Shown here in pieces: positions 1-64,000 of a DNA stretch of 64,000 bases. A program made the position numbers and the translations under genes. This stretch comes from Echinicola strongylocentroti (lineage in GTDB: Bacteria; Bacteroidota; Bacteroidia; Cytophagales; Cyclobacteriaceae), in NCBI RefSeq assembly GCF_003260975.1, contig NZ_CP030041.1, positions 2,093,001 to 2,157,000 of the forward strand, written 5' to 3'. The first letter of the stretch is position 1, and the number at the start of each line of letters is the position of its first letter. The notes under the pieces were generated by a model. It searched no databases. It was given only the letters and a program-made list of their open reading frames with translations, and was not told the origin of the DNA.

Positions 1-384
1 TCGGCGCTCTATGAAAACAATGGACAAAACCACGCCTATAATGCTCTTCATGAAGAGGTAAAAGAAGGTAGCAAGTTTGTGTTTATTGTCCCCGAGTACA
101 ACGGGTCGTTTCCTGGAATCCTGAAGTCTTTCATAGACGGGATGACATATCCCAACACCTTCGGAGGAAAAAAATGTGCAATGGTAGGCATTTCTTCTGG
201 AATAGGCGGTGGTGGCCTCGCATTGAGCCACCTTACCGACATATTCCACTACCTGGGCATGCATGTCTTGGCCAATAAGCCAAAACTTGCAAAAATTGAG
301 GAAAACATGTCTAATAACTTGCTCACCAACAAGTTTTACATAGACCTTTTAAAAACCCAGGCAGCAATGCTGATCAACTTTTAG
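1..384 (+). CDS. NADPH-dependent FMN reductase-like flavoprotein, 3' part
   Basis: The reading frame is open from the first base of the window, so the N-terminal part lies upstream. The visible 127 codons contain PEYNGSFPGILKSFID, the FMN phosphate and isoalloxazine binding signature of the NADPH-dependent FMN reductase / azoreductase family (flavodoxin-like fold). It is followed by a GISSGIGGGG stretch and a hydrophobic C-terminus, as usual for this roughly 175-190 residue family. The expected activity is cytosolic reduction of FMN or quinone-like electron acceptors with NAD(P)H; the substrate cannot be told. Its stop codon ends at 384 and the stop codon of convergent ftsZ starts at 385, so the two genes abut with no spacer and no terminator between them. 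Confidence 0.8.
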   Translation, partial: SALYENNGQNHAYNALHEEVKEGSKFVFIVPEYNGSFPGILKSFIDGMTYPNTFGGKKCAMVGISSGIGGGGLALSHLTDIFHYLGMHVLANKPKLAKIEENMSNNLLTNKFYIDLLKTQAAMLINF

Positions 385-2001
385 TTAATCAACATTATCA
401 TGTAAAAACCGGTTATTGCCCAGAATCTCATTATCATCATTTAAGTTGAACTTAGAGAGGTTGGATTCTGAGCTATGTTGCACATCCTGGAGTTTTACAT
501 TTTTCCTTAAATAAGCTGGCGTATCAAGCTTTTCCTTAAATTCCTCAGGAGTCTGATTGACAGCCCTTAGGTTTTTTAGTCTTTCAAAACGCTCATGTGC
601 TCTTTGCATGGCTTTTTGCTTGATTTGCTCATAATAATCATTTGCATATCCAGTGGCAGAAGGGCTATTGGTCTCCTGAGACTGGGCCTTAGGCTGCTCT
701 GGTTCATCATCGTACAGCGGTGTTACTTTCTTTTGTGGATTGGCAGGGACAAATTCAAACTCACCATCCTCATGGGCATGTTCATTTTCCGTATCCACTT
801 GAGCATCCCGATTGACAGGTTGGGCAGACTGCTGTTCTTCCTTCTGGTGGCTGTTGGCCGGAGAAGGTTGCTGAATGGTAAAGGTAAAAGTCTGACCTGC
901 AGAAGCGTCATTTTCCTCTTCTACTTTCGTAGTCTTTCCAGAATCCAGGTCGATCACCTTTTTAGTATTTTCTTCCTGTTGGGGCTTAGCTTCTTCCCCA
1001 TAGGTACCTTTGGCAATCTCTCCTGCCTGAAAACCTGTGGCAATCACTGTCACACGGATAGACTTTTTCAAATCAGGGTCGATACCTTGACCAAAAATCA
1101 CCTCTGCATCATCTCCTGCACGATCTTGGATGTATTCAGTGATTTCACTCAATTCATCCATAGAAAGCTCCTCTTCCTCACCGGACATAATGGACAGTAA
1201 GATCTTCTGGGCTCCTTTGATATCCACGTTGTTGAGCAATGGTGAAGCGATGGCTTTTTCGGCTGCCTTGATGGCACGGCCTTCCATTTCTTCTGTTGCA
1301 GAACCCATCACCGCAGCACCAGCATCTTTCATCACCGTCTTCACATCCTCAAAATCGACGTTTACATCTTGGTGAACGGTTATGATCTCAGCAATGGATT
1401 TAGCTGCTGTGGTCAAGACGTTGTCTGCTTTACCAAAAGCAGAACGGATAGGCAAATTACCATAAACCTCACGCAGTTTGTCATTCAGAATGACCAAAAC
1501 GGTATCGCAGTTGGCACGTAATTCCTCGATTCCCTTCTGTGCGGCACCTGTCTTTTTGCGGCCTTCAAAGATAAACGGCGCTGTGACAATGCCCACTGTC
1601 AGGATATCCATATCCTTGGCGATTTTTGCTAGCACCGGAGCTGCGCCAGTACCTGTACCACCGCCCATTCCGGCAGTAATAAAAACCATTTTGGTGTTGT
1701 CCGCCAAGAGCTCTCTTATTTCTTCCTTGCTCTCAAGGGCAGCATTTTTACCTTTTTCGGGATTGGCACCTGCACCGAGCCCCTCGGTCAAGGTGGCACC
1801 GATCTGCAACTTTAGCGGAACGGGGCTGCTCTTCAGCGCTTGGGCATCGGTATTGACTACCACAAACTCCACATCCTTTATTCCCTGTCCAAACATGTGG
1901 TTCACTGCATTGGAACCACCTCCTCCCACACCTATCACCTTGATGATAGATTTGTGGTTTTTAGGAATATCAAATTTGTAATCTCTCATAATATCTGACA
2001 T
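385..2001 (-). CDS. ftsZ: Cell division protein FtsZ
   Basis: Tubulin-like GTPase that polymerises into the Z-ring at midcell. The 538-residue protein has the glycine-rich start of the GTPase domain near residues 24-29, the tubulin signature GGGTGTG at 113-119 and the T7 catalytic loop NVDFED at 214-219. After the conserved core (to about 330) comes a long Gln/Glu/Asn-rich linker of about 150 residues, then a short conserved motif (PAYLRKNVKL, about 500-510) that resembles the Bacteroidota FtsZ tail. The total is longer than the roughly 380 residues of E. coli FtsZ, as is usual in this phylum. It is the last gene of the dcw operon, 71 bases after ftsA. Confidence 0.98.
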   Translation of the reverse strand: MSDIMRDYKFDIPKNHKSIIKVIGVGGGGSNAVNHMFGQGIKDVEFVVVNTDAQALKSSPVPLKLQIGATLTEGLGAGANPEKGKNAALESKEEIRELLADNTKMVFITAGMGGGTGTGAAPVLAKIAKDMDILTVGIVTAPFIFEGRKKTGAAQKGIEELRANCDTVLVILNDKLREVYGNLPIRSAFGKADNVLTTAAKSIAEIITVHQDVNVDFEDVKTVMKDAGAAVMGSATEEMEGRAIKAAEKAIASPLLNNVDIKGAQKILLSIMSGEEEELSMDELSEITEYIQDRAGDDAEVIFGQGIDPDLKKSIRVTVIATGFQAGEIAKGTYGEEAKPQQEENTKKVIDLDSGKTTKVEEENDASAGQTFTFTIQQPSPANSHQKEEQQSAQPVNRDAQVDTENEHAHEDGEFEFVPANPQKKVTPLYDDEPEQPKAQSQETNSPSATGYANDYYEQIKQKAMQRAHERFERLKNLRAVNQTPEEFKEKLDTPAYLRKNVKLQDVQHSSESNLSKFNLNDDNEILGNNRFLHDNVD

Positions 2002-2072
2002 TATTTCCTCAATTTTTGGTGAACTGTATTTCTGTTTTTTTTAGGTGACTACTGCTGGTGTATTCATCCAAA

Positions 2073-3377
2073 TCAGTAGTTTTCCTCATCTCCTAAATCG
2101 TCTGTTATAAAATCCTTTAGCCTCCTGCGAATGCTGCCAAAGATGTCTTTTCCCGGCAATTCTGCGCGCCTCTCTTGCTTACCTGTGGTAGTTTGACGCT
2201 GCCGGTATATATCCTCACGATCATCCAATGCTTTGAAACCCGCCAGCACCAGTCCTACGGTAGTCGCATACATCGGGCTCTTCACCTCTTCGATCTTGGA
2301 TTTGCCAAGATGTTCATTGGGATAGCCAATTCGTGTATCGAGTCCAGTCATATACTCAAACAACTGCCCCACACCTTGCAGCTGGGACCCACCACCGGTA
2401 AGAACGATTCCTCCGGCCATTTTTTTGTACAAGCCACTGGCGACAATCTCCGATTGGACCATTTCGATGATTTCTTCCATCCTTGCCTCGATGATATGGG
2501 CCAAGTTTTTTACCGAAATCTCCTTTGGTGGACGGTTTCGCAACCCTGGAATGGAAACTATTTCATTTGGATTGGCTTCTTCAGCTATGGCACGGCCAAA
2601 CTTCGTCTTCAGCAGTTCCGCTTGGTTTTGCATCACCATACATCCTTCTTTGATATCTGAGGTGATGATGTTTCCTCCAAATGGAATCACTGCTGTATGG
2701 CGAATAATGTTATCGTAGAAAATAGCTATATCTGTGGTACCACCACCAATATCCACTAGGCAACAGCCCGCTTCTTTATCCAAATCACTAAGAACGGACA
2801 GTGAACTTGCCAATGGCTCAAGAATCAGGTCCTTGGAAGTAAGATCTGCTCTTTTTACGCATCTGCTGATATTGTTGATAGCTGTGGTCTGGGCAGTGAT
2901 GATATGGAAATCTGCCTCCAAACGGGCGCCGGACATGCCCACTGGATCTTTGATCCCATCTTCATAATCCACTGTATAATCCTGCGGCATCACGTGAATA
3001 ATCGTATTTCCTGGAGGAACGACGATGTTCTCCATGTCATTGGAAAGACGCCGCACATCTTCGATCGTGATTTCGTCATCCTTGGTGTTTCGGATGATGA
3101 CTCCATGATGCACAGAACTACGGATATGCTGACCTGCTATCCCCACAATCACCTCTCTAATATCTACTTCGGCCATATCAGAAGCTTCTCCTACTGCCTT
3201 CTGAATAGCGTTTACAGTCTTGTCGATATTGGTAACAATGCCCCGGATCACTCCATCCGACACGGCCTTGCCCATACCGAGCACTTCCAGCTTTCCAAAT
3301 TCATTCTTGCGCCCGATGATCGCACAAATCTTCGTGGTGCCAATGTCCAGTCCTACGATTAATTTTTCAGTTTCCAT
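2073..3377 (-). CDS. ftsA: Cell division protein FtsA
   Basis: Actin-like ATPase that tethers FtsZ filaments to the inner membrane and recruits later division proteins. The 434-residue protein begins LIVGLDIGTTKICAIIG (phosphate-1 loop of the actin/Hsp70 fold). It has the SHS2/1C region near 85-160, the phosphate-2 motif CCLVDIGGGTTDIAIF near 205-220 and the adenosine motif GIVLTGGGSQLQGV near 325-338. The C-terminal end is rich in Arg/Lys (SIRRRLKDFITDDL) and could form the amphipathic membrane-targeting helix. It lies 11 bases after ftsQ and upstream of ftsZ, the canonical order. Confidence 0.97.
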   Translation of the reverse strand: METEKLIVGLDIGTTKICAIIGRKNEFGKLEVLGMGKAVSDGVIRGIVTNIDKTVNAIQKAVGEASDMAEVDIREVIVGIAGQHIRSSVHHGVIIRNTKDDEITIEDVRRLSNDMENIVVPPGNTIIHVMPQDYTVDYEDGIKDPVGMSGARLEADFHIITAQTTAINNISRCVKRADLTSKDLILEPLASSLSVLSDLDKEAGCCLVDIGGGTTDIAIFYDNIIRHTAVIPFGGNIITSDIKEGCMVMQNQAELLKTKFGRAIAEEANPNEIVSIPGLRNRPPKEISVKNLAHIIEARMEEIIEMVQSEIVASGLYKKMAGGIVLTGGGSQLQGVGQLFEYMTGLDTRIGYPNEHLGKSKIEEVKSPMYATTVGLVLAGFKALDDREDIYRQRQTTTGKQERRAELPGKDIFGSIRRRLKDFITDDLGDEENY

Positions 3378-3388
3378 AGCTATATCAA

Positions 3389-4153
3389 TTATTCACAAAT
3401 GATTTGATCCTTAAATTCCACATTTACCCGCGAATAGGCATCCCAGCCTTTCTTGGGAATAATCTCTTCATAAAACATGTTTATCCGTTCAAACTTATCA
3501 GCAATGTCCACAGGCTTTCCAAACTCAATACGTTGTCTTCCCACTTGCTGGTACAGGCTGATATCCCCATTTCTAGCTACTTCAATGGAGGCGATCTGTG
3601 CACTCCAAAATTCACTCCTATCTATAAAGTAGATCAGGTCCAATAACGCCTGATGCTCCTTGCTCAAATCTTTTGCGGCCAACAGGTCATCCACCCCATC
3701 TCCCTCTAGTATCAAAACCCGAGAGGTATAGTGTGAAGAGGTCGGCAAAATCAAACCCTCCGCCGATATGTACCCATCCGCTGCCAGTGGCCGGGTAATA
3801 CGCGCCATCGGCCGGTACTGGTCTATCGTTACCAGCACCTCACCTTTCAGGTTATTATAAACCTCCGCATTTTTGACAAAGGGATGCCTTTCGACTCTTT
3901 CTTCAAGCTTGCTCAACTGGATATCCTCCAGCTTCGCCCCCTCCGTAAGGTGGGGAAATGTTTTAAGGAGCATAGAAGTGATTTCATCCTCTTCCACAAA
4001 ATACACATCACTGATCCCGTGGACTTTTACAGAAAGCCCATGGTAACTCCGCTCTGCTCCCTTCTTCTCCACAAAGCCAATAAACCCGACCAGCACTAAC
4101 AAAAGTGCGGTAAACACGGCCGATTGCTTTATTTTCACTTGCTTCAGTCCCAT
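3389..4153 (-). CDS. ftsQ: Cell division protein FtsQ/DivIB
   Basis: Bitopic membrane protein linking early and late divisome proteins. The 254-residue sequence has a short cytoplasmic N-terminus, one transmembrane segment at about 11-28 and a periplasmic POTRA-like region. The FtsQ-type beta domain follows (VKNAEVYNNLKGEVLVTI, then RPMARI and a GLILP turn). Sequence conservation in this family is low, so the call rests on topology, these motifs and the position between murC and ftsA. Its start overlaps the end of murC by 10 bases, which suggests translational coupling. Confidence 0.9.
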   Translation of the reverse strand: MGLKQVKIKQSAVFTALLLVLVGFIGFVEKKGAERSYHGLSVKVHGISDVYFVEEDEITSMLLKTFPHLTEGAKLEDIQLSKLEERVERHPFVKNAEVYNNLKGEVLVTIDQYRPMARITRPLAADGYISAEGLILPTSSHYTSRVLILEGDGVDDLLAAKDLSKEHQALLDLIYFIDRSEFWSAQIASIEVARNGDISLYQQVGRQRIEFGKPVDIADKFERINMFYEEIIPKKGWDAYSRVNVEFKDQIICE

Positions 4154-5541
4154 TGCTCCATCAGGTTATTGATTGGCTCCACTAATCTGTCAATATCTCC
4201 CGCCCCAAGTGTCACCAACACTTCGGGACGTTGCTTGTCCAAAAACTCCAGCAAACCTTCTTTCGAATGCAGGGATTTTTCCTTTGCACTGATCTTTTCC
4301 ATAAGCATTTGGGCACTTACACCTGCTATGGGCTTCTCCCTCGCAGGATAGATATCCAGCAAGACCACCTCATCAGCCAAGCTCAATGCCTCGCTAAAGC
4401 CATCTGCAAAATCACGGGTTCTTGTGTACAAATGGGGCTGGAAAACTGCCGTGAGCTTTTTATCAGGATACATCGCCTTGACAGAGCCCAAAAACGCCTT
4501 GATCTCCTCAGGGTGATGGGCATAATCATCGATGAAAACCCCCTTTGCGTCCTGTCTTTTTATTTCAAAACGACGTTTGACTCCTTTAAATGTCACCAAC
4601 CCTTTTCGGATCGCTTCTTCACTCACTCCAAAATGCAGCGCAATGGAAATTGACGCCAAGGCATTTTCCACATTATGAAAGCCAGGAACCTTTAAAACCA
4701 AGCCTTTGATCACCTTCTCTTCACTGATATAATCAAAGTCAAAAGAAGCTACTCCAGCCTTGATATTTTCAGCCCTTACAGCTCCCTCTCCCAATCCATA
4801 TTGACGCAAAGTCAAACTGCCAAAATCATTCCTATCTAACTTTTCCAGGGCATTTTTTTGAATAAATAATAGCCCATCATCTGGCAGTAAATTGATGTAT
4901 TTTTCAAAGTTTCTTGTAAGCTCCTGAGCATCACCATAAATATCCAAATGATCTGCATCCACACTGGTCACCACGGCCACATTGGGGTGCAACCTCAAAA
5001 AAGACCGGTCAAATTCATCCGCCTCGACCACGACTATCGGCTGCTCCTCATTTTCCTCATCATGTAGAATGAGGTTACTTTCATAATTCTGCGTGAGCCC
5101 GCCCAAGAAAGCGGCGATATTTTTGCCTGCGGACTTTAACATGTGCGCCACCATACTAGAGGTGGTCGTTTTACCATGTGTTCCAGCCACGCCGACGGTG
5201 TACATCGTAGAGGTGATCATGCCAAGTACTTCCGAACGTTTCTTCAGGTCAAAGCCCCCTTCAACAAAGAAGTTGAGCTGCACACTATCTTTTGGAATGG
5301 CCGGAGTCCAGACGATCAACACATGCGCAGCATCCGATTTGATAGCATCAGGAATCGTCTCCAAATTATCCTCATACGTAATTCGCATCCCTTCTTCTTC
5401 CAGCTTTCTGGTCAAAGGGGACGGTGTCCGGTCATACCCACTCACGGGGATACCGATATGGTTAAACCACCGGGCAATGGCACTCATGCCAATCCCGCCG
5501 ATTCCCAGAAAATAAACGCTATGTAACTTATCCCAATTCAT
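4144..5541 (-). CDS. murC: UDP-N-acetylmuramate--L-alanine ligase MurC
   Basis: Cytosolic ATP-dependent ligase that adds L-alanine to UDP-MurNAc, the first amino-acid step of peptidoglycan precursor synthesis. At 465 residues it has the usual Mur ligase length. The N-terminal Rossmann motif GIGGIGMS is at 13-20, the ATP loop GTHGKTT at 120-126, the central EADEFDRSFLRLHP motif of MurC near 190, and the C-terminal domain contains DDYAHHPEEI and FQPHLYTRTRD. It overlaps murG by 4 bases (ATGA) and ftsQ by 10. Confidence 0.98.
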   Translation of the reverse strand: MNWDKLHSVYFLGIGGIGMSAIARWFNHIGIPVSGYDRTPSPLTRKLEEEGMRITYEDNLETIPDAIKSDAAHVLIVWTPAIPKDSVQLNFFVEGGFDLKKRSEVLGMITSTMYTVGVAGTHGKTTTSSMVAHMLKSAGKNIAAFLGGLTQNYESNLILHDEENEEQPIVVVEADEFDRSFLRLHPNVAVVTSVDADHLDIYGDAQELTRNFEKYINLLPDDGLLFIQKNALEKLDRNDFGSLTLRQYGLGEGAVRAENIKAGVASFDFDYISEEKVIKGLVLKVPGFHNVENALASISIALHFGVSEEAIRKGLVTFKGVKRRFEIKRQDAKGVFIDDYAHHPEEIKAFLGSVKAMYPDKKLTAVFQPHLYTRTRDFADGFSEALSLADEVVLLDIYPAREKPIAGVSAQMLMEKISAKEKSLHSKEGLLEFLDKQRPEVLVTLGAGDIDRLVEPINNLMEQWD

Positions 5542-6650
5542 TTGATCAAAGCTTCCAGTTTCTTTACAATTTCAAGGGCAGCATCAGGCTTACCCATTTT
5601 CTTAATATTCTTACCCAGACGGTCTCTTAGTTCTGTATCGGCCATTAATTGATCTATGCTGTCCACCAAGTGCTCCACCGCATCTTCATCCTTTAACAGC
5701 ACTGCGGCATCATTATTTACACAGGCCAGGGCATTTTTGGTCTGATGATCTTCCGCTACATTCGGTGAGGGGATAAAGATCACTGGCTTCGCCACCAAGC
5801 TAAGCTCCGACACGGACAAGGCTCCAGCACGGGAAATCACCACATCTGCTGCTGCATAGGCCAGGTCCATTTCACGGATAAACTCCCGTGCCTGAACATA
5901 CGCCAGCCCCGCCTCCTCTAGCTTGACGGTCATCTCTTCAAAATAAAATCTCCCCGTCTGCCAAAGAACTTGGTACCCTTGCTTCTCAAAGTGCTTCATG
6001 GAAGCCACCACGGCATTATTGATGGTCCTGGCACCAAGGCTTCCCCCCAACACCAAGATCACTTGCCGATCAGCATCCAACCCAAAATGGTCTATTGCTT
6101 GCTCCTTCTTATCATCAAGGTGAAGAATGTCCTTCCTTACAGGGTTTCCCGTAAAGTGGATTTTATCCACGGGGAAAAACTTATCCATCCCCTCATAGGC
6201 AACACAAAATGCATCAGCCTTCTTTGCCAACAATTTATTGGTCAATCCCGCAAAAGAGTTTTGTTCCTGAATCAACGTAGGAACCCCTCTCTTCTGCGCC
6301 ACATACAGCAACGGCCCACTTGCAAAACCACCTACTCCCACTACCGCATGAGGCTTAAAGCGCTTGATCAGCTTCTTGGCCTTGTTAACACTGTCCCAGA
6401 GCTTAAAAGGGAAACTCAGGTTTTGCCATGTAAACCTTCTCTGTAGCCCAGCTACTGGCAGTCCCTCAATGGCATAACCAGCCTCTGGTACTTTCTGCAT
6501 CTCCATCTTCCCCTCTGCACCCACGAAGAGGATCTCGCTCTCAGGATACCTTTCTGCCCAAGCATTGGCAATGGCAATGGCAGGGTATATGTGCCCTCCA
6601 GTACCTCCTCCACTGATCATGATGCGATATGTTTCCTTTTCTTTGGTCAA
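5538..6650 (-). CDS. murG: UDP-GlcNAc--lipid I GlcNAc transferase MurG
   Basis: Peripheral inner-membrane glycosyltransferase (GT28) that converts lipid I to lipid II. The 370-residue protein carries the first G-loop GGGTGGHIYPA from residue 14, the second glycine loop VGGFASGP near 105 and the third, LGGSLGAR, near 201. The donor-site motif ISRAGALSVSELSLVAKPVIFIP is close to 270-290. It lies 8 bases after ftsW and overlaps murC by 4. Confidence 0.98.
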   Translation of the reverse strand: MTKEKETYRIMISGGGTGGHIYPAIAIANAWAERYPESEILFVGAEGKMEMQKVPEAGYAIEGLPVAGLQRRFTWQNLSFPFKLWDSVNKAKKLIKRFKPHAVVGVGGFASGPLLYVAQKRGVPTLIQEQNSFAGLTNKLLAKKADAFCVAYEGMDKFFPVDKIHFTGNPVRKDILHLDDKKEQAIDHFGLDADRQVILVLGGSLGARTINNAVVASMKHFEKQGYQVLWQTGRFYFEEMTVKLEEAGLAYVQAREFIREMDLAYAAADVVISRAGALSVSELSLVAKPVIFIPSPNVAEDHQTKNALACVNNDAAVLLKDEDAVEHLVDSIDQLMADTELRDRLGKNIKKMGKPDAALEIVKKLEALIK

Positions 6651-6658
6651 TCTTTTAT

Positions 6659-7828
6659 TTATTGCGCCATCTGCATGGCATTTTTATTTCCTATATTCAT
6701 TTCACCTGCAAAACCATCTTCATGGTCTCCACGGCTTACACTAAGGATGATCCCAAGTGAAACTCCCGTAAACAGCAATGAGGTTCCCCCCATACTGAGC
6801 AGTGGAAGCGGCTGACCGGTAATCGGCCCCAAGCCCACAGCCACGGCCATATTCACCATCGCTTGGATCACCAAGGCAAAACTGAGCCCCGCCGAAAGCA
6901 GGCCTCCAAATGGCCGGTTGGAAATCGCCACCACACGCATACCGCGATAGAGCAATGCCAAGTACAGGAACAGCACCACGCCTCCACCCACCATGCCATA
7001 TTCTTCGATGATGATGGCATAGATAAAATCAGAGTACGGATGCGGCAGGGAATTTCGCTGCTCACTATTGCCCGGCCCTTTACCTGCTACCCCACCTGTA
7101 GCTATGGCCATGTACGATTGCTGTGCTTGATAGGGAATTTCCTCATCGGACATAAAATTCTCAATCCTTGAGAAGAACGTCCCCCCCCTTTGTCCAAGGA
7201 AAATGGCTGAAGTAAGGGCGAGAAACCCGATGAGACAGACCGCAATCAAAAACTTCACAGGTACCCTGCCAATAAACATTAACAGCAAACAAGTGCACAG
7301 CAACATCACCGCAGTGGACATATTGGCCAGACCAATTAACAAACAGATCATTCCTATCCAAATCATTACAGGAATAAAGGTCCTCTTGAAATCCTGAATG
7401 TTTTTCTGCCGCTTGCCGAGCATACCTGCTACCGCAGCGATCAAAGCCAGCTTGGCCAGATCGGACGGCTGGAACGCCTGGTTAATGATCGGAATCGTCA
7501 ACCACCTGTTGGCATCATTTACATTGGACCCAAATAAATAGGTAAACGCCAACAAAGGCACCGACACCCAAAGGGCCATAAGACTCAATTTGGAATAATA
7601 CTTATAGGGCAAACGGTGTGCTCCCCACATGACCACCAAACTCAACAAGATCAGGGAAGAGTGCTTGATCAAATACGCCTCGGTATTTCCTCCCATCCTG
7701 CGGTAAGCCAATGATCCTGTTGCCGAATAGACCACCAGGATACTGATGATAGACAGCACCAGTACAATCCCCCATATAATGGGATCGCCCTTAAGGTTCT
7801 TATCGATCCATGCTTTGACTGCTGTCAT
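6659..7828 (-). CDS. ftsW: FtsW, SEDS-family septal peptidoglycan glycosyltransferase
   Basis: Polytopic SEDS protein that polymerises lipid II at the septum together with its partner PBP FtsI. The 389-residue sequence has about ten hydrophobic segments. A long extracellular loop near 225-270 contains IPYQAQQSYMAIATGGVAGKGPGNSEQR, and the conserved SEDS signature GPITGQPLPLLSMGGTS lies near 335-350. Its gene overlaps murD by 4 bases and sits in the usual murD-ftsW-murG order. RodA is the alternative SEDS member, but the dcw context favours FtsW. Confidence 0.95.
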   Translation of the reverse strand: MTAVKAWIDKNLKGDPIIWGIVLVLSIISILVVYSATGSLAYRRMGGNTEAYLIKHSSLILLSLVVMWGAHRLPYKYYSKLSLMALWVSVPLLAFTYLFGSNVNDANRWLTIPIINQAFQPSDLAKLALIAAVAGMLGKRQKNIQDFKRTFIPVMIWIGMICLLIGLANMSTAVMLLCTCLLLMFIGRVPVKFLIAVCLIGFLALTSAIFLGQRGGTFFSRIENFMSDEEIPYQAQQSYMAIATGGVAGKGPGNSEQRNSLPHPYSDFIYAIIIEEYGMVGGGVVLFLYLALLYRGMRVVAISNRPFGGLLSAGLSFALVIQAMVNMAVAVGLGPITGQPLPLLSMGGTSLLFTGVSLGIILSVSRGDHEDGFAGEMNIGNKNAMQMAQ

Positions 7829-9174
7829 ATTGCTTTTAACTTCAATTTTTTTACTGCTTCCTTAAACTGATCACCGCGGTCTTCATAATTTTTGAACAAA
7901 TCAAAACTCGCACAGGCAGGTGACAAAAGCACCACGTCTCCGCTCGTCCCTCTTTCCAGACCCCACTCTACCGCTGAGCTGATATCCTGTGTTTCCAATA
8001 TCACCGGAACCACTCCTTCAAAAGCCGCCTTCAGCTTATTATTCTCTTTGCCCAAGCAGATCAAAACCTTGACATGATCTTTCACCACTGGCATCAATGT
8101 TTCATAATCATTGCCCTTATCTACCCCTCCTGCTATCCAGATCAGCGGCTCCTTGTAGGTGGACAGCGCATATACCGTCGCATCCACATTGGTGCCTTTG
8201 CTGTCATTGATAAAGGTCACCCCTTCTAGCTCCTCCACCTTTTCCATACGGTGAGGGGCATTTTTAAAATCCGCCAAGCCGATCTTTAATGTCTCTTCCG
8301 GCACCCCCGCCAACAATGCAGCGGTAGAAGCACACATGACATTCAGCATATTATGGTTTCCCTTCAGGGCCATTTCGTTTTCTGGAATCGAAATCATCTG
8401 ATTTCTGAAATTGAGCTTTACCTCAGCGCCGTTATACAAGCCGCCACCTTTTTCGATCGTCTCCAAGGATACTTCATGGACATTGGGACGGATATTCATG
8501 CTGCTCATTCCTCGCCAGATATGCTGGTCCTCTCGGTAATAAATAAAATCGTCCTCCTCTCCCATTTGCTTCAGCAAGCCTAATTTGGATTGGATGTAAT
8601 TTTCCATTTCATAGTCATACCGATCCAAATGATCCGGTGTGATATTGGTCAGCACGGCGATTTTTGGTCGCAAGCTTCTAAACCCATCAATCTGAAAGCT
8701 GCTCACTTCCAGCACCCACCAGTCATGATCACCTTGTACCAGTTGGCTGGCCCAGCTTTGTCCTACATTACCGCCTAAACCTACATCCAAGCCTCCTCGC
8801 TTCATCAAGTGATAGGTCAGCATGGCGGTTGTGGTCTTTCCATTCGTCCCTGTAATGGCGATTACCTTACCACGGGAAAAACCAAAAGCAAACTCCAATT
8901 CGTCAATGACGGGAATTCCCTGCTCCACTGCTGCAGCCACCACAGAATGAGAATAGGGAATTCCGGGGCTTTTGATCAGCTCGGGATACCCCAACAGTTT
9001 TTCCACATCATGGCTACCTTCCTCATAATCGACCCCCGCTTCCTCTAGGAGGAGTTTTCTATTATCTGTTATAGTGCCTCCATCCGAGACAAAAACCTCA
9101 TAGCCGTTCTCCTTGGCCAGCAAGGCTGCGCCAATCCCACTTTCTCCCGCTCCTAAAATGGCTATTCTCTTCAT
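7825..9174 (-). CDS. murD: UDP-N-acetylmuramoyl-L-alanine--D-glutamate ligase MurD
   Basis: Cytosolic ATP-dependent ligase that adds D-glutamate to UDP-MurNAc-L-Ala. The 449-residue protein shows the N-terminal dinucleotide-like motif LGAGESGIGAA at 7-17, the ATP loop GTNGKTT at 109-115, the NITPDHLDRYD motif of the central domain and the NDSKGTNVDAT motif near 320. It lies 3 bases after mraY and overlaps ftsW by 4 bases. Confidence 0.98.
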   Translation of the reverse strand: MKRIAILGAGESGIGAALLAKENGYEVFVSDGGTITDNRKLLLEEAGVDYEEGSHDVEKLLGYPELIKSPGIPYSHSVVAAAVEQGIPVIDELEFAFGFSRGKVIAITGTNGKTTTAMLTYHLMKRGGLDVGLGGNVGQSWASQLVQGDHDWWVLEVSSFQIDGFRSLRPKIAVLTNITPDHLDRYDYEMENYIQSKLGLLKQMGEEDDFIYYREDQHIWRGMSSMNIRPNVHEVSLETIEKGGGLYNGAEVKLNFRNQMISIPENEMALKGNHNMLNVMCASTAALLAGVPEETLKIGLADFKNAPHRMEKVEELEGVTFINDSKGTNVDATVYALSTYKEPLIWIAGGVDKGNDYETLMPVVKDHVKVLICLGKENNKLKAAFEGVVPVILETQDISSAVEWGLERGTSGDVVLLSPACASFDLFKNYEDRGDQFKEAVKKLKLKAI

Positions 9175-9177
9175 GAC

Positions 9178-10389
9178 TTACCGTAATTTTAAAGTGGCCA
9201 GCGTAATGATCGCCAACAGAATCCCTACAATCCAAAACCGGGTAACGATCTTGGTTTCTGGAATTCCTCCTTTTTGATAATGGTGGTGCAATGGGGACAT
9301 TCTAAATATCCTCCTGCCTTCACCGTATTTTTTTCTAGTGTACTTGAAATAGCTTACCTGCATGATCACAGACAGGTTTTCTATCACAAAAATCCCACAT
9401 AGCACCGGAATCAACAGCTCTTTGCGAAGGGTAAGGCAGAGTACTGCTATCACCCCTCCGAGCATCAAGCTCCCCGTATCTCCCATAAACACCTGTGCAG
9501 GAAAGGAATTGTACCAAAGAAATCCTACACAAGCCCCCAAGAAGGCTGCACAAAAGATCACCAGCTCCCCGGAGTTGGGAATAAACATCACATTCAGGTA
9601 TTGGGAGAAAATGGCGTTACCGCTGATATAGGCAAAAATGGCAATGGCCAAACCTATAATAGCTGACGAACCAGCCGCTAGGCCATCGATACCATCCGTA
9701 ATATTGGCCCCATTGGATACCGCAGTGATGATAAAAATCACCAGCAATATGTACAGATAAGGGGTCACATCATCTCCCAAAAAGCCCAAGAAGTTCTCAT
9801 AGTTGAGCTCATTGTTTTTCATGAAAGGAATGGTTGTCTTCATGGCTTTCACATCTTCAAAAGCCGGGGTCTCCACCACTCCCTCTTCAATAGATACCGG
9901 CGTCTGAAATTCACGAACCACCACATCTTCATGAAAATACAAGGTCGCCCCCACGATAATACCGATCCCAACCTGTCCAATGATCTTAAACTTACCGGCA
10001 AGCCCCTCTTTGTTTTTTCTAAATACCTTGATAAAATCATCCAAGAAACCGATCCCTCCTAACCAAATCACCGTCACCAGTAGCAGGATGATGTATATAT
10101 TATAGACATCGGCAAATAGCAAAGTAGGGAGGATAATCGCTGCGATCATCATCAGTCCACCCATGGTGGGCGTGCCCTTCTTCTCCGTCTGGCCATCCAA
10201 TCCAAGGTCACGGACGGTCTCACCGATCTGCTTCCGTCTGATCCAATTGATCATACTTTTACCAAATGTGATCGTGATGATCAGTGAAAACATCGCCGCC
10301 ATCCCAGCACGGAAAGAAATGTACCTAAACACCCCTGCTCCAGGAAAGTCGTATGCACTGTCGATATAATCAAAAAGATGGTAAAGCAT
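9178..10389 (-). CDS. mraY: Phospho-N-acetylmuramoyl-pentapeptide transferase MraY
   Basis: Integral membrane enzyme that transfers phospho-MurNAc-pentapeptide to undecaprenyl phosphate, giving lipid I. Motifs include the cytoplasmic KKGTPTMGG loop near 70, DDFIKV near 115, [12 protein letters not shown] near 230, [12 protein letters not shown] near 300 and the [15 protein letters not shown] loop near 370. At 403 residues it is about 40 longer than E. coli MraY. The extra length is a hydrophilic insert around 155-205, between transmembrane segments, a feature of Bacteroidota MraY. The neighbours murE and murD are each 3 bases away. Confidence 0.97.
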
Positions 10390-10392
10390 TCT

Positions 10393-11856
10393 CTATTTAG
10401 TATGTATCAATTCCATTAATTCTTTTACAATTTTCAAATCATCAAAAGGATGTCTTACCCCTTTGACTTCTTGATAAGTTTCATGGCCTTTCCCGGCCAC
10501 GAGGATGATATCACCCTTCTCGGCCAAAACACAGGCCGTCTTGATCGCTTCTTTTCTGTCGGCAATGACTATGGTCTTCTTATAGGCCACAGGATTGACA
10601 CCAGATTCCATATCCCTGATGATGGCCATGGGGTCTTCATCCCGTGGATTATCGGATGTCAGCACGACTTTATCGCTCATTTCAGTAGCAATCTTCGCCA
10701 TCACAGGGCGTTTGGTAGTGTCCCGGTTTCCTCCACAGCCTACTACGGTGATTACCTTTTCGACGCCTGTACGAACCCCTTGGATGGTTTTGAGCACATT
10801 CTCCAGTGCATCGGGGGTATGGGCATAATCTACGATCGCCGTCACACCTTCTATGATCAACTGATCGAACCGTCCCTGTGCACCTTTGATACTGGAAAGC
10901 TGCATCAATACCTCTTCTTCCTCTTCACCCAGCAGCAGCGCCGTCCCCATCACACTGATGACATTATAGGCATTGAATTCTCCGATCATCCTGAACCAAG
11001 CTTGGCGGCCATTTAAATCCAGCTCCAAGCCATGTAGTGTATTGCTGAGTACTTTTGCCTTAAAATCCGTTGGGTATTTCAAGCCAAAAGTATGTTTGCT
11101 TGCTTTGGTATTTTGTACCATGACCATCCCGCGCTTATCGTCTGCATTCACCAGTGCAAATGCGCCTAGCGGAAGCTCATCGAACAGCTTTTTCTTGGCT
11201 TTAATATATTCGTCAAATGTCCCGTGATAATCCAGGTGATCATGGGAAATATTGGTGAAAACAGCTCCTGTAAGCTGCAATCCCGCCATCCTTTCCTGCA
11301 CTATCGCATGGGAACTCGCCTCCATAAAACAATGTGTGCAGCCATGGTCCACCATGTCCGCCATCAGTTTATTAATGGCGACGCTGTCCGGGGTGGTGTG
11401 TGTCGCCGGGACCACCTCATCGTTGATCTTGTTTTCTACCGTACTGAGCATACCCACCATATACCCTAACTCCATAAACAGCTTGTGCAATAAGGTCACA
11501 CAAGTGGTCTTTCCATTGGTACCCGTGACGGCAACTACCTTCAGCTTTGCTGATGGATGATCATAGAAATTAGACGCCATGATCCCCATGGCGTGGGCGG
11601 AGTTGACCACTTGCACATAGGTAATTCCAGGCACCAACTTCTCCGGTAAGGTCTCGCAGATGACACTCGTTGCCCCACTTTCGATAGCCTTGGCGATGTA
11701 GGAATGGCCATCTACCTGTGTCCCTTTTGCAGCCACAAAAACATCTCCTGTGCCTACCTTCCTACTGTCGAAGACAATATCCTTCACTTCCACTTCCATA
11801 TCACCGGTAGTAGAGGTAAGGGGTACTTTGTACAATATGTCCTTTAATGTCTTCAT
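10393..11856 (-). CDS. murE: UDP-MurNAc-L-Ala-D-Glu--meso-diaminopimelate ligase MurE
   Basis: Cytosolic ligase adding the third stem-peptide residue. The 487-residue protein has the ATP loop GTNGKTT at 112-118, the NISHDHLDYHGT motif near 202-213, DYAHTPDAL near 343 and DNPRDEDP at 402-409. The DNPR tetrad is the known signature of enzymes that use meso-diaminopimelate rather than L-lysine, so the peptidoglycan is predicted to be of the A1gamma meso-DAP type. The start codon directly follows the ftsI stop codon. Confidence 0.98.
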   Translation of the reverse strand: MKTLKDILYKVPLTSTTGDMEVEVKDIVFDSRKVGTGDVFVAAKGTQVDGHSYIAKAIESGATSVICETLPEKLVPGITYVQVVNSAHAMGIMASNFYDHPSAKLKVVAVTGTNGKTTCVTLLHKLFMELGYMVGMLSTVENKINDEVVPATHTTPDSVAINKLMADMVDHGCTHCFMEASSHAIVQERMAGLQLTGAVFTNISHDHLDYHGTFDEYIKAKKKLFDELPLGAFALVNADDKRGMVMVQNTKASKHTFGLKYPTDFKAKVLSNTLHGLELDLNGRQAWFRMIGEFNAYNVISVMGTALLLGEEEEEVLMQLSSIKGAQGRFDQLIIEGVTAIVDYAHTPDALENVLKTIQGVRTGVEKVITVVGCGGNRDTTKRPVMAKIATEMSDKVVLTSDNPRDEDPMAIIRDMESGVNPVAYKKTIVIADRKEAIKTACVLAEKGDIILVAGKGHETYQEVKGVRHPFDDLKIVKELMELIHTK

Positions 11857-13968
11857 TTATCCTAAAACGATACGTATTGACCCTCCTTTGGGCACATTGG
11901 TTCCGGCATGGATAGATTGGCTTCTTACTCTACCCTTACCGGAATAATTCACTTTTAACCCTTTGTTTTCCAGCACATATAATGCGTCCCTTAATGTCAT
12001 TCCTGATACATCAGGCACCACAGGCGCTTCCACTTTATTGGACTTCCAAGTGATCGAATGGTTGACCAGGGATGACTGTACCCACTGCTCATCACCATTG
12101 TAATGGTTGGATAGGCCAAAGCGGTTACAAATCATCTGCAATTCATCCACTTTTCCTGCCTTGATATAAGGAAATACTTCATCTCCCTTTCTTGTTTCGG
12201 GAGAGGCTATTTCTTTATCCTTATTTACCTCCAGGTCCTGCGCATAAATTTTATCGGCTATTTCCTTGAACACCGGTGCAGATACATCACCACCATAAGC
12301 ATTAAATCCCTTGGGGCTATCGATAACGATGATCATACTGTATTTTGGATCATCCGCAGGAAAATAACCGGCAAATGAAGTATAATATTTTCGGGTATAC
12401 TTTCCATTGACCAGCTTTTGGGCAGTACCTGTCTTGCCTGCAATTTTATAATTGCTGTCACTGATATTTCTCGCAGTACCTCGCTCCACTACACCTTCCA
12501 ACAACTCCTGCAACTGCCGAACGGTCCTGTCTGAAGCAATACTCCTCCTGATCACCTCCGTATCATAGGCTTCCTCCACGCTGTTTCCTCGTTGGATTCG
12601 TTGCACGATCATCGGCTTGACCACTCTTCCTCCGTTCGCCACTGCATTATACAAGGTCAAGGTATGGAGCGGGGTCAGTTTAAGCTCATAACCAATGGAC
12701 ATCCATGGCAAAGTGGTTCCGTACCAATTTTTCTTGTGCTTTGGATCTTTGAAATAAGGAACCCCTTCTCCCTTTAACTGAAATCCCAATGGCTTGTCCA
12801 GCCCAACTTGCTCCACATAGCCCAAAAACTTGGAAGGGGCTACACCAAAATGCTCATCGACCAATTTCGAAATCCCTACGTTGGAGGACTTTTCAAAAGC
12901 CTGACGAACGGTCAACTTACCATAGCCTCCATATTTGGCATCACGCATGGTCTGGTTATAAAACTTATAATTACCGTTTCCTGTGTCAACGGTATCACTC
13001 AAGTTGAGCTTTCCTTCTTCCAATAAGGCCAGCATCGAAAGTAGCTTAAAGGTCGACCCAGGCTCGGTAAGTCCCTGCTCGCCTATGGCGTAATTATAGT
13101 ATTCACCATAACCATAGCCACTGTCTTTTTTCTCCAAATTCGCTATCGCCTTGATATGGCCTGTCTCTACCTCCATCACCACCACACAGCCATACTGCGC
13201 ATCTTTGTTCAATAACTGCCTGAGCAAAGCAGATTCTGCCACATCCTGGATATTGATATCGATCGTAGTGACCACATCAAAACCGTCTTCTGGACGGACA
13301 TCCTCAGCATCATGGACAGGCTTCCAGGTGCCTCCTGCAATCTTCTGGAAAAGAGCCTCCCCGTTTTTACCTTCCAGGTATCCATTAAAACTGTATTCGA
13401 GTCCGGCCCCGTAACGGTCTTCATTCAGAAAGCCAATCGTCCTCCCCGCCAGGTTCTTGAACGGGTTATAGCGCTTTTCCACTTTTTCGAAGATGACGCC
13501 ACCACCCATTCTTCCTTTCCGGAAAATGGGCCAACTGGACATCGCCTGCTTCTCTTGGTAGCCGATCTGCTTTCTGTTGAGCACGATGTACCTTCTTCCC
13601 TCTAGGCGGGCATCGTTGATCATGCGCTTGTACGCATTGGCGGACTTATCTTTATAAAAAGCCGACAACTTCCTGGACAGTGAGTCGACACCTGCCCGGT
13701 AATCATCCTCATCGGCAATACCTGGATCCAATGCCACTCTATAAAAAGGCAGGCTGGTGGCCAATAGGCTTCCGTCATCGCTATAGATATTACCTCGGGT
13801 GGCACTTACTTTTCGGTATTGGAGATTAATATCATCGGCTTTTTTTCGCCATTTGTCCCCATCCACAAACTGAACGTGGGCTATCCTGTAAAGAATAGCC
13901 CCTGCGAAAAGTACAACTGCCAAAAAGGCAAGCCTTACTCTCAGTAATATGGATTTCTTAATGTTCAT
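11857..13968 (-). CDS. ftsI: FtsI-type penicillin-binding protein (PBP3) with C-terminal PASTA domain
   Basis: Septal peptidoglycan transpeptidase anchored in the inner membrane, the partner of FtsW. The 703-residue protein has one transmembrane segment (about 10-29) and the class B PBP dimerisation domain (SATRGNIYSDDGSLLA at 55-70). Its transpeptidase domain has the catalytic STFK at 305-308, SSN at 361-363 and KTGT at 512-515. Residues 648-703 form a PASTA domain (VPDVSGMTLRDAL), which is absent from E. coli FtsI but usual for Bacteroidota. The gene overlaps ftsL by 4 bases and directly precedes murE. Confidence 0.97.
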   Translation of the reverse strand: MNIKKSILLRVRLAFLAVVLFAGAILYRIAHVQFVDGDKWRKKADDINLQYRKVSATRGNIYSDDGSLLATSLPFYRVALDPGIADEDDYRAGVDSLSRKLSAFYKDKSANAYKRMINDARLEGRRYIVLNRKQIGYQEKQAMSSWPIFRKGRMGGGVIFEKVEKRYNPFKNLAGRTIGFLNEDRYGAGLEYSFNGYLEGKNGEALFQKIAGGTWKPVHDAEDVRPEDGFDVVTTIDINIQDVAESALLRQLLNKDAQYGCVVVMEVETGHIKAIANLEKKDSGYGYGEYYNYAIGEQGLTEPGSTFKLLSMLALLEEGKLNLSDTVDTGNGNYKFYNQTMRDAKYGGYGKLTVRQAFEKSSNVGISKLVDEHFGVAPSKFLGYVEQVGLDKPLGFQLKGEGVPYFKDPKHKKNWYGTTLPWMSIGYELKLTPLHTLTLYNAVANGGRVVKPMIVQRIQRGNSVEEAYDTEVIRRSIASDRTVRQLQELLEGVVERGTARNISDSNYKIAGKTGTAQKLVNGKYTRKYYTSFAGYFPADDPKYSMIIVIDSPKGFNAYGGDVSAPVFKEIADKIYAQDLEVNKDKEIASPETRKGDEVFPYIKAGKVDELQMICNRFGLSNHYNGDEQWVQSSLVNHSITWKSNKVEAPVVPDVSGMTLRDALYVLENKGLKVNYSGKGRVRSQSIHAGTNVPKGGSIRIVLG

Positions 13969-14366
13969 TTATCCTTTATGATCTTTTTCGGAGGTTCTTC
14001 GATTTCGTAAATGTTTAAAACTTTTATCTTTCTTGCTACTTCTGATTGCTTACTGCTAAACATGTATTCCGCTTCCAGTGTGGTCACATCGGCGCGGAGA
14101 TCTTCCACTTCCTGCTGCAGCTCTTCAATCTCACGAATAGTGCTTTCCGCTTTGTGATTGCTCCAGATATAAATCAGTGCAATAAAGGCGGCATACAGAA
14201 ATGGAGGCACCAACCTCACCGGAATCCCATCCCCCAGGATATTGCTCATCTTTAGCTTTTCCTCGATCAGCGCAAAGACATTCCTGCTATTGGCAGGCTT
14301 GCCTGGCGTTCGGTTTTCATTGCCTCCCCTTTTCTTTATTTTCTTCTTAAAAGTATTTCCTTCCAT
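13965..14366 (-). CDS. ftsL: FtsL-like divisome protein
   Basis: Small bitopic protein of 133 residues: a basic cytoplasmic N-terminus, one hydrophobic segment at about 52-68 (VRLVPPFLYAAFIALIYIW) and then a coiled coil with Glu/Leu heptads (IREIEELQQEVEDLRADV). This is the FtsL architecture. Primary sequence in the family is poorly conserved, so the assignment rests on topology and on the position between rsmH and ftsI. FtsL normally forms a complex with FtsB and FtsQ. The start is 2 bases after rsmH and the end overlaps ftsI by 4. Confidence 0.85.
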   Translation of the reverse strand: MEGNTFKKKIKKRGGNENRTPGKPANSRNVFALIEEKLKMSNILGDGIPVRLVPPFLYAAFIALIYIWSNHKAESTIREIEELQQEVEDLRADVTTLEAEYMFSSKQSEVARKIKVLNIYEIEEPPKKIIKDK

Positions 14367-14368
14367 GT

Positions 14369-15277
14369 CTATACTTTTTTTGCTATTCTCAATTTGGCAC
14401 TTCGTGCCCTGTTATTATCGGCCACTTCCTCTGGGCTTGCCTGTACGGCTTTCCGTGTGACAGGCTCCAACGGTCGAATCAGGTTTCCATAAAAATCCTT
14501 TTCTACCTCCCCTTGGAATTTCCCCTTGTTGATAAAATTCTTCACCAATCGGTCCTCTAGGGAATGATAACTCATCACCACCAGCCTTCCCTCAGGCTTG
14601 AGCACGGTTATAGTCTGCTCCAGCATATCCTCCAAAGCCCCCATCTCGTCATTCACTTCAATCCTCAAGGCTTGGAACACCTGAGCAAAATACTTGAACT
14701 CCCGTCCTCTGGGAGCTAGTTTTTTTAGCAGTTCCTTAAACTGCTCTATGGTTTCAATCGGCCTGTTGGCACGTTCTGTCACCACCGCTTGCGCCAGGGA
14801 CTTTGCGTTTTTCACTTCCCCGTAAATACCAAAAAGCTTATGGAGGGCTGTTTCCTCATAAGTTTTCAGCACATCATGGGCAGTCAAACTTCCCAACTGG
14901 TTCATTCGCATGTCCAAGCTGCCATCAAAGCGGGTACTGAAGCCCCTTGAAGGTTCATCGATCTGGTGGGAGGAAATCCCAAGATCTGCCAAAATCCCGT
15001 CCACCTTACTCACCCCATACAGCCTTAGGTACCTGGCAAGGTCCCTGAAATTTGCCTGCACAAACGTGAACCGATCGTCATCAGGAGCATTGGCCAAGGC
15101 GTCTTCATCTTGATCAAATCCGTACAACCTTCCCTCTGGTCCCAAGTGTTTCAGTATTTCCTTGGAATGTCCGCCCCCTCCAAAAGTAAGGTCCACATAG
15201 ACCCCATCTGGACGAATGGCCATTCCCTCCACGCATTGGTGAAGCATTACTGGTATATGATAGGCTGTTGCACTCAT
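14369..15277 (-). CDS. rsmH: 16S rRNA (cytosine1402-N4)-methyltransferase RsmH (MraW)
   Basis: SAM-dependent methyltransferase that modifies C1402 of 16S rRNA at the decoding centre. At 302 residues it has the usual length. Characteristic motifs are HIPVMLHQCVEGM near 7-19, VDLTFGGGGHSKEIL near 28-42, DGILADLGISSHQID near 95-108, RGFSTRFDGSLDMRM near 112-125 and RLVVMSYHSLEDRLVKNFI near 220-240. The start overlaps mraZ by 4 bases, the conserved order at the head of dcw clusters. Confidence 0.98.
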   Translation of the reverse strand: MSATAYHIPVMLHQCVEGMAIRPDGVYVDLTFGGGGHSKEILKHLGPEGRLYGFDQDEDALANAPDDDRFTFVQANFRDLARYLRLYGVSKVDGILADLGISSHQIDEPSRGFSTRFDGSLDMRMNQLGSLTAHDVLKTYEETALHKLFGIYGEVKNAKSLAQAVVTERANRPIETIEQFKELLKKLAPRGREFKYFAQVFQALRIEVNDEMGALEDMLEQTITVLKPEGRLVVMSYHSLEDRLVKNFINKGKFQGEVEKDFYGNLIRPLEPVTRKAVQASPEEVADNNRARSAKLRIAKKV

Positions 15278-15726
15278 TTCTTAGCATCTGACAAATATTC
15301 CCTTGCCTGCTCGGCAAATACTTCCGGATCATTGATCAGGAAGTTATCGTATCGTTCCGGATCCCAAATCTCAATGGTCTTTCCCATTCCTACTACTATC
15401 ACTTCCTTGCTTATGCCCGCAAACCCTAGCAAGGGCTTGGGTATCAAAAATCTCCCGGCAGCATCCAATTCTATTTCGGTATTACCGCGATAAAAACTCC
15501 GCTTAAAATTTCTTTGTTTGTGATCAAAGTCATCCAGCGCAGAAACTTTGTTATCTAGCTTGCGGTACTCGTTCATGGGGTAGAGCACCAGACATGGGTC
15601 AAAACCTCTACGCATAACAAGCTCATTACCAAAAGTCTCGGGTAATGCCGCCTTTAGCTTGGCAGGCAAAACCAGACGTCCTTTGGCGTCAAGCTTGCAA
15701 TAATATTCGCTAGAGAAATTCCCCAT
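15274..15726 (-). CDS. mraZ: MraZ, transcriptional regulator of the dcw operon
   Basis: A 150-residue protein with two SpoVT/AbrB-like swapped-hairpin domains. The first contains YYCKLDAKGRLVLPAKL (residues 9-25) and the second TEIELDAAGRFLIPKPLL near 81-98. In other bacteria MraZ forms a ring-shaped oligomer that binds TGGGN direct repeats ahead of its own gene and represses the dcw operon. A matching triple repeat is present at 15783-15807. It is the first gene of the 13-gene operon and overlaps rsmH by 4 bases. Confidence 0.96.
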   Translation of the reverse strand: MGNFSSEYYCKLDAKGRLVLPAKLKAALPETFGNELVMRRGFDPCLVLYPMNEYRKLDNKVSALDDFDHKQRNFKRSFYRGNTEIELDAAGRFLIPKPLLGFAGISKEVIVVGMGKTIEIWDPERYDNFLINDPEVFAEQAREYLSDAKK

Positions 15727-15754
15727 GTTTCTATCGATCGATCTTCTTCAAATA

Positions 15755-15780
15755 CAAAAGTAATAAAAGCAATCACACAA
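15755..15780 (-). promoter_or_regulatory. Candidate promoter of the mraZ/dcw operon
   Basis: On the minus strand TACTTTTG occupies 15762-15755 and fits the Bacteroidota -7 consensus TAnnTTTG. A TTG at 15780-15778 could be the -33 element. The 15-base spacer is shorter than the usual 17-20, so the call is tentative. The box lies about 30 bases before the mraZ start codon. Confidence 0.45.
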
Positions 15781-15782
15781 TC

Positions 15783-15807
15783 CACCACCTTTCCCCACTT
15801 TTTCCCA
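15783..15807 (-). promoter_or_regulatory. Candidate MraZ operator (three TGGGN repeats)
   Basis: Read on the minus strand, TGGGA (15807-15803), TGGGG (15797-15793) and TGGTG (15787-15783) follow each other with exactly 5 bases between them, a strict 10-base period. This is the known MraZ box layout (TGGGN repeats with N5 spacers). It lies immediately upstream of the candidate -33 element, 57 bases before mraZ. The third repeat deviates from TGGG at one base. Confidence 0.7.
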
Positions 15808-15810
15808 CTT

Positions 15811-16181
15811 CTTTATAAATGTATCTAAAAGTTTAATTTTTCCAAATAATTATACAAAAAAATATGTGAGTTATCAGTTGACTCCCACCCAGTTACGGCA
15901 TAAAACAAAGGGGTGTGCTCTAGGCTAAAAGGGGCTTAGATCGTAAATAGAGTAGGTTATTGGCACAAAATCAAGAAATTCTAAAAGCTAAAAACAAAGC
16001 AAACCCATATCTAGTGGGGGGATTTCCCATAGAATTCTACAATTTCCCATTTTTTGTTCCTTTTTTGAGAAAATTATCGCTGAGCTACCATTTAAAAAGT
16101 TAACAAAAAAACAACAAAAAAACGTAAAAATCACCTGTTGTTTATACACAAATATCGAATTGTCCTACACAATTAACCTCG
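15811..16181. other. AT-rich intergenic region between dcw operon and polyprenyl synthase
   Basis: This is the rest of the 455-base gap before the dcw operon. It is AT-rich with several A-tracts (for example around 16100-16125). No convincing open frame or RNA gene was seen. It lies downstream of the polyprenyl synthase gene, but no clear terminator hairpin was found. Nothing beyond the promoter and operator at 15755-15807 is called. Confidence 0.5.
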
Positions 16182-17183
16182 CTACTTTTTACGCTCTATG
16201 GTATATTTTACCAAATTCTCTAACGATTCCTTATAATCTGAATCTGGCTGGCTGTGCAAAATGCTTAATGCTTCTTCAAAAAATTGCGTCATCACTTCTT
16301 GGGCATACTCTAATCCTCCAGAAGCTTTCACAAAGTCAATCACCTGATTGACAGCCTTTTTATCTTCGTTTTTGTTCCGAATAAGGTAGATAATCCTTTT
16401 CTTGTCCGCCCAGCCTGCATGGTTCAAGGCATAGATCAGCGGCAGTGTCATCTTCTTTTCTTTGATATCAATTCCCACAGGCTTGCCCACCTCATCCTCA
16501 CCATAATCAAAAAGATCATCTTTGATCTGAAAAGCCATTCCCACTTTCTCCCCAAACTCCCGCATTTTCTCCACCGTATCGGCATCCGCCCCAGAAGTGA
16601 GCGCACCGACGGCACAGCAAGAAGCGATCAAGCTCGCGGTTTTCTGACGGATAATGGTGTAATATACCTCTTCGGTAATATCAAGGTTTCGGGCCTTGGC
16701 GATCTGTAACAGCTCTCCCTCACTCATCTCCCTAACGGCATTGGACACCTCCTTCAAGAGGTCAAAATCTCCATTATCCACACTAAGGAGCAAGCCCCTG
16801 GAAAGCAGGTAGTCCCCCACCAGGACAGCAATTTTATTTTTCCAAAGGGCATTTACCGAAAAAAAACCTCGACGGTAATTGGCATCATCCACCACATCAT
16901 CGTGAACCAAGGTCGCCGTATGGAGCAATTCGATCAGGGCGGCACCACGGTAAGTGGATTCACCGATCCTTCCCGTGACCCCTGCCGTCAAGAAGACAAA
17001 CATCGGACGCATCTGCTTCCCCTTCCTCTTGACAATATAACTGGTGATATGATCCAAAAGCTTAACCTTGCTCTTCATAAAAGAACGAAACTTCTTTTCG
17101 AAGTCGATCATTTCCTCAGCTATGGGGGCTTGTATTTGTTTAAGGTCTGGCTTCATTACTATTTTGGAGATGCAATAATACAA
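16182..17183 (-). CDS. All-trans polyprenyl diphosphate synthase (IspB-like)
   Basis: Elongates farnesyl diphosphate with isopentenyl units, giving the side chain of quinones (chain length not predictable). The first Asp-rich motif DDVVDD is at 95-100, followed by RRG; the second, DDLFD, is at 222-226, followed by GEDEVGKPVGIDI. These are the Mg-diphosphate binding motifs of trans-prenyltransferases. The first 9 residues are unusual, and ATG at 17156 (giving MKPDLKQ) is an equally likely start, yielding 324 residues. The gene stands alone on the minus strand, 75 bases after an LpxR-like gene. Confidence 0.93.
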   Translation of the reverse strand: MYYCISKIVMKPDLKQIQAPIAEEMIDFEKKFRSFMKSKVKLLDHITSYIVKRKGKQMRPMFVFLTAGVTGRIGESTYRGAALIELLHTATLVHDDVVDDANYRRGFFSVNALWKNKIAVLVGDYLLSRGLLLSVDNGDFDLLKEVSNAVREMSEGELLQIAKARNLDITEEVYYTIIRQKTASLIASCCAVGALTSGADADTVEKMREFGEKVGMAFQIKDDLFDYGEDEVGKPVGIDIKEKKMTLPLIYALNHAGWADKKRIIYLIRNKNEDKKAVNQVIDFVKASGGLEYAQEVMTQFFEEALSILHSQPDSDYKESLENLVKYTIERKK

Positions 17184-17258
17184 TCAATTAAGCCATTGAC
17201 AAAATGGAGCGTGTGAATATTCATGAGATAAATTCACTGATATGCAATATAAGCCACT

Positions 17259-18179
17259 TCAAAAGGTATAATAAAAATACAGGCTTCCCAGCAGCTGTCC
17301 TTCTGCCAAGGTAGTCTCTTGGGTCCTGTAAAAAAACCGATAGGCAAAGCCCACTTTGGGATAGGCCACCACTAACTGGGCAAAGTACTCGCTGACACTT
17401 TTTATCGGATCCATTGTCGCCAGGTCAAAAGCAGAGGACTCACTCGTTCCTTGCAGCGTCGCATTCCAGTAGACACGCTTATAGTGAACACCAGCTTGAA
17501 AATACGCCTCCCGTCGCGCCGAACGACCTACCCTGCTCCCACTGATGAAACTGTTCTTTGCTGTATTGAATTTACCAATCCTAATCGATGGTGTCAGCCC
17601 CAAACTCCTATCATAATTCCCCATCGCCACATTTGGCTGAAGCCAAAATTCAAACTTCCGAGTCCTCACCACATTAAAGGCGGCCTGTAATTTTAAATTG
17701 ACAAGACCTCCGCTCTGAATCTGGTACTTCCAACCCTTGGGCTGGGGAAAGCCAAACAAGGTGTGGTACCATACCTGTACATCCTCAGCCTTGGAGCCCG
17801 GCCCTATTTTGCCCAACAGCAAGTCCCCTCGCAGCCAGCCCCGATCCATCAGGTATTGGTAACCCACCTCCCCAAACAACACGCCAGCATAAGGCCGGTC
17901 ATAGATCCTGATATCTTCTGAAGTGTACTTTTCGGGAGTATAGATCTGCTGCGAGATGCGGGCATGGAGCCGGCTATCACGAGAAAGGTAATGAGAATAT
18001 GCCAAAAAAACGCCATGGGTATAATACCTGTCAAAATGGGTAAATGCCAAGGCGTCATTGTCCACTTGCAGCGAAAACTGGTGTTTCCGTATTTTCTCCT
18101 TTCCCTCCTGCGCAAAGGTAATTTGCAGGGAAAAATATAAAAAACATAAGAAAAAGAAGATTTGTTTGAGCTTCTTCAA
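17259..18179 (-). CDS. LpxR-like outer-membrane lipid A deacylase (DUF2219)
   Basis: The 306-residue protein has a signal peptide (about 1-23, ending ITFAQ) and a beta-barrel pattern ending in an aromatic residue (YFYYTF). Motifs of the LpxR family are visible: DNDALAFTHFDRYYTHG near 39-55, DRPYAG near 93 and IGPGSKAEDVQVWYH near 124-138. In Salmonella and Helicobacter, LpxR removes the 3'-acyloxyacyl group of lipid A at the outer membrane in a calcium-dependent way. The same activity is inferred here. The conserved Asn/Asp and His of the motifs are present. Confidence 0.85.
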   Translation of the reverse strand: MKKLKQIFFFLCFLYFSLQITFAQEGKEKIRKHQFSLQVDNDALAFTHFDRYYTHGVFLAYSHYLSRDSRLHARISQQIYTPEKYTSEDIRIYDRPYAGVLFGEVGYQYLMDRGWLRGDLLLGKIGPGSKAEDVQVWYHTLFGFPQPKGWKYQIQSGGLVNLKLQAAFNVVRTRKFEFWLQPNVAMGNYDRSLGLTPSIRIGKFNTAKNSFISGSRVGRSARREAYFQAGVHYKRVYWNATLQGTSESSAFDLATMDPIKSVSEYFAQLVVAYPKVGFAYRFFYRTQETTLAEGQLLGSLYFYYTF

Positions 18180-18258
18180 TTTTATCAGTGATGGTTAGGC
18201 AATCAACCTGTAAATTATCAAAAAAAACTTCAATCTGGCGATATTTACCAGTATTTGT

Positions 18259-18317
18259 TCAGGGCGAACGCATTTAAAAAATGTTCCTATTTGCATTTAT
18301 ATCTGCCGTTCCTATGG
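18259..18317 (+). repeat. Dispersed intergenic repeat, copy 1
   Basis: Starts AGGGCGAACGCATTTAAAAA and ends CTGCCGTTCCTATGG. The same sequence, diverged in the middle, occurs inverted at 31564-31622. The function is unknown. Confidence 0.7.
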
Positions 18318-18322
18318 AACGG
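18306..18322. repeat. Short palindrome CCGTTCC-TAT-GGAACGG
   Basis: A 7-base perfect stem with a 3-base loop. It belongs to a series of similar hairpins in this window with CC-TA-GG-like centres (24975-24990, 25091-25107). Confidence 0.7.
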
Positions 18323-18700
18323 TTTCCCTTACTTTCTTACTTTTTCAGCCTATGCCCAAGCACGTCCCACCTACCACCCTCTCCCACATATCAGTAAATT
18401 TCAACACAGTTTGTGCATCAGGAACCCTTATAGCCAGTCCCGGCGGATGCCAGAAAAGTTTGAAACTGCAAGAAAATCAGCCGTTTGGAGAATGGGCCAT
18501 CTGCCGCCGCAGGTCAGTTCGCAGTACCTGTGCGGCGTGGTGTAGATAGCCTAATGTGTCTTCCGCTCAAGGGGCTATAAGCACATTAACCCTGTAAGCA
18601 TATTCCCATTTGGCATTGACAGCCCGTACCTTGACCCCAAATCAATTTCGCAATTCGACATTCCAACCATTCCACACCCCCGAAAGCTTCTTTTTTTCCT

Positions 18701-18708
18701 TATCTTTG
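18701..18708 (+). promoter_or_regulatory. Candidate -7 promoter box TATCTTTG
   Basis: Exact match to the Bacteroidota TAnnTTTG consensus, 24 bases before the proposed TTG start codon at 18732. No clear -33 TTG was found at the expected distance. It supports a start at or after about 18714. Confidence 0.45.
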
Positions 18709-18731
18709 AAAAATCAACAAAGAAAATCCCC

Positions 18732-20432
18732 TTGACTGACGATTATATCAAACAAAAATACGACCCGATTCTTCCCCGCAAAGATGAGTGGCCGGTGGTG
18801 AAGTTAGCCAAAAGCCGTAAGGATTTTATCCAAAGCGTGGCGACTATCAGCAAGGAAAAGATCATCAGCATGACGGGGAACAACCTCGACTTGCTCAAGG
18901 AAGAATTGGAGACAACGCTCTATCGGGAGAAGCTTCGTGTCAAACAAAACCCTTGGCTCGTCGACCCTGATGACGAAGATGAGTTCTGGTCGGGTGTAAA
19001 ATCAGCCTTGGTACAGGCATCCTCCGAAAGCCATAGCTCCGAGGAGGAAAAAAAAGCGAATTACCACAAAATCCTGGACAGCATCACTACCCGGTACTCC
19101 GAAGAAATCGCCAGTAACTTCAAACACAGCCACTACAAAGCCACCCGAAAAATGGTGACCTTTGGGTTTTCACGGTTACTGAATGCGGCAAGGGTAAAAG
19201 GCTTTGGCTCCATCTTCAGTAAGCAATATACCCTACAGGACAAAATCCAAATCATCGGCGAGACCGAACAGCTGAGAAACCTGGCTGCCAAAGGAACCAT
19301 CGTCATGGTACCCACCCACTTCAGCAACTTGGACAGCATCCTTATCGGCTGGACGATAAGCACTTTGGGCATGCCCCCTTTCTTGTACGGTGCGGGGCTG
19401 AACCTTTTCAACATACAGATTTTTGCCTATTTCATGGACGCCTTGGGCGCCTACAAGGTGGACCGAAGGAAAAAAAACCTGCTGTACCTGGAAACCTTAA
19501 AAACCTACTCCAGTGAAGCCATCCAATTTGGCTGTCACAGTTTGTTTTTCCCCGGAGGCACCCGTTCCAGAAGCGGAAAAATAGAAAATAAACTCAAACT
19601 AGGCCTGCTGAGCACAGCCGTAGAAGCACAACGCGCCAATTACGAAAAAGGCTTCAACGACATTAGCGGAAAAGTATTTATCGTCCCCGTCAGCATCAAT
19701 TACCACTTTACCCTGGAAGCGCCAAGTTTGATCCGTGAATACCTCAGCCTCACAGGACAGGAGCGTTATTACAAGGAAACGGACGAGTTCTCGACCAGCT
19801 ACAAAATCTCCAAGTTCCTGATCAAATTCTTCACCAAAGGATCGGATATTTCCGTATCCATAGGCCAAGCAATGGACATCTTGGGAAATTACGTGGACAA
19901 GGACGGCAGCAGCATCGATAAAGATGGCCGCATCATTGATTGCCGTGATTATTTCATGTCCAATGGCAAAGTCAGCGTAGATCCACAACGGGAAGAAGTC
20001 TACAGCCAACTACTTGGTGAACGGATCGTGGAAGAATTCCATAAGATCAACAGGGTATTCAGCAGTCACCTAGTGGCTTTTACGGCCTTTGAGATGATCA
20101 AAAAGCAAAACAGTAAGATGGATCTCTTCAGCCTGCTGCGCTTGCCAGAAGAAGACCTGGTGATCAGCTACAGTGACTTCCGCTCTAACTGCCAGCGGGT
20201 ACTCAATCGACTAATGGAAATCCGCTCAAAGGGATTGGTCCATGTGGCTCCACACCTCAAGCAAGACATCGATGCGATCATTGCCCACGGCCTGGCCAAT
20301 GTAGGGATGTATCATGCCAAAAGGCCGCTGATCAGGACGGACGACGACCTTATCACGACCCAGGACATGAGCCTTTTGTATTATTACCACAACAGACTGG
20401 ATGGTTATGACCTCGAAAAACTCTTCAAATAA
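18732..20432 (+). CDS. Glycerophosphate/lysophosphatidate acyltransferase (PlsB/PlsC superfamily)
   Basis: Membrane-associated acyltransferase of glycerophospholipid synthesis. The catalytic H-x4-D motif THFSNLD is at 195-201 and the third motif, FPGGTRSRSG, at 273-282. The long N-terminal (about 170 residues) and C-terminal helical regions are more like PlsB-type G3P acyltransferases than the short PlsC. In motif III the usual Glu of FPEGTRS is Gly here. The proposed start is TTG at 18732: no ATG occurs in frame until residue 47, and a TATCTTTG promoter box sits just upstream. The downstream neighbour gpsA supplies glycerol-3-phosphate and overlaps by 32 bases, which supports use of G3P as acceptor. 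Confidence 0.85.
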   Translation: MTDDYIKQKYDPILPRKDEWPVVKLAKSRKDFIQSVATISKEKIISMTGNNLDLLKEELETTLYREKLRVKQNPWLVDPDDEDEFWSGVKSALVQASSESHSSEEEKKANYHKILDSITTRYSEEIASNFKHSHYKATRKMVTFGFSRLLNAARVKGFGSIFSKQYTLQDKIQIIGETEQLRNLAAKGTIVMVPTHFSNLDSILIGWTISTLGMPPFLYGAGLNLFNIQIFAYFMDALGAYKVDRRKKNLLYLETLKTYSSEAIQFGCHSLFFPGGTRSRSGKIENKLKLGLLSTAVEAQRANYEKGFNDISGKVFIVPVSINYHFTLEAPSLIREYLSLTGQERYYKETDEFSTSYKISKFLIKFFTKGSDISVSIGQAMDILGNYVDKDGSSIDKDGRIIDCRDYFMSNGKVSVDPQREEVYSQLLGERIVEEFHKINRVFSSHLVAFTAFEMIKKQNSKMDLFSLLRLPEEDLVISYSDFRSNCQRVLNRLMEIRSKGLVHVAPHLKQDIDAIIAHGLANVGMYHAKRPLIRTDDDLITTQDMSLLYYYHNRLDGYDLEKLFK

Positions 20433-21471
20433 CAATGAAAAACCAGTAGGTGTTATTGGTATCGGCAGCTTCGGTACCGCCATTGCCAATATCCTGGCGG
20501 AAAAGAACAATGTCATCGTCTATGCCCGTAAACAGGAAGTGGTGGACGAGATCAACCATCATCACAGTGCTGAAGGCAGGGACTTGAACCCAGGCATTAC
20601 CGCCACTACTGATCCTGAGCACCTCTGCGAAACGTGCGAAGTGATGTTTCCGGTGGTATCCTCTTCCGGGTTTCGCGATGTCATGCGGAAGTTTGCCCCC
20701 TACTTGCATCCCTACCATATCCTGATTCATGGCACCAAAGGACTGGTGCTCAACCTCCCCGAAGGAAAAAACCTGGACAACGTATCCAAGATCCACCGCG
20801 AAAACATCTGGACGATGAGCGAGGTCATCCAAAACGAAACCGTCGTGGTCCGTGTAGGCTGCTTGGCAGGCCCTAACTTGGCCAAGGAGCTCGCCATGGG
20901 ACAACCCGCCGCCACCGTAGTCGCCAGCCGCTTTAACGAAGTCATCCTCGAAGGCCAACGACTTCTCCGCTCGGACCGTTTTCAGGTCTATGGCAACCAA
21001 GACATCATCGGCGTAGAACTCAGCGGAGTACTCAAAAACACCATCGCCATCGCCTCAGGAGCACTGGCAGGACTGGGACTGGGAGAAAATGCCAAAGGGC
21101 TGCTCATCTCCCGCGGCATGGTAGAAATGATCCACTTGGGCAATGCACTGGGCGGCCAGACGCAGTCTTTTGTAGGACTGGCGGGCATCGGAGACTTGGT
21201 CACCACTTGCAGCTCCACCTTCTCCAGGAACTATACGGTGGGCTATCGGCTCGCCAAAGGAGAAACCTTGGACGCCATTAATGCCAGCATGGACGAAGTG
21301 GCCGAGGGGATCAATACAGTGAGACTGCTCCAAACCTTCCTAGAAGGAACCGGCATGCGCGCGCCCATCACCGAAAACCTGTACAAAGTACTCTTCGAAG
21401 GATTTAAGGTAGAAGATGCACTGTACTACTTGATGAAATATCCGTTCAATGTGGACATCGATTTCCTGTAA
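20401..21471 (+). CDS. gpsA: Glycerol-3-phosphate dehydrogenase [NAD(P)+] GpsA
   Basis: Reduces dihydroxyacetone phosphate to sn-glycerol-3-phosphate, the backbone of phospholipids. The N-terminal dinucleotide fold has GIGSFGTAIANILA near 18-31, followed by YARK. The GPNLAKELAMGQPAATVVAS segment (near 160-180) and the VELSGVLKNTIAIASGALAGLGLGENAKGLLISRG segment (near 205-240) hold the catalytic Lys and substrate site. At 356 residues the length is normal. ATG at 20407 is an alternative start. It overlaps the upstream acyltransferase, so the two are very likely co-transcribed and translationally coupled. Confidence 0.97.
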   Translation: MVMTSKNSSNNNEKPVGVIGIGSFGTAIANILAEKNNVIVYARKQEVVDEINHHHSAEGRDLNPGITATTDPEHLCETCEVMFPVVSSSGFRDVMRKFAPYLHPYHILIHGTKGLVLNLPEGKNLDNVSKIHRENIWTMSEVIQNETVVVRVGCLAGPNLAKELAMGQPAATVVASRFNEVILEGQRLLRSDRFQVYGNQDIIGVELSGVLKNTIAIASGALAGLGLGENAKGLLISRGMVEMIHLGNALGGQTQSFVGLAGIGDLVTTCSSTFSRNYTVGYRLAKGETLDAINASMDEVAEGINTVRLLQTFLEGTGMRAPITENLYKVLFEGFKVEDALYYLMKYPFNVDIDFL

Positions 21472-21494
21472 CCCGTGCAAAAAAAACAACCCTT

Positions 21495-22406
21495 ATGAAT
21501 GCAAAAAGCCCCATGAAAACCTTATCATTTAGTATCCTTTCTACCTTACTGCTGGCGGCACTGGCCTGCTCTGCCAACAAGTCCGCACTACTCCTGACTG
21601 GCACGGCACCCACCTTGGTATCCGATGAATTCACTTTTACGGAAGGCCCTGCCGTAGCACCAAATGGTGACGTTTACTTCACCGACCAGCCCAACAACCG
21701 TATTTATCATTGGTCGGCAGAGACTGGGGAGGTGACGCTTTATATGGAAAACGCTGGACGTGCCAATGGACTTTATGTAGACCACCAGGGCAATTTGCTC
21801 GCTTGTGCTGATGAAAACTTCCAGCTTTGGCAAATTGATCAAAACAAAGAGGTCAACGTATTGGCAGATGGTTTTGACCAGAAAAACTTCAATGGGCCCA
21901 ACGACCTGTGGGTGGACAAGAAAGGCGGTGTCTACTTTACGGATCCCTATTATCAGCGGGAATACTGGACCCGACAAGCCCCGGACATGGAGCAACAACG
22001 TGTCTATTACCGTTCGCCAGAGGGAGATATCAAGGTGGTGGCAGACCACTTCGTCAGACCAAACGGCATCATCGGCACCAAAAAAGGAAAGACGCTCTAC
22101 ATCGCTGATATTGGCGACAAAAAAACCTATCGCTATGACGTCCAAAAAGACGGTAGCCTTGGTGATCCCCAGCTATTTGTCAGCATGGGATCGGACGGCA
22201 TGACCATCGATGAAAATGGAAATATTTACTTAACCGGCAATGGCGTGACGATCTTCAACCCTGAAGGTGAGCAAATCGGCCAAGTACCCATTCCCCAAAA
22301 ATGGACCGCCAATGTCACCTTTGGCGGCAAAGAACGCAAAACCCTCTTCATCACCGCCGGACCTGCCGTCTACACCCTTAAACTAAACGTCTCCGGGGTA
22401 CAGTAA
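21495..22406 (+). CDS. SMP-30/gluconolactonase-like lipoprotein
   Basis: A 303-residue protein with a lipoprotein signal peptide (hydrophobic 12-24, lipobox ALAC) and a six-bladed beta-propeller of the SMP-30/gluconolactonase/LRE family. The family pattern FTEGPAVAPNGDVYFTD is near 48-64, with FNGPNDLWVDKKGGVYFTDP near 131-150 and VRPNGI near 190. The metal-site Glu, Asn and Asp positions are visible. The predicted role is hydrolysis of a sugar lactone in the periplasm; the substrate is unknown. It lies 23 bases after gpsA and could be read through from it. Confidence 0.87.
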   Translation: MNAKSPMKTLSFSILSTLLLAALACSANKSALLLTGTAPTLVSDEFTFTEGPAVAPNGDVYFTDQPNNRIYHWSAETGEVTLYMENAGRANGLYVDHQGNLLACADENFQLWQIDQNKEVNVLADGFDQKNFNGPNDLWVDKKGGVYFTDPYYQREYWTRQAPDMEQQRVYYRSPEGDIKVVADHFVRPNGIIGTKKGKTLYIADIGDKKTYRYDVQKDGSLGDPQLFVSMGSDGMTIDENGNIYLTGNGVTIFNPEGEQIGQVPIPQKWTANVTFGGKERKTLFITAGPAVYTLKLNVSGVQ

Positions 22407-22438
22407 AGCAATGTCCTCCGTCCGCCCTCCCCGCCCCC

Positions 22439-22476
22439 TGAGCGGTGTCGAAGGGAGCGGTGTCGAAGGGAGCGGG
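22439..22476. repeat. Tandem copies of a GTGTCGAAGGG-type repeat
   Basis: Two consecutive copies of GAGCGGTGTCGAAGGGA. The related CTGAGCCTGTCGAAGGG occurs at about 24773-24789. This is a widespread intergenic repeat motif, here in a doubled form between two convergent genes. Confidence 0.6.
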
Positions 22477-22495
22477 AAAGGAGGAGGCACTCATC

Positions 22496-23593
22496 TCAAT
22501 GATACATTTCCTGGGCCTTGAACATCTCATATTCTTCCTCCCGAAACGGGTAATCCCAGCACCCCATCCGGTGAAAAAGCTGGCCACCAAAGCCTTTTTT
22601 GTAAAGGTGGACTCCGTGCAAGGGGTGGGAGCGGTCCAGGTTGGGCGCACAGCCAAACATATCATACTCTTCACACCCAAACTCCTTGGCACGCTTGATC
22701 GCTTCCCACTGAAGGGCATAGCTGGCCATGGCCTGCCGCTTGTCAGAGGCAGAGGCTCCAAAAAGATAGGTCGCCCGCTTATGGCTCAGCACCAGCAGCA
22801 TCGAAGCCAGCTCCTGTCCTTCATGCGCTGCCATCAGCAAACACACCCGAACCTCCTCATCCTGCTGCGCAAACAGCTCCAAGAAGTAACCTTTCGTTTG
22901 GTAGGTAATTCCCTTCCGCAGGGCCGTTTCTTCATAGAGCGCATACCAGTCATCCAGCTTGTCCACGCCGTGCTCACGTACTTCCACACCCTTCTTACTG
23001 GCCTGACGGATATTGTAGCGCGTATTGTAGCGCATCTCATACAGCAGCTCTTCCGGCCCTCGTGCCAAATCCAGAAAGAAGGTGTTTTTCGGTAGGGCGT
23101 CACCCGGGCTCTTGCGAAGGTTCCAGTGGTCCGTATTGAAATTGACACGGAATTCCTGCGTCTGCGCAGAAGGCGGCCCCTGCCAGTTGCCTTGGGAATC
23201 GTAAAACTCCTCCTCACCGGCCCATTGGTTTTCCCAAAGGAGATCGTAGCGAATAAAAACGCAAGTTTCTGGCAAATGCGGCTTCAACGATTCCGACAGC
23301 TTCTCCAAGAAAAGCCCCTGGTGCTCAAACCGAGGCTCCAGCTTGGGGCCATAAGGCACATAAGCAAAACAATGCCCTTCCCCAATATCCTTGATCAGGA
23401 TCAGCAAATCCTCCTCCAACTGCTGGGGAGAGGACGCATCCGGCTCCAACAGTTCCTTGGACACCGTCAGCCGAAAGCCATTCGGCTTGAAGCCCTGCTT
23501 ATTTTTGACCTTTGCCCAGAAAGGAGTCTGTGGCAAAATATTGGTCGTATTGATTTGGTCAACTGATTTTCGCTCCGCAGTACAGGTCATCAC
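22496..23593 (-). CDS. FemAB/FemX-like aminoacyltransferase
   Basis: A 365-residue protein of the FemABX family: two GNAT-like domains with the family motifs PYGPKLEP near 100 and RYNIRQASKKGVEVRE near 190-205. The C-terminal block is GASASDKRQAMASYALQWEAIKRAKEFGCEEYDMFG near 280-315. Known members add amino acids to the lipid II stem peptide using aminoacyl-tRNA. In Bacteroidota the acceptor is not established, and some relatives act in exopolysaccharide or other envelope pathways. ATG codons for residue 1 or 2 serve equally as start. It is convergent with the SMP-30 gene and has its own promoter at 23653-23680. Confidence 0.85.
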   Translation of the reverse strand: MMTCTAERKSVDQINTTNILPQTPFWAKVKNKQGFKPNGFRLTVSKELLEPDASSPQQLEEDLLILIKDIGEGHCFAYVPYGPKLEPRFEHQGLFLEKLSESLKPHLPETCVFIRYDLLWENQWAGEEEFYDSQGNWQGPPSAQTQEFRVNFNTDHWNLRKSPGDALPKNTFFLDLARGPEELLYEMRYNTRYNIRQASKKGVEVREHGVDKLDDWYALYEETALRKGITYQTKGYFLELFAQQDEEVRVCLLMAAHEGQELASMLLVLSHKRATYLFGASASDKRQAMASYALQWEAIKRAKEFGCEEYDMFGCAPNLDRSHPLHGVHLYKKGFGGQLFHRMGCWDYPFREEEYEMFKAQEMYH

Positions 23594-23652
23594 TATTCAA
23601 TTTTTCCACCGGCCAGGGAAGACATCGCCCCCACTCGCCATCAAACAAGCCG

Positions 23653-23680
23653 CAAAGCTAAAAAATCATCCAAACACCAA
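23653..23680 (-). promoter_or_regulatory. Candidate promoter of the FemAB-like gene
   Basis: On the minus strand TTG (23680-23678), 17 bases, then TAGCTTTG (23660-23653). Both elements and the spacing fit the Bacteroidota TTG-N17-20-TAnnTTTG promoter. It lies 60 bases before the start codon. Confidence 0.6.
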
Positions 23681-23780
23681 AAAATATTTCGTTTACTTTT
23701 CTAGGAGTCAAGGTATTCGGAAGAAATGCAGTTTAGTAAGTCAAAACAGTGACAGGAAATAGTTACAAAACCACTTTACT

Positions 23781-24698
23781 TTAAGGTATTAACGTGCTTT
23801 TGATTACTGACAATTTCCAGCAATTATGATAAGGTGGATTATTTGTTTCGGCCTTTATCACCTTTATACTATGTAAGAAATCAATCACAGCTCCCAATTC
23901 CTCTGCTCCATCACTTTTGACATTCAACGGCTCGATATAGGTGAGTAGCCCATCTTGATTAGTTGATATTTTGAAATCCCAATTTTGAGTAATTTCACTT
24001 TGTAACTGACCTGATACTTCCAGTGATGCCATCATTTCTTTTCCATACACAGTAATCTTCAGCTCATCATCTATTTGTATAGATTTTGAGTAGGAGGAAT
24101 CAAAGCATTCGCTCTCTTTTTTTGGGGAATTATAATATTGGTCCCTCAAGCGAATTATATTCTTTAACATATTATTCTGAAGTGAATTTTGATAAAACTC
24201 CTCAAAATGTTGATTTGATGCATTAATTGATTCATAATAAAAAGTATCTATTGATGATGCATAATACTCAAATGCGCTAGAGGTGATCTTTGTATCGACA
24301 TTTAAATAAACCCTTTCAATCTCAGTCATCCCTGTTTGCTCAAATTCCTTAGATGCATAGTTTATATCCACTACAATTGTAGCTGAATCATAGCCCTTTT
24401 CACTAAAGTTATTCTTTATGGCATTGTCGATGATCAGTCTGTGTTCATTCGATAGCTTAGGATAGTGCCTCCAGGACTTCTTCTTTAGCCCTGTCATAGC
24501 TGGAATTTTAATATCATCTTCTTTTGATATTTCATCTCGGTTATCATCTATTGTGATTTCTGTTATCTTTATGGGCACATCAAGTTTTACCTCATTTAAA
24601 TCAAGCGGGGCGGAATACTTGTATGAAATACAACTTCCTACAACAATAAACACTAAAAAAAACAACCATATTGGTTTAAAATTCACTCTTCTTTTCAT
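23781..24698 (-). CDS. Unrecognised lipoprotein
   Basis: The 305-residue protein has a basic N-terminus, a hydrophobic stretch at 8-22 and lipobox VGSC (Cys23), so it is probably exported and lipidated. The rest is hydrophilic and rich in Asp, Glu, Ser and Asn, with predicted alternating beta strands and helices. I recognise no family. Codon use is more AT-rich than in the metabolic neighbours. The gene stands alone, with repeat-rich DNA on its upstream side, and may be accessory. Confidence 0.75.
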   Translation of the reverse strand: MKRRVNFKPIWLFFLVFIVVGSCISYKYSAPLDLNEVKLDVPIKITEITIDDNRDEISKEDDIKIPAMTGLKKKSWRHYPKLSNEHRLIIDNAIKNNFSEKGYDSATIVVDINYASKEFEQTGMTEIERVYLNVDTKITSSAFEYYASSIDTFYYESINASNQHFEEFYQNSLQNNMLKNIIRLRDQYYNSPKKESECFDSSYSKSIQIDDELKITVYGKEMMASLEVSGQLQSEITQNWDFKISTNQDGLLTYIEPLNVKSDGAEELGAVIDFLHSIKVIKAETNNPPYHNCWKLSVIKSTLIP

Positions 24699-24964
24699 GC
24701 AATTTATCTTCTAAATTATTTGACACCTTAGCCCTTCATGCTGCCTATACACTGTTACTGATTCCTACTCTGAGCCTGTCGAAGGGTAAAATCAGGAACT
24801 TTTGAGAACAGGATTTGCAAAACCCATGAAGAAGAACCCACTCTCCCAGAAATATTGCTTGATCCTTAACCCGTGTCTACGACATTCCGTTTTCACTCCA
24901 CATCCCTCCCTGATCCTTGGTCAGTACCTACGGCACTGGCGGGATGTTATTTTCATTTTCCGTC

Positions 24965-25065
24965 ACCAAGCTTCTGCTCCTAACGGAGCATTATTGCGGC
25001 ACTTTTCTACGCCCTACCGGCCCAATGCCCAAACTGACTTATGCGGCTAGGTATAAAAGCTTGGT
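24965..25065. repeat. Inverted repeat enclosing a hairpin
   Basis: ACCAAGCTT (24965-24973) pairs with AAGCTTGGT (25057-25065). Directly inside the left arm is TGCTCC-TAAC-GGAGCA (24975-24990). Unknown function; looks like a folded intergenic repeat. Confidence 0.6.
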
Positions 25066-25090
25066 AAAGTCATGCTGCTGCTATATTCCC

Positions 25091-25107
25091 TTGTGCCGTA
25101 GGCACAA
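25091..25107. repeat. Short palindrome TTGTGCC-GTA-GGCACAA
   Basis: Perfect 7-base stem with a 3-base loop, of the same type as 18306-18322. Confidence 0.7.
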
Positions 25108-25260
25108 AACTGCTTCTCAATTTACCTAGCTTGCTCGTAGTTTACCACCGAATAGCAACCATTAACACTCCAAAAGTACCGTATTTTTTTGCCCCGTACC
25201 GCCATAAATATAAAAAGGGAAAAAAGCTTTCCCCATAATTACCCCATTCCCAGCACCTTT

Positions 25261-25322
25261 CGTTCAACACGGCATTCAGGTTTGGCCGTTCCGGCCACCC
25301 GAATGCTTAGTTATTAGCTGTA
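25261..25322 (-). repeat. attC-like imperfect palindrome downstream of the HNH gene
   Basis: Between GTTCAAC (25262-25268) and TTAGCTGTA (25314-25322) lies a long hairpin. Outer arms GCATTC/GAATGC enclose TGGCCG-TTC-CGGCCA with small bulges. GTTCAAC fits the RYYYAAC core form of integron attC sites; the opposite side (GTTATTA) fits poorly. The site begins 6 bases beyond the stop codon of the HNH gene, where an attC would sit in a cassette. This is an inference from shape only. Confidence 0.4.
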
Positions 25323-25327
25323 GCTTT

Positions 25328-26080
25328 TTATTTTCCAAGTTCCAAAGCACTTTTTCCAAGTTCAATTTCAAGTAACTCGAGTTCCTTATCCCAAAGACTT
25401 TCTTGGGTTAACTTACTTTTTAAAGTACTATATTCTGTATCAGTTAGGATTATAGTTGCAGATGTAGCGGAATAAATTGCCGTAGGCAATCCTTCTTTCA
25501 TAAGATTCTTTATTCCGTTTACAACTCTATTTTTTCGTCTTGTACTAGTTTGAATTCCGTTAATATAATCGTCAATTAATTCATTAAGTTGTTCTAATTT
25601 ATCCTGAATTGCGTTACCAATTTCAAATCTTTTCTTCACTAACCTATCTTGGTCATTTAGATTTAATACTGATACAGTTAGTCTACCTAAGTCATCCACA
25701 CCTTTAATCCTATACCTCCAATATTTTAGATGATTTTTAGGGTCAACAATACTTGGGTCAATTATAGGTTCAATTATAGTATCATGATTATTTTTTGTTC
25801 CATTACACTTTTTACATGAAGGCAACAAATTCTCCCATTCTAGTACTTCATCTTTATATTTATCTTTATGATGAAAGTGTTCGACTTCTAAATATTTGCT
25901 TTCTTCTTTTATGTTTGCTTCACAGTAACAGCATTTATCATTTGAAAATGATAACAACCCCTTTTTTATGAAATCTAAATTCCAAACTGATTTTCCTGTC
26001 AATTTAAACTCGGTAGTTAATTCTCCTTGTAGTTTGGTTGTAAGTTCGACAGGCCTTGGTATTCTGTCTAACTTAATCAT
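25328..26080 (-). CDS. HNH nuclease, PtuB-like (Septu-type defence)
   Basis: The 250-residue protein has an HNH/His-Me finger nuclease core. Zinc ligands C50/C51 and C53 (CCYC), the EVEHFHHK motif (65-72), W82 and N84 of EWENLLPSC, and C89/C92 (CKKC) followed by N94, K96 and H99 are visible. This is the pattern of the TIGR02646-like HNH proteins that act as PtuB in Septu and Septu-type retron systems, where the nuclease is controlled by the ATPase PtuA and acts against phage. The start overlaps the upstream ATPase gene by 8 bases, so the two form an operon. The C-terminal half is helical and unrecognised. Strong AT bias suggests acquisition by transfer. Confidence 0.8.
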   Translation of the reverse strand: MIKLDRIPRPVELTTKLQGELTTEFKLTGKSVWNLDFIKKGLLSFSNDKCCYCEANIKEESKYLEVEHFHHKDKYKDEVLEWENLLPSCKKCNGTKNNHDTIIEPIIDPSIVDPKNHLKYWRYRIKGVDDLGRLTVSVLNLNDQDRLVKKRFEIGNAIQDKLEQLNELIDDYINGIQTSTRRKNRVVNGIKNLMKEGLPTAIYSATSATIILTDTEYSTLKSKLTQESLWDKELELLEIELGKSALELGK

Positions 26081-27251
26081 CTGTCGAAAGTCCTGTTAAT
26101 TGAATTTTTAATATTTTTCTCATTGAATTTTCTGGATGCAACATAGCATCTAAAATCACAAATTGAGTTTTTGCAGTTTTAAAATCATCTTTATCTACTG
26201 CTTCACTAAATTTACTTAACGCATTAATATAGTCAGGTGTTCTGGTTTCTGACATCCCCATAACATCAGTTAGAATTTCTTCAACAGTCCAACCTTGACA
26301 ACCATATTCTTGATTTATTATTTTATTTAGCTTGATTTCATCTTTGCTATCAAGTGTCAGAGCAATTATTTCTTTTGGTTTTGCAACTTGAACTATATGA
26401 GGGCTGTGTGTAGAGGTAAAAACTTGAGCGTTTGGTAAAATTATTTTCAAGACATCATAAATCCTTGCTTGCCACTCTGGATGAAGGTGTAAATCAATTT
26501 CATCAATGAAAACAATACCATCAAAGTCTTTGATGAATTTACTGGGATTCTTGTACCTAAACTCTATTTCTTTTATTAATCCAATCAATACAGCCATGCA
26601 TGATTTGTAACCTGATGACAAATACTCAAAGTAGATTTCTCCGTTTACAGTATTGAGCATTATGTCATTCGAATTTGGATTAACCTTATTGAATGAAATT
26701 TGAGGATTGAGAAGATTAAAACATTCCTTAGCAAGCTCAATGTTTTTTAATTGACTCTCGTCTAAGTGATTCTCATGAGCTGACCATAAGTGTCTATTTA
26801 CAAACCAATTTTTCAGATCACTTGGTAATGATCCTGTCATTGTTTCTTTTGCAAATTTATTGTTGTCTTTCTGAGGGTCTGTACTTAATGAACTCAAGTG
26901 CTGATAGGGTATATCCCTGTGTGTTTTGAAAACTATTATATCATTTGAGTTTTCATAAAACCCAATTGAATTATATGTGTTTTCATTCGGATGAAATACA
27001 GTAATATCGAAAGATTTTTTTTGATTTTGACCTGAAATCTTCACTTCAACCGTCCAATTACCTTTGTCTAATCCTGCTGTTCTTTTGACCGATGTTCGAT
27101 TTACTCCAAATGATTGAGCTAAACAATCTAATATGGTTGTTTTACCTATACCATTTTGACCACAGATAATATTGAAATGGTTATCAAAGTTCAGTTTCAA
27201 CTCTTTAATTGGTCCAATTGCTGTGATGTCAATATTGTTTATTCTTATCAT
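26073..27251 (-). CDS. ABC-type AAA ATPase, PtuA-like (Septu-type defence)
   Basis: The 392-residue ATPase belongs to the SMC/RecF/OLD-like ABC group. It has Walker A GQNGIGKTT at 31-39 and an ABC signature-like LSSGYKS near 210. Walker B IVFIDEIDLHLHPEW is near 245-260 and the switch His lies in STHSPHIVQ near 285. No TOPRIM domain follows, unlike OLD nucleases. Together with the adjacent HNH nuclease this matches the PtuA-PtuB pair of Septu, in which PtuA forms an ATP-binding scaffold for PtuB. No reverse transcriptase or msr/msd RNA was seen nearby, so a retron is not indicated. Codon use is AT-rich. Confidence 0.8.
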   Translation of the reverse strand: MIRINNIDITAIGPIKELKLNFDNHFNIICGQNGIGKTTILDCLAQSFGVNRTSVKRTAGLDKGNWTVEVKISGQNQKKSFDITVFHPNENTYNSIGFYENSNDIIVFKTHRDIPYQHLSSLSTDPQKDNNKFAKETMTGSLPSDLKNWFVNRHLWSAHENHLDESQLKNIELAKECFNLLNPQISFNKVNPNSNDIMLNTVNGEIYFEYLSSGYKSCMAVLIGLIKEIEFRYKNPSKFIKDFDGIVFIDEIDLHLHPEWQARIYDVLKIILPNAQVFTSTHSPHIVQVAKPKEIIALTLDSKDEIKLNKIINQEYGCQGWTVEEILTDVMGMSETRTPDYINALSKFSEAVDKDDFKTAKTQFVILDAMLHPENSMRKILKIQLTGLSTDD

Positions 27252-27272
27252 TTATAAAATTTGTATTTCAGT

Positions 27273-27281
27273 TACAGCTAA
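27273..27281 (-). repeat. Right boundary of the Septu-like cassette (TTAGCTGTA)
   Basis: TTAGCTGTA on the minus strand, 22 bases before the ATPase start. The same 9-mer occurs on the plus strand at 25314-25322 just beyond the HNH stop codon, so the two-gene operon is bracketed by this inverted repeat. On the minus strand it is preceded by ACG, giving ACGTTAGCTGTAAC. Confidence 0.5.
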
Positions 27282-27288
27282 CGTCTTA

Positions 27289-27309
27289 ATATACTCTACT
27301 GGAGTATAT
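27289..27309. repeat. Inverted repeat ATATACTC-n5-GAGTATAT
   Basis: Perfect 8-base arms and 5-base loop, 38 bases upstream of the ATPase start. It could be an operator of the defence operon or one arm of a recombination site. Confidence 0.5.
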
Positions 27310-27312
27310 ATT

Positions 27313-27511
27313 TCATTGGCTATTTTTTTTTGAATTATTAATATCCAATTGATTATAATTTACGATCTGGTCGAATGGACTCTTAATGTTTTGCAAATTT
27401 TTTGGTCGATACATGTGTATAAATAGCCGTTGTATTGGGACTTTGATGCCCCAGCAATTGCTGAATATAACGTAAGTCCGTCCCCCTGTCCAATAAATGT
27501 GTGGCAAACAC
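27313..27511 (-). pseudogene. C-terminal remnant of a tyrosine recombinase, frameshifted
   Basis: On the minus strand from 27511 the frame reads [21 protein letters not shown] and then [10 protein letters not shown]. This is the end of the catalytic domain of a XerC/D- or IntI-like recombinase, with the LGH histidine and the nucleophilic Tyr of IYTHV. The conserved HxLR segment upstream is missing, so the 5' part has been lost. In the run of six A at about 27396-27401 the frame changes by one base; the other frame then continues [13 protein letters not shown], a tail like the SPLD end of IntI-type and related Bacteroidota recombinases. It points in the same direction as the ATPase/HNH operon and ends 62 bases before it. 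Confidence 0.75.
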
Positions 27512-27528
27512 CTTTATTCCCACCATAT

Positions 27529-27573
27529 CCCGTTTGTAAACGACTCTAATCGATTACTTCCGTTTGCAAACGG
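27529..27573. repeat. Two CGTTTGyAAACG palindromes 30 bases apart
   Basis: CGTTTGTAAACG (27531-27542) and CCGTTTGCAAACGG (27560-27573) have centres 30 bases apart, about three helical turns. They lie directly where the recombinase homology begins. Confidence 0.55.
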
Positions 27574-28195
27574 ATATTCTCGAAAATTAAGGCTTTGCTA
27601 ACTATTATAAAATACCACAAAAGGGGTGTTTTTTAGAGGTAGATAAGATGGATGCGGGGTTTTGCCCGTAAACTGACGGGCTATCTGGCCCAAAAAAGGA
27701 GTTGGGCTGCACCTCCTCAAGGCGTGACAAGTGTGTGGTTGCATAGTAAGCATGAGTAGTAGTGTATATGGTTAAAAACAACTATAACCAAATATAATAC
27801 TTATTGATAATTATAAAAACAAAGTATCTGGTAATTTTTAACCTCAGTTCGATTATAAAATCGTCACTGCGAGGCTTAGAGGGAGATTTGAGGGGTGGAA
27901 GCCGTGGCAGTCTCGGTATTTCGGGATTACCACACCCTTTTCCAACCCACATCCTCCTTAAAAGGGTTCGCAAAGACGCTTTTAATACTAAAATCAAGTC
28001 GAGCTCAGGTTTCTAGTCTATGGTTGGTATTCGTTCTGCGAGTAATCTGTGCTCGGAAATGCATTTTATCCCGGCTTATGCTAGTACAAGCGCAAAAAAT
28101 CAAGATCGTTCCTCCTGCTTTGAATGCTGGATATTATGAGATAACAGGGGAGTAGGCATCCGTAACAGTCGTTTATTGATGACCTTCCTATAAAA
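27574..28195. other. Non-coding region upstream of the defence cassette
   Basis: No gene is supported here. Seen: an inverted repeat GCCCGT-n6-ACGGGC (27664-27681), and a MITE-like element (27840-28011). The stretch 28012-28195 holds no recognised feature. Confidence 0.5.
27840..28011. mobile_element. MITE-like element, copy 1 (172 bp)
   Basis: The left end AACCTCAGTTCGAT and the inverted right end AACCTGAGCTCGACTT form imperfect terminal inverted repeats. Internally, CGTCACTGCGAGG near the left and GTTCGCAAAGACG near the right are partly complementary, so the element could fold back. It has no coding capacity. The same two ends bound the element at 53443-53783. No clear target duplication was seen. 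Confidence 0.55.
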
Positions 28196-28879
28196 TCACA
28201 AACTACAGTCGCCGGCGATGACGGCTTCCTTGGTGGGATTATAGGCGTTCTTTTCTACAACAAAACCTTCTGCCAGCCCATCATTCACCAGCAATTCCCT
28301 TATCGCACAAAAATCGGTTAGAGAGGGATTGTCGTAGCAGGTCAGCTCATGTCCCATTTGCGAGACGGACTCCAGCCCATCAAGACTTTTTAGCTGGGCG
28401 TTCTTGGCAATATACAATTCCCCAGCCACGGAATCCAGTGCTTCAAGTCCTTCAAAAGACTCCAAGGAAGGGTTAAAGGTCACAAAAAAGATATCACCGA
28501 CATACTCCAGTTGCCCTAGGCCCTTTAGGTCTTTTAGCACCTCATTTCTGGTAAAAAAGAGCTGACCTTCAATTCGCTTCAGCCCACTCAGGCCGCCAAT
28601 ATCCGCAAGTCTGTCATTATACTGAATCAGCACATCTCCTTCCACCACCTCGATATGCTCCAATCCATCCAAGTCCACTATATCATCCTCTAGGTCTTGG
28701 ATCACCAAGTCCCCTGTAATGCGGACGTAGTTATCATCAAACTCGTCAATCATTGCCTGCGAAGTCAAGGCCACCTTCCCTTCATAGACTGTTTCTACAG
28801 GCGGATCAGGAACCTGCTCCCCATTATTACAGCTCCAAAACAAAACAACTAAACCTATCGCAATTGATACTTTTTTCAT
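28196..28879 (-). CDS. Lipoprotein with leucine-rich / receptor-L-domain-like repeats
   Basis: The 227-residue protein has a signal peptide and lipobox FWSC (Cys17). After a short linker come repeats of about 23 residues with a consensus like L.gLe.l..veGdl.i..n..L. (for example GLEHIEVVEGDVLIQYNDRL, GLKRIEGQLFFTRNEVL and LEYVGDIFFVTFNPSLESF). This resembles the parallel beta-helix L-domain repeats of surface receptor-like proteins. A surface or periplasmic binding role is likely; the ligand is unknown. It is a single gene between repeat-rich spacers. Two Cys in the C-terminal cap could form a disulfide. Confidence 0.75.
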   Translation of the reverse strand: MKKVSIAIGLVVLFWSCNNGEQVPDPPVETVYEGKVALTSQAMIDEFDDNYVRITGDLVIQDLEDDIVDLDGLEHIEVVEGDVLIQYNDRLADIGGLSGLKRIEGQLFFTRNEVLKDLKGLGQLEYVGDIFFVTFNPSLESFEGLEALDSVAGELYIAKNAQLKSLDGLESVSQMGHELTCYDNPSLTDFCAIRELLVNDGLAEGFVVEKNAYNPTKEAVIAGDCSL

Positions 28880-28923
28880 TTACTGTACTCCTTTATTAAT
28901 CAAACTCCAAAATAACCAACATT

Positions 28924-29148
28924 ACCTCCGCCACGGGGAGGTATTTGTACTTCCCTGATTAGTGTTGACCGGATTAATATTAGTTTTCATTATTAAATAT
29001 GGCAATATCTGGGAGGGTTTCAAATCTGGAACAGCTTAATTGAGTCAGAGACTCAAAGCTTGCCTGTACTGGGGCAGAGACCCAGCACAACCCGGAGGGG
29101 GGACTTGGATTCTCAAGTCTCACATCTCACATCTCAATACTACCCCTA
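28924..29148. repeat. Intergenic repeat region with TCTCACATCTCA tract
   Basis: Contains a 6-base-stem hairpin (ACCTCC/GGAGGT, 28924-28942) and at about 29116-29137 the simple tract CAAGTCTCACATCTCACATCTC. A related tract with TCTCATGTCTCACATCTCATTAC lies at 31690-31713. In both cases it directly follows the 3' end of a minus-strand gene. Confidence 0.55.
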
Positions 29149-30735
29149 CTACTCCTCATGAGACAGCGGAACCAACTGAGCAGAAAGATCAGGGCGCTCC
29201 ATCTCGGGGTCAAAGGGGAACATGGGGCGCTTGATCCGGTCATATTCCAAGCGCATCAAATCCTGATCCACACCACCCGGGGTGAGTGCAAGGAGCCAAT
29301 CGGCCCGCATATCATACAGTTCTGGTACGAGATAGCCTATCTTTACCACTACTATATCCGTATCCCTGGGTTTTAATCCCAGTGCAGTAAAATCCTCCTC
29401 ATAATGGTACGGCTTTCTTTTTTTGGTCACGATGACATTTACACTGCCGCATTTGACCACTACCTCTGTTTCGGCGTGGCGATCGCCTTGTCTGATCGAC
29501 TCTACGGATCCTTTGAGCATAATCGGCCCTTCATATCGGTCATCCACAGCTGCTCCGACAGGAGCTTCCACATGTCCACCCACACCCACTTTTTCGGCCG
29601 CTTCGACCAATTTTGGCCCGGGAATGGAAGCATAAATCACTGAAGGCCCATTATCTTCCTTGAATTCTGGCCTGTTGAGTAGCTGACGAAGTGTCCAAGT
29701 GACGTCTCCTGCTCCACCGGCGGTGGGATTGTCCCCGGAGTCGCTGATCATAAATGGCTTTTCATCACTTGTAATAGCTGAATCCAAGGCTTCCTTTAGC
29801 GTCGCAGTGGGCGCCACAAACTCAAACTCCTCCCTTGCTTCCCAAAATTGTGCCGCCAGGTCCTCGGCTGTGCTGGTGACCTTCTCTTGGTCATCTCCCG
29901 TGACCATGACCACCCCATGATTTCGCGGCTCATCAGCCCATGCATAACCGATCCATATGGCGGCATCTACGATTCCTTCTTTATTGGCTGCTGGGGCCAC
30001 TTCGGCGTACAGACTCTTTCCTGGCTCCACTCTCGTGCTCGTCTTTTCACCGGGCAATAAAATGGGAACAGGTACATAGGCCTTATACGCAGGCTTGCCT
30101 TTTCCACTCTCGATACGATGAAGTAAATTGTCCATGGCACGCTTTTTTGATTCCAGTGCGTCTTCATGGGGAGCCATCCGATAGCAGGTGATCAGGTCAG
30201 AATGCTTGGCCAGCCTCCACGAAACATTCCCATGCAGGTCCATAGAAGTCGAAATAATGGCCTCTTTCCCGATCACGGCACGGATGCGTTCTATCATATC
30301 CCCTTCCGGATCATCCAATCCCTGAACACTCATGGCACCATGAATATCAAAAAACAACCCATCATAAGGACCGTTTTTCTTAAGCATTTTCAAGGTTTTC
30401 TCCATCAGGGTTTCATACGCTTCCCTACTGACAATGCCGCCAGGAATGGCCTTCCCAGTCAATGTGGGCACCCATTCGGCACGTTGTCGGTTTTCACTAT
30501 CTTCGACCATAAAGGGGTAGTTACTGTACACTTCCTCTCCGGTCTTGGCATGGAAAGCTGCCGCTTCGGTCACGGCTGGCGAAAAGGTACTGGACTCTAT
30601 CGCCAGACCAGCTATCGCAATACGCGGGAGATTTGCCTCTTCCGTTTGCTGCTCGGAGGAACTGCTACAGCCAAATAACAATACCAGTGAACACAATACA
30701 CTACACGTCAATACTAGGGGGAATGATTTTATCAT
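29149..30735 (-). CDS. M81 family metallopeptidase-like lipoprotein (MlrC family)
   Basis: The 528-residue protein has a lipoprotein signal (LLFGC, Cys23) and the two-domain MlrC architecture. The N-terminal M81 domain starts PRIAIAGLAIESSTFSP (39-55), with a metal-site candidate DLHGNVS near 160-170 and YRMAPHEDALESKKRA near 185-200. The C-terminal MlrC domain has SDSGDNPTAGGAGD near 320-335. MlrC of Sphingomonas is a zinc peptidase acting on linearised microcystin; relatives occur in many bacteria with unknown substrates, so function here should be read as a probable metallohydrolase of the envelope. It is a single-gene unit on the minus strand. Confidence 0.85.
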   Translation of the reverse strand: MIKSFPLVLTCSVLCSLVLLFGCSSSSEQQTEEANLPRIAIAGLAIESSTFSPAVTEAAAFHAKTGEEVYSNYPFMVEDSENRQRAEWVPTLTGKAIPGGIVSREAYETLMEKTLKMLKKNGPYDGLFFDIHGAMSVQGLDDPEGDMIERIRAVIGKEAIISTSMDLHGNVSWRLAKHSDLITCYRMAPHEDALESKKRAMDNLLHRIESGKGKPAYKAYVPVPILLPGEKTSTRVEPGKSLYAEVAPAANKEGIVDAAIWIGYAWADEPRNHGVVMVTGDDQEKVTSTAEDLAAQFWEAREEFEFVAPTATLKEALDSAITSDEKPFMISDSGDNPTAGGAGDVTWTLRQLLNRPEFKEDNGPSVIYASIPGPKLVEAAEKVGVGGHVEAPVGAAVDDRYEGPIMLKGSVESIRQGDRHAETEVVVKCGSVNVIVTKKRKPYHYEEDFTALGLKPRDTDIVVVKIGYLVPELYDMRADWLLALTPGGVDQDLMRLEYDRIKRPMFPFDPEMERPDLSAQLVPLSHEE

Positions 30736-31087
30736 AAATGCAATTAGGTTTTATCATCTTCTATTTAAATATCCTGCAAGACATGGAATTCAAGCAGTTG
30801 GGGATCAACAATCTGCCGTAGGGTCTTATTGCAAATGAATGGGCAGACTTATGTGGTTCTTGGTGGTCATCTGTGGTCCATGAGGTATTTTTGAAGCAAA
30901 CACCATCAATCTATCCACCTAATTTAGGTAAAAATTCCCAACTACAAAGGACGGAGGGAATCATGGCCAGGACAAACGCATTTAACCCGGAATATCAATA
31001 TCGTTTAGTTAAGAAGTTTTTCCAAAACGGATCGTCCTTTGAGAGGATTATGGTTTTAATCCATGGCCTTTTTTTACATGTACAAAA

Positions 31088-31411
31088 TGGATCCGCCTTG
31101 CAGGTATTGGGCGTTAAGAAATTAAAAAGCGGGTGGGCAAGAAGGCAGGCTTGTTTGACGAAATACTGGCCAAAAAGAATGTTGGCAGCTAAAAAGGAGG
31201 AGTTTGCCTGCATGAGGGAAGGTTTTAATTTTAGACCAATAGATGCACAGCGGCGGGGTTTTTTGGTTACTTTTTTGACCTGCAGCAAAAAAGTAACAAA
31301 GGTAAAGAGATGAAAACTATCTTGGAATTTAGCAAGAAAAGTAACTAAACCAATATTTCCAGATACACACTAACTAAACGACATTGCCCGGAATATGCAT
31401 AAGCCTATCTA
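31088..31411 (+). repeat. Dispersed repeat of about 325 bp, copy 1
   Basis: Starts at ATCCGCCTTGCAGG and ends at the AATATGCATAAGCCTATCT motif. The copy at 41829-42150 is about 90 percent identical by eye. Both copies keep an open frame ending VTFLTCSKKVTKVKR and carry the hairpin described separately. Confidence 0.8.
31266..31297. repeat. Stem-loop GTTACTTTTTTG-n8-CAAAAAAGTAAC
   Basis: Perfect 12-base stem with an 8-base loop (ACCTGCAG). The second copy at 42005-42036 has GTCAC/GTGAC in place of GTTAC/GTAAC, a compensatory pair change. The 3' arm is not followed by a T-run, so it is not a typical terminator. Confidence 0.75.
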
Positions 31412-31513
31412 TTGCGGACTGATCCGCCGCGGCGGACAAAATCAGTTGCTTCGATGTGAGTCTATTATTCGACCGTTGGAGCATTTGATTTTGGGACAGT
31501 TGATGGGGCTAAG

Positions 31514-31559
31514 AAAATGAGTTAGCTCGTGCAGTGGACAAGCGAGATCCTCTCATTTT
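31514..31559. repeat. Stem-loop AAAATGAG...CTCATTTT
   Basis: An 8-base outer stem with an inner CTCG/CGAG stem. A related hairpin in the opposite orientation at 41609-41654 has AAAGTGAG/CTCACTTT, again a compensatory change. Confidence 0.65.
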
Positions 31560-31563
31560 TACC

Positions 31564-31622
31564 CCATAGGAACGGCAGCTATATATTCAAAATGGAATAC
31601 TTTTTTAAACGCATTCGCCCTG
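31564..31622 (-). repeat. Dispersed intergenic repeat, copy 2 (inverted)
   Basis: Reverse-orientation relative of 18259-18317, conserved at both ends (CTGCCGTTCCTATGG and AGGGCGAATGCGTTTAAAAA). Confidence 0.7.
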
Positions 31623-31700
31623 GAATCATGGCAGGGAAATCGCTTTTAGCCCCATGATGCAGCTATTTGCTGTTCGGAGGCAAGACTCAAATCTCATGTC

Positions 31701-32948
31701 TCACATCTCATTACTAAGCTGCTCCAGTCGCTCCAGCCTTTTCATCAGTGGCGGATGGGAATAGTTGACGAAGACATGGAGGGGGTGGGGATTGATCTGG
31801 GTGAGGGTCTTTACGGAAAGGGTCTTCAATCCTTCCGCCAGAGGTGCCGCCGCATAGGTCTCTTTGGCATATCGATCTGCCTCGTATTCATTCTTCCTGC
31901 TCAGCATGTTCATCCAGATACCCAACAAGGTGGAAATCGGCGAAAACAACAGCACAAAGCCAATCAAATTGAGGTGCACTGCTGCTCGTTCGCCACCCAA
32001 GGCCAAGCTGATGGTCTCGCTATTGACAAAAAGGGACAGTACAAACAGCATGGCACCTAGCTGCAGGACACTGATCACCATGCTTTGAAGGATATGTTTT
32101 TTCTTATAATGTCCGATCTCATGGGCCAGTACGGCAGTCAGCTCTTCCGTGGTATGCTGCTCGATCAGGGTATCGTACAGGACCACCTTTTTGCGCTTGC
32201 CTATACCGGAAAAGAAGGCATTGGCTTTGCTCGAACGGGTGCTGCCATCAATCACAAATACATTGTCCAGAGAAAACCCCACCGAGGAGGCATAGCCCAT
32301 AATACTGTCCTTTAGCGCTCCCTCCTCCAGTGGTGTCAGCTTATTGAACAACGGCAGTATCCAAGAAGTATAAAACATATTCAGCAGGACCATAAAGAAA
32401 GCAGCCACCGCCCAAAAGTACAACCAAAAAGATGCTCCCAAGGTATCCACCAACCACAGCAATAAGGCCAACAGCCCTCCACCGAGCACTATTCCCAAGG
32501 CATAACCCTTTAGCTTATCTAGCACAAAGGTCTTTTTCGTGGTTTTGTTGAAGCCAAAATCCTCTTCGATCTTAAATGTATGATAATAGTCGAAGGGCAA
32601 GGCAAGTACATCTGAAGCAATGAACAACAGCCCGAAGAATATCAGGGACTGCCAAATGGGAGCAGCTACCCAACTGCCCACCAACGTATCCAGCCAACCA
32701 AAAACCCCCCATTGCAAACAGGCCACAGTGACCAAAAAGGACAGTCCACCGGTCAACAGGCCGAAGCGGTAATTGGTCCTTTGATAGGATTTGGACTCCT
32801 GAAGTTTTTCTTGGCTTAAGTGGCTGCGCAATGTAGCGGGCACATCGCCTACGCGCTGGCGGACATTGAGCCAGCTCGTCAGTTTATCAAATAAAAACCC
32901 GGCTACGACCAAGCCGATCAATAGGTATTTCAGTTGTTCTGCATTCAT
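31701..32948 (-). CDS. M48 family metallopeptidase (CAAX protease 1 / Ste24-like)
   Basis: The 415-residue integral membrane zinc protease has several transmembrane segments, the zinc motif HEIGH at 276-280 and a downstream third-ligand motif NEYEADRYA near 350. The N-terminal region (M48_N) contains ALPFDYYHTFKIEEDFGFNKTT near 116-137, typical of Ste24-type enzymes. Bacterial members are thought to act in membrane-protein quality control; CAAX processing is not expected. The start codon lies 12 bases after the porP-like gene, so co-transcription is possible. Confidence 0.92.
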   Translation of the reverse strand: MNAEQLKYLLIGLVVAGFLFDKLTSWLNVRQRVGDVPATLRSHLSQEKLQESKSYQRTNYRFGLLTGGLSFLVTVACLQWGVFGWLDTLVGSWVAAPIWQSLIFFGLLFIASDVLALPFDYYHTFKIEEDFGFNKTTKKTFVLDKLKGYALGIVLGGGLLALLLWLVDTLGASFWLYFWAVAAFFMVLLNMFYTSWILPLFNKLTPLEEGALKDSIMGYASSVGFSLDNVFVIDGSTRSSKANAFFSGIGKRKKVVLYDTLIEQHTTEELTAVLAHEIGHYKKKHILQSMVISVLQLGAMLFVLSLFVNSETISLALGGERAAVHLNLIGFVLLFSPISTLLGIWMNMLSRKNEYEADRYAKETYAAAPLAEGLKTLSVKTLTQINPHPLHVFVNYSHPPLMKRLERLEQLSNEM

Positions 32949-32960
32949 GCAGCAAAACTA

Positions 32961-34010
32961 TTAAAATTTGGGACAAGGAAGAATAGTATTTCTTAGCCGT
33001 GGTGCCCCGGGGTTACGATCAGGGAATCGGTAAGACACGCTGATCTCGTGTGCCCCGCCAGATTGGATCCCCAGTTGGGACATGGTATAGTCAAAACTGT
33101 AGCCCACATCCAGCCCGGTGGGGAGGCTCAGCCCAAGTAAAAGTACGATAGCATCCCGATTACTTTCGCTATTGAGTGGCTTATAGGGCAGCCCCCTGTA
33201 CCAAACCCCAAAGATCAACGGCTCGGCATACACATACGCCCCCACGTCCAGCTGTTCGAAAACACCTTGCTTTTTATAGTTGATCGTTGGGACAAAATAC
33301 CGTTGTTTGTACGTATGGGTAAAGTCACGCTTCATGGCGCCACGGCCCAGCCCGATGCGGTAGCCACCGTGAAAGGAGAGTTTATAGGGCAGGGCACTTT
33401 CACCTTCCAGAAAAGACTGGTTGGGTTGGTTGATATGGTGAATGGCGCCTCCAAGCCAGAGGTTCTCTGTAAAGAGCAAACCGCCAAAGGACAGGGAAAG
33501 CATGTTGATCGGCTCTCCCAAGACAGTAAGATCCGTGCTACCGGGAATGATCGGCCCAAAAGGATCCTGTGGATTGATTTGATTGGCAAAGACCAGGTTT
33601 TCGTAATACCCCACCTCCCGGCGGATATAGCTACCTTCAAAGCCAGGGCGGAAATAAACGGATTCGCCAAGCTTCAGTTCATACGCATACATGGCCGAGA
33701 TGGTCAGTGAGCGCAAATCCGCCGCTCCTTGGACATCATTCATCACCATCAGCCCGAAGCCGCTATTGTACTTTTCCAGAAAAGTATCGGCGTAAACCGA
33801 AAAGGTATTGTACTGGGCATCCAACCCTGGCCACTGGCTACGGTAATTGGCACCAATACGCGTCTGAAAATCCGATCCCGCAAAAGCAGGGTTCAGGTAA
33901 AGCGGAGCCGCATAATACTGACTGTATTGTGGGTCCTGTCCAAAACTATTGTTAGCTGAGAACGTTAATGCTAAGACGCAAAAAACTAGATATATATAAG
34001 ACCTAAACAA
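32961..34010 (-). CDS. PorP/SprF family T9SS outer-membrane protein
   Basis: The 349-residue protein has a signal peptide (about 1-24, ending NSFG) and the family start QDPQYSQYYAAPLYLNPAFAGS at 25-46, then a beta-barrel pattern. PorP/SprF proteins help the type IX secretion system export or anchor specific large substrates; in Flavobacterium johnsoniae, SprF serves the adhesin SprB. Here the gene is divergent from a giant gene encoding a protein with a gliding-type C-terminal domain (82 bases between starts), which is very likely its cognate substrate. Confidence 0.92.
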   Translation of the reverse strand: MFRSYIYLVFCVLALTFSANNSFGQDPQYSQYYAAPLYLNPAFAGSDFQTRIGANYRSQWPGLDAQYNTFSVYADTFLEKYNSGFGLMVMNDVQGAADLRSLTISAMYAYELKLGESVYFRPGFEGSYIRREVGYYENLVFANQINPQDPFGPIIPGSTDLTVLGEPINMLSLSFGGLLFTENLWLGGAIHHINQPNQSFLEGESALPYKLSFHGGYRIGLGRGAMKRDFTHTYKQRYFVPTINYKKQGVFEQLDVGAYVYAEPLIFGVWYRGLPYKPLNSESNRDAIVLLLGLSLPTGLDVGYSFDYTMSQLGIQSGGAHEISVSYRFPDRNPGAPRLRNTILPCPKF

Positions 34011-34092
34011 ATATTTGTTCGTTTATTTGAGTAACGTTAAGCTTATTAAACGGCTGTCCCGTGCATCGTGTTTTTAAAGCTCCCCGTAATAT

Positions 34093-37000
34093 ATGAAAAG
34101 GACTCCTTTTGACATAAACTTAAGATTCATTTATCTTTTTTTACTGGTATTACTGTGCCAAGCTACCAATATACCGGTCTATGGCCAAGGCTACAATGAT
34201 AACGAATGGATCTTTGGATACTGTGGGCCCAACACGGAAAATAATTATATTTCTTTCGGAAAGGGCGACAGCCCCAATGTCAATACGCTACCTGGAAGTG
34301 TCGTGGTAGGTCAAGACAATAACGCCATTGCCATTGACCCGCTGACAGGTGAGCCACTTTTTTACACGAATGGAGAGTTGGTCTATAACTACCTAAACCA
34401 ACCCATCCAAGGAGCGCCCAACGGCATCAATGGAGATTTTGAGGGCACACAGACCGCGGCCATCGCACCACTGAATTACGACCCCGAAGGGGAGCGCCTA
34501 TTTTACACCTTCTATATCAGCCCCTCTGGTGAGCTCCAGTATTCCGTCATGGACATGAATGCCCAGGGAGCAGCACCGGCAGACTCTCCACCAGCCGGTG
34601 AAGTCACCACTCTTGACGAACCCATTGGGCCGGCCGCTGGCGCCATCGCCGTAGTGAAAACTCCCAGCTCTCCCAGCTATTTGATCAGCTTTGAAGGCGG
34701 GGAACTGATCTCCAGGGAAATCACGGAAACGGAAGGAGTATTCAATCAGGCGGGCAGCACGTCCCTAGCCTTTTCACCTGAAAAAATTGCTTTTGATGAT
34801 CAGTCAGGCACCTTGGCACTGATTCCGGAAAATACCTCCGACCCGATCGTGCTGATGGACTTTGACACCAGTACGGGGAGTTTTGCGAATCCTCGATCAC
34901 TGGACCAATCCACTGGTGATGCTTCCGAAAACTATGGAGGAACGGGACTTGCCCCCGATGGCGATTATTTCTATTATTCCAAAGATGACCAATTGCTAAG
35001 AATCCCTACTGACACGCTGGATGCCGAGCCGCAGGTGGTGCCCACCACCAGTCCATCCGGGAGCAATATCAGTCAAATCCACGACATTAAAGTAGGCCCT
35101 GACGGCCAATTGTATTATATCTATCAAGAGGAAAATGATGACGCCTTCTATGTGGGCACTGTCGAAGACCCCGACAACACCGTCCTGGAAGAGCTTACCG
35201 TGGACGACAATCCATTTGACGGCACGGACTTTTGTGGCGGCACCTTTCCTACCTTTGCCCCGAATGCAGACATCGACGTTTCCGTGGAAATGGAATATTC
35301 CCCAGAAATGCCCTGCATGAACAATCCACTGCAAATCACCTCACTACTTACCCCTCCCAATATACCCGTGGAATCTTACGAGTGGGAGCTCAGCCCTCCC
35401 CCTACTGACCAAGACGGGGAAGAGATCGAACTGGACCTGACCGAAGAGCATTTGCTTTTGCCTGCAGATGCGACCAGTGAACAAAACATCAACGTCACCC
35501 TGACGGTGACCTTGGAAGACGGAAGCACCCAAACGACCTCCCAATCCATCACCCTTCAGGAAAACAACCTACAGGCCAATTTCACTCCTTCAGATACGAC
35601 GACTTGCCTGACCTGCATCGACCTCAACGAAATGCTGGAAGTAAGCTCCGGTGAAGAAGGGCAAGGCGGCTCCGGAGGCGGTGGTGGTGGCGGAGGATTT
35701 CCCGGGCCCCCAGGCGGTGGCGGTGGTGGCGGTGGCCAAGATGGCGGCTCCAGTTACGAATATTTCTGGTCCAACAAAAAAGACGAAGGCTGGATTCCCG
35801 AGGGAGCCAATGAAGTCTGTGATCCCGGCACCTACTGGGTGCTTGCCCGTGAGCAAGGTTCTTCCTGCTACGTCTACGCCGAGACGACCGTCAAAATGTG
35901 GGATCCTGTGGCCAACGAAAAAGTAGACGACCAAACCAATAACATCTGGTACTTTGGCAACAATGCAGGGCTGGACTTTAACCCTGATCCTGACGACCCC
36001 AATGCTCCTTCTCCACGTCCTGTAGAAGTCCCAGACGGACATCCCGGCTGGAGCATCCCAGAAGGCACGACCACCATTTCGGACCAAGCCGGGCAAGTAT
36101 TGTTCTATACTGATGGACAGACCGTCTGGGACCTGAACGGCAACCCCATGCAGGATGGTGAAAATATCGGTGGTGACAATACCTCCGCCCAAAGTGTCAT
36201 TGCCGTAAAAGTACCGCAGGAGCAAACCCTTTACTACCTCTTCACCACACAGACCTCAGGAGGTAATTCGACGACCAAATTTTCCCTAGTGGACATCAAA
36301 GGCGAAAACCAAAACGGCGTGGGCAGTGTGGTCAGTGGGGACAATTTCCTCTTCAGTCCCGGCACGGAGCAGTCTGCCGCCATCGCCTCGGGGGACACCA
36401 CTTGGGTGATGTTTCACGAAGTGGGCAATAACACCTTCCGTGCTTACCCCGCCACTTCACAGGGAATCGGGCAAGCAGTGACCAGCGACGTGGGCAGTGA
36501 CCACAGCTTTAGCAACTCAGCAGGAACGATGAAATTCAGCCCCGATGGGGAAAAGCTGGCCGTAACCGTTGTCGATGCTAACGGCTGTAGCTTCGTTGAT
36601 GTCATGGATTTTGATGAGGAAACCGGGGAGATGAGTGAATACGCTACCATTGATCTGGGCTGTGATGATGAGGTTTACGGACTGGAATTTGGAGGGGACA
36701 GCAATAAGATTTTTGTTTCCTATCAGAACGGAAAAGGTATTGAGGAATACCAAATCCAAGCGCCCAGTGATGACGACGATGACGATGGCAATAACTGCCC
36801 GTCGTGCTTCGAAAATGCAGCTGGCCAAGCCGCACTGGAACAATGCATTGAGGACAATGTCAACCTGCTCGCCAATAGCGCTGGTACTAGCTTTGGTGCC
36901 ATCCAAATGGGACCAAACGGCCAGGTCTATGTCGCCATCCCCGGCGCCACCAATATCGGCACGATCAACCCCGGATCGGACTGCGACAACTCCACCTACA

Positions 37001-39717
37001 GCCAACAACAGGCCGTCTCTACCGAAGGAGGCACCAGCAACCTCGGACTACCTGCTTATGCCCAAAACAGTGGCAGCAATATTCCCGACCCGGAAATTGC
37101 AGGCCCCGAAAGCCTGTGCTTGCAAGATGGTATTGCTTTGGGGGAATTTGAAGGTGCTGGCGAACCGGACATCGACACGTACACTTGGACTATTCTCGAC
37201 ATCGATGGCCAAGAGGTTTTTTCCACTTCAGGTCCTGGCGATGAATTCCAGGTGATGGAATATGAGTTTGACTCGGCCGGCACCTACACCGTCACCTTGG
37301 ACGTGGAGCGCTGTGGCAACCCGGATTATTATAACGGTGAGTTGACCGTGGAAGTCATCGGGCCACCACCATTGACGCTGACCGATGACATTACGCTCTG
37401 TAGCGGCAGCCCGATTAGCCTGACCGCCATTGATGACTATGACCCGGCAGAAGGGCTCTATACCTTCGAGTGGACCAACGCCGCAGGAGAAATCCTGGGC
37501 AACACCAACACCATCGAAGTCACAGAAGAAAGCATCTACACGGTCAGCGTAGCACTGGCCAATACAGACGAAGAAGACCCCTCCTTTCAAGCCTGTTCTT
37601 CGTCATCCTCCGTTTTTGTCGGCCCTGCATTTGACTTTGAGCTGACGCAGGACGCTGAAGAATCCTGCTATGAGGAAAACTACATCAACTTTGCTCCGGA
37701 CACGCCCGTTACCGGAGAATGGTCCTACCAGCTGCAGGGCACTACGGAAGCGCCGACCGTGCTGGGAGAGGGCTATGAATGGGAAGTAGCCGTGGAAGAA
37801 CTTCCCGGCCCGGGCACTTATGACATTATATTCCGAGCAGAAGACCCGATCTTGGAAGGCTGCATCGTGGAGAAACGCGCCGAACTGGTCGTCGCTCCTT
37901 TACCGGAATTTGACGTCAATGTCATCACCCCCACCAGCGACTGTGACAACCCCAGCGGAAGCTTCGCATTCACCCTGCTTACGGATGCGGAAATGGTGAG
38001 GATAGAAGAACTGGATGAGGAATTTCTTAATGTAGCTGAAGGAGAAACCATTGGCCCCATAGAAGACTTGCCCCCCGGAGTGTATACCATTACCGCAGAA
38101 AACGAAGGATGTACCTATACGGAAACAGTGAGCATCGAGAATACCAATCCACCAGATGGCCTGGATGATTATAGCATTGTGACCACAGCTGAGCGCTGTA
38201 CCGTTGACGGTATATTGGACGGAAGGATACTGATCTCGTTCCCTGCGGATGGCTCCATCACTTCAGCTGACTACGTCATCACTAGGGAAGAAGACGGGGA
38301 GCAATTTACCGGCTCCACAGACGATATGCCTTTAGCGGTTCCCCATGGCACCTACGCCGTTGAAATCTCCACGCCGGATGGTTGTGCTGTGACAGCTCCT
38401 CAGGTTTATGAAATTCAAGAAAAAGCATTGGTCAATTTTAGTGTTCCTTCGGCACCATTGGCTTGTGAGATTTTCTTCTTTGAACCCGAGAACGCAGACG
38501 ATATCGACTACACCATCACAGGGCCTGACGGCACGGACATCAGTCCCCAGCCAAATGGCCTTTATGCATTGGACCAAGAAGGCATTTATTCGGTTCGGGG
38601 AGAAGATCCAAACGGGGTGGATTGTCCTCGGATCCGGGAAATGGATTTGACATTGACCGGCCAGGTGGACTATTCCTTGGAAGGGCCATTTTATGACTGT
38701 GAGACGGGACTTCGGTATGAGGCGGTAATCGACCCGGCCTTTGACGAAGCGGATTATATTTACCTTTGGAGGACATTTCCCCAGGGAGAAATCATCGGCC
38801 GTGAGCAAACGTTCACACCAAGCCGTGAAGGCACCTACACCCTGGACGTGCAGCCCAGAAATGGCACCAGCTGCCCAGCACCTTGGATTGAATTTGACGT
38901 TCCAGTCATCGTCCGAAACATTCCGGTCGAACTAACTTTGGAAACTGGCATCTGCTCGGACAGCCCAGAAGGAACTTTACGTGCCGACTTTGAAGCGCCC
39001 GCTTCCGCCAATCTCGAAGTGGTCTGGTTCAGAACCGATCAAAATGGCATCAATGTCCGAATGCCGGAATTTGATGGCGAATCCACCATTTCCGTTACAG
39101 CAGCAGGCACCTATCAAGTCCAATTGGTCAACTCTACCAATGGCCAACAATGCACCGTGGGCTCGGATGAAATCACGGTAATGAGTTCTGATGCCGAACC
39201 GCCGCAGCTAGAAGACAGCTATACCATTTGTGCCCCAGAGAATATTACCGAAACCTTGGAGGTGGAAGGAGACTGGCAGACCTATGAATGGTGGAGAGAG
39301 GATCAGCTCATCAGCACAGCCGCTACATTCACACCGACCGAAGGTGGAAATTATACGTTGGTCGTAACGGATGCAGCCGCCTGTTCATTTGCGATCACCT
39401 TCGAAGTCATAGGAGACTGTGACTTCCAGGTCACCACTCCTGACGCCCTAATACCTGGAGATCCAGATCGAAACTTTGTGGTTTATGTCAATGACTTTGT
39501 AGACGAAATTTCGGTATTGATCTACAATCGCTGGGGAGAATTGATATTCCATTGTACCCAGGAGAATATTGCCGAAAACGCACCATTCTGCGAATGGGAT
39601 GGCTATGTAAGTGGAAAAAAAGTCCCTATCGGAACCTATCCGGTGGTAATCAAGTTAAAAAGCAATGCCCAAGGAATAGAACAAACCATTAAAAAAGCAA
39701 TAGTTGTAATTGAATAA
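34093..39717 (+). CDS. Giant T9SS substrate with duplicated propeller-like region, Ig/PKD-like repeats and gliding-type C-terminal domain
   Basis: The 1874-residue secreted protein has a signal peptide at about 1-33 (ending VYGQG). Residues about 35-390 (start NEWIFG) and 615-990 (start NIWYFGNNAGLDF) look like copies of the same beta-rich domain, with repeated motifs such as LFYTNGE/LFYTDGQ and KFSPDGEKLAV. Between them lies a Gly-rich linker near 528-550. Residues about 1000-1790 consist of Ig/PKD-like and SprB-like modules with regular Cys. The C-terminal 80 residues (ISVLIYNRWGELIF, then WDGYVSGKKVPIGTYPVVIKL) form a CHU_C / gliding-motility-associated domain, the type B T9SS export signal. 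The divergent porP/sprF-like gene supports surface export; adhesion or gliding is inferred. Confidence 0.9.
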   Translation: MKRTPFDINLRFIYLFLLVLLCQATNIPVYGQGYNDNEWIFGYCGPNTENNYISFGKGDSPNVNTLPGSVVVGQDNNAIAIDPLTGEPLFYTNGELVYNYLNQPIQGAPNGINGDFEGTQTAAIAPLNYDPEGERLFYTFYISPSGELQYSVMDMNAQGAAPADSPPAGEVTTLDEPIGPAAGAIAVVKTPSSPSYLISFEGGELISREITETEGVFNQAGSTSLAFSPEKIAFDDQSGTLALIPENTSDPIVLMDFDTSTGSFANPRSLDQSTGDASENYGGTGLAPDGDYFYYSKDDQLLRIPTDTLDAEPQVVPTTSPSGSNISQIHDIKVGPDGQLYYIYQEENDDAFYVGTVEDPDNTVLEELTVDDNPFDGTDFCGGTFPTFAPNADIDVSVEMEYSPEMPCMNNPLQITSLLTPPNIPVESYEWELSPPPTDQDGEEIELDLTEEHLLLPADATSEQNINVTLTVTLEDGSTQTTSQSITLQENNLQANFTPSDTTTCLTCIDLNEMLEVSSGEEGQGGSGGGGGGGGFPGPPGGGGGGGGQDGGSSYEYFWSNKKDEGWIPEGANEVCDPGTYWVLAREQGSSCYVYAETTVKMWDPVANEKVDDQTNNIWYFGNNAGLDFNPDPDDPNAPSPRPVEVPDGHPGWSIPEGTTTISDQAGQVLFYTDGQTVWDLNGNPMQDGENIGGDNTSAQSVIAVKVPQEQTLYYLFTTQTSGGNSTTKFSLVDIKGENQNGVGSVVSGDNFLFSPGTEQSAAIASGDTTWVMFHEVGNNTFRAYPATSQGIGQAVTSDVGSDHSFSNSAGTMKFSPDGEKLAVTVVDANGCSFVDVMDFDEETGEMSEYATIDLGCDDEVYGLEFGGDSNKIFVSYQNGKGIEEYQIQAPSDDDDDDGNNCPSCFENAAGQAALEQCIEDNVNLLANSAGTSFGAIQMGPNGQVYVAIPGATNIGTINPGSDCDNSTYSQQQAVSTEGGTSNLGLPAYAQNSGSNIPDPEIAGPESLCLQDGIALGEFEGAGEPDIDTYTWTILDIDGQEVFSTSGPGDEFQVMEYEFDSAGTYTVTLDVERCGNPDYYNGELTVEVIGPPPLTLTDDITLCSGSPISLTAIDDYDPAEGLYTFEWTNAAGEILGNTNTIEVTEESIYTVSVALANTDEEDPSFQACSSSSSVFVGPAFDFELTQDAEESCYEENYINFAPDTPVTGEWSYQLQGTTEAPTVLGEGYEWEVAVEELPGPGTYDIIFRAEDPILEGCIVEKRAELVVAPLPEFDVNVITPTSDCDNPSGSFAFTLLTDAEMVRIEELDEEFLNVAEGETIGPIEDLPPGVYTITAENEGCTYTETVSIENTNPPDGLDDYSIVTTAERCTVDGILDGRILISFPADGSITSADYVITREEDGEQFTGSTDDMPLAVPHGTYAVEISTPDGCAVTAPQVYEIQEKALVNFSVPSAPLACEIFFFEPENADDIDYTITGPDGTDISPQPNGLYALDQEGIYSVRGEDPNGVDCPRIREMDLTLTGQVDYSLEGPFYDCETGLRYEAVIDPAFDEADYIYLWRTFPQGEIIGREQTFTPSREGTYTLDVQPRNGTSCPAPWIEFDVPVIVRNIPVELTLETGICSDSPEGTLRADFEAPASANLEVVWFRTDQNGINVRMPEFDGESTISVTAAGTYQVQLVNSTNGQQCTVGSDEITVMSSDAEPPQLEDSYTICAPENITETLEVEGDWQTYEWWREDQLISTAATFTPTEGGNYTLVVTDAAACSFAITFEVIGDCDFQVTTPDALIPGDPDRNFVVYVNDFVDEISVLIYNRWGELIFHCTQENIAENAPFCEWDGYVSGKKVPIGTYPVVIKLKSNAQGIEQTIKKAIVVIE

Positions 39718-39719
39718 AT

Positions 39720-40472
39720 ATGATCGCATTGATTTCTCCGGCGAAGACGCTGGATATGAGTACTACTGATATTTCACTGGCCACGCAGCCAGACTTTAAG
39801 ACTGACATCAAGGCGCTGGTCAGCATCATGAAGAAAAAATCCGCTGGGGACATTAAGCAACTGATGAAGGTAAGCGATAACATCGCCCAGCTGAATGAAG
39901 AACGCTACCATAATTTCCACAAGGACTTTACTCCCGAAAATTCCAAGCAGTCACTGCTGGCCTTCAAAGGGGACGTATACCGCAGCATGGAAGTGGACAA
40001 TTACTCGGAAGAAGATCTGGCCTTTGCCCAAGACCATCTGCGCATCCTTTCTGGGCTTTACGGACTTCTAAAGCCCTTGGACCTGATCCAACCTTACCGT
40101 TTGGAAATGGGCATTAGCTTAGAAAACAAAAAAGGCAAAAACCTCTACGAATACTGGGGCACCAAAATCTCCAAAGCCATCAACAAAGCTGCAGACGGCC
40201 AGCCAGTGATCAATTTGGCATCACAGGAATATGCCAAAGCAGTAGACAAAAAAGCGCTTAAATCCCCCATGATCCATGTCAATTTTAAAGAATACCGCGA
40301 TGGCAAGTACAAAGTCATCGGTATCTTTGCGAAGCAGGCAAGGGGCATGATGGCAGACCACATCATCAAGCATAAAATCACCGATCCTGAACAGTTGAAG
40401 CTGTTTAACCGGGAAGGCTATGAATTTTCAGAACCGCAGAGCAAGGAAAATGAGTGGATCTTCGTTAGGTAA
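39720..40472 (+). CDS. yaaA: Peroxide stress protein YaaA (DUF328)
   Basis: The 250-residue protein matches the YaaA/DUF328 family over its whole length: MIALISPAKTLDM at the start, SDNIAQLNEERYHNF near 50, LRILSGLYGLLKPLDLIQPYRLEMG near 98-122, YEYWGTKI near 136 and FAKQARGMMADHIIKH near 198. In E. coli, YaaA lowers free iron and so limits oxidative DNA damage; the biochemical activity is not settled. The start is 2 bases after the giant gene, so it may be co-transcribed with it. Confidence 0.95.
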   Translation: MIALISPAKTLDMSTTDISLATQPDFKTDIKALVSIMKKKSAGDIKQLMKVSDNIAQLNEERYHNFHKDFTPENSKQSLLAFKGDVYRSMEVDNYSEEDLAFAQDHLRILSGLYGLLKPLDLIQPYRLEMGISLENKKGKNLYEYWGTKISKAINKAADGQPVINLASQEYAKAVDKKALKSPMIHVNFKEYRDGKYKVIGIFAKQARGMMADHIIKHKITDPEQLKLFNREGYEFSEPQSKENEWIFVR

Positions 40473-40618
40473 AAGATTGAAGAATTGCGTATTGGAAAAG
40501 CCGAAGGCTAAACTTCCATTTAACCCGGGTTAATCCCGTTTAGTTAAGGAGACTTTCCAATACGATGTACAAAATAATTCTGTTTTTCACTTGCCTTCAC
40601 CAGCAGCACAGTTCCTAT

Positions 40619-40981
40619 ATGAAAAAACAAGTATTGCTATGGAGCATTCTGTTGTTCCTGTTCAGCTCATGTGTGGCTACACGACCTTCCTCCAATCGTG
40701 TCGAAAAGGGTCAGGCGAGCTATTACGCCAATAAATTCAACGGCAGGAAAACGGCGAGTGGCGAACGCTACCAACCCGGTAAAATGACCGCGGCACATCG
40801 CTCGCTACCTTTCGGCACTGTCGTAAAAGTCAAAAACCTCCGCAACGGCAAAACCGTCAAAGTCCGCATCAACGACCGGGGGCCTTTTGTCCGTGGACGC
40901 ATCATCGATCTATCAAAAAAAGCAGCAAGGCAATTGGACATGATCCGTGCCGGAGTGGTACCGGTGGAAGTAAGGTATTAA
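40619..40981 (+). CDS. RlpA-like double-psi beta-barrel lipoprotein
   Basis: I chose ATG at 40619 because it gives a clean lipoprotein signal (hydrophobic core, lipobox FSSC, Cys18); an in-frame ATG at 40565 would add 18 residues ahead of it. The mature part is one DPBB domain with the RlpA motifs [51 protein letters not shown] and a final PVEVRY. RlpA proteins cleave or bind denuded glycan strands at the septum; the catalytic Asp and His positions appear conserved. No SPOR domain is present. It is 120 residues and a single gene. Confidence 0.88.
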
Positions 40982-41608
40982 GGGAAAGATTGAAGGTGCA
41001 GACAAGACGCTAATATGATTCGGGGATCAAGTACTTGGTATGTAGTATTTGGTATATGGTATGTGGTATGTCAGTTAGCGGCTAGAATAAGACTTGAGGG
41101 TGTTTTAGAACGGTTCACCTGAAAGGGGAACGTAATCCAGCCCAATGAAACGCATTGGGTTAATTAATTTGGCGGGGAATATAAGCTGCAGCCTGTAAGG
41201 CTAGCAAAAAACCGCCACCGTTAACTGTATTTCGTCGAAGACGGTTTGGCTAGATGGAAGTGGAGAGCTGGTCTTTTGGCCTGCGGTACAGAAATATGGT
41301 ACGGGATACTTTCCCAAGACAGAAAATCGATTTTTAACCCGGAATCAATGCCGTTTAGTTAAGGGCATTTCCCAGTTTTCACATGCTAGGAGTTTCTTTT
41401 CTATTTGACTTTAACTGTATGGCTTTGGCCATCTTGGTGGATTTTATCCTTTTCCTTTTTTCCCCCGAAAGCCTTCGGGGCAGGCTATTGATGAAAAAAG
41501 AAAGAAAAAAATCTAGGCCGGTGGTATTCCTTTTAAAATGGAACATGGATTTACCCTGCGACCGAGATCCATCACCCATTTTAATTTCCACCCGATGGCT
41601 ACGACCTA

Positions 41609-41654
41609 AAAGTGAGTGGGTCTCGCTGTTCCACGACGCGAGCCAACTCACTTT
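41609..41654. repeat. Stem-loop AAAGTGAG...CTCACTTT
   Basis: Reverse-orientation relative of 31514-31559. The inner stem is CTCGC/GCGAG. Outer-stem differences between the two copies are compensated. Confidence 0.65.
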
Positions 41655-41828
41655 CTTAACGGCCTCCACCATCGGCTGGAAAACAGGCATACCAAGGGCC
41701 GTAATAAGGAAGCGATACCTTTTTTGGCTCAGGGGGGCTTATAGTTCTCGCTCAACTTGGTTACTTAAGAAAATATACCACTACATGGAATAATGATGAT
41801 AATTTATCCATAAGAAACTTATTAATCG

Positions 41829-42150
41829 GATCCGCCTTGCAGGTATTGGGCGTTAAGAAATTAAAAAGTGGGCGGGCAAAAAGGCAGGCTTGTTTGACGA
41901 AATGCTGCCCAAAAAGAATGTTGGCTGCTCAAAAGGAGGAGTTTGCCTGCATGAGGGAAGGTTTTAATTTTAGGCCAATAGATGCACAGCGGCGGGGTTT
42001 TTTGGTCACTTTCTTGACCTGCAGCAAAAAAGTGACAAAGGTAAAGAGATGAAAACCATCTTGGAATTTAGCAGAAAAACAATAGAACCAATATTTCCAG
42101 GTACATACTAACTAAACGGCATTGAACCCGGAATATGCATTAGCCTATCT
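41829..42150 (+). repeat. Dispersed repeat of about 325 bp, copy 2
   Basis: Second copy of 31088-31411. It ends with the CCCGGAATATGCATTAGCCTATCT-type motif that also marks the copies near 31388 and, in altered form, 57383. Confidence 0.8.
42005..42036. repeat. Stem-loop GTCACTTTCTTG-n8-CAAAAAAGTGAC
   Basis: Second copy of 31266-31297, with one compensated pair and one C-A mismatch in the stem; the loop ACCTGCAG is identical. Confidence 0.75.
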
Positions 42151-42189
42151 ACGCCACGGCGCACAGGTGTTGCGACCTTAAACTGCTTC

Positions 42190-42265
42190 AAAATCAGCCG
42201 TTTCACTTTAGTTTTCGGCATAACCGTAGCGGTGCTACGCTAATGCCTCCAAACTAGCTGATTTT
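42190..42265. repeat. Long imperfect hairpin
   Basis: Nested arms AAAATCAGC/GCTGATTTT, AGTTT/AAACT, GGCATAA/TAATGCC and CGTAGC/GCTACG close on a 3-base loop. A partly matching sequence occurs at about 18460-18562 in the opposite orientation. Probably a folded mobile repeat. Confidence 0.65.
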
Positions 42266-42347
42266 CTTGCAATTTCAGCTCTCACTACGATTCCTAACGC
42301 ATAATCCGGGTTTAAGGATAAGGCATGAACCTGTCCAGCCTTTTCAA

Positions 42348-42380
42348 ATAAAAAAAGCCACCTCATCTGAAGTAGCTTTT
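42348..42380 (-). terminator. Rho-independent terminator of pgk
   Basis: On the minus strand AAAAGCTAC (from 42380) pairs with GTGGCTTTT (one G-T pair) and is followed by a T-run. It lies 24 bases after the pgk stop codon. Confidence 0.8.
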
Positions 42381-42404
42381 CTGATTCATATCAAAATTAA
42401 GTGA

Positions 42405-43604
42405 TCAAGGCACTAATGCCTTCACACCTGGCAATTCCTTTCCTTCCATGTATTCTAGCAAGGCACCTCCTCCAGTGGACACAAAAGACACTTTCTCTCC
42501 GTAACCGAACTTGTTCACTGCAGCAGCAGAATCTCCGCCACCGATCAAGCTGAACGCACCACCTTCTGTAGCGGCTACGACCGCCTCAGCTACCGCTTTG
42601 GTTCCTTTGTCGAAGCTCTCCATCTCAAAAACACCCATCGGGCCGTTCCAAAGGATGGTCTTGGAATCCTTGATGACATCGGCAAAAATCTCCCTTGATT
42701 CCTCTCCAATGTCAAGTCCCATCCAGCCATCAGGGATTTCGCCGCTCTTGGCTTTACCTTGCTCAGCATCATTGGCAAATTCCTTGGAAGTAATATTGTC
42801 CACAGGAAGGTAAAGGTTAACGCCTTTTTCTTTGGCTTTCGCTTCCAATTCCTTCGTCAGGTCCATCTTGTCCGCTTCCAATAGTGAATCACCAATGCTC
42901 CCGCCTTTTGCCTTGGCAAAGGTGTATGACATCCCACCACCAATGATCAGGTTATCGACCTTATCGAGCAGTTTTTCGATGATCAAGATTTTGTCGGAAA
43001 TTTTGGCACCACCCATGATCGCTGTCAAAGGTCTTACGGGGTTACCCAGTACTTTATCTGCATTTTCCAATTCAGAAAGCATCAGGTAGCCACATACTTT
43101 GTCATTGAAGTTTTCTGCAACAATGGCGGTAGAAGCATGGGCACGGTGGGCGGTTCCGAATGCATCATTCACATAAATATCCCCAAGTGCTGCTAGTTTT
43201 TTGGCAAATCCAGCATCTCCTTTTGTTTCTTCATCATAAAAACGAAGGTTTTCCAAAAGCAAGACCTCCCCACCTTTCAGAGCAGCTGCTACTTGCACTG
43301 CTTCTTCTCCTATACAATCAGGGGCAAATTTCACATGTCTATCAAGGGCTTTTTCCAAATCCAACAGGATATGTTTCAGCGAAAACCGCTCATCAGCACC
43401 TCCCTTTGGGCGGCCTAGGTGAGACATCAAAATCACTGATCCCCCATCATTCAAGATCTTATTTATGGTCGGCAATGCCGCTTGGATCCTTGTATCATCA
43501 GTAACTTCAAAATTAGCGTCCAATGGCACGTTAAAATCCACTCTTACCAATGCTCTTTTACCTTCAAAACTAAGGTTGTCAACAGATTTTATCCTACTGT
43601 TCAT
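42405..43604 (-). CDS. pgk: Phosphoglycerate kinase
   Basis: Glycolytic enzyme interconverting 1,3-bisphosphoglycerate + ADP and 3-phosphoglycerate + ATP in the cytosol. The 399-residue protein has the family start [13 protein letters not shown] at 15-27, SHLGRPKG at 61-68, [15 protein letters not shown] near 116-130, the hinge [16 protein letters not shown] near 218-233, [17 protein letters not shown] near 318-334 and [14 protein letters not shown] near 355. It is monocistronic with its own terminator. Confidence 0.99.
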
Positions 43605-43807
43605 GGTTAAATAGGTTTTATATGATTTATTTCTTTTAAGTTATTGTAAAATACCTGCCCCTCGACGCTAACTAGCGCAAAGCCATGCTTATACCTTGTT
43701 CACTGGACAATCTGCACAGTACTTTTGCCCATCTTGATACTTGGTTCTTTACTCTAATCTTGACACTAGCTACTGGGGTCTCCTATCCGGTACCCCAAGT
43801 CGCACAT

Positions 43808-44770
43808 CTAACGTGCCGCCGCCCTTCTCAGTCGGTCATTAACGGCTTTCCCAAGTCCTTTTTCGGGCATTTCGCCTGACAAGATCACACTTACATCCTG
43901 TTTATCCAAATACCGCATAGCTGCAAACAAATTCTGTGCTGCTTCTCTAAAATCCCCTGTCTTGCTGAGAATCCGCTGGTGTTCAGGAGCTACATCATCA
44001 TATGCTATATCAAAACTCAAAACACCAATTTTCTCTCCTTTGGAAAGGTAGTGAGGCACCAACTGGCTCAAATCACCTACCACAAAAGGAATCCTAGGGG
44101 CATAGTGGCTCTTCAGCATTCCGGGGGACTTGGGATTACTACTGGACTGGGGCAAGATCAATACATTCCCCACCGCTTTTTTTATTTCAGATACCTCGAC
44201 TCCTCCAAGGCGATATATAGTGATCTGTCCCTCCTCTACGCCGACAATAGTACTTTCAAGACCTATCTGGCAGCTCCCGCCATCTAGGACATAGCTGATT
44301 TTGCCATCAAGCTGATCCACCACATGGCTGGCACAAGTAGGACTAATATAGCCAAAAGGATTGGCACTTGGTGCTGCCAAGGGAAAATCCAATGACAATA
44401 ACAATTCTCGCGTCAAGGGATGACTGGGAACCCTCACTGCCACTTGATCCAATCCACTGGTTACTAAATCAGGCACAATGGACTTTTTGGGCAACAACAA
44501 GGTCAACGGCCCCGGCCAAAACTGCTCTGCCAAAACGGCCAATTCCGGCAATATTTCTGTCGTATATGCACTGATCTGTTCAACACTGCCCGTATGAACA
44601 ATTAACGGATCAAAACTTGGGCGATTTTTGGTTTCGAAGATTTTGCCTACAGCACTTGGGTCCAACGCATTCCCTGCCAACCCATACACTGTTTCTGTAG
44701 GGATACCTACCAGCTCTCCCTTTTCCAGAAGCTGTTTGGCTTTGTTGATGTCCTTTCCGATTTCAGTCAT
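43808..44770 (-). CDS. L-threonylcarbamoyladenylate synthase (TsaC/Sua5 family)
   Basis: Makes threonylcarbamoyl-AMP from threonine, bicarbonate and ATP, the first step of t6A37 formation in ANN-decoding tRNAs. The N-terminal YrdC-like domain has VGIPTETVYGLAGNALDP near 21-38, TKNRPSFDPLIVH near 47-59 and PSANPFGYISPTCASHV near 137-153. The C-terminal extension (about 215-320) with PGMLKSHYAPRIP is the Sua5 domain, so it is the longer Sua5 type at 320 residues. Its start codon overlaps the stop codon of the upstream TPR lipoprotein gene by one base. Confidence 0.95.
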   Translation of the reverse strand: MTEIGKDINKAKQLLEKGELVGIPTETVYGLAGNALDPSAVGKIFETKNRPSFDPLIVHTGSVEQISAYTTEILPELAVLAEQFWPGPLTLLLPKKSIVPDLVTSGLDQVAVRVPSHPLTRELLLSLDFPLAAPSANPFGYISPTCASHVVDQLDGKISYVLDGGSCQIGLESTIVGVEEGQITIYRLGGVEVSEIKKAVGNVLILPQSSSNPKSPGMLKSHYAPRIPFVVGDLSQLVPHYLSKGEKIGVLSFDIAYDDVAPEHQRILSKTGDFREAAQNLFAAMRYLDKQDVSVILSGEMPEKGLGKAVNDRLRRAAAR

Positions 44771-45513
44771 TAAGATTCCGATTCTGTCTCACAAAACTCG
44801 TCAATCCACTCTTTAGCATCTGTATATCCTAAACCTAAAGCAGTCTTAAGGTGCATACAGCCTTCCTCTGTCTTACTTAGGGCACTCATTTCGGTCACTC
44901 CCAAAAGGTAAAAAGCCGCGCCATTTTGATCATCCAGTGCTACTGCTCGCTGCAGCGCATTGATGGCTTCCAGCGGATTGTTATTGCCCAATAGCGCTTT
45001 TGCACGATTAAAGTGCACCAACGCCTGATTGGGGTCTACCTGAAGCGCATTATCAAAGTCCAAAATAGCGTCTTCATATTCCTCCATCCCTAGCAGCGCC
45101 AAGCCACGGTTATAATAAATATCCGTCTGATTGGGATCAAGTGCACTTGCCATGTTATAATTGATCACCGCCTCTTTGAAAACCTTCTTTTCTAAATAGG
45201 CATTTCCGAGGTTTAGGTAGGGTTTATATGAAGTAGAATCCTTTTCCATCGCTAGTTGGAAATTAACGATGGCCTCATCCCATTTTCCTTGTTCAAAAAA
45301 TGCTACTCCTTTGGCATTATGGGCTTCTGTGTTGGCTGGATTTTTTTCGATTACCCGATCAAAATAGGTAATCGCTTCTTTAAATTTCTCTAATCGCATT
45401 TCCTTAATTCCGGCATCGTATAGCTCCTGCTCTGAGGGAGAACATCCCCATAGCAAACCAACCATCAAAGGAAGAATAAATAGCTTTTTCACTTTTGGTA
45501 ATTTTTCATACAA
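44770..45513 (-). CDS. TPR-repeat lipoprotein
   Basis: The 247-residue protein has lipobox LWGC (Cys24) after a hydrophobic core, then five to six tetratricopeptide repeats (34-residue period, for example FKEAITYFDRVIEKNPANTEA, WDEAIVNFQLAMEKDSTSYKP and YEDAILDFDNALQVDPNQA). TPR lipoproteins scaffold protein complexes in the envelope; the partner is unknown. It is translationally coupled to the downstream tsaC/sua5-type gene, a link that probably reflects expression rather than pathway. ATG codons a few residues inside are possible alternative starts. Confidence 0.88.
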   Translation of the reverse strand: MYEKLPKVKKLFILPLMVGLLWGCSPSEQELYDAGIKEMRLEKFKEAITYFDRVIEKNPANTEAHNAKGVAFFEQGKWDEAIVNFQLAMEKDSTSYKPYLNLGNAYLEKKVFKEAVINYNMASALDPNQTDIYYNRGLALLGMEEYEDAILDFDNALQVDPNQALVHFNRAKALLGNNNPLEAINALQRAVALDDQNGAAFYLLGVTEMSALSKTEEGCMHLKTALGLGYTDAKEWIDEFCETESES

Positions 45514-45676
45514 AGATACGAATTATAGGCAATTTGACAGCTTACTTGTTCGATCTTTAGCAAATATACAATCTTCCGGCAATAGCAGCAGTGGCTGGTC
45601 ATCGACTAATCGGCAAAAGGCCCTGACATCCTGCTTTATTATCCTATTGCTACCAGCTTGAATGGAGAGAAATGCC

Positions 45677-46228
45677 TCAGCAGACAATCTCTGATTTGCT
45701 GGTTTTTTCAAGCATCCGCAAAATAGAATCATTGGCCTTGACCACATCTGGAACCGTCTCATAACTTACCCATGCCAGGTCCTTGCTTTCTTCACTGATC
45801 GTGAGCGGCTCATCCATAGCAGCCTCAATCAAAAACCTCACATCATAGTGATAATGCTGCTGGTCTTTACTATTAGCAGGAATGACATGCTTATCGATGT
45901 CAAAAATCCCTCTGTCCACCAGTTTTAGGGAAATCAACCCGCTTTCTTCCCGAGCCTCGTTCATGGCCACCTCTAGTAGGTTCTCATTGCCATCCGCATG
46001 TCCTCCCAGCTGCAACCAACGATTTAGCTTCTTGTGATGGGTGAGCAATGCATGTGTCCGTGTTTTGTTAACTATCCAAGCGGAAGCGGTAAAATGCCCC
46101 TCCTTCCGGTCTCTAAGAAAGGCCAACGGATCATCGGTCAACTGGATGAAGTCTCGAACAAACAATTTTTCTTCCTCAAATGGTGTCCGGTAGCTTTTCA
46201 ATGCTTTCTTAAGTTCTTCTCTATTCAT
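45677..46228 (-). CDS. Nudix hydrolase
   Basis: The 183-residue protein contains a Nudix box in GGHADGNENLLEVAMNEAREESGL (two parts, near 75-98). The G-x5-E-x7 part is kept, but the usual Arg of RE is Asn, while the EE and G-U positions are intact. Nudix enzymes hydrolyse nucleoside diphosphates linked to other moieties; the substrate cannot be told. It is the last gene of a unit that reads enoyl-CoA hydratase, recQ, unknown gene, Nudix; the gap to the preceding gene is 6 bases. Confidence 0.88.
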   Translation of the reverse strand: MNREELKKALKSYRTPFEEEKLFVRDFIQLTDDPLAFLRDRKEGHFTASAWIVNKTRTHALLTHHKKLNRWLQLGGHADGNENLLEVAMNEAREESGLISLKLVDRGIFDIDKHVIPANSKDQQHYHYDVRFLIEAAMDEPLTISEESKDLAWVSYETVPDVVKANDSILRMLEKTSKSEIVC

Positions 46229-46234
46229 AGGCGA

Positions 46235-46816
46235 TTACTGGGGATTAAATATGGCTTCTATAAAGGATTCAAATGAGCGGGCCTTGGTGTACAGCCTGTC
46301 CGAATAGACAGTTACCAAAATCTTGATCATTTGTGGCTTGTGATTGACCGACACTTTCTCTATAGCAACGTTTCCAAAAAGTTGGTCGGTCCGATCTGCC
46401 GTGAAGGTTGCTTTGGGCTTTAGGTATTGTTTTTCGGTGGTGTTTACTCCGGAGGCTTTTTCTTGAATAGTCCGGTCCAAACTCACCCTTTCATACCCTA
46501 AATCTACAATTCGCTGGCCAAAACCAAAGAAAAGTTGTGAAAAAGTTTCCGAATTGAGTGGTAGATCATAAAAGACAGCGATACCATTTGCATATGGTGA
46601 CCTGAACACCTGCATTTCAGGGTTGGTTTCCTGGCCTTTTTTTTGAAGATGATAGTTGCTATGTATCAATTCAAAAACCTCTTTGCCCTTGGGTGATGCC
46701 ATCCAAGACCGAATGGCTTCCTTCTCTCCTGCTTCTTGTACAAAGTTTTCTTTATGGGTCAAAGCCGTATTCTTATCAGAAAACAGCTTTTTCAAAATAT
46801 CATCTACAAATTTCAT
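46235..46816 (-). CDS. Conserved-looking protein of unknown function
   Basis: The 193-residue soluble protein has no signal peptide or transmembrane segment. It is helical at the N-terminus and beta-rich later (QVFRSPYANGIAVFYD, FGFGQRIVDLGYERVSLD, MIKILVTVYSD). I recognise no family. Its start codon overlaps the recQ stop codon (ATGA), and it is 6 bases ahead of the Nudix gene, so it is part of that operon. The normal codon use and tight packing support a real gene. Confidence 0.8.
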   Translation of the reverse strand: MKFVDDILKKLFSDKNTALTHKENFVQEAGEKEAIRSWMASPKGKEVFELIHSNYHLQKKGQETNPEMQVFRSPYANGIAVFYDLPLNSETFSQLFFGFGQRIVDLGYERVSLDRTIQEKASGVNTTEKQYLKPKATFTADRTDQLFGNVAIEKVSVNHKPQMIKILVTVYSDRLYTKARSFESFIEAIFNPQ

Positions 46817-48734
46817 TCAGTATTGATTTTTATCCTGCCATCACCCAGGCTTATGATTGCGCCCTCATCTTCCAAGGTCCTCAACAAGTCCACGACATAT
46901 GCATCTGTTTGAGATAACTTGGCTTTGGCCAAGAGCTCTTGATAGGTAAACGCATCTCCATCCGCCAAAGTTTGCATGAGTTTTTCGCGCACCTGTTCTT
47001 GATAGTCTGAGACATTTGCGGCCTTCTTATTTTCCAGACAATTGTCGCACACCCCACATTTCTCATCCGTCTCCTCTCCAAAATACGCCAATAACAGTGC
47101 AGTCCGACACTGTCGACTATCGGTAACATATGCCACGATGGCCTTGGCTTTCTCTACACTGGTCTCTCTTCTTTCAGCTATTCGCTTTGCGTTCAGCGGA
47201 AGTCGGCCAGCATCATATCGATGGGTAAGAAAAGTCACTTGGGGCTGGTCTTTTTTCTTATTATAAGCGGCAATATCGAGGTTGTCCATCCGCTCTAGTA
47301 ATTTGACCACTTCCCTTTCCGGGATATTGAGCACGGAAGCCAGTTTGTCCTCCCTGATTTTGAGGTACTCGGAAAAGAGCTCCCCCCATACATTCTTAGC
47401 AGCACCTTGATGACCGGGTCCAGTGCTGCATGGGCTATCTGGTATTCGTACAGCCTGCTTTGGCCTATCAGAAAATGAAAGGTACTGGGACTATAATAGC
47501 CTTCACTGAGCTCTACCAAACCTTCCTCTCGAAGGATCTTGAGTGCATTGTACGTCAGCAGCAAATCAAGGTTGTAAGTATTGGTAAAAGCAATGATGTC
47601 AAAGTCATAACTCACCATTAGGCTACTTCCTACCGCTATGCGGTAATAATTGGCCAAGCTTTGGTACACGCGCTTGATATGATCTATCGGCGGATAGGAC
47701 TGTTCTGCACGATCCATCAGCACCTCCAGGTCCTTGTCATGGTAAATCAGCACCGCAAAAGCCTTCCATTCGTCACGGCCCGCCCTTCCGGCTTCTTGAT
47801 AATAGTTCTCCAGATTTTCTGGCAAGTCCACATGGATCACCACACGTACATCTGGCTTATCGATCCCCATACCAAATGCATTGGTGGCCACGATTACGCG
47901 GACCTTATTGCTTTTCCAGTCTAGCTGACGTTGTTCCCGCACTTGTTTATCAAGTCCTGCATGGTAAAATGTCGCCGATATGCCCAATTGATAAAGTGCT
48001 TGGGCCAATTCTTTGGTAGCTTTTCTGCTCCGCACATAAATGATGGCCGATCCACCGACCTTCTGAAGGATCTCAATGGCTTTCTCCTGTTTGTTCTCCG
48101 CTTTCCGGACAGCATAGGATAAGTTTTTCCGGGCAAAGGACTTCACAAATACTGCAGGATCCTTTAACTCTAGCTTTTCCATGATATCTGCCTTGACAGG
48201 CAAGGTCGCTGATGCCGTAAGGGCAATAAAAGGCACCTTGGGATGATATTCCCGCAGAGCGGCGATTTCCAGATAAGGAGGCCTAAAGTCATATCCCCAC
48301 TGGGAAATACAGTGCGCCTCATCTATCGCCACCATATTTACCTTCATTCGCTTAAATCGCTCAATGAACAGGTCTGACTTCAGTCGCTCAGGAGAGACGT
48401 ACAGAAACTTATAATTTCCATAGATGCAATTGTCCAAGGTGGTGTCTATTTCCCGCTTCCGCATACCCGAGTAAATGGCCGTAGCCAGCACTCCCCGCTT
48501 CCGCAAATTATCCACCTGGTCTTTCATCAAGGCGATCAAAGGGCTCACCACGACACAGATACCCTCTTGCATCAGTGCGGGCACTTGAAAGCAAATGGAC
48601 TTCCCTCCCCCCGTAGGCAACAGCGCCAAGGTGTCCTTTCCAGACGCTACTGAAAGGACAATATCCAGCTGCATGGGCCTGAAATCATCATAGCCAAACA
48701 CCTTTTTCAACACCGAAAGCGCCTTTGTCTTCAA
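46813..48734 (-). pseudogene. recQ: RecQ family ATP-dependent DNA helicase, split by a frameshift
   Basis: 3'-5' DNA helicase of recombination and replication restart. Residues 1-465 contain Walker A LPTGGGKSICFQVP near 40-53, AIDEAHCISQWGYDFRP near 137-153 and RAGRDEW near 320. The frame then leaves at a run of six G (47387-47382, minus strand) and stops at 47295. The other frame resumes ELFSEYLKIREDKL and carries the zinc-binding Cys set (CRTALLLAYFGEE, then CGVCDNC) and a winged-helix end, stopping at 46813. Adding one G would restore a product of about 640 residues, the usual size. It may be a true mutation, slippage, or a sequencing error. The stop overlaps the next gene by 4 bases. Confidence 0.9.
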
Positions 48735-48735
48735 T

Positions 48736-49511
48736 TTACCAGTCGATTTTTTTCTTGTCTAAAAATGCCTTAATCCCCTTTTTGCAATCAGCCGTTTCCC
48801 GGGCTTTTGCATTCATCATGGCCGCATAGTCCAGAGCTTCTCCCAAGGGCATGTCCTGAACTGCGGCGATCATCTTTTTGGTCATGGCCATGGACTCCCC
48901 TGAATTCTGCTCTATGAGCCCTTGGGCCACTTGGTAAACGCGCTCTTCCAGCTCATCTGCTTCAAAAACATCATTGACAAGCCCCATCCCCGAGCAACAG
49001 GTGCTTCCACCAATTCCCCGGTAAGCAAGAGCTCCTTGGCCTTCCCTTCTCCCAGCTTGCGCAAAAGAAACACCAGCACCATCGCTGGCACAAATCCTAT
49101 CCTCACCTCTGTATACCCCATTTTGGCATAGGGCACGGCATAGGCAAAATCACACACCGAAAGCAGCCCACATCCACCCGCCAAGGCATGCCCCTGCACT
49201 TGGGCAATGACGACTTTTGGAAACGTATATATCCTGACAAATAATTTCTTTAGCCTTTCACTATCCTCTAGATTCTCTTCAAAAGTATTGTCCTGCATCT
49301 TTTCAATATCCTGCAGGTCAGCACCGGAGCAAAACACCTTGCCTTCTGCCTTGATAATGACAACCTTCACCTCATCGGTCGCCTCACACTTATCCAATGC
49401 CTGTTGAAGCCCACTGACCATGGCAGCATTCAGTGCATTCCGCTTTTCGGGCCTGGCCAAAATGACGTAGCCAACACGGCCTTTTTGCTCAAATTTTACT
49501 TGCTCTTCCAT
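48736..49511 (-). pseudogene. Enoyl-CoA hydratase/isomerase family protein, frameshifted
   Basis: Crotonase-fold enzyme. The first part (49511 down to about 48990) has RPEKRNALNAAMV near 19-31, the oxyanion-hole segment AEGKVFCSGADLQDI near 53-68 and GHALAGGCGLLSVCD near 107-121, and ends in LTGELVEAPVAR. The frame then shifts near 48987-48992 at a GGGGATGGGG sequence; the other frame continues MGLVNDVFEADELEERVYQVA to the stop at 48736. One inserted base restores ARE-MGLV and a protein of about 259 residues, the normal length. The intact enzyme would hydrate an enoyl-CoA; the substrate is unknown. It ends one base before recQ, which also carries a frameshift. Confidence 0.88.
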
Positions 49512-49576
49512 AATCCGGGGAGTTGGTTAAATGAAGATAGGGTGTCCAAGCTGTTCTTCCAAAAAAATCAATTCAC

Positions 49577-51535
49577 TCACTCAAAAATAAGTCTTACAGC
49601 CCCTTTCTTAGTATAGAATTCACTCGTTTCATTCATTTTGACCCACTTATCGCCATCGTAAAAAGCCGCTGATACCGTTGTATTTTCCATCAACCTGACC
49701 CCTCCATTCCGTGCCTTCATCACATGGCCATTGGGCAAAAAAACCAGAAATTCATTTTCTTGACCTGCAAAAGCCATTGGTAAAAATGCGGAGGGTTGGT
49801 GGGCCATTCTGTGGGGAACGACCTGATAATCGAGGTCCTTTTCGGAAACAAATTGCTGAAAGGAACCTGCAAAATCCCTGGAATGATAATCCATCGCTAC
49901 TCCCTCCCTGAGGCTATACACATAAAGCTGCTCTTGATGATCCCTGCCAAAGTACGACCACCAGCTCCCTGCAATAAGCCCAATAATGACCAAAACGGCC
50001 CCATAGGCAAATGCTTTTATTCTTCTTACCAAAACCAGGTAAAGGCAGGCCATCAGCCCCCAAAGCAAAAACACGGTAGTCACTTTTAGGGTAATTCCAT
50101 CAGTCTGGGCATAAGGAAGGGTGTCAAAAAGGAAAACACCGCTGTTCATAACTTTCAGTAATTGTTCTAAAAGCCAGCCCAACGGCCCCCATGTCCAGCC
50201 GGCCAATGAAAGCAACATAAACGGCAAACCGACTGCCATGACCAAAAAGGCATTTGGGATGACCCACAAATTGGAAAGTAAAAAATAATTGGGAAAGACG
50301 TGAAAATAATAAGCTGACAATGGAAAAGTCGCCAGCTGAGCAGCGATGCTGACGGATGTAATTTCCCACAGGTAATACAGCACCTTATTTCTGGGCAGCC
50401 AAATGGACACAATGGCCGGCTGCAAGATCAAAATACCAAACATAGCCGCATAGGAAAGCTGAAATCCTACTTCGAAGATAATGAACGGATTAAACAGCAT
50501 CAGCAATAATGCTGAAATGGCCAAGGTGTTGAATACTGAAGGGCTTCTGGACTGCATCTGGGCAAGTGAAAGCACCGTAAACATCGTCGCTGCCCGCATG
50601 ACAGATGGAGACATTCCTGTAAGCATGGAGTACATCCAAATGAGCAGCACCACCATAGTCAAGTACACCACACGCTTCATCCTAGAAAGCTGCGAAGGTT
50701 TAAAAAACAGCAGAAAAAAACCATAGATCATCCCTACATGCAAGCCCGAAACCGCCAGCACGTGCATGGCTCCTGCCGTGATATAGGCCTCACTGACCGC
50801 TTCGCCCAAATCGGCTTTTTGTCCTAACAGCAGGGCCTTCCCCACCTCCAGCGCATGACTATCCTCAAAAGTTCCCTCTAAGTGCCTACCAAGTTTTTTC
50901 CGTGCCAGTAGCACCGGCTCATACAGCGAAAGCTTGTCAACTTCCCCCAACCGTAAAACCTTGTCTCCTATAAAGTGTTGGTGATACACCTGCTTCCTGG
51001 CCATAAATCTCCGATAATCAAAGGCCTTGGGGTTTTTGGGAGGAGCGATACGCTGGGGCGTACCGGCCACCCAAACCATATCTCCCGGTTGCAACGCATC
51101 GTCTAGCCGATGATAAATCAACACTTTTCCACTGGCTTTTTGATAGCCAACGTCCGTCTGGACATACCTGACAGCCAATTCATTCGCATAGGTACTGGGC
51201 TTGGCCTCATCCAGCGAAAGCACCTCTCCCATATACCCCTGCACTTCTCCAAGATGCAAAAGATGGTCATCGTGTGTAGTGACATCCTTCCTGCTGGCAA
51301 AAGTATAGCCACCAATCACCAACAGCAGGTATGCCAAAACTGGAAAAACCGCCCGAAACCTGTAACGCTTATTTTTACCATTAACGATCGCAAACCCAAG
51401 ATAAATCAGTAAAACCACCACTATCACAGCCCAAAGGGACATAGAAGAAAGCATGCTCCCAATAACCGAATAGCCTACTATCCCAGCCATAAAAAACAGG
51501 ACATACCTCAAAAAAGGAAATTCATTAAATTGCAT
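49577..51535 (-). CDS. ComEC/Rec2-family DNA uptake channel
   Basis: The 652-residue polytopic membrane protein has an N-terminal soluble DUF4131-like domain (about 100-200, with QRIAPPKNPKAFDYRRFMARKQVYHQHF). The competence domain follows, with LLLGQKADLGEAVSEAYITAGAMHVLAVSGLHVGMIYGFF near 235-273 and MSPSVMRAATMF near 318. It would carry single-stranded DNA across the inner membrane during transformation. The C-terminal metallo-beta-lactamase domain of many ComECs is absent; a short beta-rich periplasmic tail follows instead, as in other Bacteroidota. Confidence 0.9.
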   Translation of the reverse strand: MQFNEFPFLRYVLFFMAGIVGYSVIGSMLSSMSLWAVIVVVLLIYLGFAIVNGKNKRYRFRAVFPVLAYLLLVIGGYTFASRKDVTTHDDHLLHLGEVQGYMGEVLSLDEAKPSTYANELAVRYVQTDVGYQKASGKVLIYHRLDDALQPGDMVWVAGTPQRIAPPKNPKAFDYRRFMARKQVYHQHFIGDKVLRLGEVDKLSLYEPVLLARKKLGRHLEGTFEDSHALEVGKALLLGQKADLGEAVSEAYITAGAMHVLAVSGLHVGMIYGFFLLFFKPSQLSRMKRVVYLTMVVLLIWMYSMLTGMSPSVMRAATMFTVLSLAQMQSRSPSVFNTLAISALLLMLFNPFIIFEVGFQLSYAAMFGILILQPAIVSIWLPRNKVLYYLWEITSVSIAAQLATFPLSAYYFHVFPNYFLLSNLWVIPNAFLVMAVGLPFMLLSLAGWTWGPLGWLLEQLLKVMNSGVFLFDTLPYAQTDGITLKVTTVFLLWGLMACLYLVLVRRIKAFAYGAVLVIIGLIAGSWWSYFGRDHQEQLYVYSLREGVAMDYHSRDFAGSFQQFVSEKDLDYQVVPHRMAHQPSAFLPMAFAGQENEFLVFLPNGHVMKARNGGVRLMENTTVSAAFYDGDKWVKMNETSEFYTKKGAVRLIFE

Positions 51536-51689
51536 AAATGCTGGCTTTTACGGAGCTGAATAACACTTAGAATTGGGCAGCAGAAAAGACTATTTATACT
51601 AACAGTATTCCGATTATCTTCTTGAACGCAAGCTAAAACCCGCACTTTCCTTGAACATAACAGGTTGTATAATAAGCAACTTAAATAGC

Positions 51690-52018
51690 CTATATCAATC
51701 CTTTGCCTTTCAATTTCCTTTGTAGATCCAGAAAGTGCTCTAGTTTTTTTTGTAACTCAAACTTTTCATCAATAGGACGAACTCTAGCTGGCTCGTTAAG
51801 CACAGAAGGATCTTTACGAATCCGCACCATCAATTCATCTCCAATAGTGAGCTTATCTCATAATGTGTCCTATTATCCCTAGAATAGCCCCCAAGACGAA
51901 CTTTGATTTCTTTTTCCGTGCCCTGAGTAACCTTATCCAAACCAAATGTTAAAACACCGCTTTCATTCGCCGCTACGATTTTTCTGTTATTGTTAATGAT
52001 TACCTCAAATGCTATCAT
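51690..52018 (-). pseudogene. Frameshifted paralogue of the 52021-52362 gene
   Basis: From ATG at 52018 the frame reads MIAFEVIINNNRKIVAANES and later VRLGGYSRDNRTHYE, parallel to MIAFEVEVNKRKK and MYLGGYDVQNDLHF in the neighbour. It stops early, after 62 codons at 51830. In the next frame the homology continues TIGDELMVRIRKDPS, then an LQKKLEHFLDLQRKL helix, and ends GKGLI at a stop at 51690, matching DGDEVSIKIHEG and the KNLI end of the neighbour. A single-base deletion near 51855-51860 explains this. The start lies 2 bases after the neighbour's stop codon. The family is unknown. Confidence 0.75.
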
Positions 52019-52020
52019 GA

Positions 52021-52362
52021 CTATATAAGATTTTTACTTTTCAGTTCCTTTTCAAGAACATAATAATATTTGATCTGACGCTTCAATTTTTCTTGATCGT
52101 CCTCCCCCGGCTTGACACTGATTGGGGAAGAAGCCTCGTACTTACCTTCATGAATCTTAATGCTCACCTCATCGCCATCCATTAGGTCTTCATCCAACCA
52201 TTTAAAATGAAGGTCATTTTGGACATCATACCCACCCAGATACATTTTAACTATACTATTTGTACTTTCAGGAAGCTTGATCAAGCTAAATGAAAGCACA
52301 CCAATATCGTTCAGCCCAATGACTTTTTTCCTTTTGTTTACTTCAACTTCAAATGCTATCAT
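52021..52362 (-). CDS. Small protein of unknown function, tandem paralogue
   Basis: I chose ATG at 52362 (MIAFEVEVNKRKK) because it aligns with the start of the paralogue downstream and follows a purine-rich stretch (AAGAAGAG); ATG at 52383 would add 7 residues. The 113-residue protein has an N-terminal beta domain (about 1-60), then a DGDEVSIKIHEG turn and a C-terminal helix rich in Lys/Glu. No family is recognised. Such small paralogue pairs beside toxin-like fragments are often immunity or accessory proteins, but that is inference only. The 193-base repeat copy A begins 32 bases upstream of the start. Confidence 0.7.
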   Translation of the reverse strand: MIAFEVEVNKRKKVIGLNDIGVLSFSLIKLPESTNSIVKMYLGGYDVQNDLHFKWLDEDLMDGDEVSIKIHEGKYEASSPISVKPGEDDQEKLKRQIKYYYVLEKELKSKNLI

Positions 52363-52393
52363 TACTCTTCTTTTTTTTACCAATTACATTTAT

Positions 52394-52586
52394 AAGCTGA
52401 GCTCAACTTAATTTTTGTATTAAAAACGTTGCGAACCTGTCTGCCCAGGCCATAGCCGTCAGGCTAACGTCTGTAAGTTGCTGAATACTTACATTCATAT
52501 TGGTGTCTGTGCTATCCGCAAATGGATTAGGGGGATTGCAAATCCCCGTAATCTCGGTTCGAGATTACAAATCCCGAACAGCTAAA
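52394..52586 (+). repeat. 193-bp direct repeat, copy A (MITE-related, right end missing)
   Basis: Gap-free match to 53443-53635 with about five mismatches by eye. It contains the hairpins GGGGATT-GCA-AATCCCC and GTAATCTC-GGTTC-GAGATTAC. It starts with AAGCTGAGCTCAACTT, a variant of the terminal repeat AACCTGAGCTCGACTT, but lacks the other end of the full element. Confidence 0.85.
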
Positions 52587-52620
52587 TTCTTGGAAAGTCA
52601 TTTGTTATAAATGCATTTTT

Positions 52621-53289
52621 TTACAATTTGCTTAAGGTCTCTATTTTTTTGTTAGCAATTTTTTTATACAAACTTGGAGGATCTGTAGCGACAAATTCTC
52701 TTAACCCTAAGATCTGTTCCTCTTTTGCTTTTCCTTTTACTTTTGTCAATACGTTTTCATATTTCATGCTTGTATTATGATTTATCCAATGTATCTCTCT
52801 AATCTTCGCCTTTCTATCAACCATCTTTGAATGATAACCCAATTTGTCCATTGCATAATCCAAAAGTTGATCGTATTTCGCAAGATCTAGCTCTAAAGGA
52901 GCAAGTTCATCAACATACCAGAATAATAAAGGTGAAACATATGACAAAGGATCAATTCTTTCATCAACATGATATTTCTCTACCAATTCTATGGCTTCTT
53001 CTTTTCTATCCAACTTTATCAAGATTTTGAAGGTATCCATCAAAATATTTTGTAACTGCAAAGAACTAAACTCTTCCTTTCGCAGTAAATTATAAAAGAT
53101 ATCCAACGCCTTAATCAAATGACCATTTTCGTCATGAATTATTGCCATCCATATGAAACTTGTAATTCGAATATCTTCATCATCAGGATATTTTGATTGT
53201 AAAGCCTTAAAACTTTCCAGATAGCTTAAATCATACCCATTAAGCACCACCTGTCCTATAAGGGCGTGTTTTTCTTTTCGTCTATTCAT
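52621..53289 (-). CDS. Unrecognised TPR-like helical protein, possible immunity protein
   Basis: The 222-residue soluble protein is mostly helical with TPR-like spacing (LIKALDIFYNLLRKEEF, RKEEAIELVEKYHVDE) and a basic C-terminus. I recognise no family. It starts 29 bases after the stop codon of a short Cys-rich coding remnant that resembles the end of a polymorphic toxin, the position where an immunity gene would stand. It is AT-rich and enclosed by the two 193-base repeats. The immunity role is inferred from context only. Confidence 0.7.
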   Translation of the reverse strand: MNRRKEKHALIGQVVLNGYDLSYLESFKALQSKYPDDEDIRITSFIWMAIIHDENGHLIKALDIFYNLLRKEEFSSLQLQNILMDTFKILIKLDRKEEAIELVEKYHVDERIDPLSYVSPLLFWYVDELAPLELDLAKYDQLLDYAMDKLGYHSKMVDRKAKIREIHWINHNTSMKYENVLTKVKGKAKEEQILGLREFVATDPPSLYKKIANKKIETLSKL

Positions 53290-53318
53290 GCTATTTAATT
53301 TTTTCTACTCTTTAAATT

Positions 53319-53442
53319 TTAAGAACACAACTCACTGTCCCACTCCCCACTGGACCTACATTTGTGCAAACAATCACCACATGGCTCCATCCATGAGTAG
53401 GTGATACAGTCATTAAATTTTGCCACACAATCATTTACTGTT
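53319..53442 (-). pseudogene. Cys-rich C-terminal coding remnant, toxin-like
   Basis: The minus-strand frame ending at TAA (53321-53319) reads NDCVAKFNDCITYSW, MEPCGDCLHKCRSS and GEWDSELCS. Six of its seven cysteines form a C-x6-C...C-x2-C-x3-C...C pattern with Trp residues, as in the last 40-50 residues of many RHS/polymorphic toxins of Bacteroidota. Upstream, the frame runs into the terminal repeat of the MITE-like element at 53443 and meets a stop. No start codon or further toxin sequence was found, so this is a truncated gene end. Confidence 0.5.
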
Positions 53443-53783
53443 AACCTGAGCTCGACTTAATTTTAGTATTAAAAACGTTGCGAACCTGTCTGTCCAGGCC
53501 ATAGCCGTCAGGCTAACGTCTGTAAGTTGCTGAATACTTACATTCATATTGGTGTCTGTGTTATCCGCAAATGGATTAGGGGGATTGCAAATCCCCGTAA
53601 TCTCGGTTCGAGATTACAAATCCCGAACAGCTAAACCCATGTATCTGTGGCAGTTGGTGTACCGATATCCGCTTAAACTGATGGCTATGGCCTTGGCTTT
53701 AGACAGGCCTGCCTTGGCTCCAGACAGGCTCGCAGTGCATGTTCCGCACTGTACGGAAACGGTTTTATAATCGAACTGAGGTT
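53443..53783. mobile_element. MITE-like element, copy 2 (341 bp)
   Basis: The left end AACCTGAGCTCGACTT and the inverted right end AACCTCAGTTCGAT are the same ends as in the 172-base element at 27840-28011, and about 45 bases next to the AACCTGAG end are alike in both. The first 193 bases match copy A (52394-52586). The middle is longer than in copy 1 and includes extra short palindromes (for example CAGTGC...GCACTG near 53732-53747). No transposase is encoded. Confidence 0.6.
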
Positions 53784-54025
53784 ATAAGCTTTACCATTTC
53801 AAAATGTAGCTTGTGTAGCTTGACACCTCATTAAGAATCAAGTAGAAAATCGGCATCAAGACATCACCCCTCTGTTCCGAAATAGATTTGACACAGAAAA
53901 ACACTTTTAATTTAAAAAAATGGCCTGCCGAACAACAGAGGAAAAAGCAACTAAATACCCAAAAAAACCACCTAAAAGCAGTGATTTATCTCAAAAAAGT
54001 AAAATTCATTGAATTGCTATTCCAT
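53784..54025. other. AT-rich intergenic region
   Basis: No gene or recognised repeat. It lies between the MITE-like element and the terminator of the next gene; short open frames are not convincing. Confidence 0.5.
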
Positions 54026-54058
54026 TAAAAAAGGCTTTCTTTTCAGAAAACCCTTTTT
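54026..54058 (-). terminator. Candidate terminator of the beta-barrel gene
   Basis: On the minus strand AAAAAGGGTTTTC pairs with GAAAGCCTTTTTT around TGAAAA and ends in a T-run, 30 bases after the stop codon at 54088. Confidence 0.7.
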
Positions 54059-54087
54059 AATAAAACAATTATTTTTTATTCAGCAAT

Positions 54088-54630
54088 TTAAAACCGGTAA
54101 CCGATACTTACACCAGCATTCAGCTCCACTGCGGAGAACCTGTCATTCACCTCGTCGCTGAAGCCTCTGGCGATATTAACGTAGGGCGCAATGGCAAACT
54201 TATCACTTTGCACCCATTTGTATCCTACACCAATACCGATCATGCCACTGTTCATATCTGTCACAATGGTGTTCCCGTTATCATCTGGCTCAGTAAAATC
54301 CCCAAACCGGTACTTGAAGAAGGGGTAAACATAGATATTTCCTTGCTCAGGATCATTGTTCAGGAAATAGAAATTATAGGAAACCAATAAACTACTGGTA
54401 TTGAATTTCTTTCCTTTTCCTTGGCCATTATAACCAAAGCGGTCATTGATCAGGTATTCTACTCCAATGGACTGATCGTTGTCCACAAATCGCTCATAAC
54501 CGATCTCTATAGACCCCTGAGCGATCGTATTCAAAATATTCAATTTGACCTCATTCTGGTTGTAATCCGTTTGGGCGTAAGCACCCATCATCATGCCTGA
54601 AAATAAGACAACAAGTAATAGCTTTTTCAT
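54088..54630 (-). CDS. Outer-membrane beta-barrel protein (DUF3575-like)
   Basis: The 180-residue protein has a signal peptide (about 1-19, ending AYAQ) and then alternating amphipathic strands, starting EVKLNILNTIAQGSIEIGYERFVDNDQSIGVE and ending in the typical GVSIGYRF with terminal Phe. This is the pattern of small 8-stranded outer-membrane barrels; DUF3575 is the nearest family I recall. The function is unknown. It is a single gene with its own terminator. Confidence 0.8.
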   Translation of the reverse strand: MKKLLLVVLFSGMMMGAYAQTDYNQNEVKLNILNTIAQGSIEIGYERFVDNDQSIGVEYLINDRFGYNGQGKGKKFNTSSLLVSYNFYFLNNDPEQGNIYVYPFFKYRFGDFTEPDDNGNTIVTDMNSGMIGIGVGYKWVQSDKFAIAPYVNIARGFSDEVNDRFSAVELNAGVSIGYRF

Positions 54631-54711
54631 AATGTAATAAATTCAAATAATAGGTATAAATAATAAAAACTTGGTAAAATTTAACCTGTAAAACAAATAT
54701 CAATTGATATA

Positions 54712-55152
54712 TCACAAATATCGCTCCATTTTGTAATGGAGAATGTCACATTCTGAAAAAATGTCTCCAACTTTCTCAAAACCAAACTTGGCGTACAGTG
54801 GAACCGCGTGTAGCTGGGCATGCAGATATAGACACTTGCCCTCTGCCTCCACGGTGGATTTGACATCCTCCAGGACAGCCTGTACCAGCGCTTGGCCCAC
54901 GCCTTTACCTCGGACTTTCTCCAGCACCGCAAAACGCTCCAATTTCACTCCATGGTCTGTGAGCCTCCATCTGGCTGTCCCTGCAGGCTCACCATTCACT
55001 AATGCCAAAAAATGAGTAGAAAGCTCCTCAAACTCATCATATTCTTCGGCGGGAGGCACATTTTGCCCCACCACAAAAACCTCTTCACGAATCGCAAAAA
55101 CCTGATCTAAGGAGGCTTTATTCGTTACCTTTTTGACGGTCACTTCGTTCAT
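54712..55152 (-). CDS. GNAT family N-acetyltransferase
   Basis: The 146-residue protein has GNAT motif A in ERFAVLEKVRGKGVGQALVQAVLED (about 82-106; acetyl-CoA pyrophosphate loop RGKGVG) and motif B in LHAQLHAVPLYAKFGFEKVGD. It transfers an acetyl group from acetyl-CoA to an amine; the substrate is unknown. The closest known type is the ElaA-like/YjcF-like group. The start overlaps the end of phoH by 35 bases, indicating co-transcription. Confidence 0.9.
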   Translation of the reverse strand: MNEVTVKKVTNKASLDQVFAIREEVFVVGQNVPPAEEYDEFEELSTHFLALVNGEPAGTARWRLTDHGVKLERFAVLEKVRGKGVGQALVQAVLEDVKSTVEAEGKCLYLHAQLHAVPLYAKFGFEKVGDIFSECDILHYKMERYL

Positions 55153-56110
55153 TGCTGGATTTATCTTTTTGTAGATCGTCCTGATCGTAAGCTGCTATGA
55201 TTGATTTCACGAGTTTATGGCGGATGACATCCTTGCCGCTGAGATTGACCAGCCCAATGCCTTTGACATCTTTGAGCACGCGAAGTGCTTCACGAAGGCC
55301 GGATTTTTGCTTGGTGGGCAGGTCTACTTGGCTTTGGTCACCATTGATGATCACCTTGGAGTTTGGCCCCATCCGGGTCAAAAACATCTTGATCTGCTCC
55401 CTGGTCGTATTTTGCGCCTCATCGAGCAGCACAAAGGCGTCGTTCAGCGTTCTTCCCCTCATATACGCAAGGGGGGCGATTTCGATCACACGATTTTCCT
55501 GATAGAATTTCAATTTTTCTGCTGGCACCATATCACCTAAGGCGTCATAAATTGGCCTCAGGTAGGGATCCAGCTTTTCTTGTAGATCTCCAGGCAAGAA
55601 GCCAAGGTTTTCACCTGCTTCCACGGCCGGTCTTGTAATGATGATGCGCTTCACTTCCCGGTTCTTGAGCGCGCGCACTGCCAAAGCCACCGCTATATAC
55701 GTCTTCCCAGTTCCTGCAGGCCCCAGGGCAAACACCAAGTCATTCTTAAAAGCAGCGTCCACCAGCTTCCGCTGATTGACAGATTTCGGCTTGATGGCCA
55801 GCCCCTTGTTGCCAAAAACGATGATGTCATTTTTAGGATCTTCCTCAAAGGGCACACCTTCGAGATCAATGTACTCTTTGACATTTTCGGGTGTCACCTG
55901 ACCAAATCGGTTAAAATGCTGTAGGAGCATATTGAGCACGTCATTGATGCGGATGATCTCCGGTGCCCTTCCCTGAATGCGAATTTCATTTCCGCGAGAA
56001 ACAATTTTGCTTTTGGGAAATGCCGCAGCGATCTGCCGGATGTTCTCATTCTCAGTGCCGAGAAAATCCAAAAGCGGAATATTTTCTAAAGTAATTACCT
56101 TTTCTACCAA
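55118..56110 (-). CDS. PhoH-like ATPase (YbeZ type)
   Basis: The 330-residue cytosolic P-loop ATPase has an N-terminal KH-like region (about 20-70) and Walker A GPAGTGKT at 130-137. TRPAVEAGENLGFLPGDLQEKLDPYLRPIYDAL follows near 160-195, then Walker B AFVLLDEAQNTT near 225-235 and a NGDQSQVDLP sensor near 257-266. YbeZ/PhoH proteins associate with YbeY and ribosome or RNA metabolism, though the exact activity is unsettled. It is divergent from the SAM hydrolase gene. Confidence 0.93.
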   Translation of the reverse strand: MVEKVITLENIPLLDFLGTENENIRQIAAAFPKSKIVSRGNEIRIQGRAPEIIRINDVLNMLLQHFNRFGQVTPENVKEYIDLEGVPFEEDPKNDIIVFGNKGLAIKPKSVNQRKLVDAAFKNDLVFALGPAGTGKTYIAVALAVRALKNREVKRIIITRPAVEAGENLGFLPGDLQEKLDPYLRPIYDALGDMVPAEKLKFYQENRVIEIAPLAYMRGRTLNDAFVLLDEAQNTTREQIKMFLTRMGPNSKVIINGDQSQVDLPTKQKSGLREALRVLKDVKGIGLVNLSGKDVIRHKLVKSIIAAYDQDDLQKDKSSNERSDRQKGNE

Positions 56111-56163
56111 TCCGTTAATGTGTATTTAGGGTTGTCAGATTATTCTTACAAGAATAAAATTTC

Positions 56164-56171
56164 TATTTTTG
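56164..56171 (+). promoter_or_regulatory. Candidate -7 box TATTTTTG for the SAM hydrolase gene
   Basis: Matches TAnnTTTG, 43 bases before the start codon at 56215. No -33 TTG at the standard distance. Confidence 0.4.
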
Positions 56172-56182
56172 TTTATACTTCA

Positions 56183-56190
56183 CAAAAGTA
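56183..56190 (-). promoter_or_regulatory. Candidate -7 box TACTTTTG for phoH
   Basis: On the minus strand it matches TAnnTTTG, 72 bases before the phoH start. It lies only 11 bases from the opposite-facing box, so the two promoters would overlap. Confidence 0.4.
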
Positions 56191-56214
56191 CAAAATTTTA
56201 ATTGACTTCGTTCT

Positions 56215-56994
56215 ATGGCCTTAGTAACATTCCTGTCAGATTTTGGAGATGGCGATTATTATGTACCTGCAGTCAAAGCCAAGATGTTATCCATTAACCC
56301 TCAGCTCAATATCATTGACATCACCCATAAAGTAGAGGCTTATGACATCGCCCATGCTGCCTTTGTCCTGAGATCTGTATATAAGGAATTCCCCAAAGGC
56401 ACCATTCACTTGGTAGCCCTTAACAGCACCAGCAGCATGACAGATGGATATATTGGCATCAAACTGGAGGAGCACATCTTTGTAGGCCCCAATAATGGGG
56501 TGCTCAGCATGCTGGCGGATTATGACCCCGGCATTGTGGTAAAATTTGCCGACATCCACATCAAAGACAGCACCTTTCCTGCCAAGGATATCCTAGCCCC
56601 CATAGCCGCCAAAGTAGCCAGTGGGGCAGCGATCCATGATTTTGGCGGACCGCTACAAGCCATCCGCAAGATGATGCCGCGTCAGATCAAAGCGACCAAA
56701 AAACAGATCGTCGGCCATGTCCTTCGCATGGATGGCTATGGCAACCTGATCACCAATATTCCCAAAAGTGTCTTCAATCAGCTCAACCCCGGCAAATTCA
56801 CCCTCGAATTTAGCCGTGAGGTAATGACGGAGCTCCATCCATCCTATGATAGCGTCGAGCCAGGTGATTGCTTTGCCGTGTTCAATAGCCTGGACTTTTT
56901 GGAAATAGGTATTAACCATGGTCATGGTGCCGATTTGCTGGGACTAAAATATGACAGTCCTGTGGTTATCAATTTTCATAGAGAAGAAGAATAA
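56215..56994 (+). CDS. SAM hydrolase / SAM hydroxide adenosyltransferase (DUF62)
   Basis: The 259-residue protein has the family start ALVTFLSDFGDGDYYVPAVKAKM (2-24), NIIDITHKVEAYDIAHAAFVLRS near 34-56, VGPNNGVLSMLAD near 92-104 and a C-terminal beta-barrel domain with DGYGNLITNIP. Members split S-adenosylmethionine into adenosine and methionine using an activated water; fluorinase is a specialised relative. The 20-odd-residue fluorinase insertion is not evident, so a hydrolase is inferred. It is a single gene, divergent from phoH. Confidence 0.9.
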   Translation: MALVTFLSDFGDGDYYVPAVKAKMLSINPQLNIIDITHKVEAYDIAHAAFVLRSVYKEFPKGTIHLVALNSTSSMTDGYIGIKLEEHIFVGPNNGVLSMLADYDPGIVVKFADIHIKDSTFPAKDILAPIAAKVASGAAIHDFGGPLQAIRKMMPRQIKATKKQIVGHVLRMDGYGNLITNIPKSVFNQLNPGKFTLEFSREVMTELHPSYDSVEPGDCFAVFNSLDFLEIGINHGHGADLLGLKYDSPVVINFHREEE

Positions 56995-57123
56995 AAACAC
57001 AAGACAAATAACCATATGAAAGCTAAGCACTTACCTGCAAATAGGATTATCACTATTGAAAAAAACAAAAATTAGTAGGGCAAAGCTATTGCATAGAAAA
57101 AAATCTTTGTCCATATTTGCATC

Positions 57124-57136
57124 CCGTTCGGAACGG
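57124..57136. repeat. Palindrome CCGTTC-G-GAACGG
   Basis: Perfect 6-base arms around one base, 32 bases upstream of tRNA-Leu. It is of the same type as the CCGTTCC hairpin at 18306. Confidence 0.5.
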
Positions 57137-57167
57137 AACAGGAAAAAGCATAGTGAAAAACTATCAA

Positions 57168-57251
57168 GCCTTGGTGGCGGAATTGGTAGACGCGTTGGTC
57201 TCAAACACCAATGAGGTAACACTCGTGCCGGTTCGACTCCGGCCCAAGGTA
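57168..57251 (+). tRNA. tRNA-Leu (anticodon CAA)
   Basis: The cloverleaf can be folded by hand. Acceptor GCCTTGG pairs with CCAAGGT (G1-U72 wobble); the D region is TGGCGGAATTGGTAGACGC; anticodon stem TTGGT/ACCAA carries loop CTCAAAC, hence anticodon CAA. A long variable arm (TGAGGTAACACTCGT region) and T arm GCCGG-TTCGACT-CCGGC follow, with discriminator A. It is class II, as expected for leucine. CCA is not encoded. The terminator follows directly. Confidence 0.96.
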
Positions 57252-57254
57252 CAG

Positions 57255-57288
57255 AAAACCCCTTCAGATGAAAATTTGAAGGGGTTTT
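57255..57288 (+). terminator. Terminator after tRNA-Leu
   Basis: AAAACCCCTTCA (57255-57266) pairs perfectly with TGAAGGGGTTTT (57277-57288) around a 10-base loop; starts 3 bases after the tRNA. Confidence 0.9.
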
Positions 57289-57522
57289 GTTGTTTATAGA
57301 GCAAACCGATGTGAAATTTTATGGTTTTATGCTGGATCAAGCAATATTTCTGGGGGAATACTTTTCGACACACTTTCTTAAACACAGAATATGCATTAGG
57401 CTATTTATCTCGACCTGAAATTGCTTTTCCATTTAAAGAAAAAAATCAGCGCAAATCTTAATCATCAGTGTCATCAGCGTTCCTTCAGTCCCCAGCTTTT
57501 TCACTTCACCCTTTGACCTCCA

Positions 57523-58320
57523 CTAAAACCCATCCCTTACTGTCTCCTTTCCCTGCGAATGCTTAAACAACAGATAGATGCAAGCAATATCAAAAACTGC
57601 CCAAGTCAATAGACCGATCACCTTAAACACCCAAGTAATAAATATCAAGCCAGTCAACAAGCCTACTCCTCCTATAACTTGATAATGCTGGCCGAAAGTC
57701 TTTTTGGACAGGATCAACCCAATGGAAAAAGGGATCAAGGAAACCCCAAAAGCCATCACTTCAAACACACCAAACCACACATCTTCTGCCCCCACCACCT
57801 TACCGGAATAGATATCAGTACCAATAATGCCTGCATTGACCAAGATCAGAAACACCACGCCAAACTGGAGCACTTTATTGCCTGTACGCTGACCGACCAG
57901 GTAAAACCCGTAGGCAAAGGCAGCATAAGAGATCAGCACAACGGTCTTGAGCAGTGTGAAATATTCAGGCTGCTCCACTCCTGCGTCCGCCATCAACACG
58001 ATATTCCAAAACACCTCATAAGAAGACACCAAAAAATAGATCACTCCCGCAATCCCCGCCCACCACAATTGGCGTTGGTCGATTGTGGAGAAAGTAGGTT
58101 TTGCTGTTGGCCGGGGCTTTTCGGGATCATCGGTGGGCAGCTGGATATCGAGCACTTCCATGATGGTCTTTACGGTAAACGCTCGCGGTGTCACCTCTCC
58201 TGCTTCGATACGCTGGATGGTGCGCACGTTGATATTACAGCGCTCCACCAGTTCCTCTTGGGTCATTCCTTTGGAAAGTCGCTGCTGCTGAATGACTTTT
58301 CCCAATTCAGGTTGTTTCAT
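57523..58320 (-). CDS. XRE-family HTH regulator with C-terminal membrane domain
   Basis: I chose ATG at 58320 (MKQPELGKVIQQQR), which starts right at the HTH; ATG at 58365 would add 15 unrelated residues. Residues 1-60 are a Cro/C1-type helix-turn-helix (RLSKGMTQEELVERCNINVRTIQRIEAGEVTPR). After a Pro-rich linker come about six hydrophobic segments covering residues 85-255. A DNA-binding domain fixed to the membrane suggests a regulator that senses membrane or envelope state; target genes are unknown. It is a single gene. Confidence 0.85.
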   Translation of the reverse strand: MKQPELGKVIQQQRLSKGMTQEELVERCNINVRTIQRIEAGEVTPRAFTVKTIMEVLDIQLPTDDPEKPRPTAKPTFSTIDQRQLWWAGIAGVIYFLVSSYEVFWNIVLMADAGVEQPEYFTLLKTVVLISYAAFAYGFYLVGQRTGNKVLQFGVVFLILVNAGIIGTDIYSGKVVGAEDVWFGVFEVMAFGVSLIPFSIGLILSKKTFGQHYQVIGGVGLLTGLIFITWVFKVIGLLTWAVFDIACIYLLFKHSQGKETVRDGF

Positions 58321-58458
58321 CGTTAATAGTGTTTGATTGACCATCGCAAATTGGAGTTTATTCATCTAATATCACCCGAAAAGCAAGCGGATTTGACCCG
58401 ACATTTGCCCGACATTGAGCCCAAAACCACCAAGAAGGCCGTTTTCGAAACTTCTCAG

Positions 58459-61400
58459 TTATCTAAGCAAATACATTTTCCCGTACCCTTTCTTGAAAGC
58501 TTTGTCACCAGCTGTGGCACGGTGCTCGACAAACTGCCCGTCCTTTCGCACCAGCACACGGTAAATATACACCCCATTGGCCAGCTGGTCACCAAACTCA
58601 TCCTTGCCACCCCAGGCATATTCAGAAATGTTATTGCCTATTTTTACAGGCCCCAACTCCTCTTGTAGGATCTCGCGCACCACCTTGCCCGTCACGGTCA
58701 TGATCTGGATTTTAATCTCATCTGGAGGTACCGCCCCAGTAACGGTAAACACAAAGCGCACACTCGTGCTAAAGGGATTTGGATAGGGATAAAAATGGGT
58801 AATGGTAGATGCATTGACCACTTCAAAACTCACTTCATATGGCTTCTCCCCTGCTTGATTCCCACTGGCATCCACCGCGTTCACCCGCAGGGTATAGACG
58901 CCATCTTCCAATGGTCCGGGACGGTATTCCATTCTAAAATCACTGTTTGCCGTTGCTTCAAACCATTTCAACGAAGGATTGCTAAAGGCTACTCTTTCAA
59001 AGACACAGTTCTCGCAGTCTCTCTTGAGGTACACTTCCACACCTGTGGTATCCTGCTTCAGGAGGGTTTCATTTTCATCCTTCACCGAAGCCGCAATCAG
59101 GACATTAGGCGAAACGATGTCCCCATCCATGATATATGCACCATCAAAACTCACATCCAGTACAGGGTTTTGGTGATCCTCTTCCACCACCAGGTAATCT
59201 GCCAGATCAAGCACGTTGTTTTTATAGGATTGCTCCAGGAACTCACGCGGGTTGACAGCTACATTCAGGGAGTTTTTACCTGCATGGCCATACGAGTCAA
59301 ACTGCACCTCAAAAGCATGCGCCTCCCCAGCTTTTACCGCCGGTATCTTCTGCTCAAAATCCTCAATGGTATTGTGCTGTTTATTCTGCAGGGACCATTT
59401 TACTGTCAGGGAGTCTGTAAAATCGTATTTGGAGATATTAACGAATTCAAACCTAACTGCGGCTACTTCACCTTCTTGCAGTGGCACCTGATCAGCCTTG
59501 TCCTTCAGCACCAATACACCTTCTGGCACTCCCGTATAATTCACCTGCCAACGCATCAGCTGCCTTGGGACTCTTGTTTCCGAATCTGCCAAGCGAAACT
59601 GGAGCCTTAGATAAGGGTACCTGTCGGCATTGATATCTTCCAGCCGAACTTCGCCTTCCAATATATTTTCGAACAGCACCGTCTCTGCCCCCGAGGCATT
59701 TACACCAATAACATCAAATGCAAACTGCTCTTCACCCAACTCGCCATTTACCTTGGTCTGATTATAAAACCCCGCCCAAGAAGACGCCGGTCCCACACGC
59801 TTGCTCGCCACACTTCCGGCATCATAAAACCCTTGCATTTCGGTAGAAAAACTAATGGATTGCTCTGAGGCAGGCAATTCCGAAGCCTCATCAGCCACGA
59901 TCTCCGTAGCCTCTCCCGGGGCTAGCCCTTTCCTCCCAAAAAGAATATACGGATTCCCATTTTGGAGATTTCGGAGTGTGGCCTCATTGGCACCTATTTC
60001 CTTCATCTTCAGAAATGCAGCATCTGGCCAATCTTCAAAATCCATTCTCCCAACGGAAAAAATCACGACATAATCCCCTTCTTTCAGCCCGTCGATATAA
60101 TCCATCAGCACGGTCTGCCCTTCACCGGTGATCCAACCACTTCTGATGTTTTGAATGATCTGCGGAGTCTTCCCGCAGCTCTTCGGGTCAAGTACATCAA
60201 AATCTGTCAGTGGAATCACCAAATAAGGCGCTAAACTGCGCTGGTCAAAGGCCATCAAGCCAAAGGAATTATTGGTACATCGACGCTGAAATAAATCTTG
60301 ATTATACGGAATACCATCCAACTCAATCTGCACTTGTCCATATTCCAGCCCTTCTGTCTCTGGCCCAAAGGTAAAGACATCCACCTTCCGCTTTGTCCCC
60401 AAATACTCCCACTGCCTTACTTGTTTGTCTATGGCAAGGTGATATAATTCATCTTCATAAAACTGCGCAAATTGCCGCTGAATCCAGCCTTCTGGCCCGT
60501 TTGGTATATATGAAAAACTGCTCACGGCCCATTCTTTGCTCTCCCCTTCCTCCTGCTCCAGGAACTTGGTCCGCCAATAGAAGGTGACGGTATCCTCGGT
60601 ATTGATCCGGTCACCGATACCCTGCTGCCATTGGGCGATATTGCGGGTGGTCACCCTGTGTTCTTTGCGCCAGGAAGAAGTAAAATCAGGCGATGTGTCC
60701 AACTGAAAAACAATGGTTCTGTCCTTAGAAGCTTTGCCCGGCACTTGGGCAATCAACTCCACTGAGGGGCCGCTATGAATGGCATAGTTTAAAGGACTCA
60801 GGTTTTGGGTACCACTGGAAGGAATGAACTTACTCGCCACCACCGTATTATTGGCATAAGACATCTCCGGGACATCCCTTTCGGTATTTAGAGAAATCGT
60901 AAAGTAGTTATCCCCTGCAGCGACCAAACCGACATTTGGAACAGAAAAGTGGACCGTATCACGATAAAAGACAGGGGCAAGCTGTGCTGGATCATAATTG
61001 ATCACCGTACCATCCGGAAGCTGCCTGCTCACCTTAAAATTCAGTGTATCTTGATTGACAATCCCCAAATTACGCACCACAAAAGCCAAATCAAGCGTAT
61101 CTGTCAAGGAAGTCACCTGATCACCATTGGCATCCCCTAGCGTGACCTCCTCCGCATCCAGGGAATAATCGGCTTCTTTTGCTGGAAAAATACGCACTGC
61201 TGGATCCCCTAACATGATCATTTGATGGGCATGTGATTGATTGATGGAAGACGTCCCGTACCTGTCAAAAAACCGTGTATCACTCGTCAGCTTCACCTTT
61301 CCTATCGTCTGGTACACCATTGACGAATCAGCAAAAGCCACTTGATAAAACGACTCTGAATAGCGCCTCAAAAACACATCCACACCGATACTGGCGTGCG

Positions 61401-63507
61401 CCATAAAGTTAGACGCCCCCCGGTCCGGCGTCAGAATCCAGTCCTCCCCAAACGTATAAGCCCCACCAAAAGCATTCCCCGCATCACAACCATTCAGTAG
61501 CAGAACAGGATACTTCCCTTTGTTGTCGTACCCAAGTTCATCTTGGCTCACAAACCCAATATCAATATCAGTGGTAGAAGTGGCCGCATGCCCAAAAAAC
61601 GTCACCATGCTCACGCCTTCATTGACCTTATCGGAGATGTTGATCAATTCCACTTCAGTATTATTGCGTTTCCTGTAAGTGGTGACCTCTCCGCCAAAAT
61701 AAGGCCCTTCCGCAATGCTTTCAAATCCCCTTAAAAAATTATAGTAGCGCTCTAGCTCAAAAGCGGAAAGCCCTCCACTCAAATGCACCATTTCTTTCTG
61801 CCAAGAAGCCGTTGTGCCCAGCGCTTCTTTCTCTTTGATTTTTGCCAAATAATAATTGATCTCCTCGGGGACCCGAGCGGGAATCCTGCCCACGGCAATG
61901 GTTGCTGACAGGGAGTTTTCATTGTCCAGCCCCACCACAAAACGGTTATCATTATAGGGATAGCCAAAAGTGGGCACCAGGTCCTGCACAGAAAACAACT
62001 CGGGATGATCACGGTAGTAATACCTCTCGCCACCAGAATTGGTGTAATTGTACATACCGTATGCCCTTCCCATCAGTAGCAGGTATTCGGGGGAATAGCG
62101 TGCAGCATACTGGCGCAAAAATTCCTTTATGGCCAAAGGAGACTTCTCTCCATAGTTAAATTGATTGTAAAGCTCTTCCGCAGTAAAAGTCAATGTCTGA
62201 TAGCCTCCACCAGCCGGAGATTCCCGGTACGACGCATATGCGGCTACTGGATCGGTATTGGTAGAAGTAGCTTCTTGCAAACTAGCGTGGGTAAGAATGA
62301 GGTAATTGGCCGATTGGGACAGTAAGTCCCTAAATCTCACTTTATCCAAAATGGTAGGCGCCATTACTTCTTTCTCTGATTGGATAAGTACATGGGCACT
62401 ATCAGCTCTGTTGCCCACCGGCCAGCTTAGCTCACCCCCAGTTTTCTGGCCAACCAAGCGGACAGGGGCACTTCTATTTCCTATTTCATAGGCCACATAT
62501 TCATCCGCTAGGCCCTTTAAGGTCAATTGATAATTACCTGGCCCCAAAGTCAGTTCCTCTCGGGTGAAATCGCCCGCTATTTTTTGTTTCCCATAGGTCA
62601 AGGAGGCATAGCTCACGGAGACATTGTCATTGCCTCCGGAAGTACTTACCGGAACTACCCTTACCACCATACGCCCGTCTACACCTATATCCGAAGGATG
62701 TAGGTCTGCCCTAAAAGGCACAAATTCGAACCCTTCCAAGGCTACGTCCGCAAGCTTCCGGAGGCTCTCCGTACTTGGCCCGGCGTATATTTCCACCAAA
62801 TGGGCTACATCCGACCGACCCACAATGCCCAAGTCAATAAAGCTAGCCAATCCAGTCACAGCATTTCCCAGTTCCTTAAAGGTGATATCGTGACTTTCAT
62901 TCCTCCTCACTACTTCACCTGTCCACCCTTGGCCTTTGTCATATATGCCTAGATGAACACCAAGGGAATAGGTCTGCCCCAAAGCATATTGATCCGCAAA
63001 AACCTGGGTAACACTGGTCTGATAGGCCTCTACGGCACTTGCATTGGTATCCAAGGCGCTTTCGGCCATCCGCATACCTGACTGCCCCGGGCTAACAGTA
63101 AGAAAAAAAGCACTGGCATCACTATGGGTATTATAGCGGGGATTGGCCATGTTTTCCGGATCAGGATACAGGGGCTTGTCTGACTCCCCATCATTGCGCC
63201 TGCCAATAAACTCCACGTAGTCTCCCTGGTCAAATTCACCGTCCTCCTCCCCATACACATAAATGGCGACTTCCTCCCCTCGATGATACATCCTCAGCGT
63301 GCGTGGGTCTACACCAGAAGGATTCATACCAGAGGCAGAAAGGGCCGCATAGCTCAGCCGATACACCCCATCAGTGGAAGTGGGGATTTTATAATACGTC
63401 TTGGAATAGTCAATCCACTCCGTTTGTCCCTGGGCTATCCCTGCCCAAATCACCACAAAGAAATATAATAAACTGGCTTTTCTCATCGGTATCAATTTTC
63501 TCCCCAA
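58459..63507 (-). CDS. porU: T9SS C-terminal signal peptidase/sortase PorU (gingipain-type C25)
   Basis: PorU removes the C-terminal signal of T9SS cargo at the cell surface and attaches the cargo to A-LPS. The 1682-residue protein has a signal peptide (a start at Met8, MRKASLLYFF, is also likely), an N-terminal beta region and the C25 peptidase domain. The catalytic pair is His640 (TFFGHAATST) and Cys674 (LLLNGCDAGNAFGG). Long Ig/CARDB-like beta domains follow. The C-terminal region (about 1590-1682) has YPNPFSTSVRFVF and GVYIYRVLV, a FlgD/T9SS type A sorting-like domain. The upstream PorV/PorQ-like gene overlaps its start by 16 bases. Confidence 0.93.
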   Translation of the reverse strand: MGRKLIPMRKASLLYFFVVIWAGIAQGQTEWIDYSKTYYKIPTSTDGVYRLSYAALSASGMNPSGVDPRTLRMYHRGEEVAIYVYGEEDGEFDQGDYVEFIGRRNDGESDKPLYPDPENMANPRYNTHSDASAFFLTVSPGQSGMRMAESALDTNASAVEAYQTSVTQVFADQYALGQTYSLGVHLGIYDKGQGWTGEVVRRNESHDITFKELGNAVTGLASFIDLGIVGRSDVAHLVEIYAGPSTESLRKLADVALEGFEFVPFRADLHPSDIGVDGRMVVRVVPVSTSGGNDNVSVSYASLTYGKQKIAGDFTREELTLGPGNYQLTLKGLADEYVAYEIGNRSAPVRLVGQKTGGELSWPVGNRADSAHVLIQSEKEVMAPTILDKVRFRDLLSQSANYLILTHASLQEATSTNTDPVAAYASYRESPAGGGYQTLTFTAEELYNQFNYGEKSPLAIKEFLRQYAARYSPEYLLLMGRAYGMYNYTNSGGERYYYRDHPELFSVQDLVPTFGYPYNDNRFVVGLDNENSLSATIAVGRIPARVPEEINYYLAKIKEKEALGTTASWQKEMVHLSGGLSAFELERYYNFLRGFESIAEGPYFGGEVTTYRKRNNTEVELINISDKVNEGVSMVTFFGHAATSTTDIDIGFVSQDELGYDNKGKYPVLLLNGCDAGNAFGGAYTFGEDWILTPDRGASNFMAHASIGVDVFLRRYSESFYQVAFADSSMVYQTIGKVKLTSDTRFFDRYGTSSINQSHAHQMIMLGDPAVRIFPAKEADYSLDAEEVTLGDANGDQVTSLTDTLDLAFVVRNLGIVNQDTLNFKVSRQLPDGTVINYDPAQLAPVFYRDTVHFSVPNVGLVAAGDNYFTISLNTERDVPEMSYANNTVVASKFIPSSGTQNLSPLNYAIHSGPSVELIAQVPGKASKDRTIVFQLDTSPDFTSSWRKEHRVTTRNIAQWQQGIGDRINTEDTVTFYWRTKFLEQEEGESKEWAVSSFSYIPNGPEGWIQRQFAQFYEDELYHLAIDKQVRQWEYLGTKRKVDVFTFGPETEGLEYGQVQIELDGIPYNQDLFQRRCTNNSFGLMAFDQRSLAPYLVIPLTDFDVLDPKSCGKTPQIIQNIRSGWITGEGQTVLMDYIDGLKEGDYVVIFSVGRMDFEDWPDAAFLKMKEIGANEATLRNLQNGNPYILFGRKGLAPGEATEIVADEASELPASEQSISFSTEMQGFYDAGSVASKRVGPASSWAGFYNQTKVNGELGEEQFAFDVIGVNASGAETVLFENILEGEVRLEDINADRYPYLRLQFRLADSETRVPRQLMRWQVNYTGVPEGVLVLKDKADQVPLQEGEVAAVRFEFVNISKYDFTDSLTVKWSLQNKQHNTIEDFEQKIPAVKAGEAHAFEVQFDSYGHAGKNSLNVAVNPREFLEQSYKNNVLDLADYLVVEEDHQNPVLDVSFDGAYIMDGDIVSPNVLIAASVKDENETLLKQDTTGVEVYLKRDCENCVFERVAFSNPSLKWFEATANSDFRMEYRPGPLEDGVYTLRVNAVDASGNQAGEKPYEVSFEVVNASTITHFYPYPNPFSTSVRFVFTVTGAVPPDEIKIQIMTVTGKVVREILQEELGPVKIGNNISEYAWGGKDEFGDQLANGVYIYRVLVRKDGQFVEHRATAGDKAFKKGYGKMYLLR

Positions 63508-64000
63508 CCTTTATGCAGTCTAAACCCTTCTGTCAATGGCTCTAGGCTTACCTTCAAACTAAAAACATGCGAATAGGGCGTTTCGGAAACAGCTCCGATA
63601 TCGGTAAGTGCATAATCGACATAGGCTTTTTCATTCAGAAAAATCCCCAACCCAAAACTTGGCTTGACCGACAGTGACTCACTACCATCAAAGGCTTTGA
63701 TATACTGAAAATTACTCACTCCTCCCCTGAGATAGGCGACCTGTTTATAACCGACCTCCAAACCGACTCTAGGATCTACACTAACAGCAGAAGTACTGAT
63801 CAAGGTGTTTCTCTGCCCGTCAAAGGTCATATTAAGATCAACCACGGCCTGCACGGTAAAATGCTCCTGCAGGCTTACCGTCTTGGCCAAGCTAAGAATC
63901 GCTTGGGGCAATGTCAGTTCAATGGAATTCTGGGGAAGCTCGTTGTCGGTTTGGGCATAAATCTCGCGCACCATTTCGGCATTATGGGACCACGCATTAA
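63492..64000 (-). CDS. PorV/PorQ-like T9SS outer-membrane protein, C-terminal part
   Basis: The minus-strand frame is open to the window edge (NAWSHNAEMVREIYAQTD upstream of the Met at 63974), so the N-terminal part is missing. The visible 168 residues are beta-strand rich, with DPRVGLEVGYKQVAYLRGGVS and KPSFGLGIFLNEKAYVDYAL, the style of the FadL-like PorV/PorQ barrels. PorV is the shuttle that brings cargo to PorU; adjacency and a 16-base overlap with porU support a role in the same machine. PorV versus PorQ cannot be decided from this fragment. Confidence 0.75.
   Translation of the reverse strand, partial: NAWSHNAEMVREIYAQTDNELPQNSIELTLPQAILSLAKTVSLQEHFTVQAVVDLNMTFDGQRNTLISTSAVSVDPRVGLEVGYKQVAYLRGGVSNFQYIKAFDGSESLSVKPSFGLGIFLNEKAYVDYALTDIGAVSETPYSHVFSLKVSLEPLTEGFRLHKGWGEN

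Follow-up and report, generated by a model that had tools for sequence, protein, structure and literature searches.

How does a defence operon of two genes come to lie between a short inverted repeat and a long hairpin, beside the last codons of a recombinase that is otherwise gone? The question is raised by the window analysed here, a stretch of 64,000 nucleotides from Echinicola strongylocentroti (contig NZ_CP030041.1, positions 2,093,001 to 2,157,000). The initial annotation, made from the letters alone, had described two overlapping genes, an inverted 9-mer, a hairpin and a recombinase remnant, all of which were found at the positions it gave. Our answer is that the operon is very probably a single two-gene cassette of a Bacteroidota-type integron without the I2 domain in its integrase, exchanged at its site between species. 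The larger point is that the recombinase of the integron-like system to which this Septu cassette would belong is without the domain used to recognise integron integrases.

The Septu operon

The two open reading frames, 25328-26080 and 26073-27251, both on the minus strand, overlap by 8 bp.

26073..27251, minus strand: ptuA, 392 aa, ABC/OLD-type ATPase of Septu (PADLOC PDLC00305, PF13175/PF13304, PDB 8ee4)
25328..26080, minus strand: ptuB, 250 aa, HNH nuclease of Septu (PADLOC PDLC00342, PF01844 HNH)

The product of ptuA matches the PADLOC model PDLC00305 (PtuA1) with E 5.6e-162 over residues 3-389, and that of ptuB matches PDLC00342 (PtuB1) with E 3.3e-98, both near full length; Pfam finds an AAA/OLD-type ATPase in PtuA (PF13175/PF13304) and an HNH domain in PtuB (PF01844). 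By these profile matches and the overlap of the genes the pair is identified as Septu, which bears out the name it had first been given. The best solved relative of PtuA is PDB 8ee4, itself named PtuA; PtuB has only a weak match among the solved structures (E 0.007).

With the known Septu system (PtuAB) the locus shares an operon of ATPase and HNH nuclease that matches PADLOC PtuA1 and PtuB1, the cassette having room for these two genes only. It differs in the distance of its PtuA from the solved one (8ee4, E 1e-18) and in that both proteins miss the equivalog cut-offs of the NCBIfam models for the PtuA and PtuB of retron Ec78 (130 of 500 bits and 62.7 of 150 bits, respectively); being so far under these cut-offs, they are not the retron-linked forms. 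An abstract of 2026 gives cleavage of tRNA-Tyr as the mode of action of Septu (PMC13096335), and the present copy may serve in phage defence.

Boundaries of the cassette

Read on the minus strand, the order is ...AAGACG^TTAGCTGTAACTG - ptuA - ptuB - TACAGCTAATAACTAAGCATTCGGGTGGCCGGAACGGCCAAACCTGAATGCCGTG^TTGAACG..., from which the following features are taken.

25268..27281, minus strand: integron gene cassette with ptuA-ptuB, 2014 bp, G^TT to G^TT (core sites from the sequence; other cassettes at the site in congeners)
27273..27282, minus strand: 5' core site (R') of the cassette, G^TTAGCTGTA
25314..25322, minus strand: R'' box, TACAGCTAA, complementary to the 5' core of its own cassette
25268..25322, minus strand: attC site, consisting of R'', the stem GCATTCGGG/CCTGAATGC and an inner stem, with the end ...CCGTG^TTG (DNA fold, five further genomic copies)

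In a classical cassette, attC starts with an R'' box, to which R', the 5' core of that cassette, is complementary. The TTAGCTGTA of the Ptu cassette pairs with its TACAGCTAA at 9/9 nt, and the inverted 9-mer and the hairpin are therefore parts of one object, 25268-27281. The canonical consensus of R'' ends in AAC; the Ptu R'' ends in AAT, which counts against our reading. TTAGCTGTA is found exactly twice in the window, at 25314-25322 on the plus and at 27273-27281 on the minus strand, where 0.35 occurrences are expected and 4 of 100 shuffles reach two. Since 217 of 20,000 random pairs of 60-mers from the window also share an inverted 9-mer, the 9-mer alone is weak.

As single-stranded DNA the hairpin (about 25260-25322) has a folding energy of -16.7 kcal/mol in a stretch of 90 bases (z -3.6), equalled by 0 of 200 shuffles. 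The genome contains it five more times at E <= 5.4e-9, next to different genes; this recurrence raises the hairpin above chance. The opposite end of the cassette (27252-27345) folds poorly (z -1.5) and so fits attI rather than attC. Taken by itself the Ptu attC slightly favours the top strand (-14.1 versus -13.1), the circle form being equal for both (-19.5 each). Rfam at its gathering threshold matched only tRNA in the window and nothing at the attC. A reading of the hairpin as a terminator was dropped after the comparison with the congeners.

A decayed integron around the cassette

The cassette is flanked by the following features.

27282..27319, minus strand: attI, ..ATATATACTCCAGTAGAGTATATTAAGACG^TT, belonging to the truncated integron (identical at 33 of 38 positions to the attI that directly follows the complete integrase gene in congener G003)
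27313..27509, minus strand: 3' remnant of a tyrosine recombinase, IntI-like, without I2 (about 65 codons, broken frame)
27510..27653, minus strand: left conserved element LE (attI-like in other blocks; common to several blocks of the genome and to congeners G006 and G004)
24918..25267, minus strand: right conserved element RE (behind the terminal attC; common to blocks of the genome)

The initial annotation had likened the tail of the remnant to IntI. It matches the IntI profile at the C-terminal positions 267-304 with 44 bits, and it corresponds to the last part of an integrase preserved whole in G003 (377 aa, with attI directly behind); over the tail and attI combined, the identity with G003 is 84%. 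To this extent the likeness holds; the enzyme is not a canonical IntI, however, as it has no I2. Part of the same integrase tail with attI was located inside an array in G004. From the match to G003 it follows that the Septu block is a decayed integron, in which PtuAB is the first and now the only cassette.

The block resembles a CALIN in that it, like the other LE/RE blocks, consists of cassettes with no intact integrase seen beside them; it differs in having retained attI and the integrase tail, and is therefore a decayed integron rather than only stray cassettes. Among 98 genomes, this one included in both counts, the attC/RE stretch occurs in 11 (this genome, 8 of 10 congeners and two others) and LE in 10, LE extending over more than about 50 bases only in this genome, G003, G004 and G006.

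Farther upstream, at 27837-27880, lies an intergenic repeat (..GTCACTGCGAGGC..) that is dispersed over the genome in more than 30 copies, full or partial. A dispersed GTCACTGCGAGG repeat dominated the search with the upstream flank; it is not part of the cassette system.

The Septu site in congeners

The site was located in related genomes by its neighbours, which we take to be M81-peptidase-like and FemAB-like genes: on one side lie the M81-peptidase-like gene and a Receptor-L gene (assigned by domain search), on the other the FemAB-like gene, which was found in this genome and in 7 of 10 congeners. At the orthologous site of G006 and G004, LE and the terminal attC with RE are 78-90% identical to those of the Septu block, and other cassettes lie inside. 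The proposal of the initial annotation that the operon arrived by an integron-like route is thus sustained by two congeners that share site, left element and terminal attC and differ in the inner genes. Unchanged flanks without cassette exchange in related genomes, which it had named as a refutation, were not what G006 and G004 gave; they have the same flanks with exchanged cassettes. Judged by these alignments, the Septu site is one at which species exchange cassettes.

When six cassette proteins of the G006 and G004 site were scanned, one of G004 matched the candidate defence gene HEC-05 (E 3e-191), one of G006 matched "cll" (E 5e-15) and the remaining four matched nothing. At the orthologous site G003 has pieces of RE only, and no match to LE or RE was found there in G001, G009 and G010; G002 has different neighbours.

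PtuA itself was matched at E <= 1e-70 in one of 395 genomes of the class, its own; the search of the other 394, with at most four candidates scored in each of the rows listed, gave none. Septu as a cassette therefore rests on one genome, which counts against our reading. In plasmids PtuA is represented by 8 records, all below 60% identity, and in viral contigs by 2 loci. Among the 119 PtuA relatives listed (own excluded), the longest contig measures 2030-2129 bp in 13, the neighbouring 100-bp bins holding 1 and 2; contigs of this length, near the 2014 bp of the cassette, would fit an assembly in which single cassettes with PtuA relatives form whole contigs.

A complete integron in the genome

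Elsewhere in the genome (block c748) there is a complete integron with a recombinase, P0001 (360 aa), an attI and a co-oriented array. G^TTAGCTGTAATGG lies 62 bp behind P0001 and is followed by at least 10 co-oriented cassettes with attCs, some of them split by introns. Rfam found group II introns in 4 of the 6 array loci searched (L083, L070, L016, L145), with 9 matches in both orientations; such introns are a known partner of attC sites.

G006 has the counterpart of this integron. With the stop included, 352 of 361 positions agree in the two recombinases, and the alignment of the integrons runs through attI to G^TT, where 1383 bp are extra in E. strongylocentroti, and resumes at the next G^TT. 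The extra stretch is one cassette with its attC, and this difference, exact to the base at the G^TT of attI, indicates that a single cassette was precisely inserted or excised. Both recombinase genes contain at their end a stretch, TTG-N18-TATCTTAG, that resembles the promoter consensus and is directed into the array; upstream of the Ptu cassette in the window no such pattern was found.

At the level of sequence, comparison establishes where the cassettes begin and end, that one of them was inserted or lost precisely at attI, that the orthologous site holds different cassettes, and that I2 is absent. The arrays also look as cassette arrays should: R' pairs with R'' of the same cassette, cassettes are exchanged or gained and lost at G^TT, and attI lies beside the integrase gene.

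A recombinase family without I2

With the IntI profile (TIGR02249) the genome yielded one good protein below threshold, P0001, matched in two stretches with 124.8 and 89 bits against a cut-off of 265, and none over the cut-off. None was found either in 17 named genomes with a recombinase of the P0001 type (18 were asked), and 58 of 59 genomes searched, this one included, had no IntI over the cut-off, the exception being G035 with 303 bits. As the recombinase falls under the cut-off of TIGR02249, it is not filed as IntI.

In the alignment the block of the additional domain I2 round patch III is missing from the family members. The spacing between the Arg and HxLRH is 91 aa in all 119 members measured (120 listed), against 132-150 aa in canonical IntIs (112 measured of 120). 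P0001 has at least 6,346 relatives, the absence of I2 being measured in 119 of the 120 listed. A tree with only two long Xer rows as outgroup places 19 IntI rows and 25 I2-less rows on separate sides of a branch (support 100/100 and 83/84). By both sequence and fold, the recombinase is nearest to archaeal XerA among solved structures, VchIntIA ranking behind; this counts against our reading, as do the score below the IntI cut-off and the lack of I2.

In the matches listed, P0001 corresponds to XerA and VchIntIA from residue 80 on, and the N-terminal 80 residues are barely covered. Within these residues R14, K16, H39, Q42 and W45 are invariant in 30 sequences, and the predicted structure (mean pLDDT 84.5, pTM 0.50) has the order beta-beta-alpha-beta-beta-alpha. 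A weak match to DUF5710, under the cut-off, was obtained with 1 of 8 proteins. The resemblance of the N-terminus to HARP/DUF5710 is only a lead; the conserved N-terminal domain might possibly replace I2.

G002 and G110 (named locus L209) each contain numerous near-identical copies of a smaller IntI-like recombinase (279-298 aa), which in G002 and G009 also adjoins the larger integrase. Relatives of the recombinase outside Bacteroidota (L226-L228, L223, L225) come, by title, from Clostridia, Lachnospiraceae, Syntrophaceae and Deltaproteobacteria; behind these no attC array was recognised by eye.

Arrays in other Bacteroidota

When named genomes were scanned with P0001, 43 loci were obtained; 38 carry Bacteroidota titles (Aequorivita, Gelidibacter, Algibacter, Profundicola, Psychroflexus, Draconibacterium and Algoriphagus, among others), the other five do not. 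At these loci a simple detector called 0.51 attC-like sites per kb on the plus strand downstream of the recombinase, against 0.15 per kb and strand upstream.

The position of the first cassette was followed in 40 loci (37 of the 43 named ones plus E. strongylocentroti, G006 and G003), 26 with and 14 without an attC call. A locus was counted if 6 or 7 of the 7 positions at its G^TT agreed with the R'' of any of its three leading attCs. The first cassette then begins 27-120 bp behind the stop codon of the recombinase in 20 of the 26 loci (18 of 24 named Bacteroidota, E. strongylocentroti and G006), and 6 of the 26 failed; with the loci shuffled, the mean was 1.89 and the maximum 9.

Consecutive attCs were compared in 22 arrays, 21 of them at loci chosen for their attC calls among the 43 and one from E. 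strongylocentroti, which provided 48 pairs in 18 arrays. R'' and R' of the same cassette match at 4.71 of 7 positions, versus 2.30 +/- 0.21 in 2000 permutations (maximum 3.06), and at least 6 of 7 positions agree in 27 of the 48 own pairs versus 63 of 2256 cross pairs. The other 21 own pairs score 5 or less, which counts against our reading, as do the selection of 21 of the 43 loci by their attC calls and, for the first cassette, the 14 loci without an attC call and the 6 that failed.

For 50 attCs with verified R''/R' of their own (23 loci), the bottom strand is the more stable one in 40, the less stable in 9 and equal in 1. In the outer nine stem columns A.C in the top strand, corresponding to a G.T wobble in the bottom strand, is found 30 times versus 5 times for the reverse, to which the detector is more lenient. 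Such a strand bias is what selection for folding of the bottom strand would leave, related attCs not being independent of each other. In the array of E. strongylocentroti the bottom strand is favoured in 1 of 4 validated attCs, which again counts against our reading.

Proposed mechanism and relation to known integrons

The parent system would be a Bacteroidota-type integron with an IntI-like tyrosine recombinase of about 360-400 aa that lacks I2 and is encoded in the direction of the cassettes; attI would lie right behind the stop codon of the integrase and be followed by cassettes bounded by attCs. The bottom strand of attC is expected to fold into a hairpin, which the I2-less enzyme, as the probable acting recombinase, would join to the double-stranded attI at G^TT in a single-strand recombination. 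The cassettes could be transcribed from the promoter at the end of the integrase gene. At the present locus, the Septu cassette would have been left behind attI and the last codons of the otherwise lost integrase, its attC hairpin closing the array. That a two-gene defence system is swapped in and out as one unit would be explained by such a cassette system.

The literature is represented here by excerpts of open-licence papers. In these, IntegronFinder had detected in Bacteroidetes only In0 elements, to which a single complete integron, that of Salinibacter ruber, was added later (PMC9024848); three papers count Bacteroidota or Bacteroidetes/Chlorobi among the phyla bearing integrons, which argues against novelty in the plain sense. 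The additional domain is described as the defining trait of IntI (PMC9668308), and as necessary for cassette capture, present in no other protein and lacking intermediates (PMC7790495). An older survey picked integrases by this domain (PMC2426708), a method of targeted sequencing filters them on I2 and so discards recombinases without it (PMC9176274), and there are 11 taxon-specific attC models, none for Bacteroidota (PMC8352920; a further paper drawn on is PMC8618304). The excerpts of this open-licence literature, subscription papers and preprints being outside its scope, contained no description of I2-less integrons in Bacteroidota, nor a related paper that brings together integron, Septu, cassette and attC. 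The initial annotation had called an integron an unusual vehicle for a defence system in Bacteroidota: it is new for the phylum and for the type of integrase, but not for defence, judging by titles in the references of PMC12444791, according to which defence genes in integrons have been published for Vibrio and for mobile integrons.

With sedentary chromosomal integrons that have a canonical IntI, as in Vibrio, the Bacteroidota type shares attI, attC hairpins with R''/R' cores, joints at G^TT, co-oriented cassettes and a cargo of toxin-antitoxin-like and defence genes. It differs in an integrase without I2 that scores under the IntI cut-off, and in an integrase gene that is co-directional with the cassettes and has attI at its 3' end. 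This orientation recalls the Spirochaetota integrons, whose IntIs are typically reversed; there, in the excerpt of PMC9668308, the additional domain is a defining feature, and the present recombinases are without it.

Ordinary cassettes could also have been moved in trans by a canonical IntI, past or plasmid-borne, with the I2-less recombinase at attI as a bystander. Such an origin would agree with the need for I2 in cassette capture (PMC7790495, in excerpt), with canonical IntIs in the family (G035, 303 bits) and with database IntIs of which some are labelled Bacteroidota. We nevertheless consider it improbable, because no IntI over the cut-off is present in 58 of the 59 genomes (this one included) or in the 17 named recombinase genomes, because the I2-less gene lies close before the first cassette in 20 of the 26 testable loci, and because the recombinases of two congeners, whose arrays are one cassette apart, agree at 352 of 361 positions.

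Beyond this locus, we incline with some reserve to the view that Bacteroidota possess a large class of working integrons of their own, whose integrases never had or have lost I2. Folded single-stranded cassettes would then be captured without I2, by enzymes that are either the missing intermediates or an independent solution, overlooked since the surveys select for I2; the N-terminal domain may act as a substitute. An I2-less family before cassette arrays would make the origin of the integrases directly testable, and a large unread pool of Bacteroidota cassette genes would open up.

Recurrent blocks in the genome

LE before the blocks and RE behind the hairpin recur genome-wide in the same orientation, the terminal attCs of the blocks are 79-87% identical, and the genes near the hairpin copies include, as named by eye, a thioredoxin-like gene, toxin-antitoxin-like pairs and a Fic-like gene. 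The first cassettes of the blocks begin at G^TT behind LE. A matching R'' is present in the attCs of c1349, c5917 and the second c780 block, and in the first c780 block it matches only in part. Two of the pairs are as follows.

c1349, R'/R'': TTAGGCAAC / GTTGCCTAAC
c5917, R'/R'': TTGGCGGTAAT / ACTACCGCCAAC

In the first automatic test of six hairpin blocks the own box was the best match at the start of the cassette only in the Ptu block, which counts against our reading. A later reading gave near matches in c4951 (TTGTAGG versus TTGTAGC) and in the last cassette of c1349 (8/9), and located the box of c5917 at L016:8370.

These repeats would supply the homology for a different explanation, namely that the Septu block is a dispersed repeat or transposon-like unit from LE to RE in which homologous recombination between the flanks exchanges the inner genes, and the close likeness of the terminal attCs would agree with it. 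We regard this as quite unlikely: the inner joints are G^TT with R''/R' pairs specific for each cassette, and the difference between E. strongylocentroti and G006 at attI is exact to the base. The multiplication of the LE/RE blocks is explained neither by homologous recombination nor by the integron that we prefer. That a terminator-like hairpin and an inverted 9-mer flank a defence operon by mere coincidence could be argued from the approximately 1% of random pairs of 60-bp flanks that share such a 9-mer, but this explanation is contradicted by the recurrent hairpin, the attI and the other cassettes at the same site in congeners, and its probability is negligible.

Block c5917 contains two copies of RE (L016:9153-9450 and 12617-12906) with other genes in between, which points to arrays that were duplicated or fused. 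An element of 2.65 kb, IS21-like by eye, is near-identical in three arrays (L070:11132-13787, L072 in c780 and L083 in c748). In block c748, at c748:28127-29722, an ORF-poor cassette of about 395 bp is present in four tandem copies.
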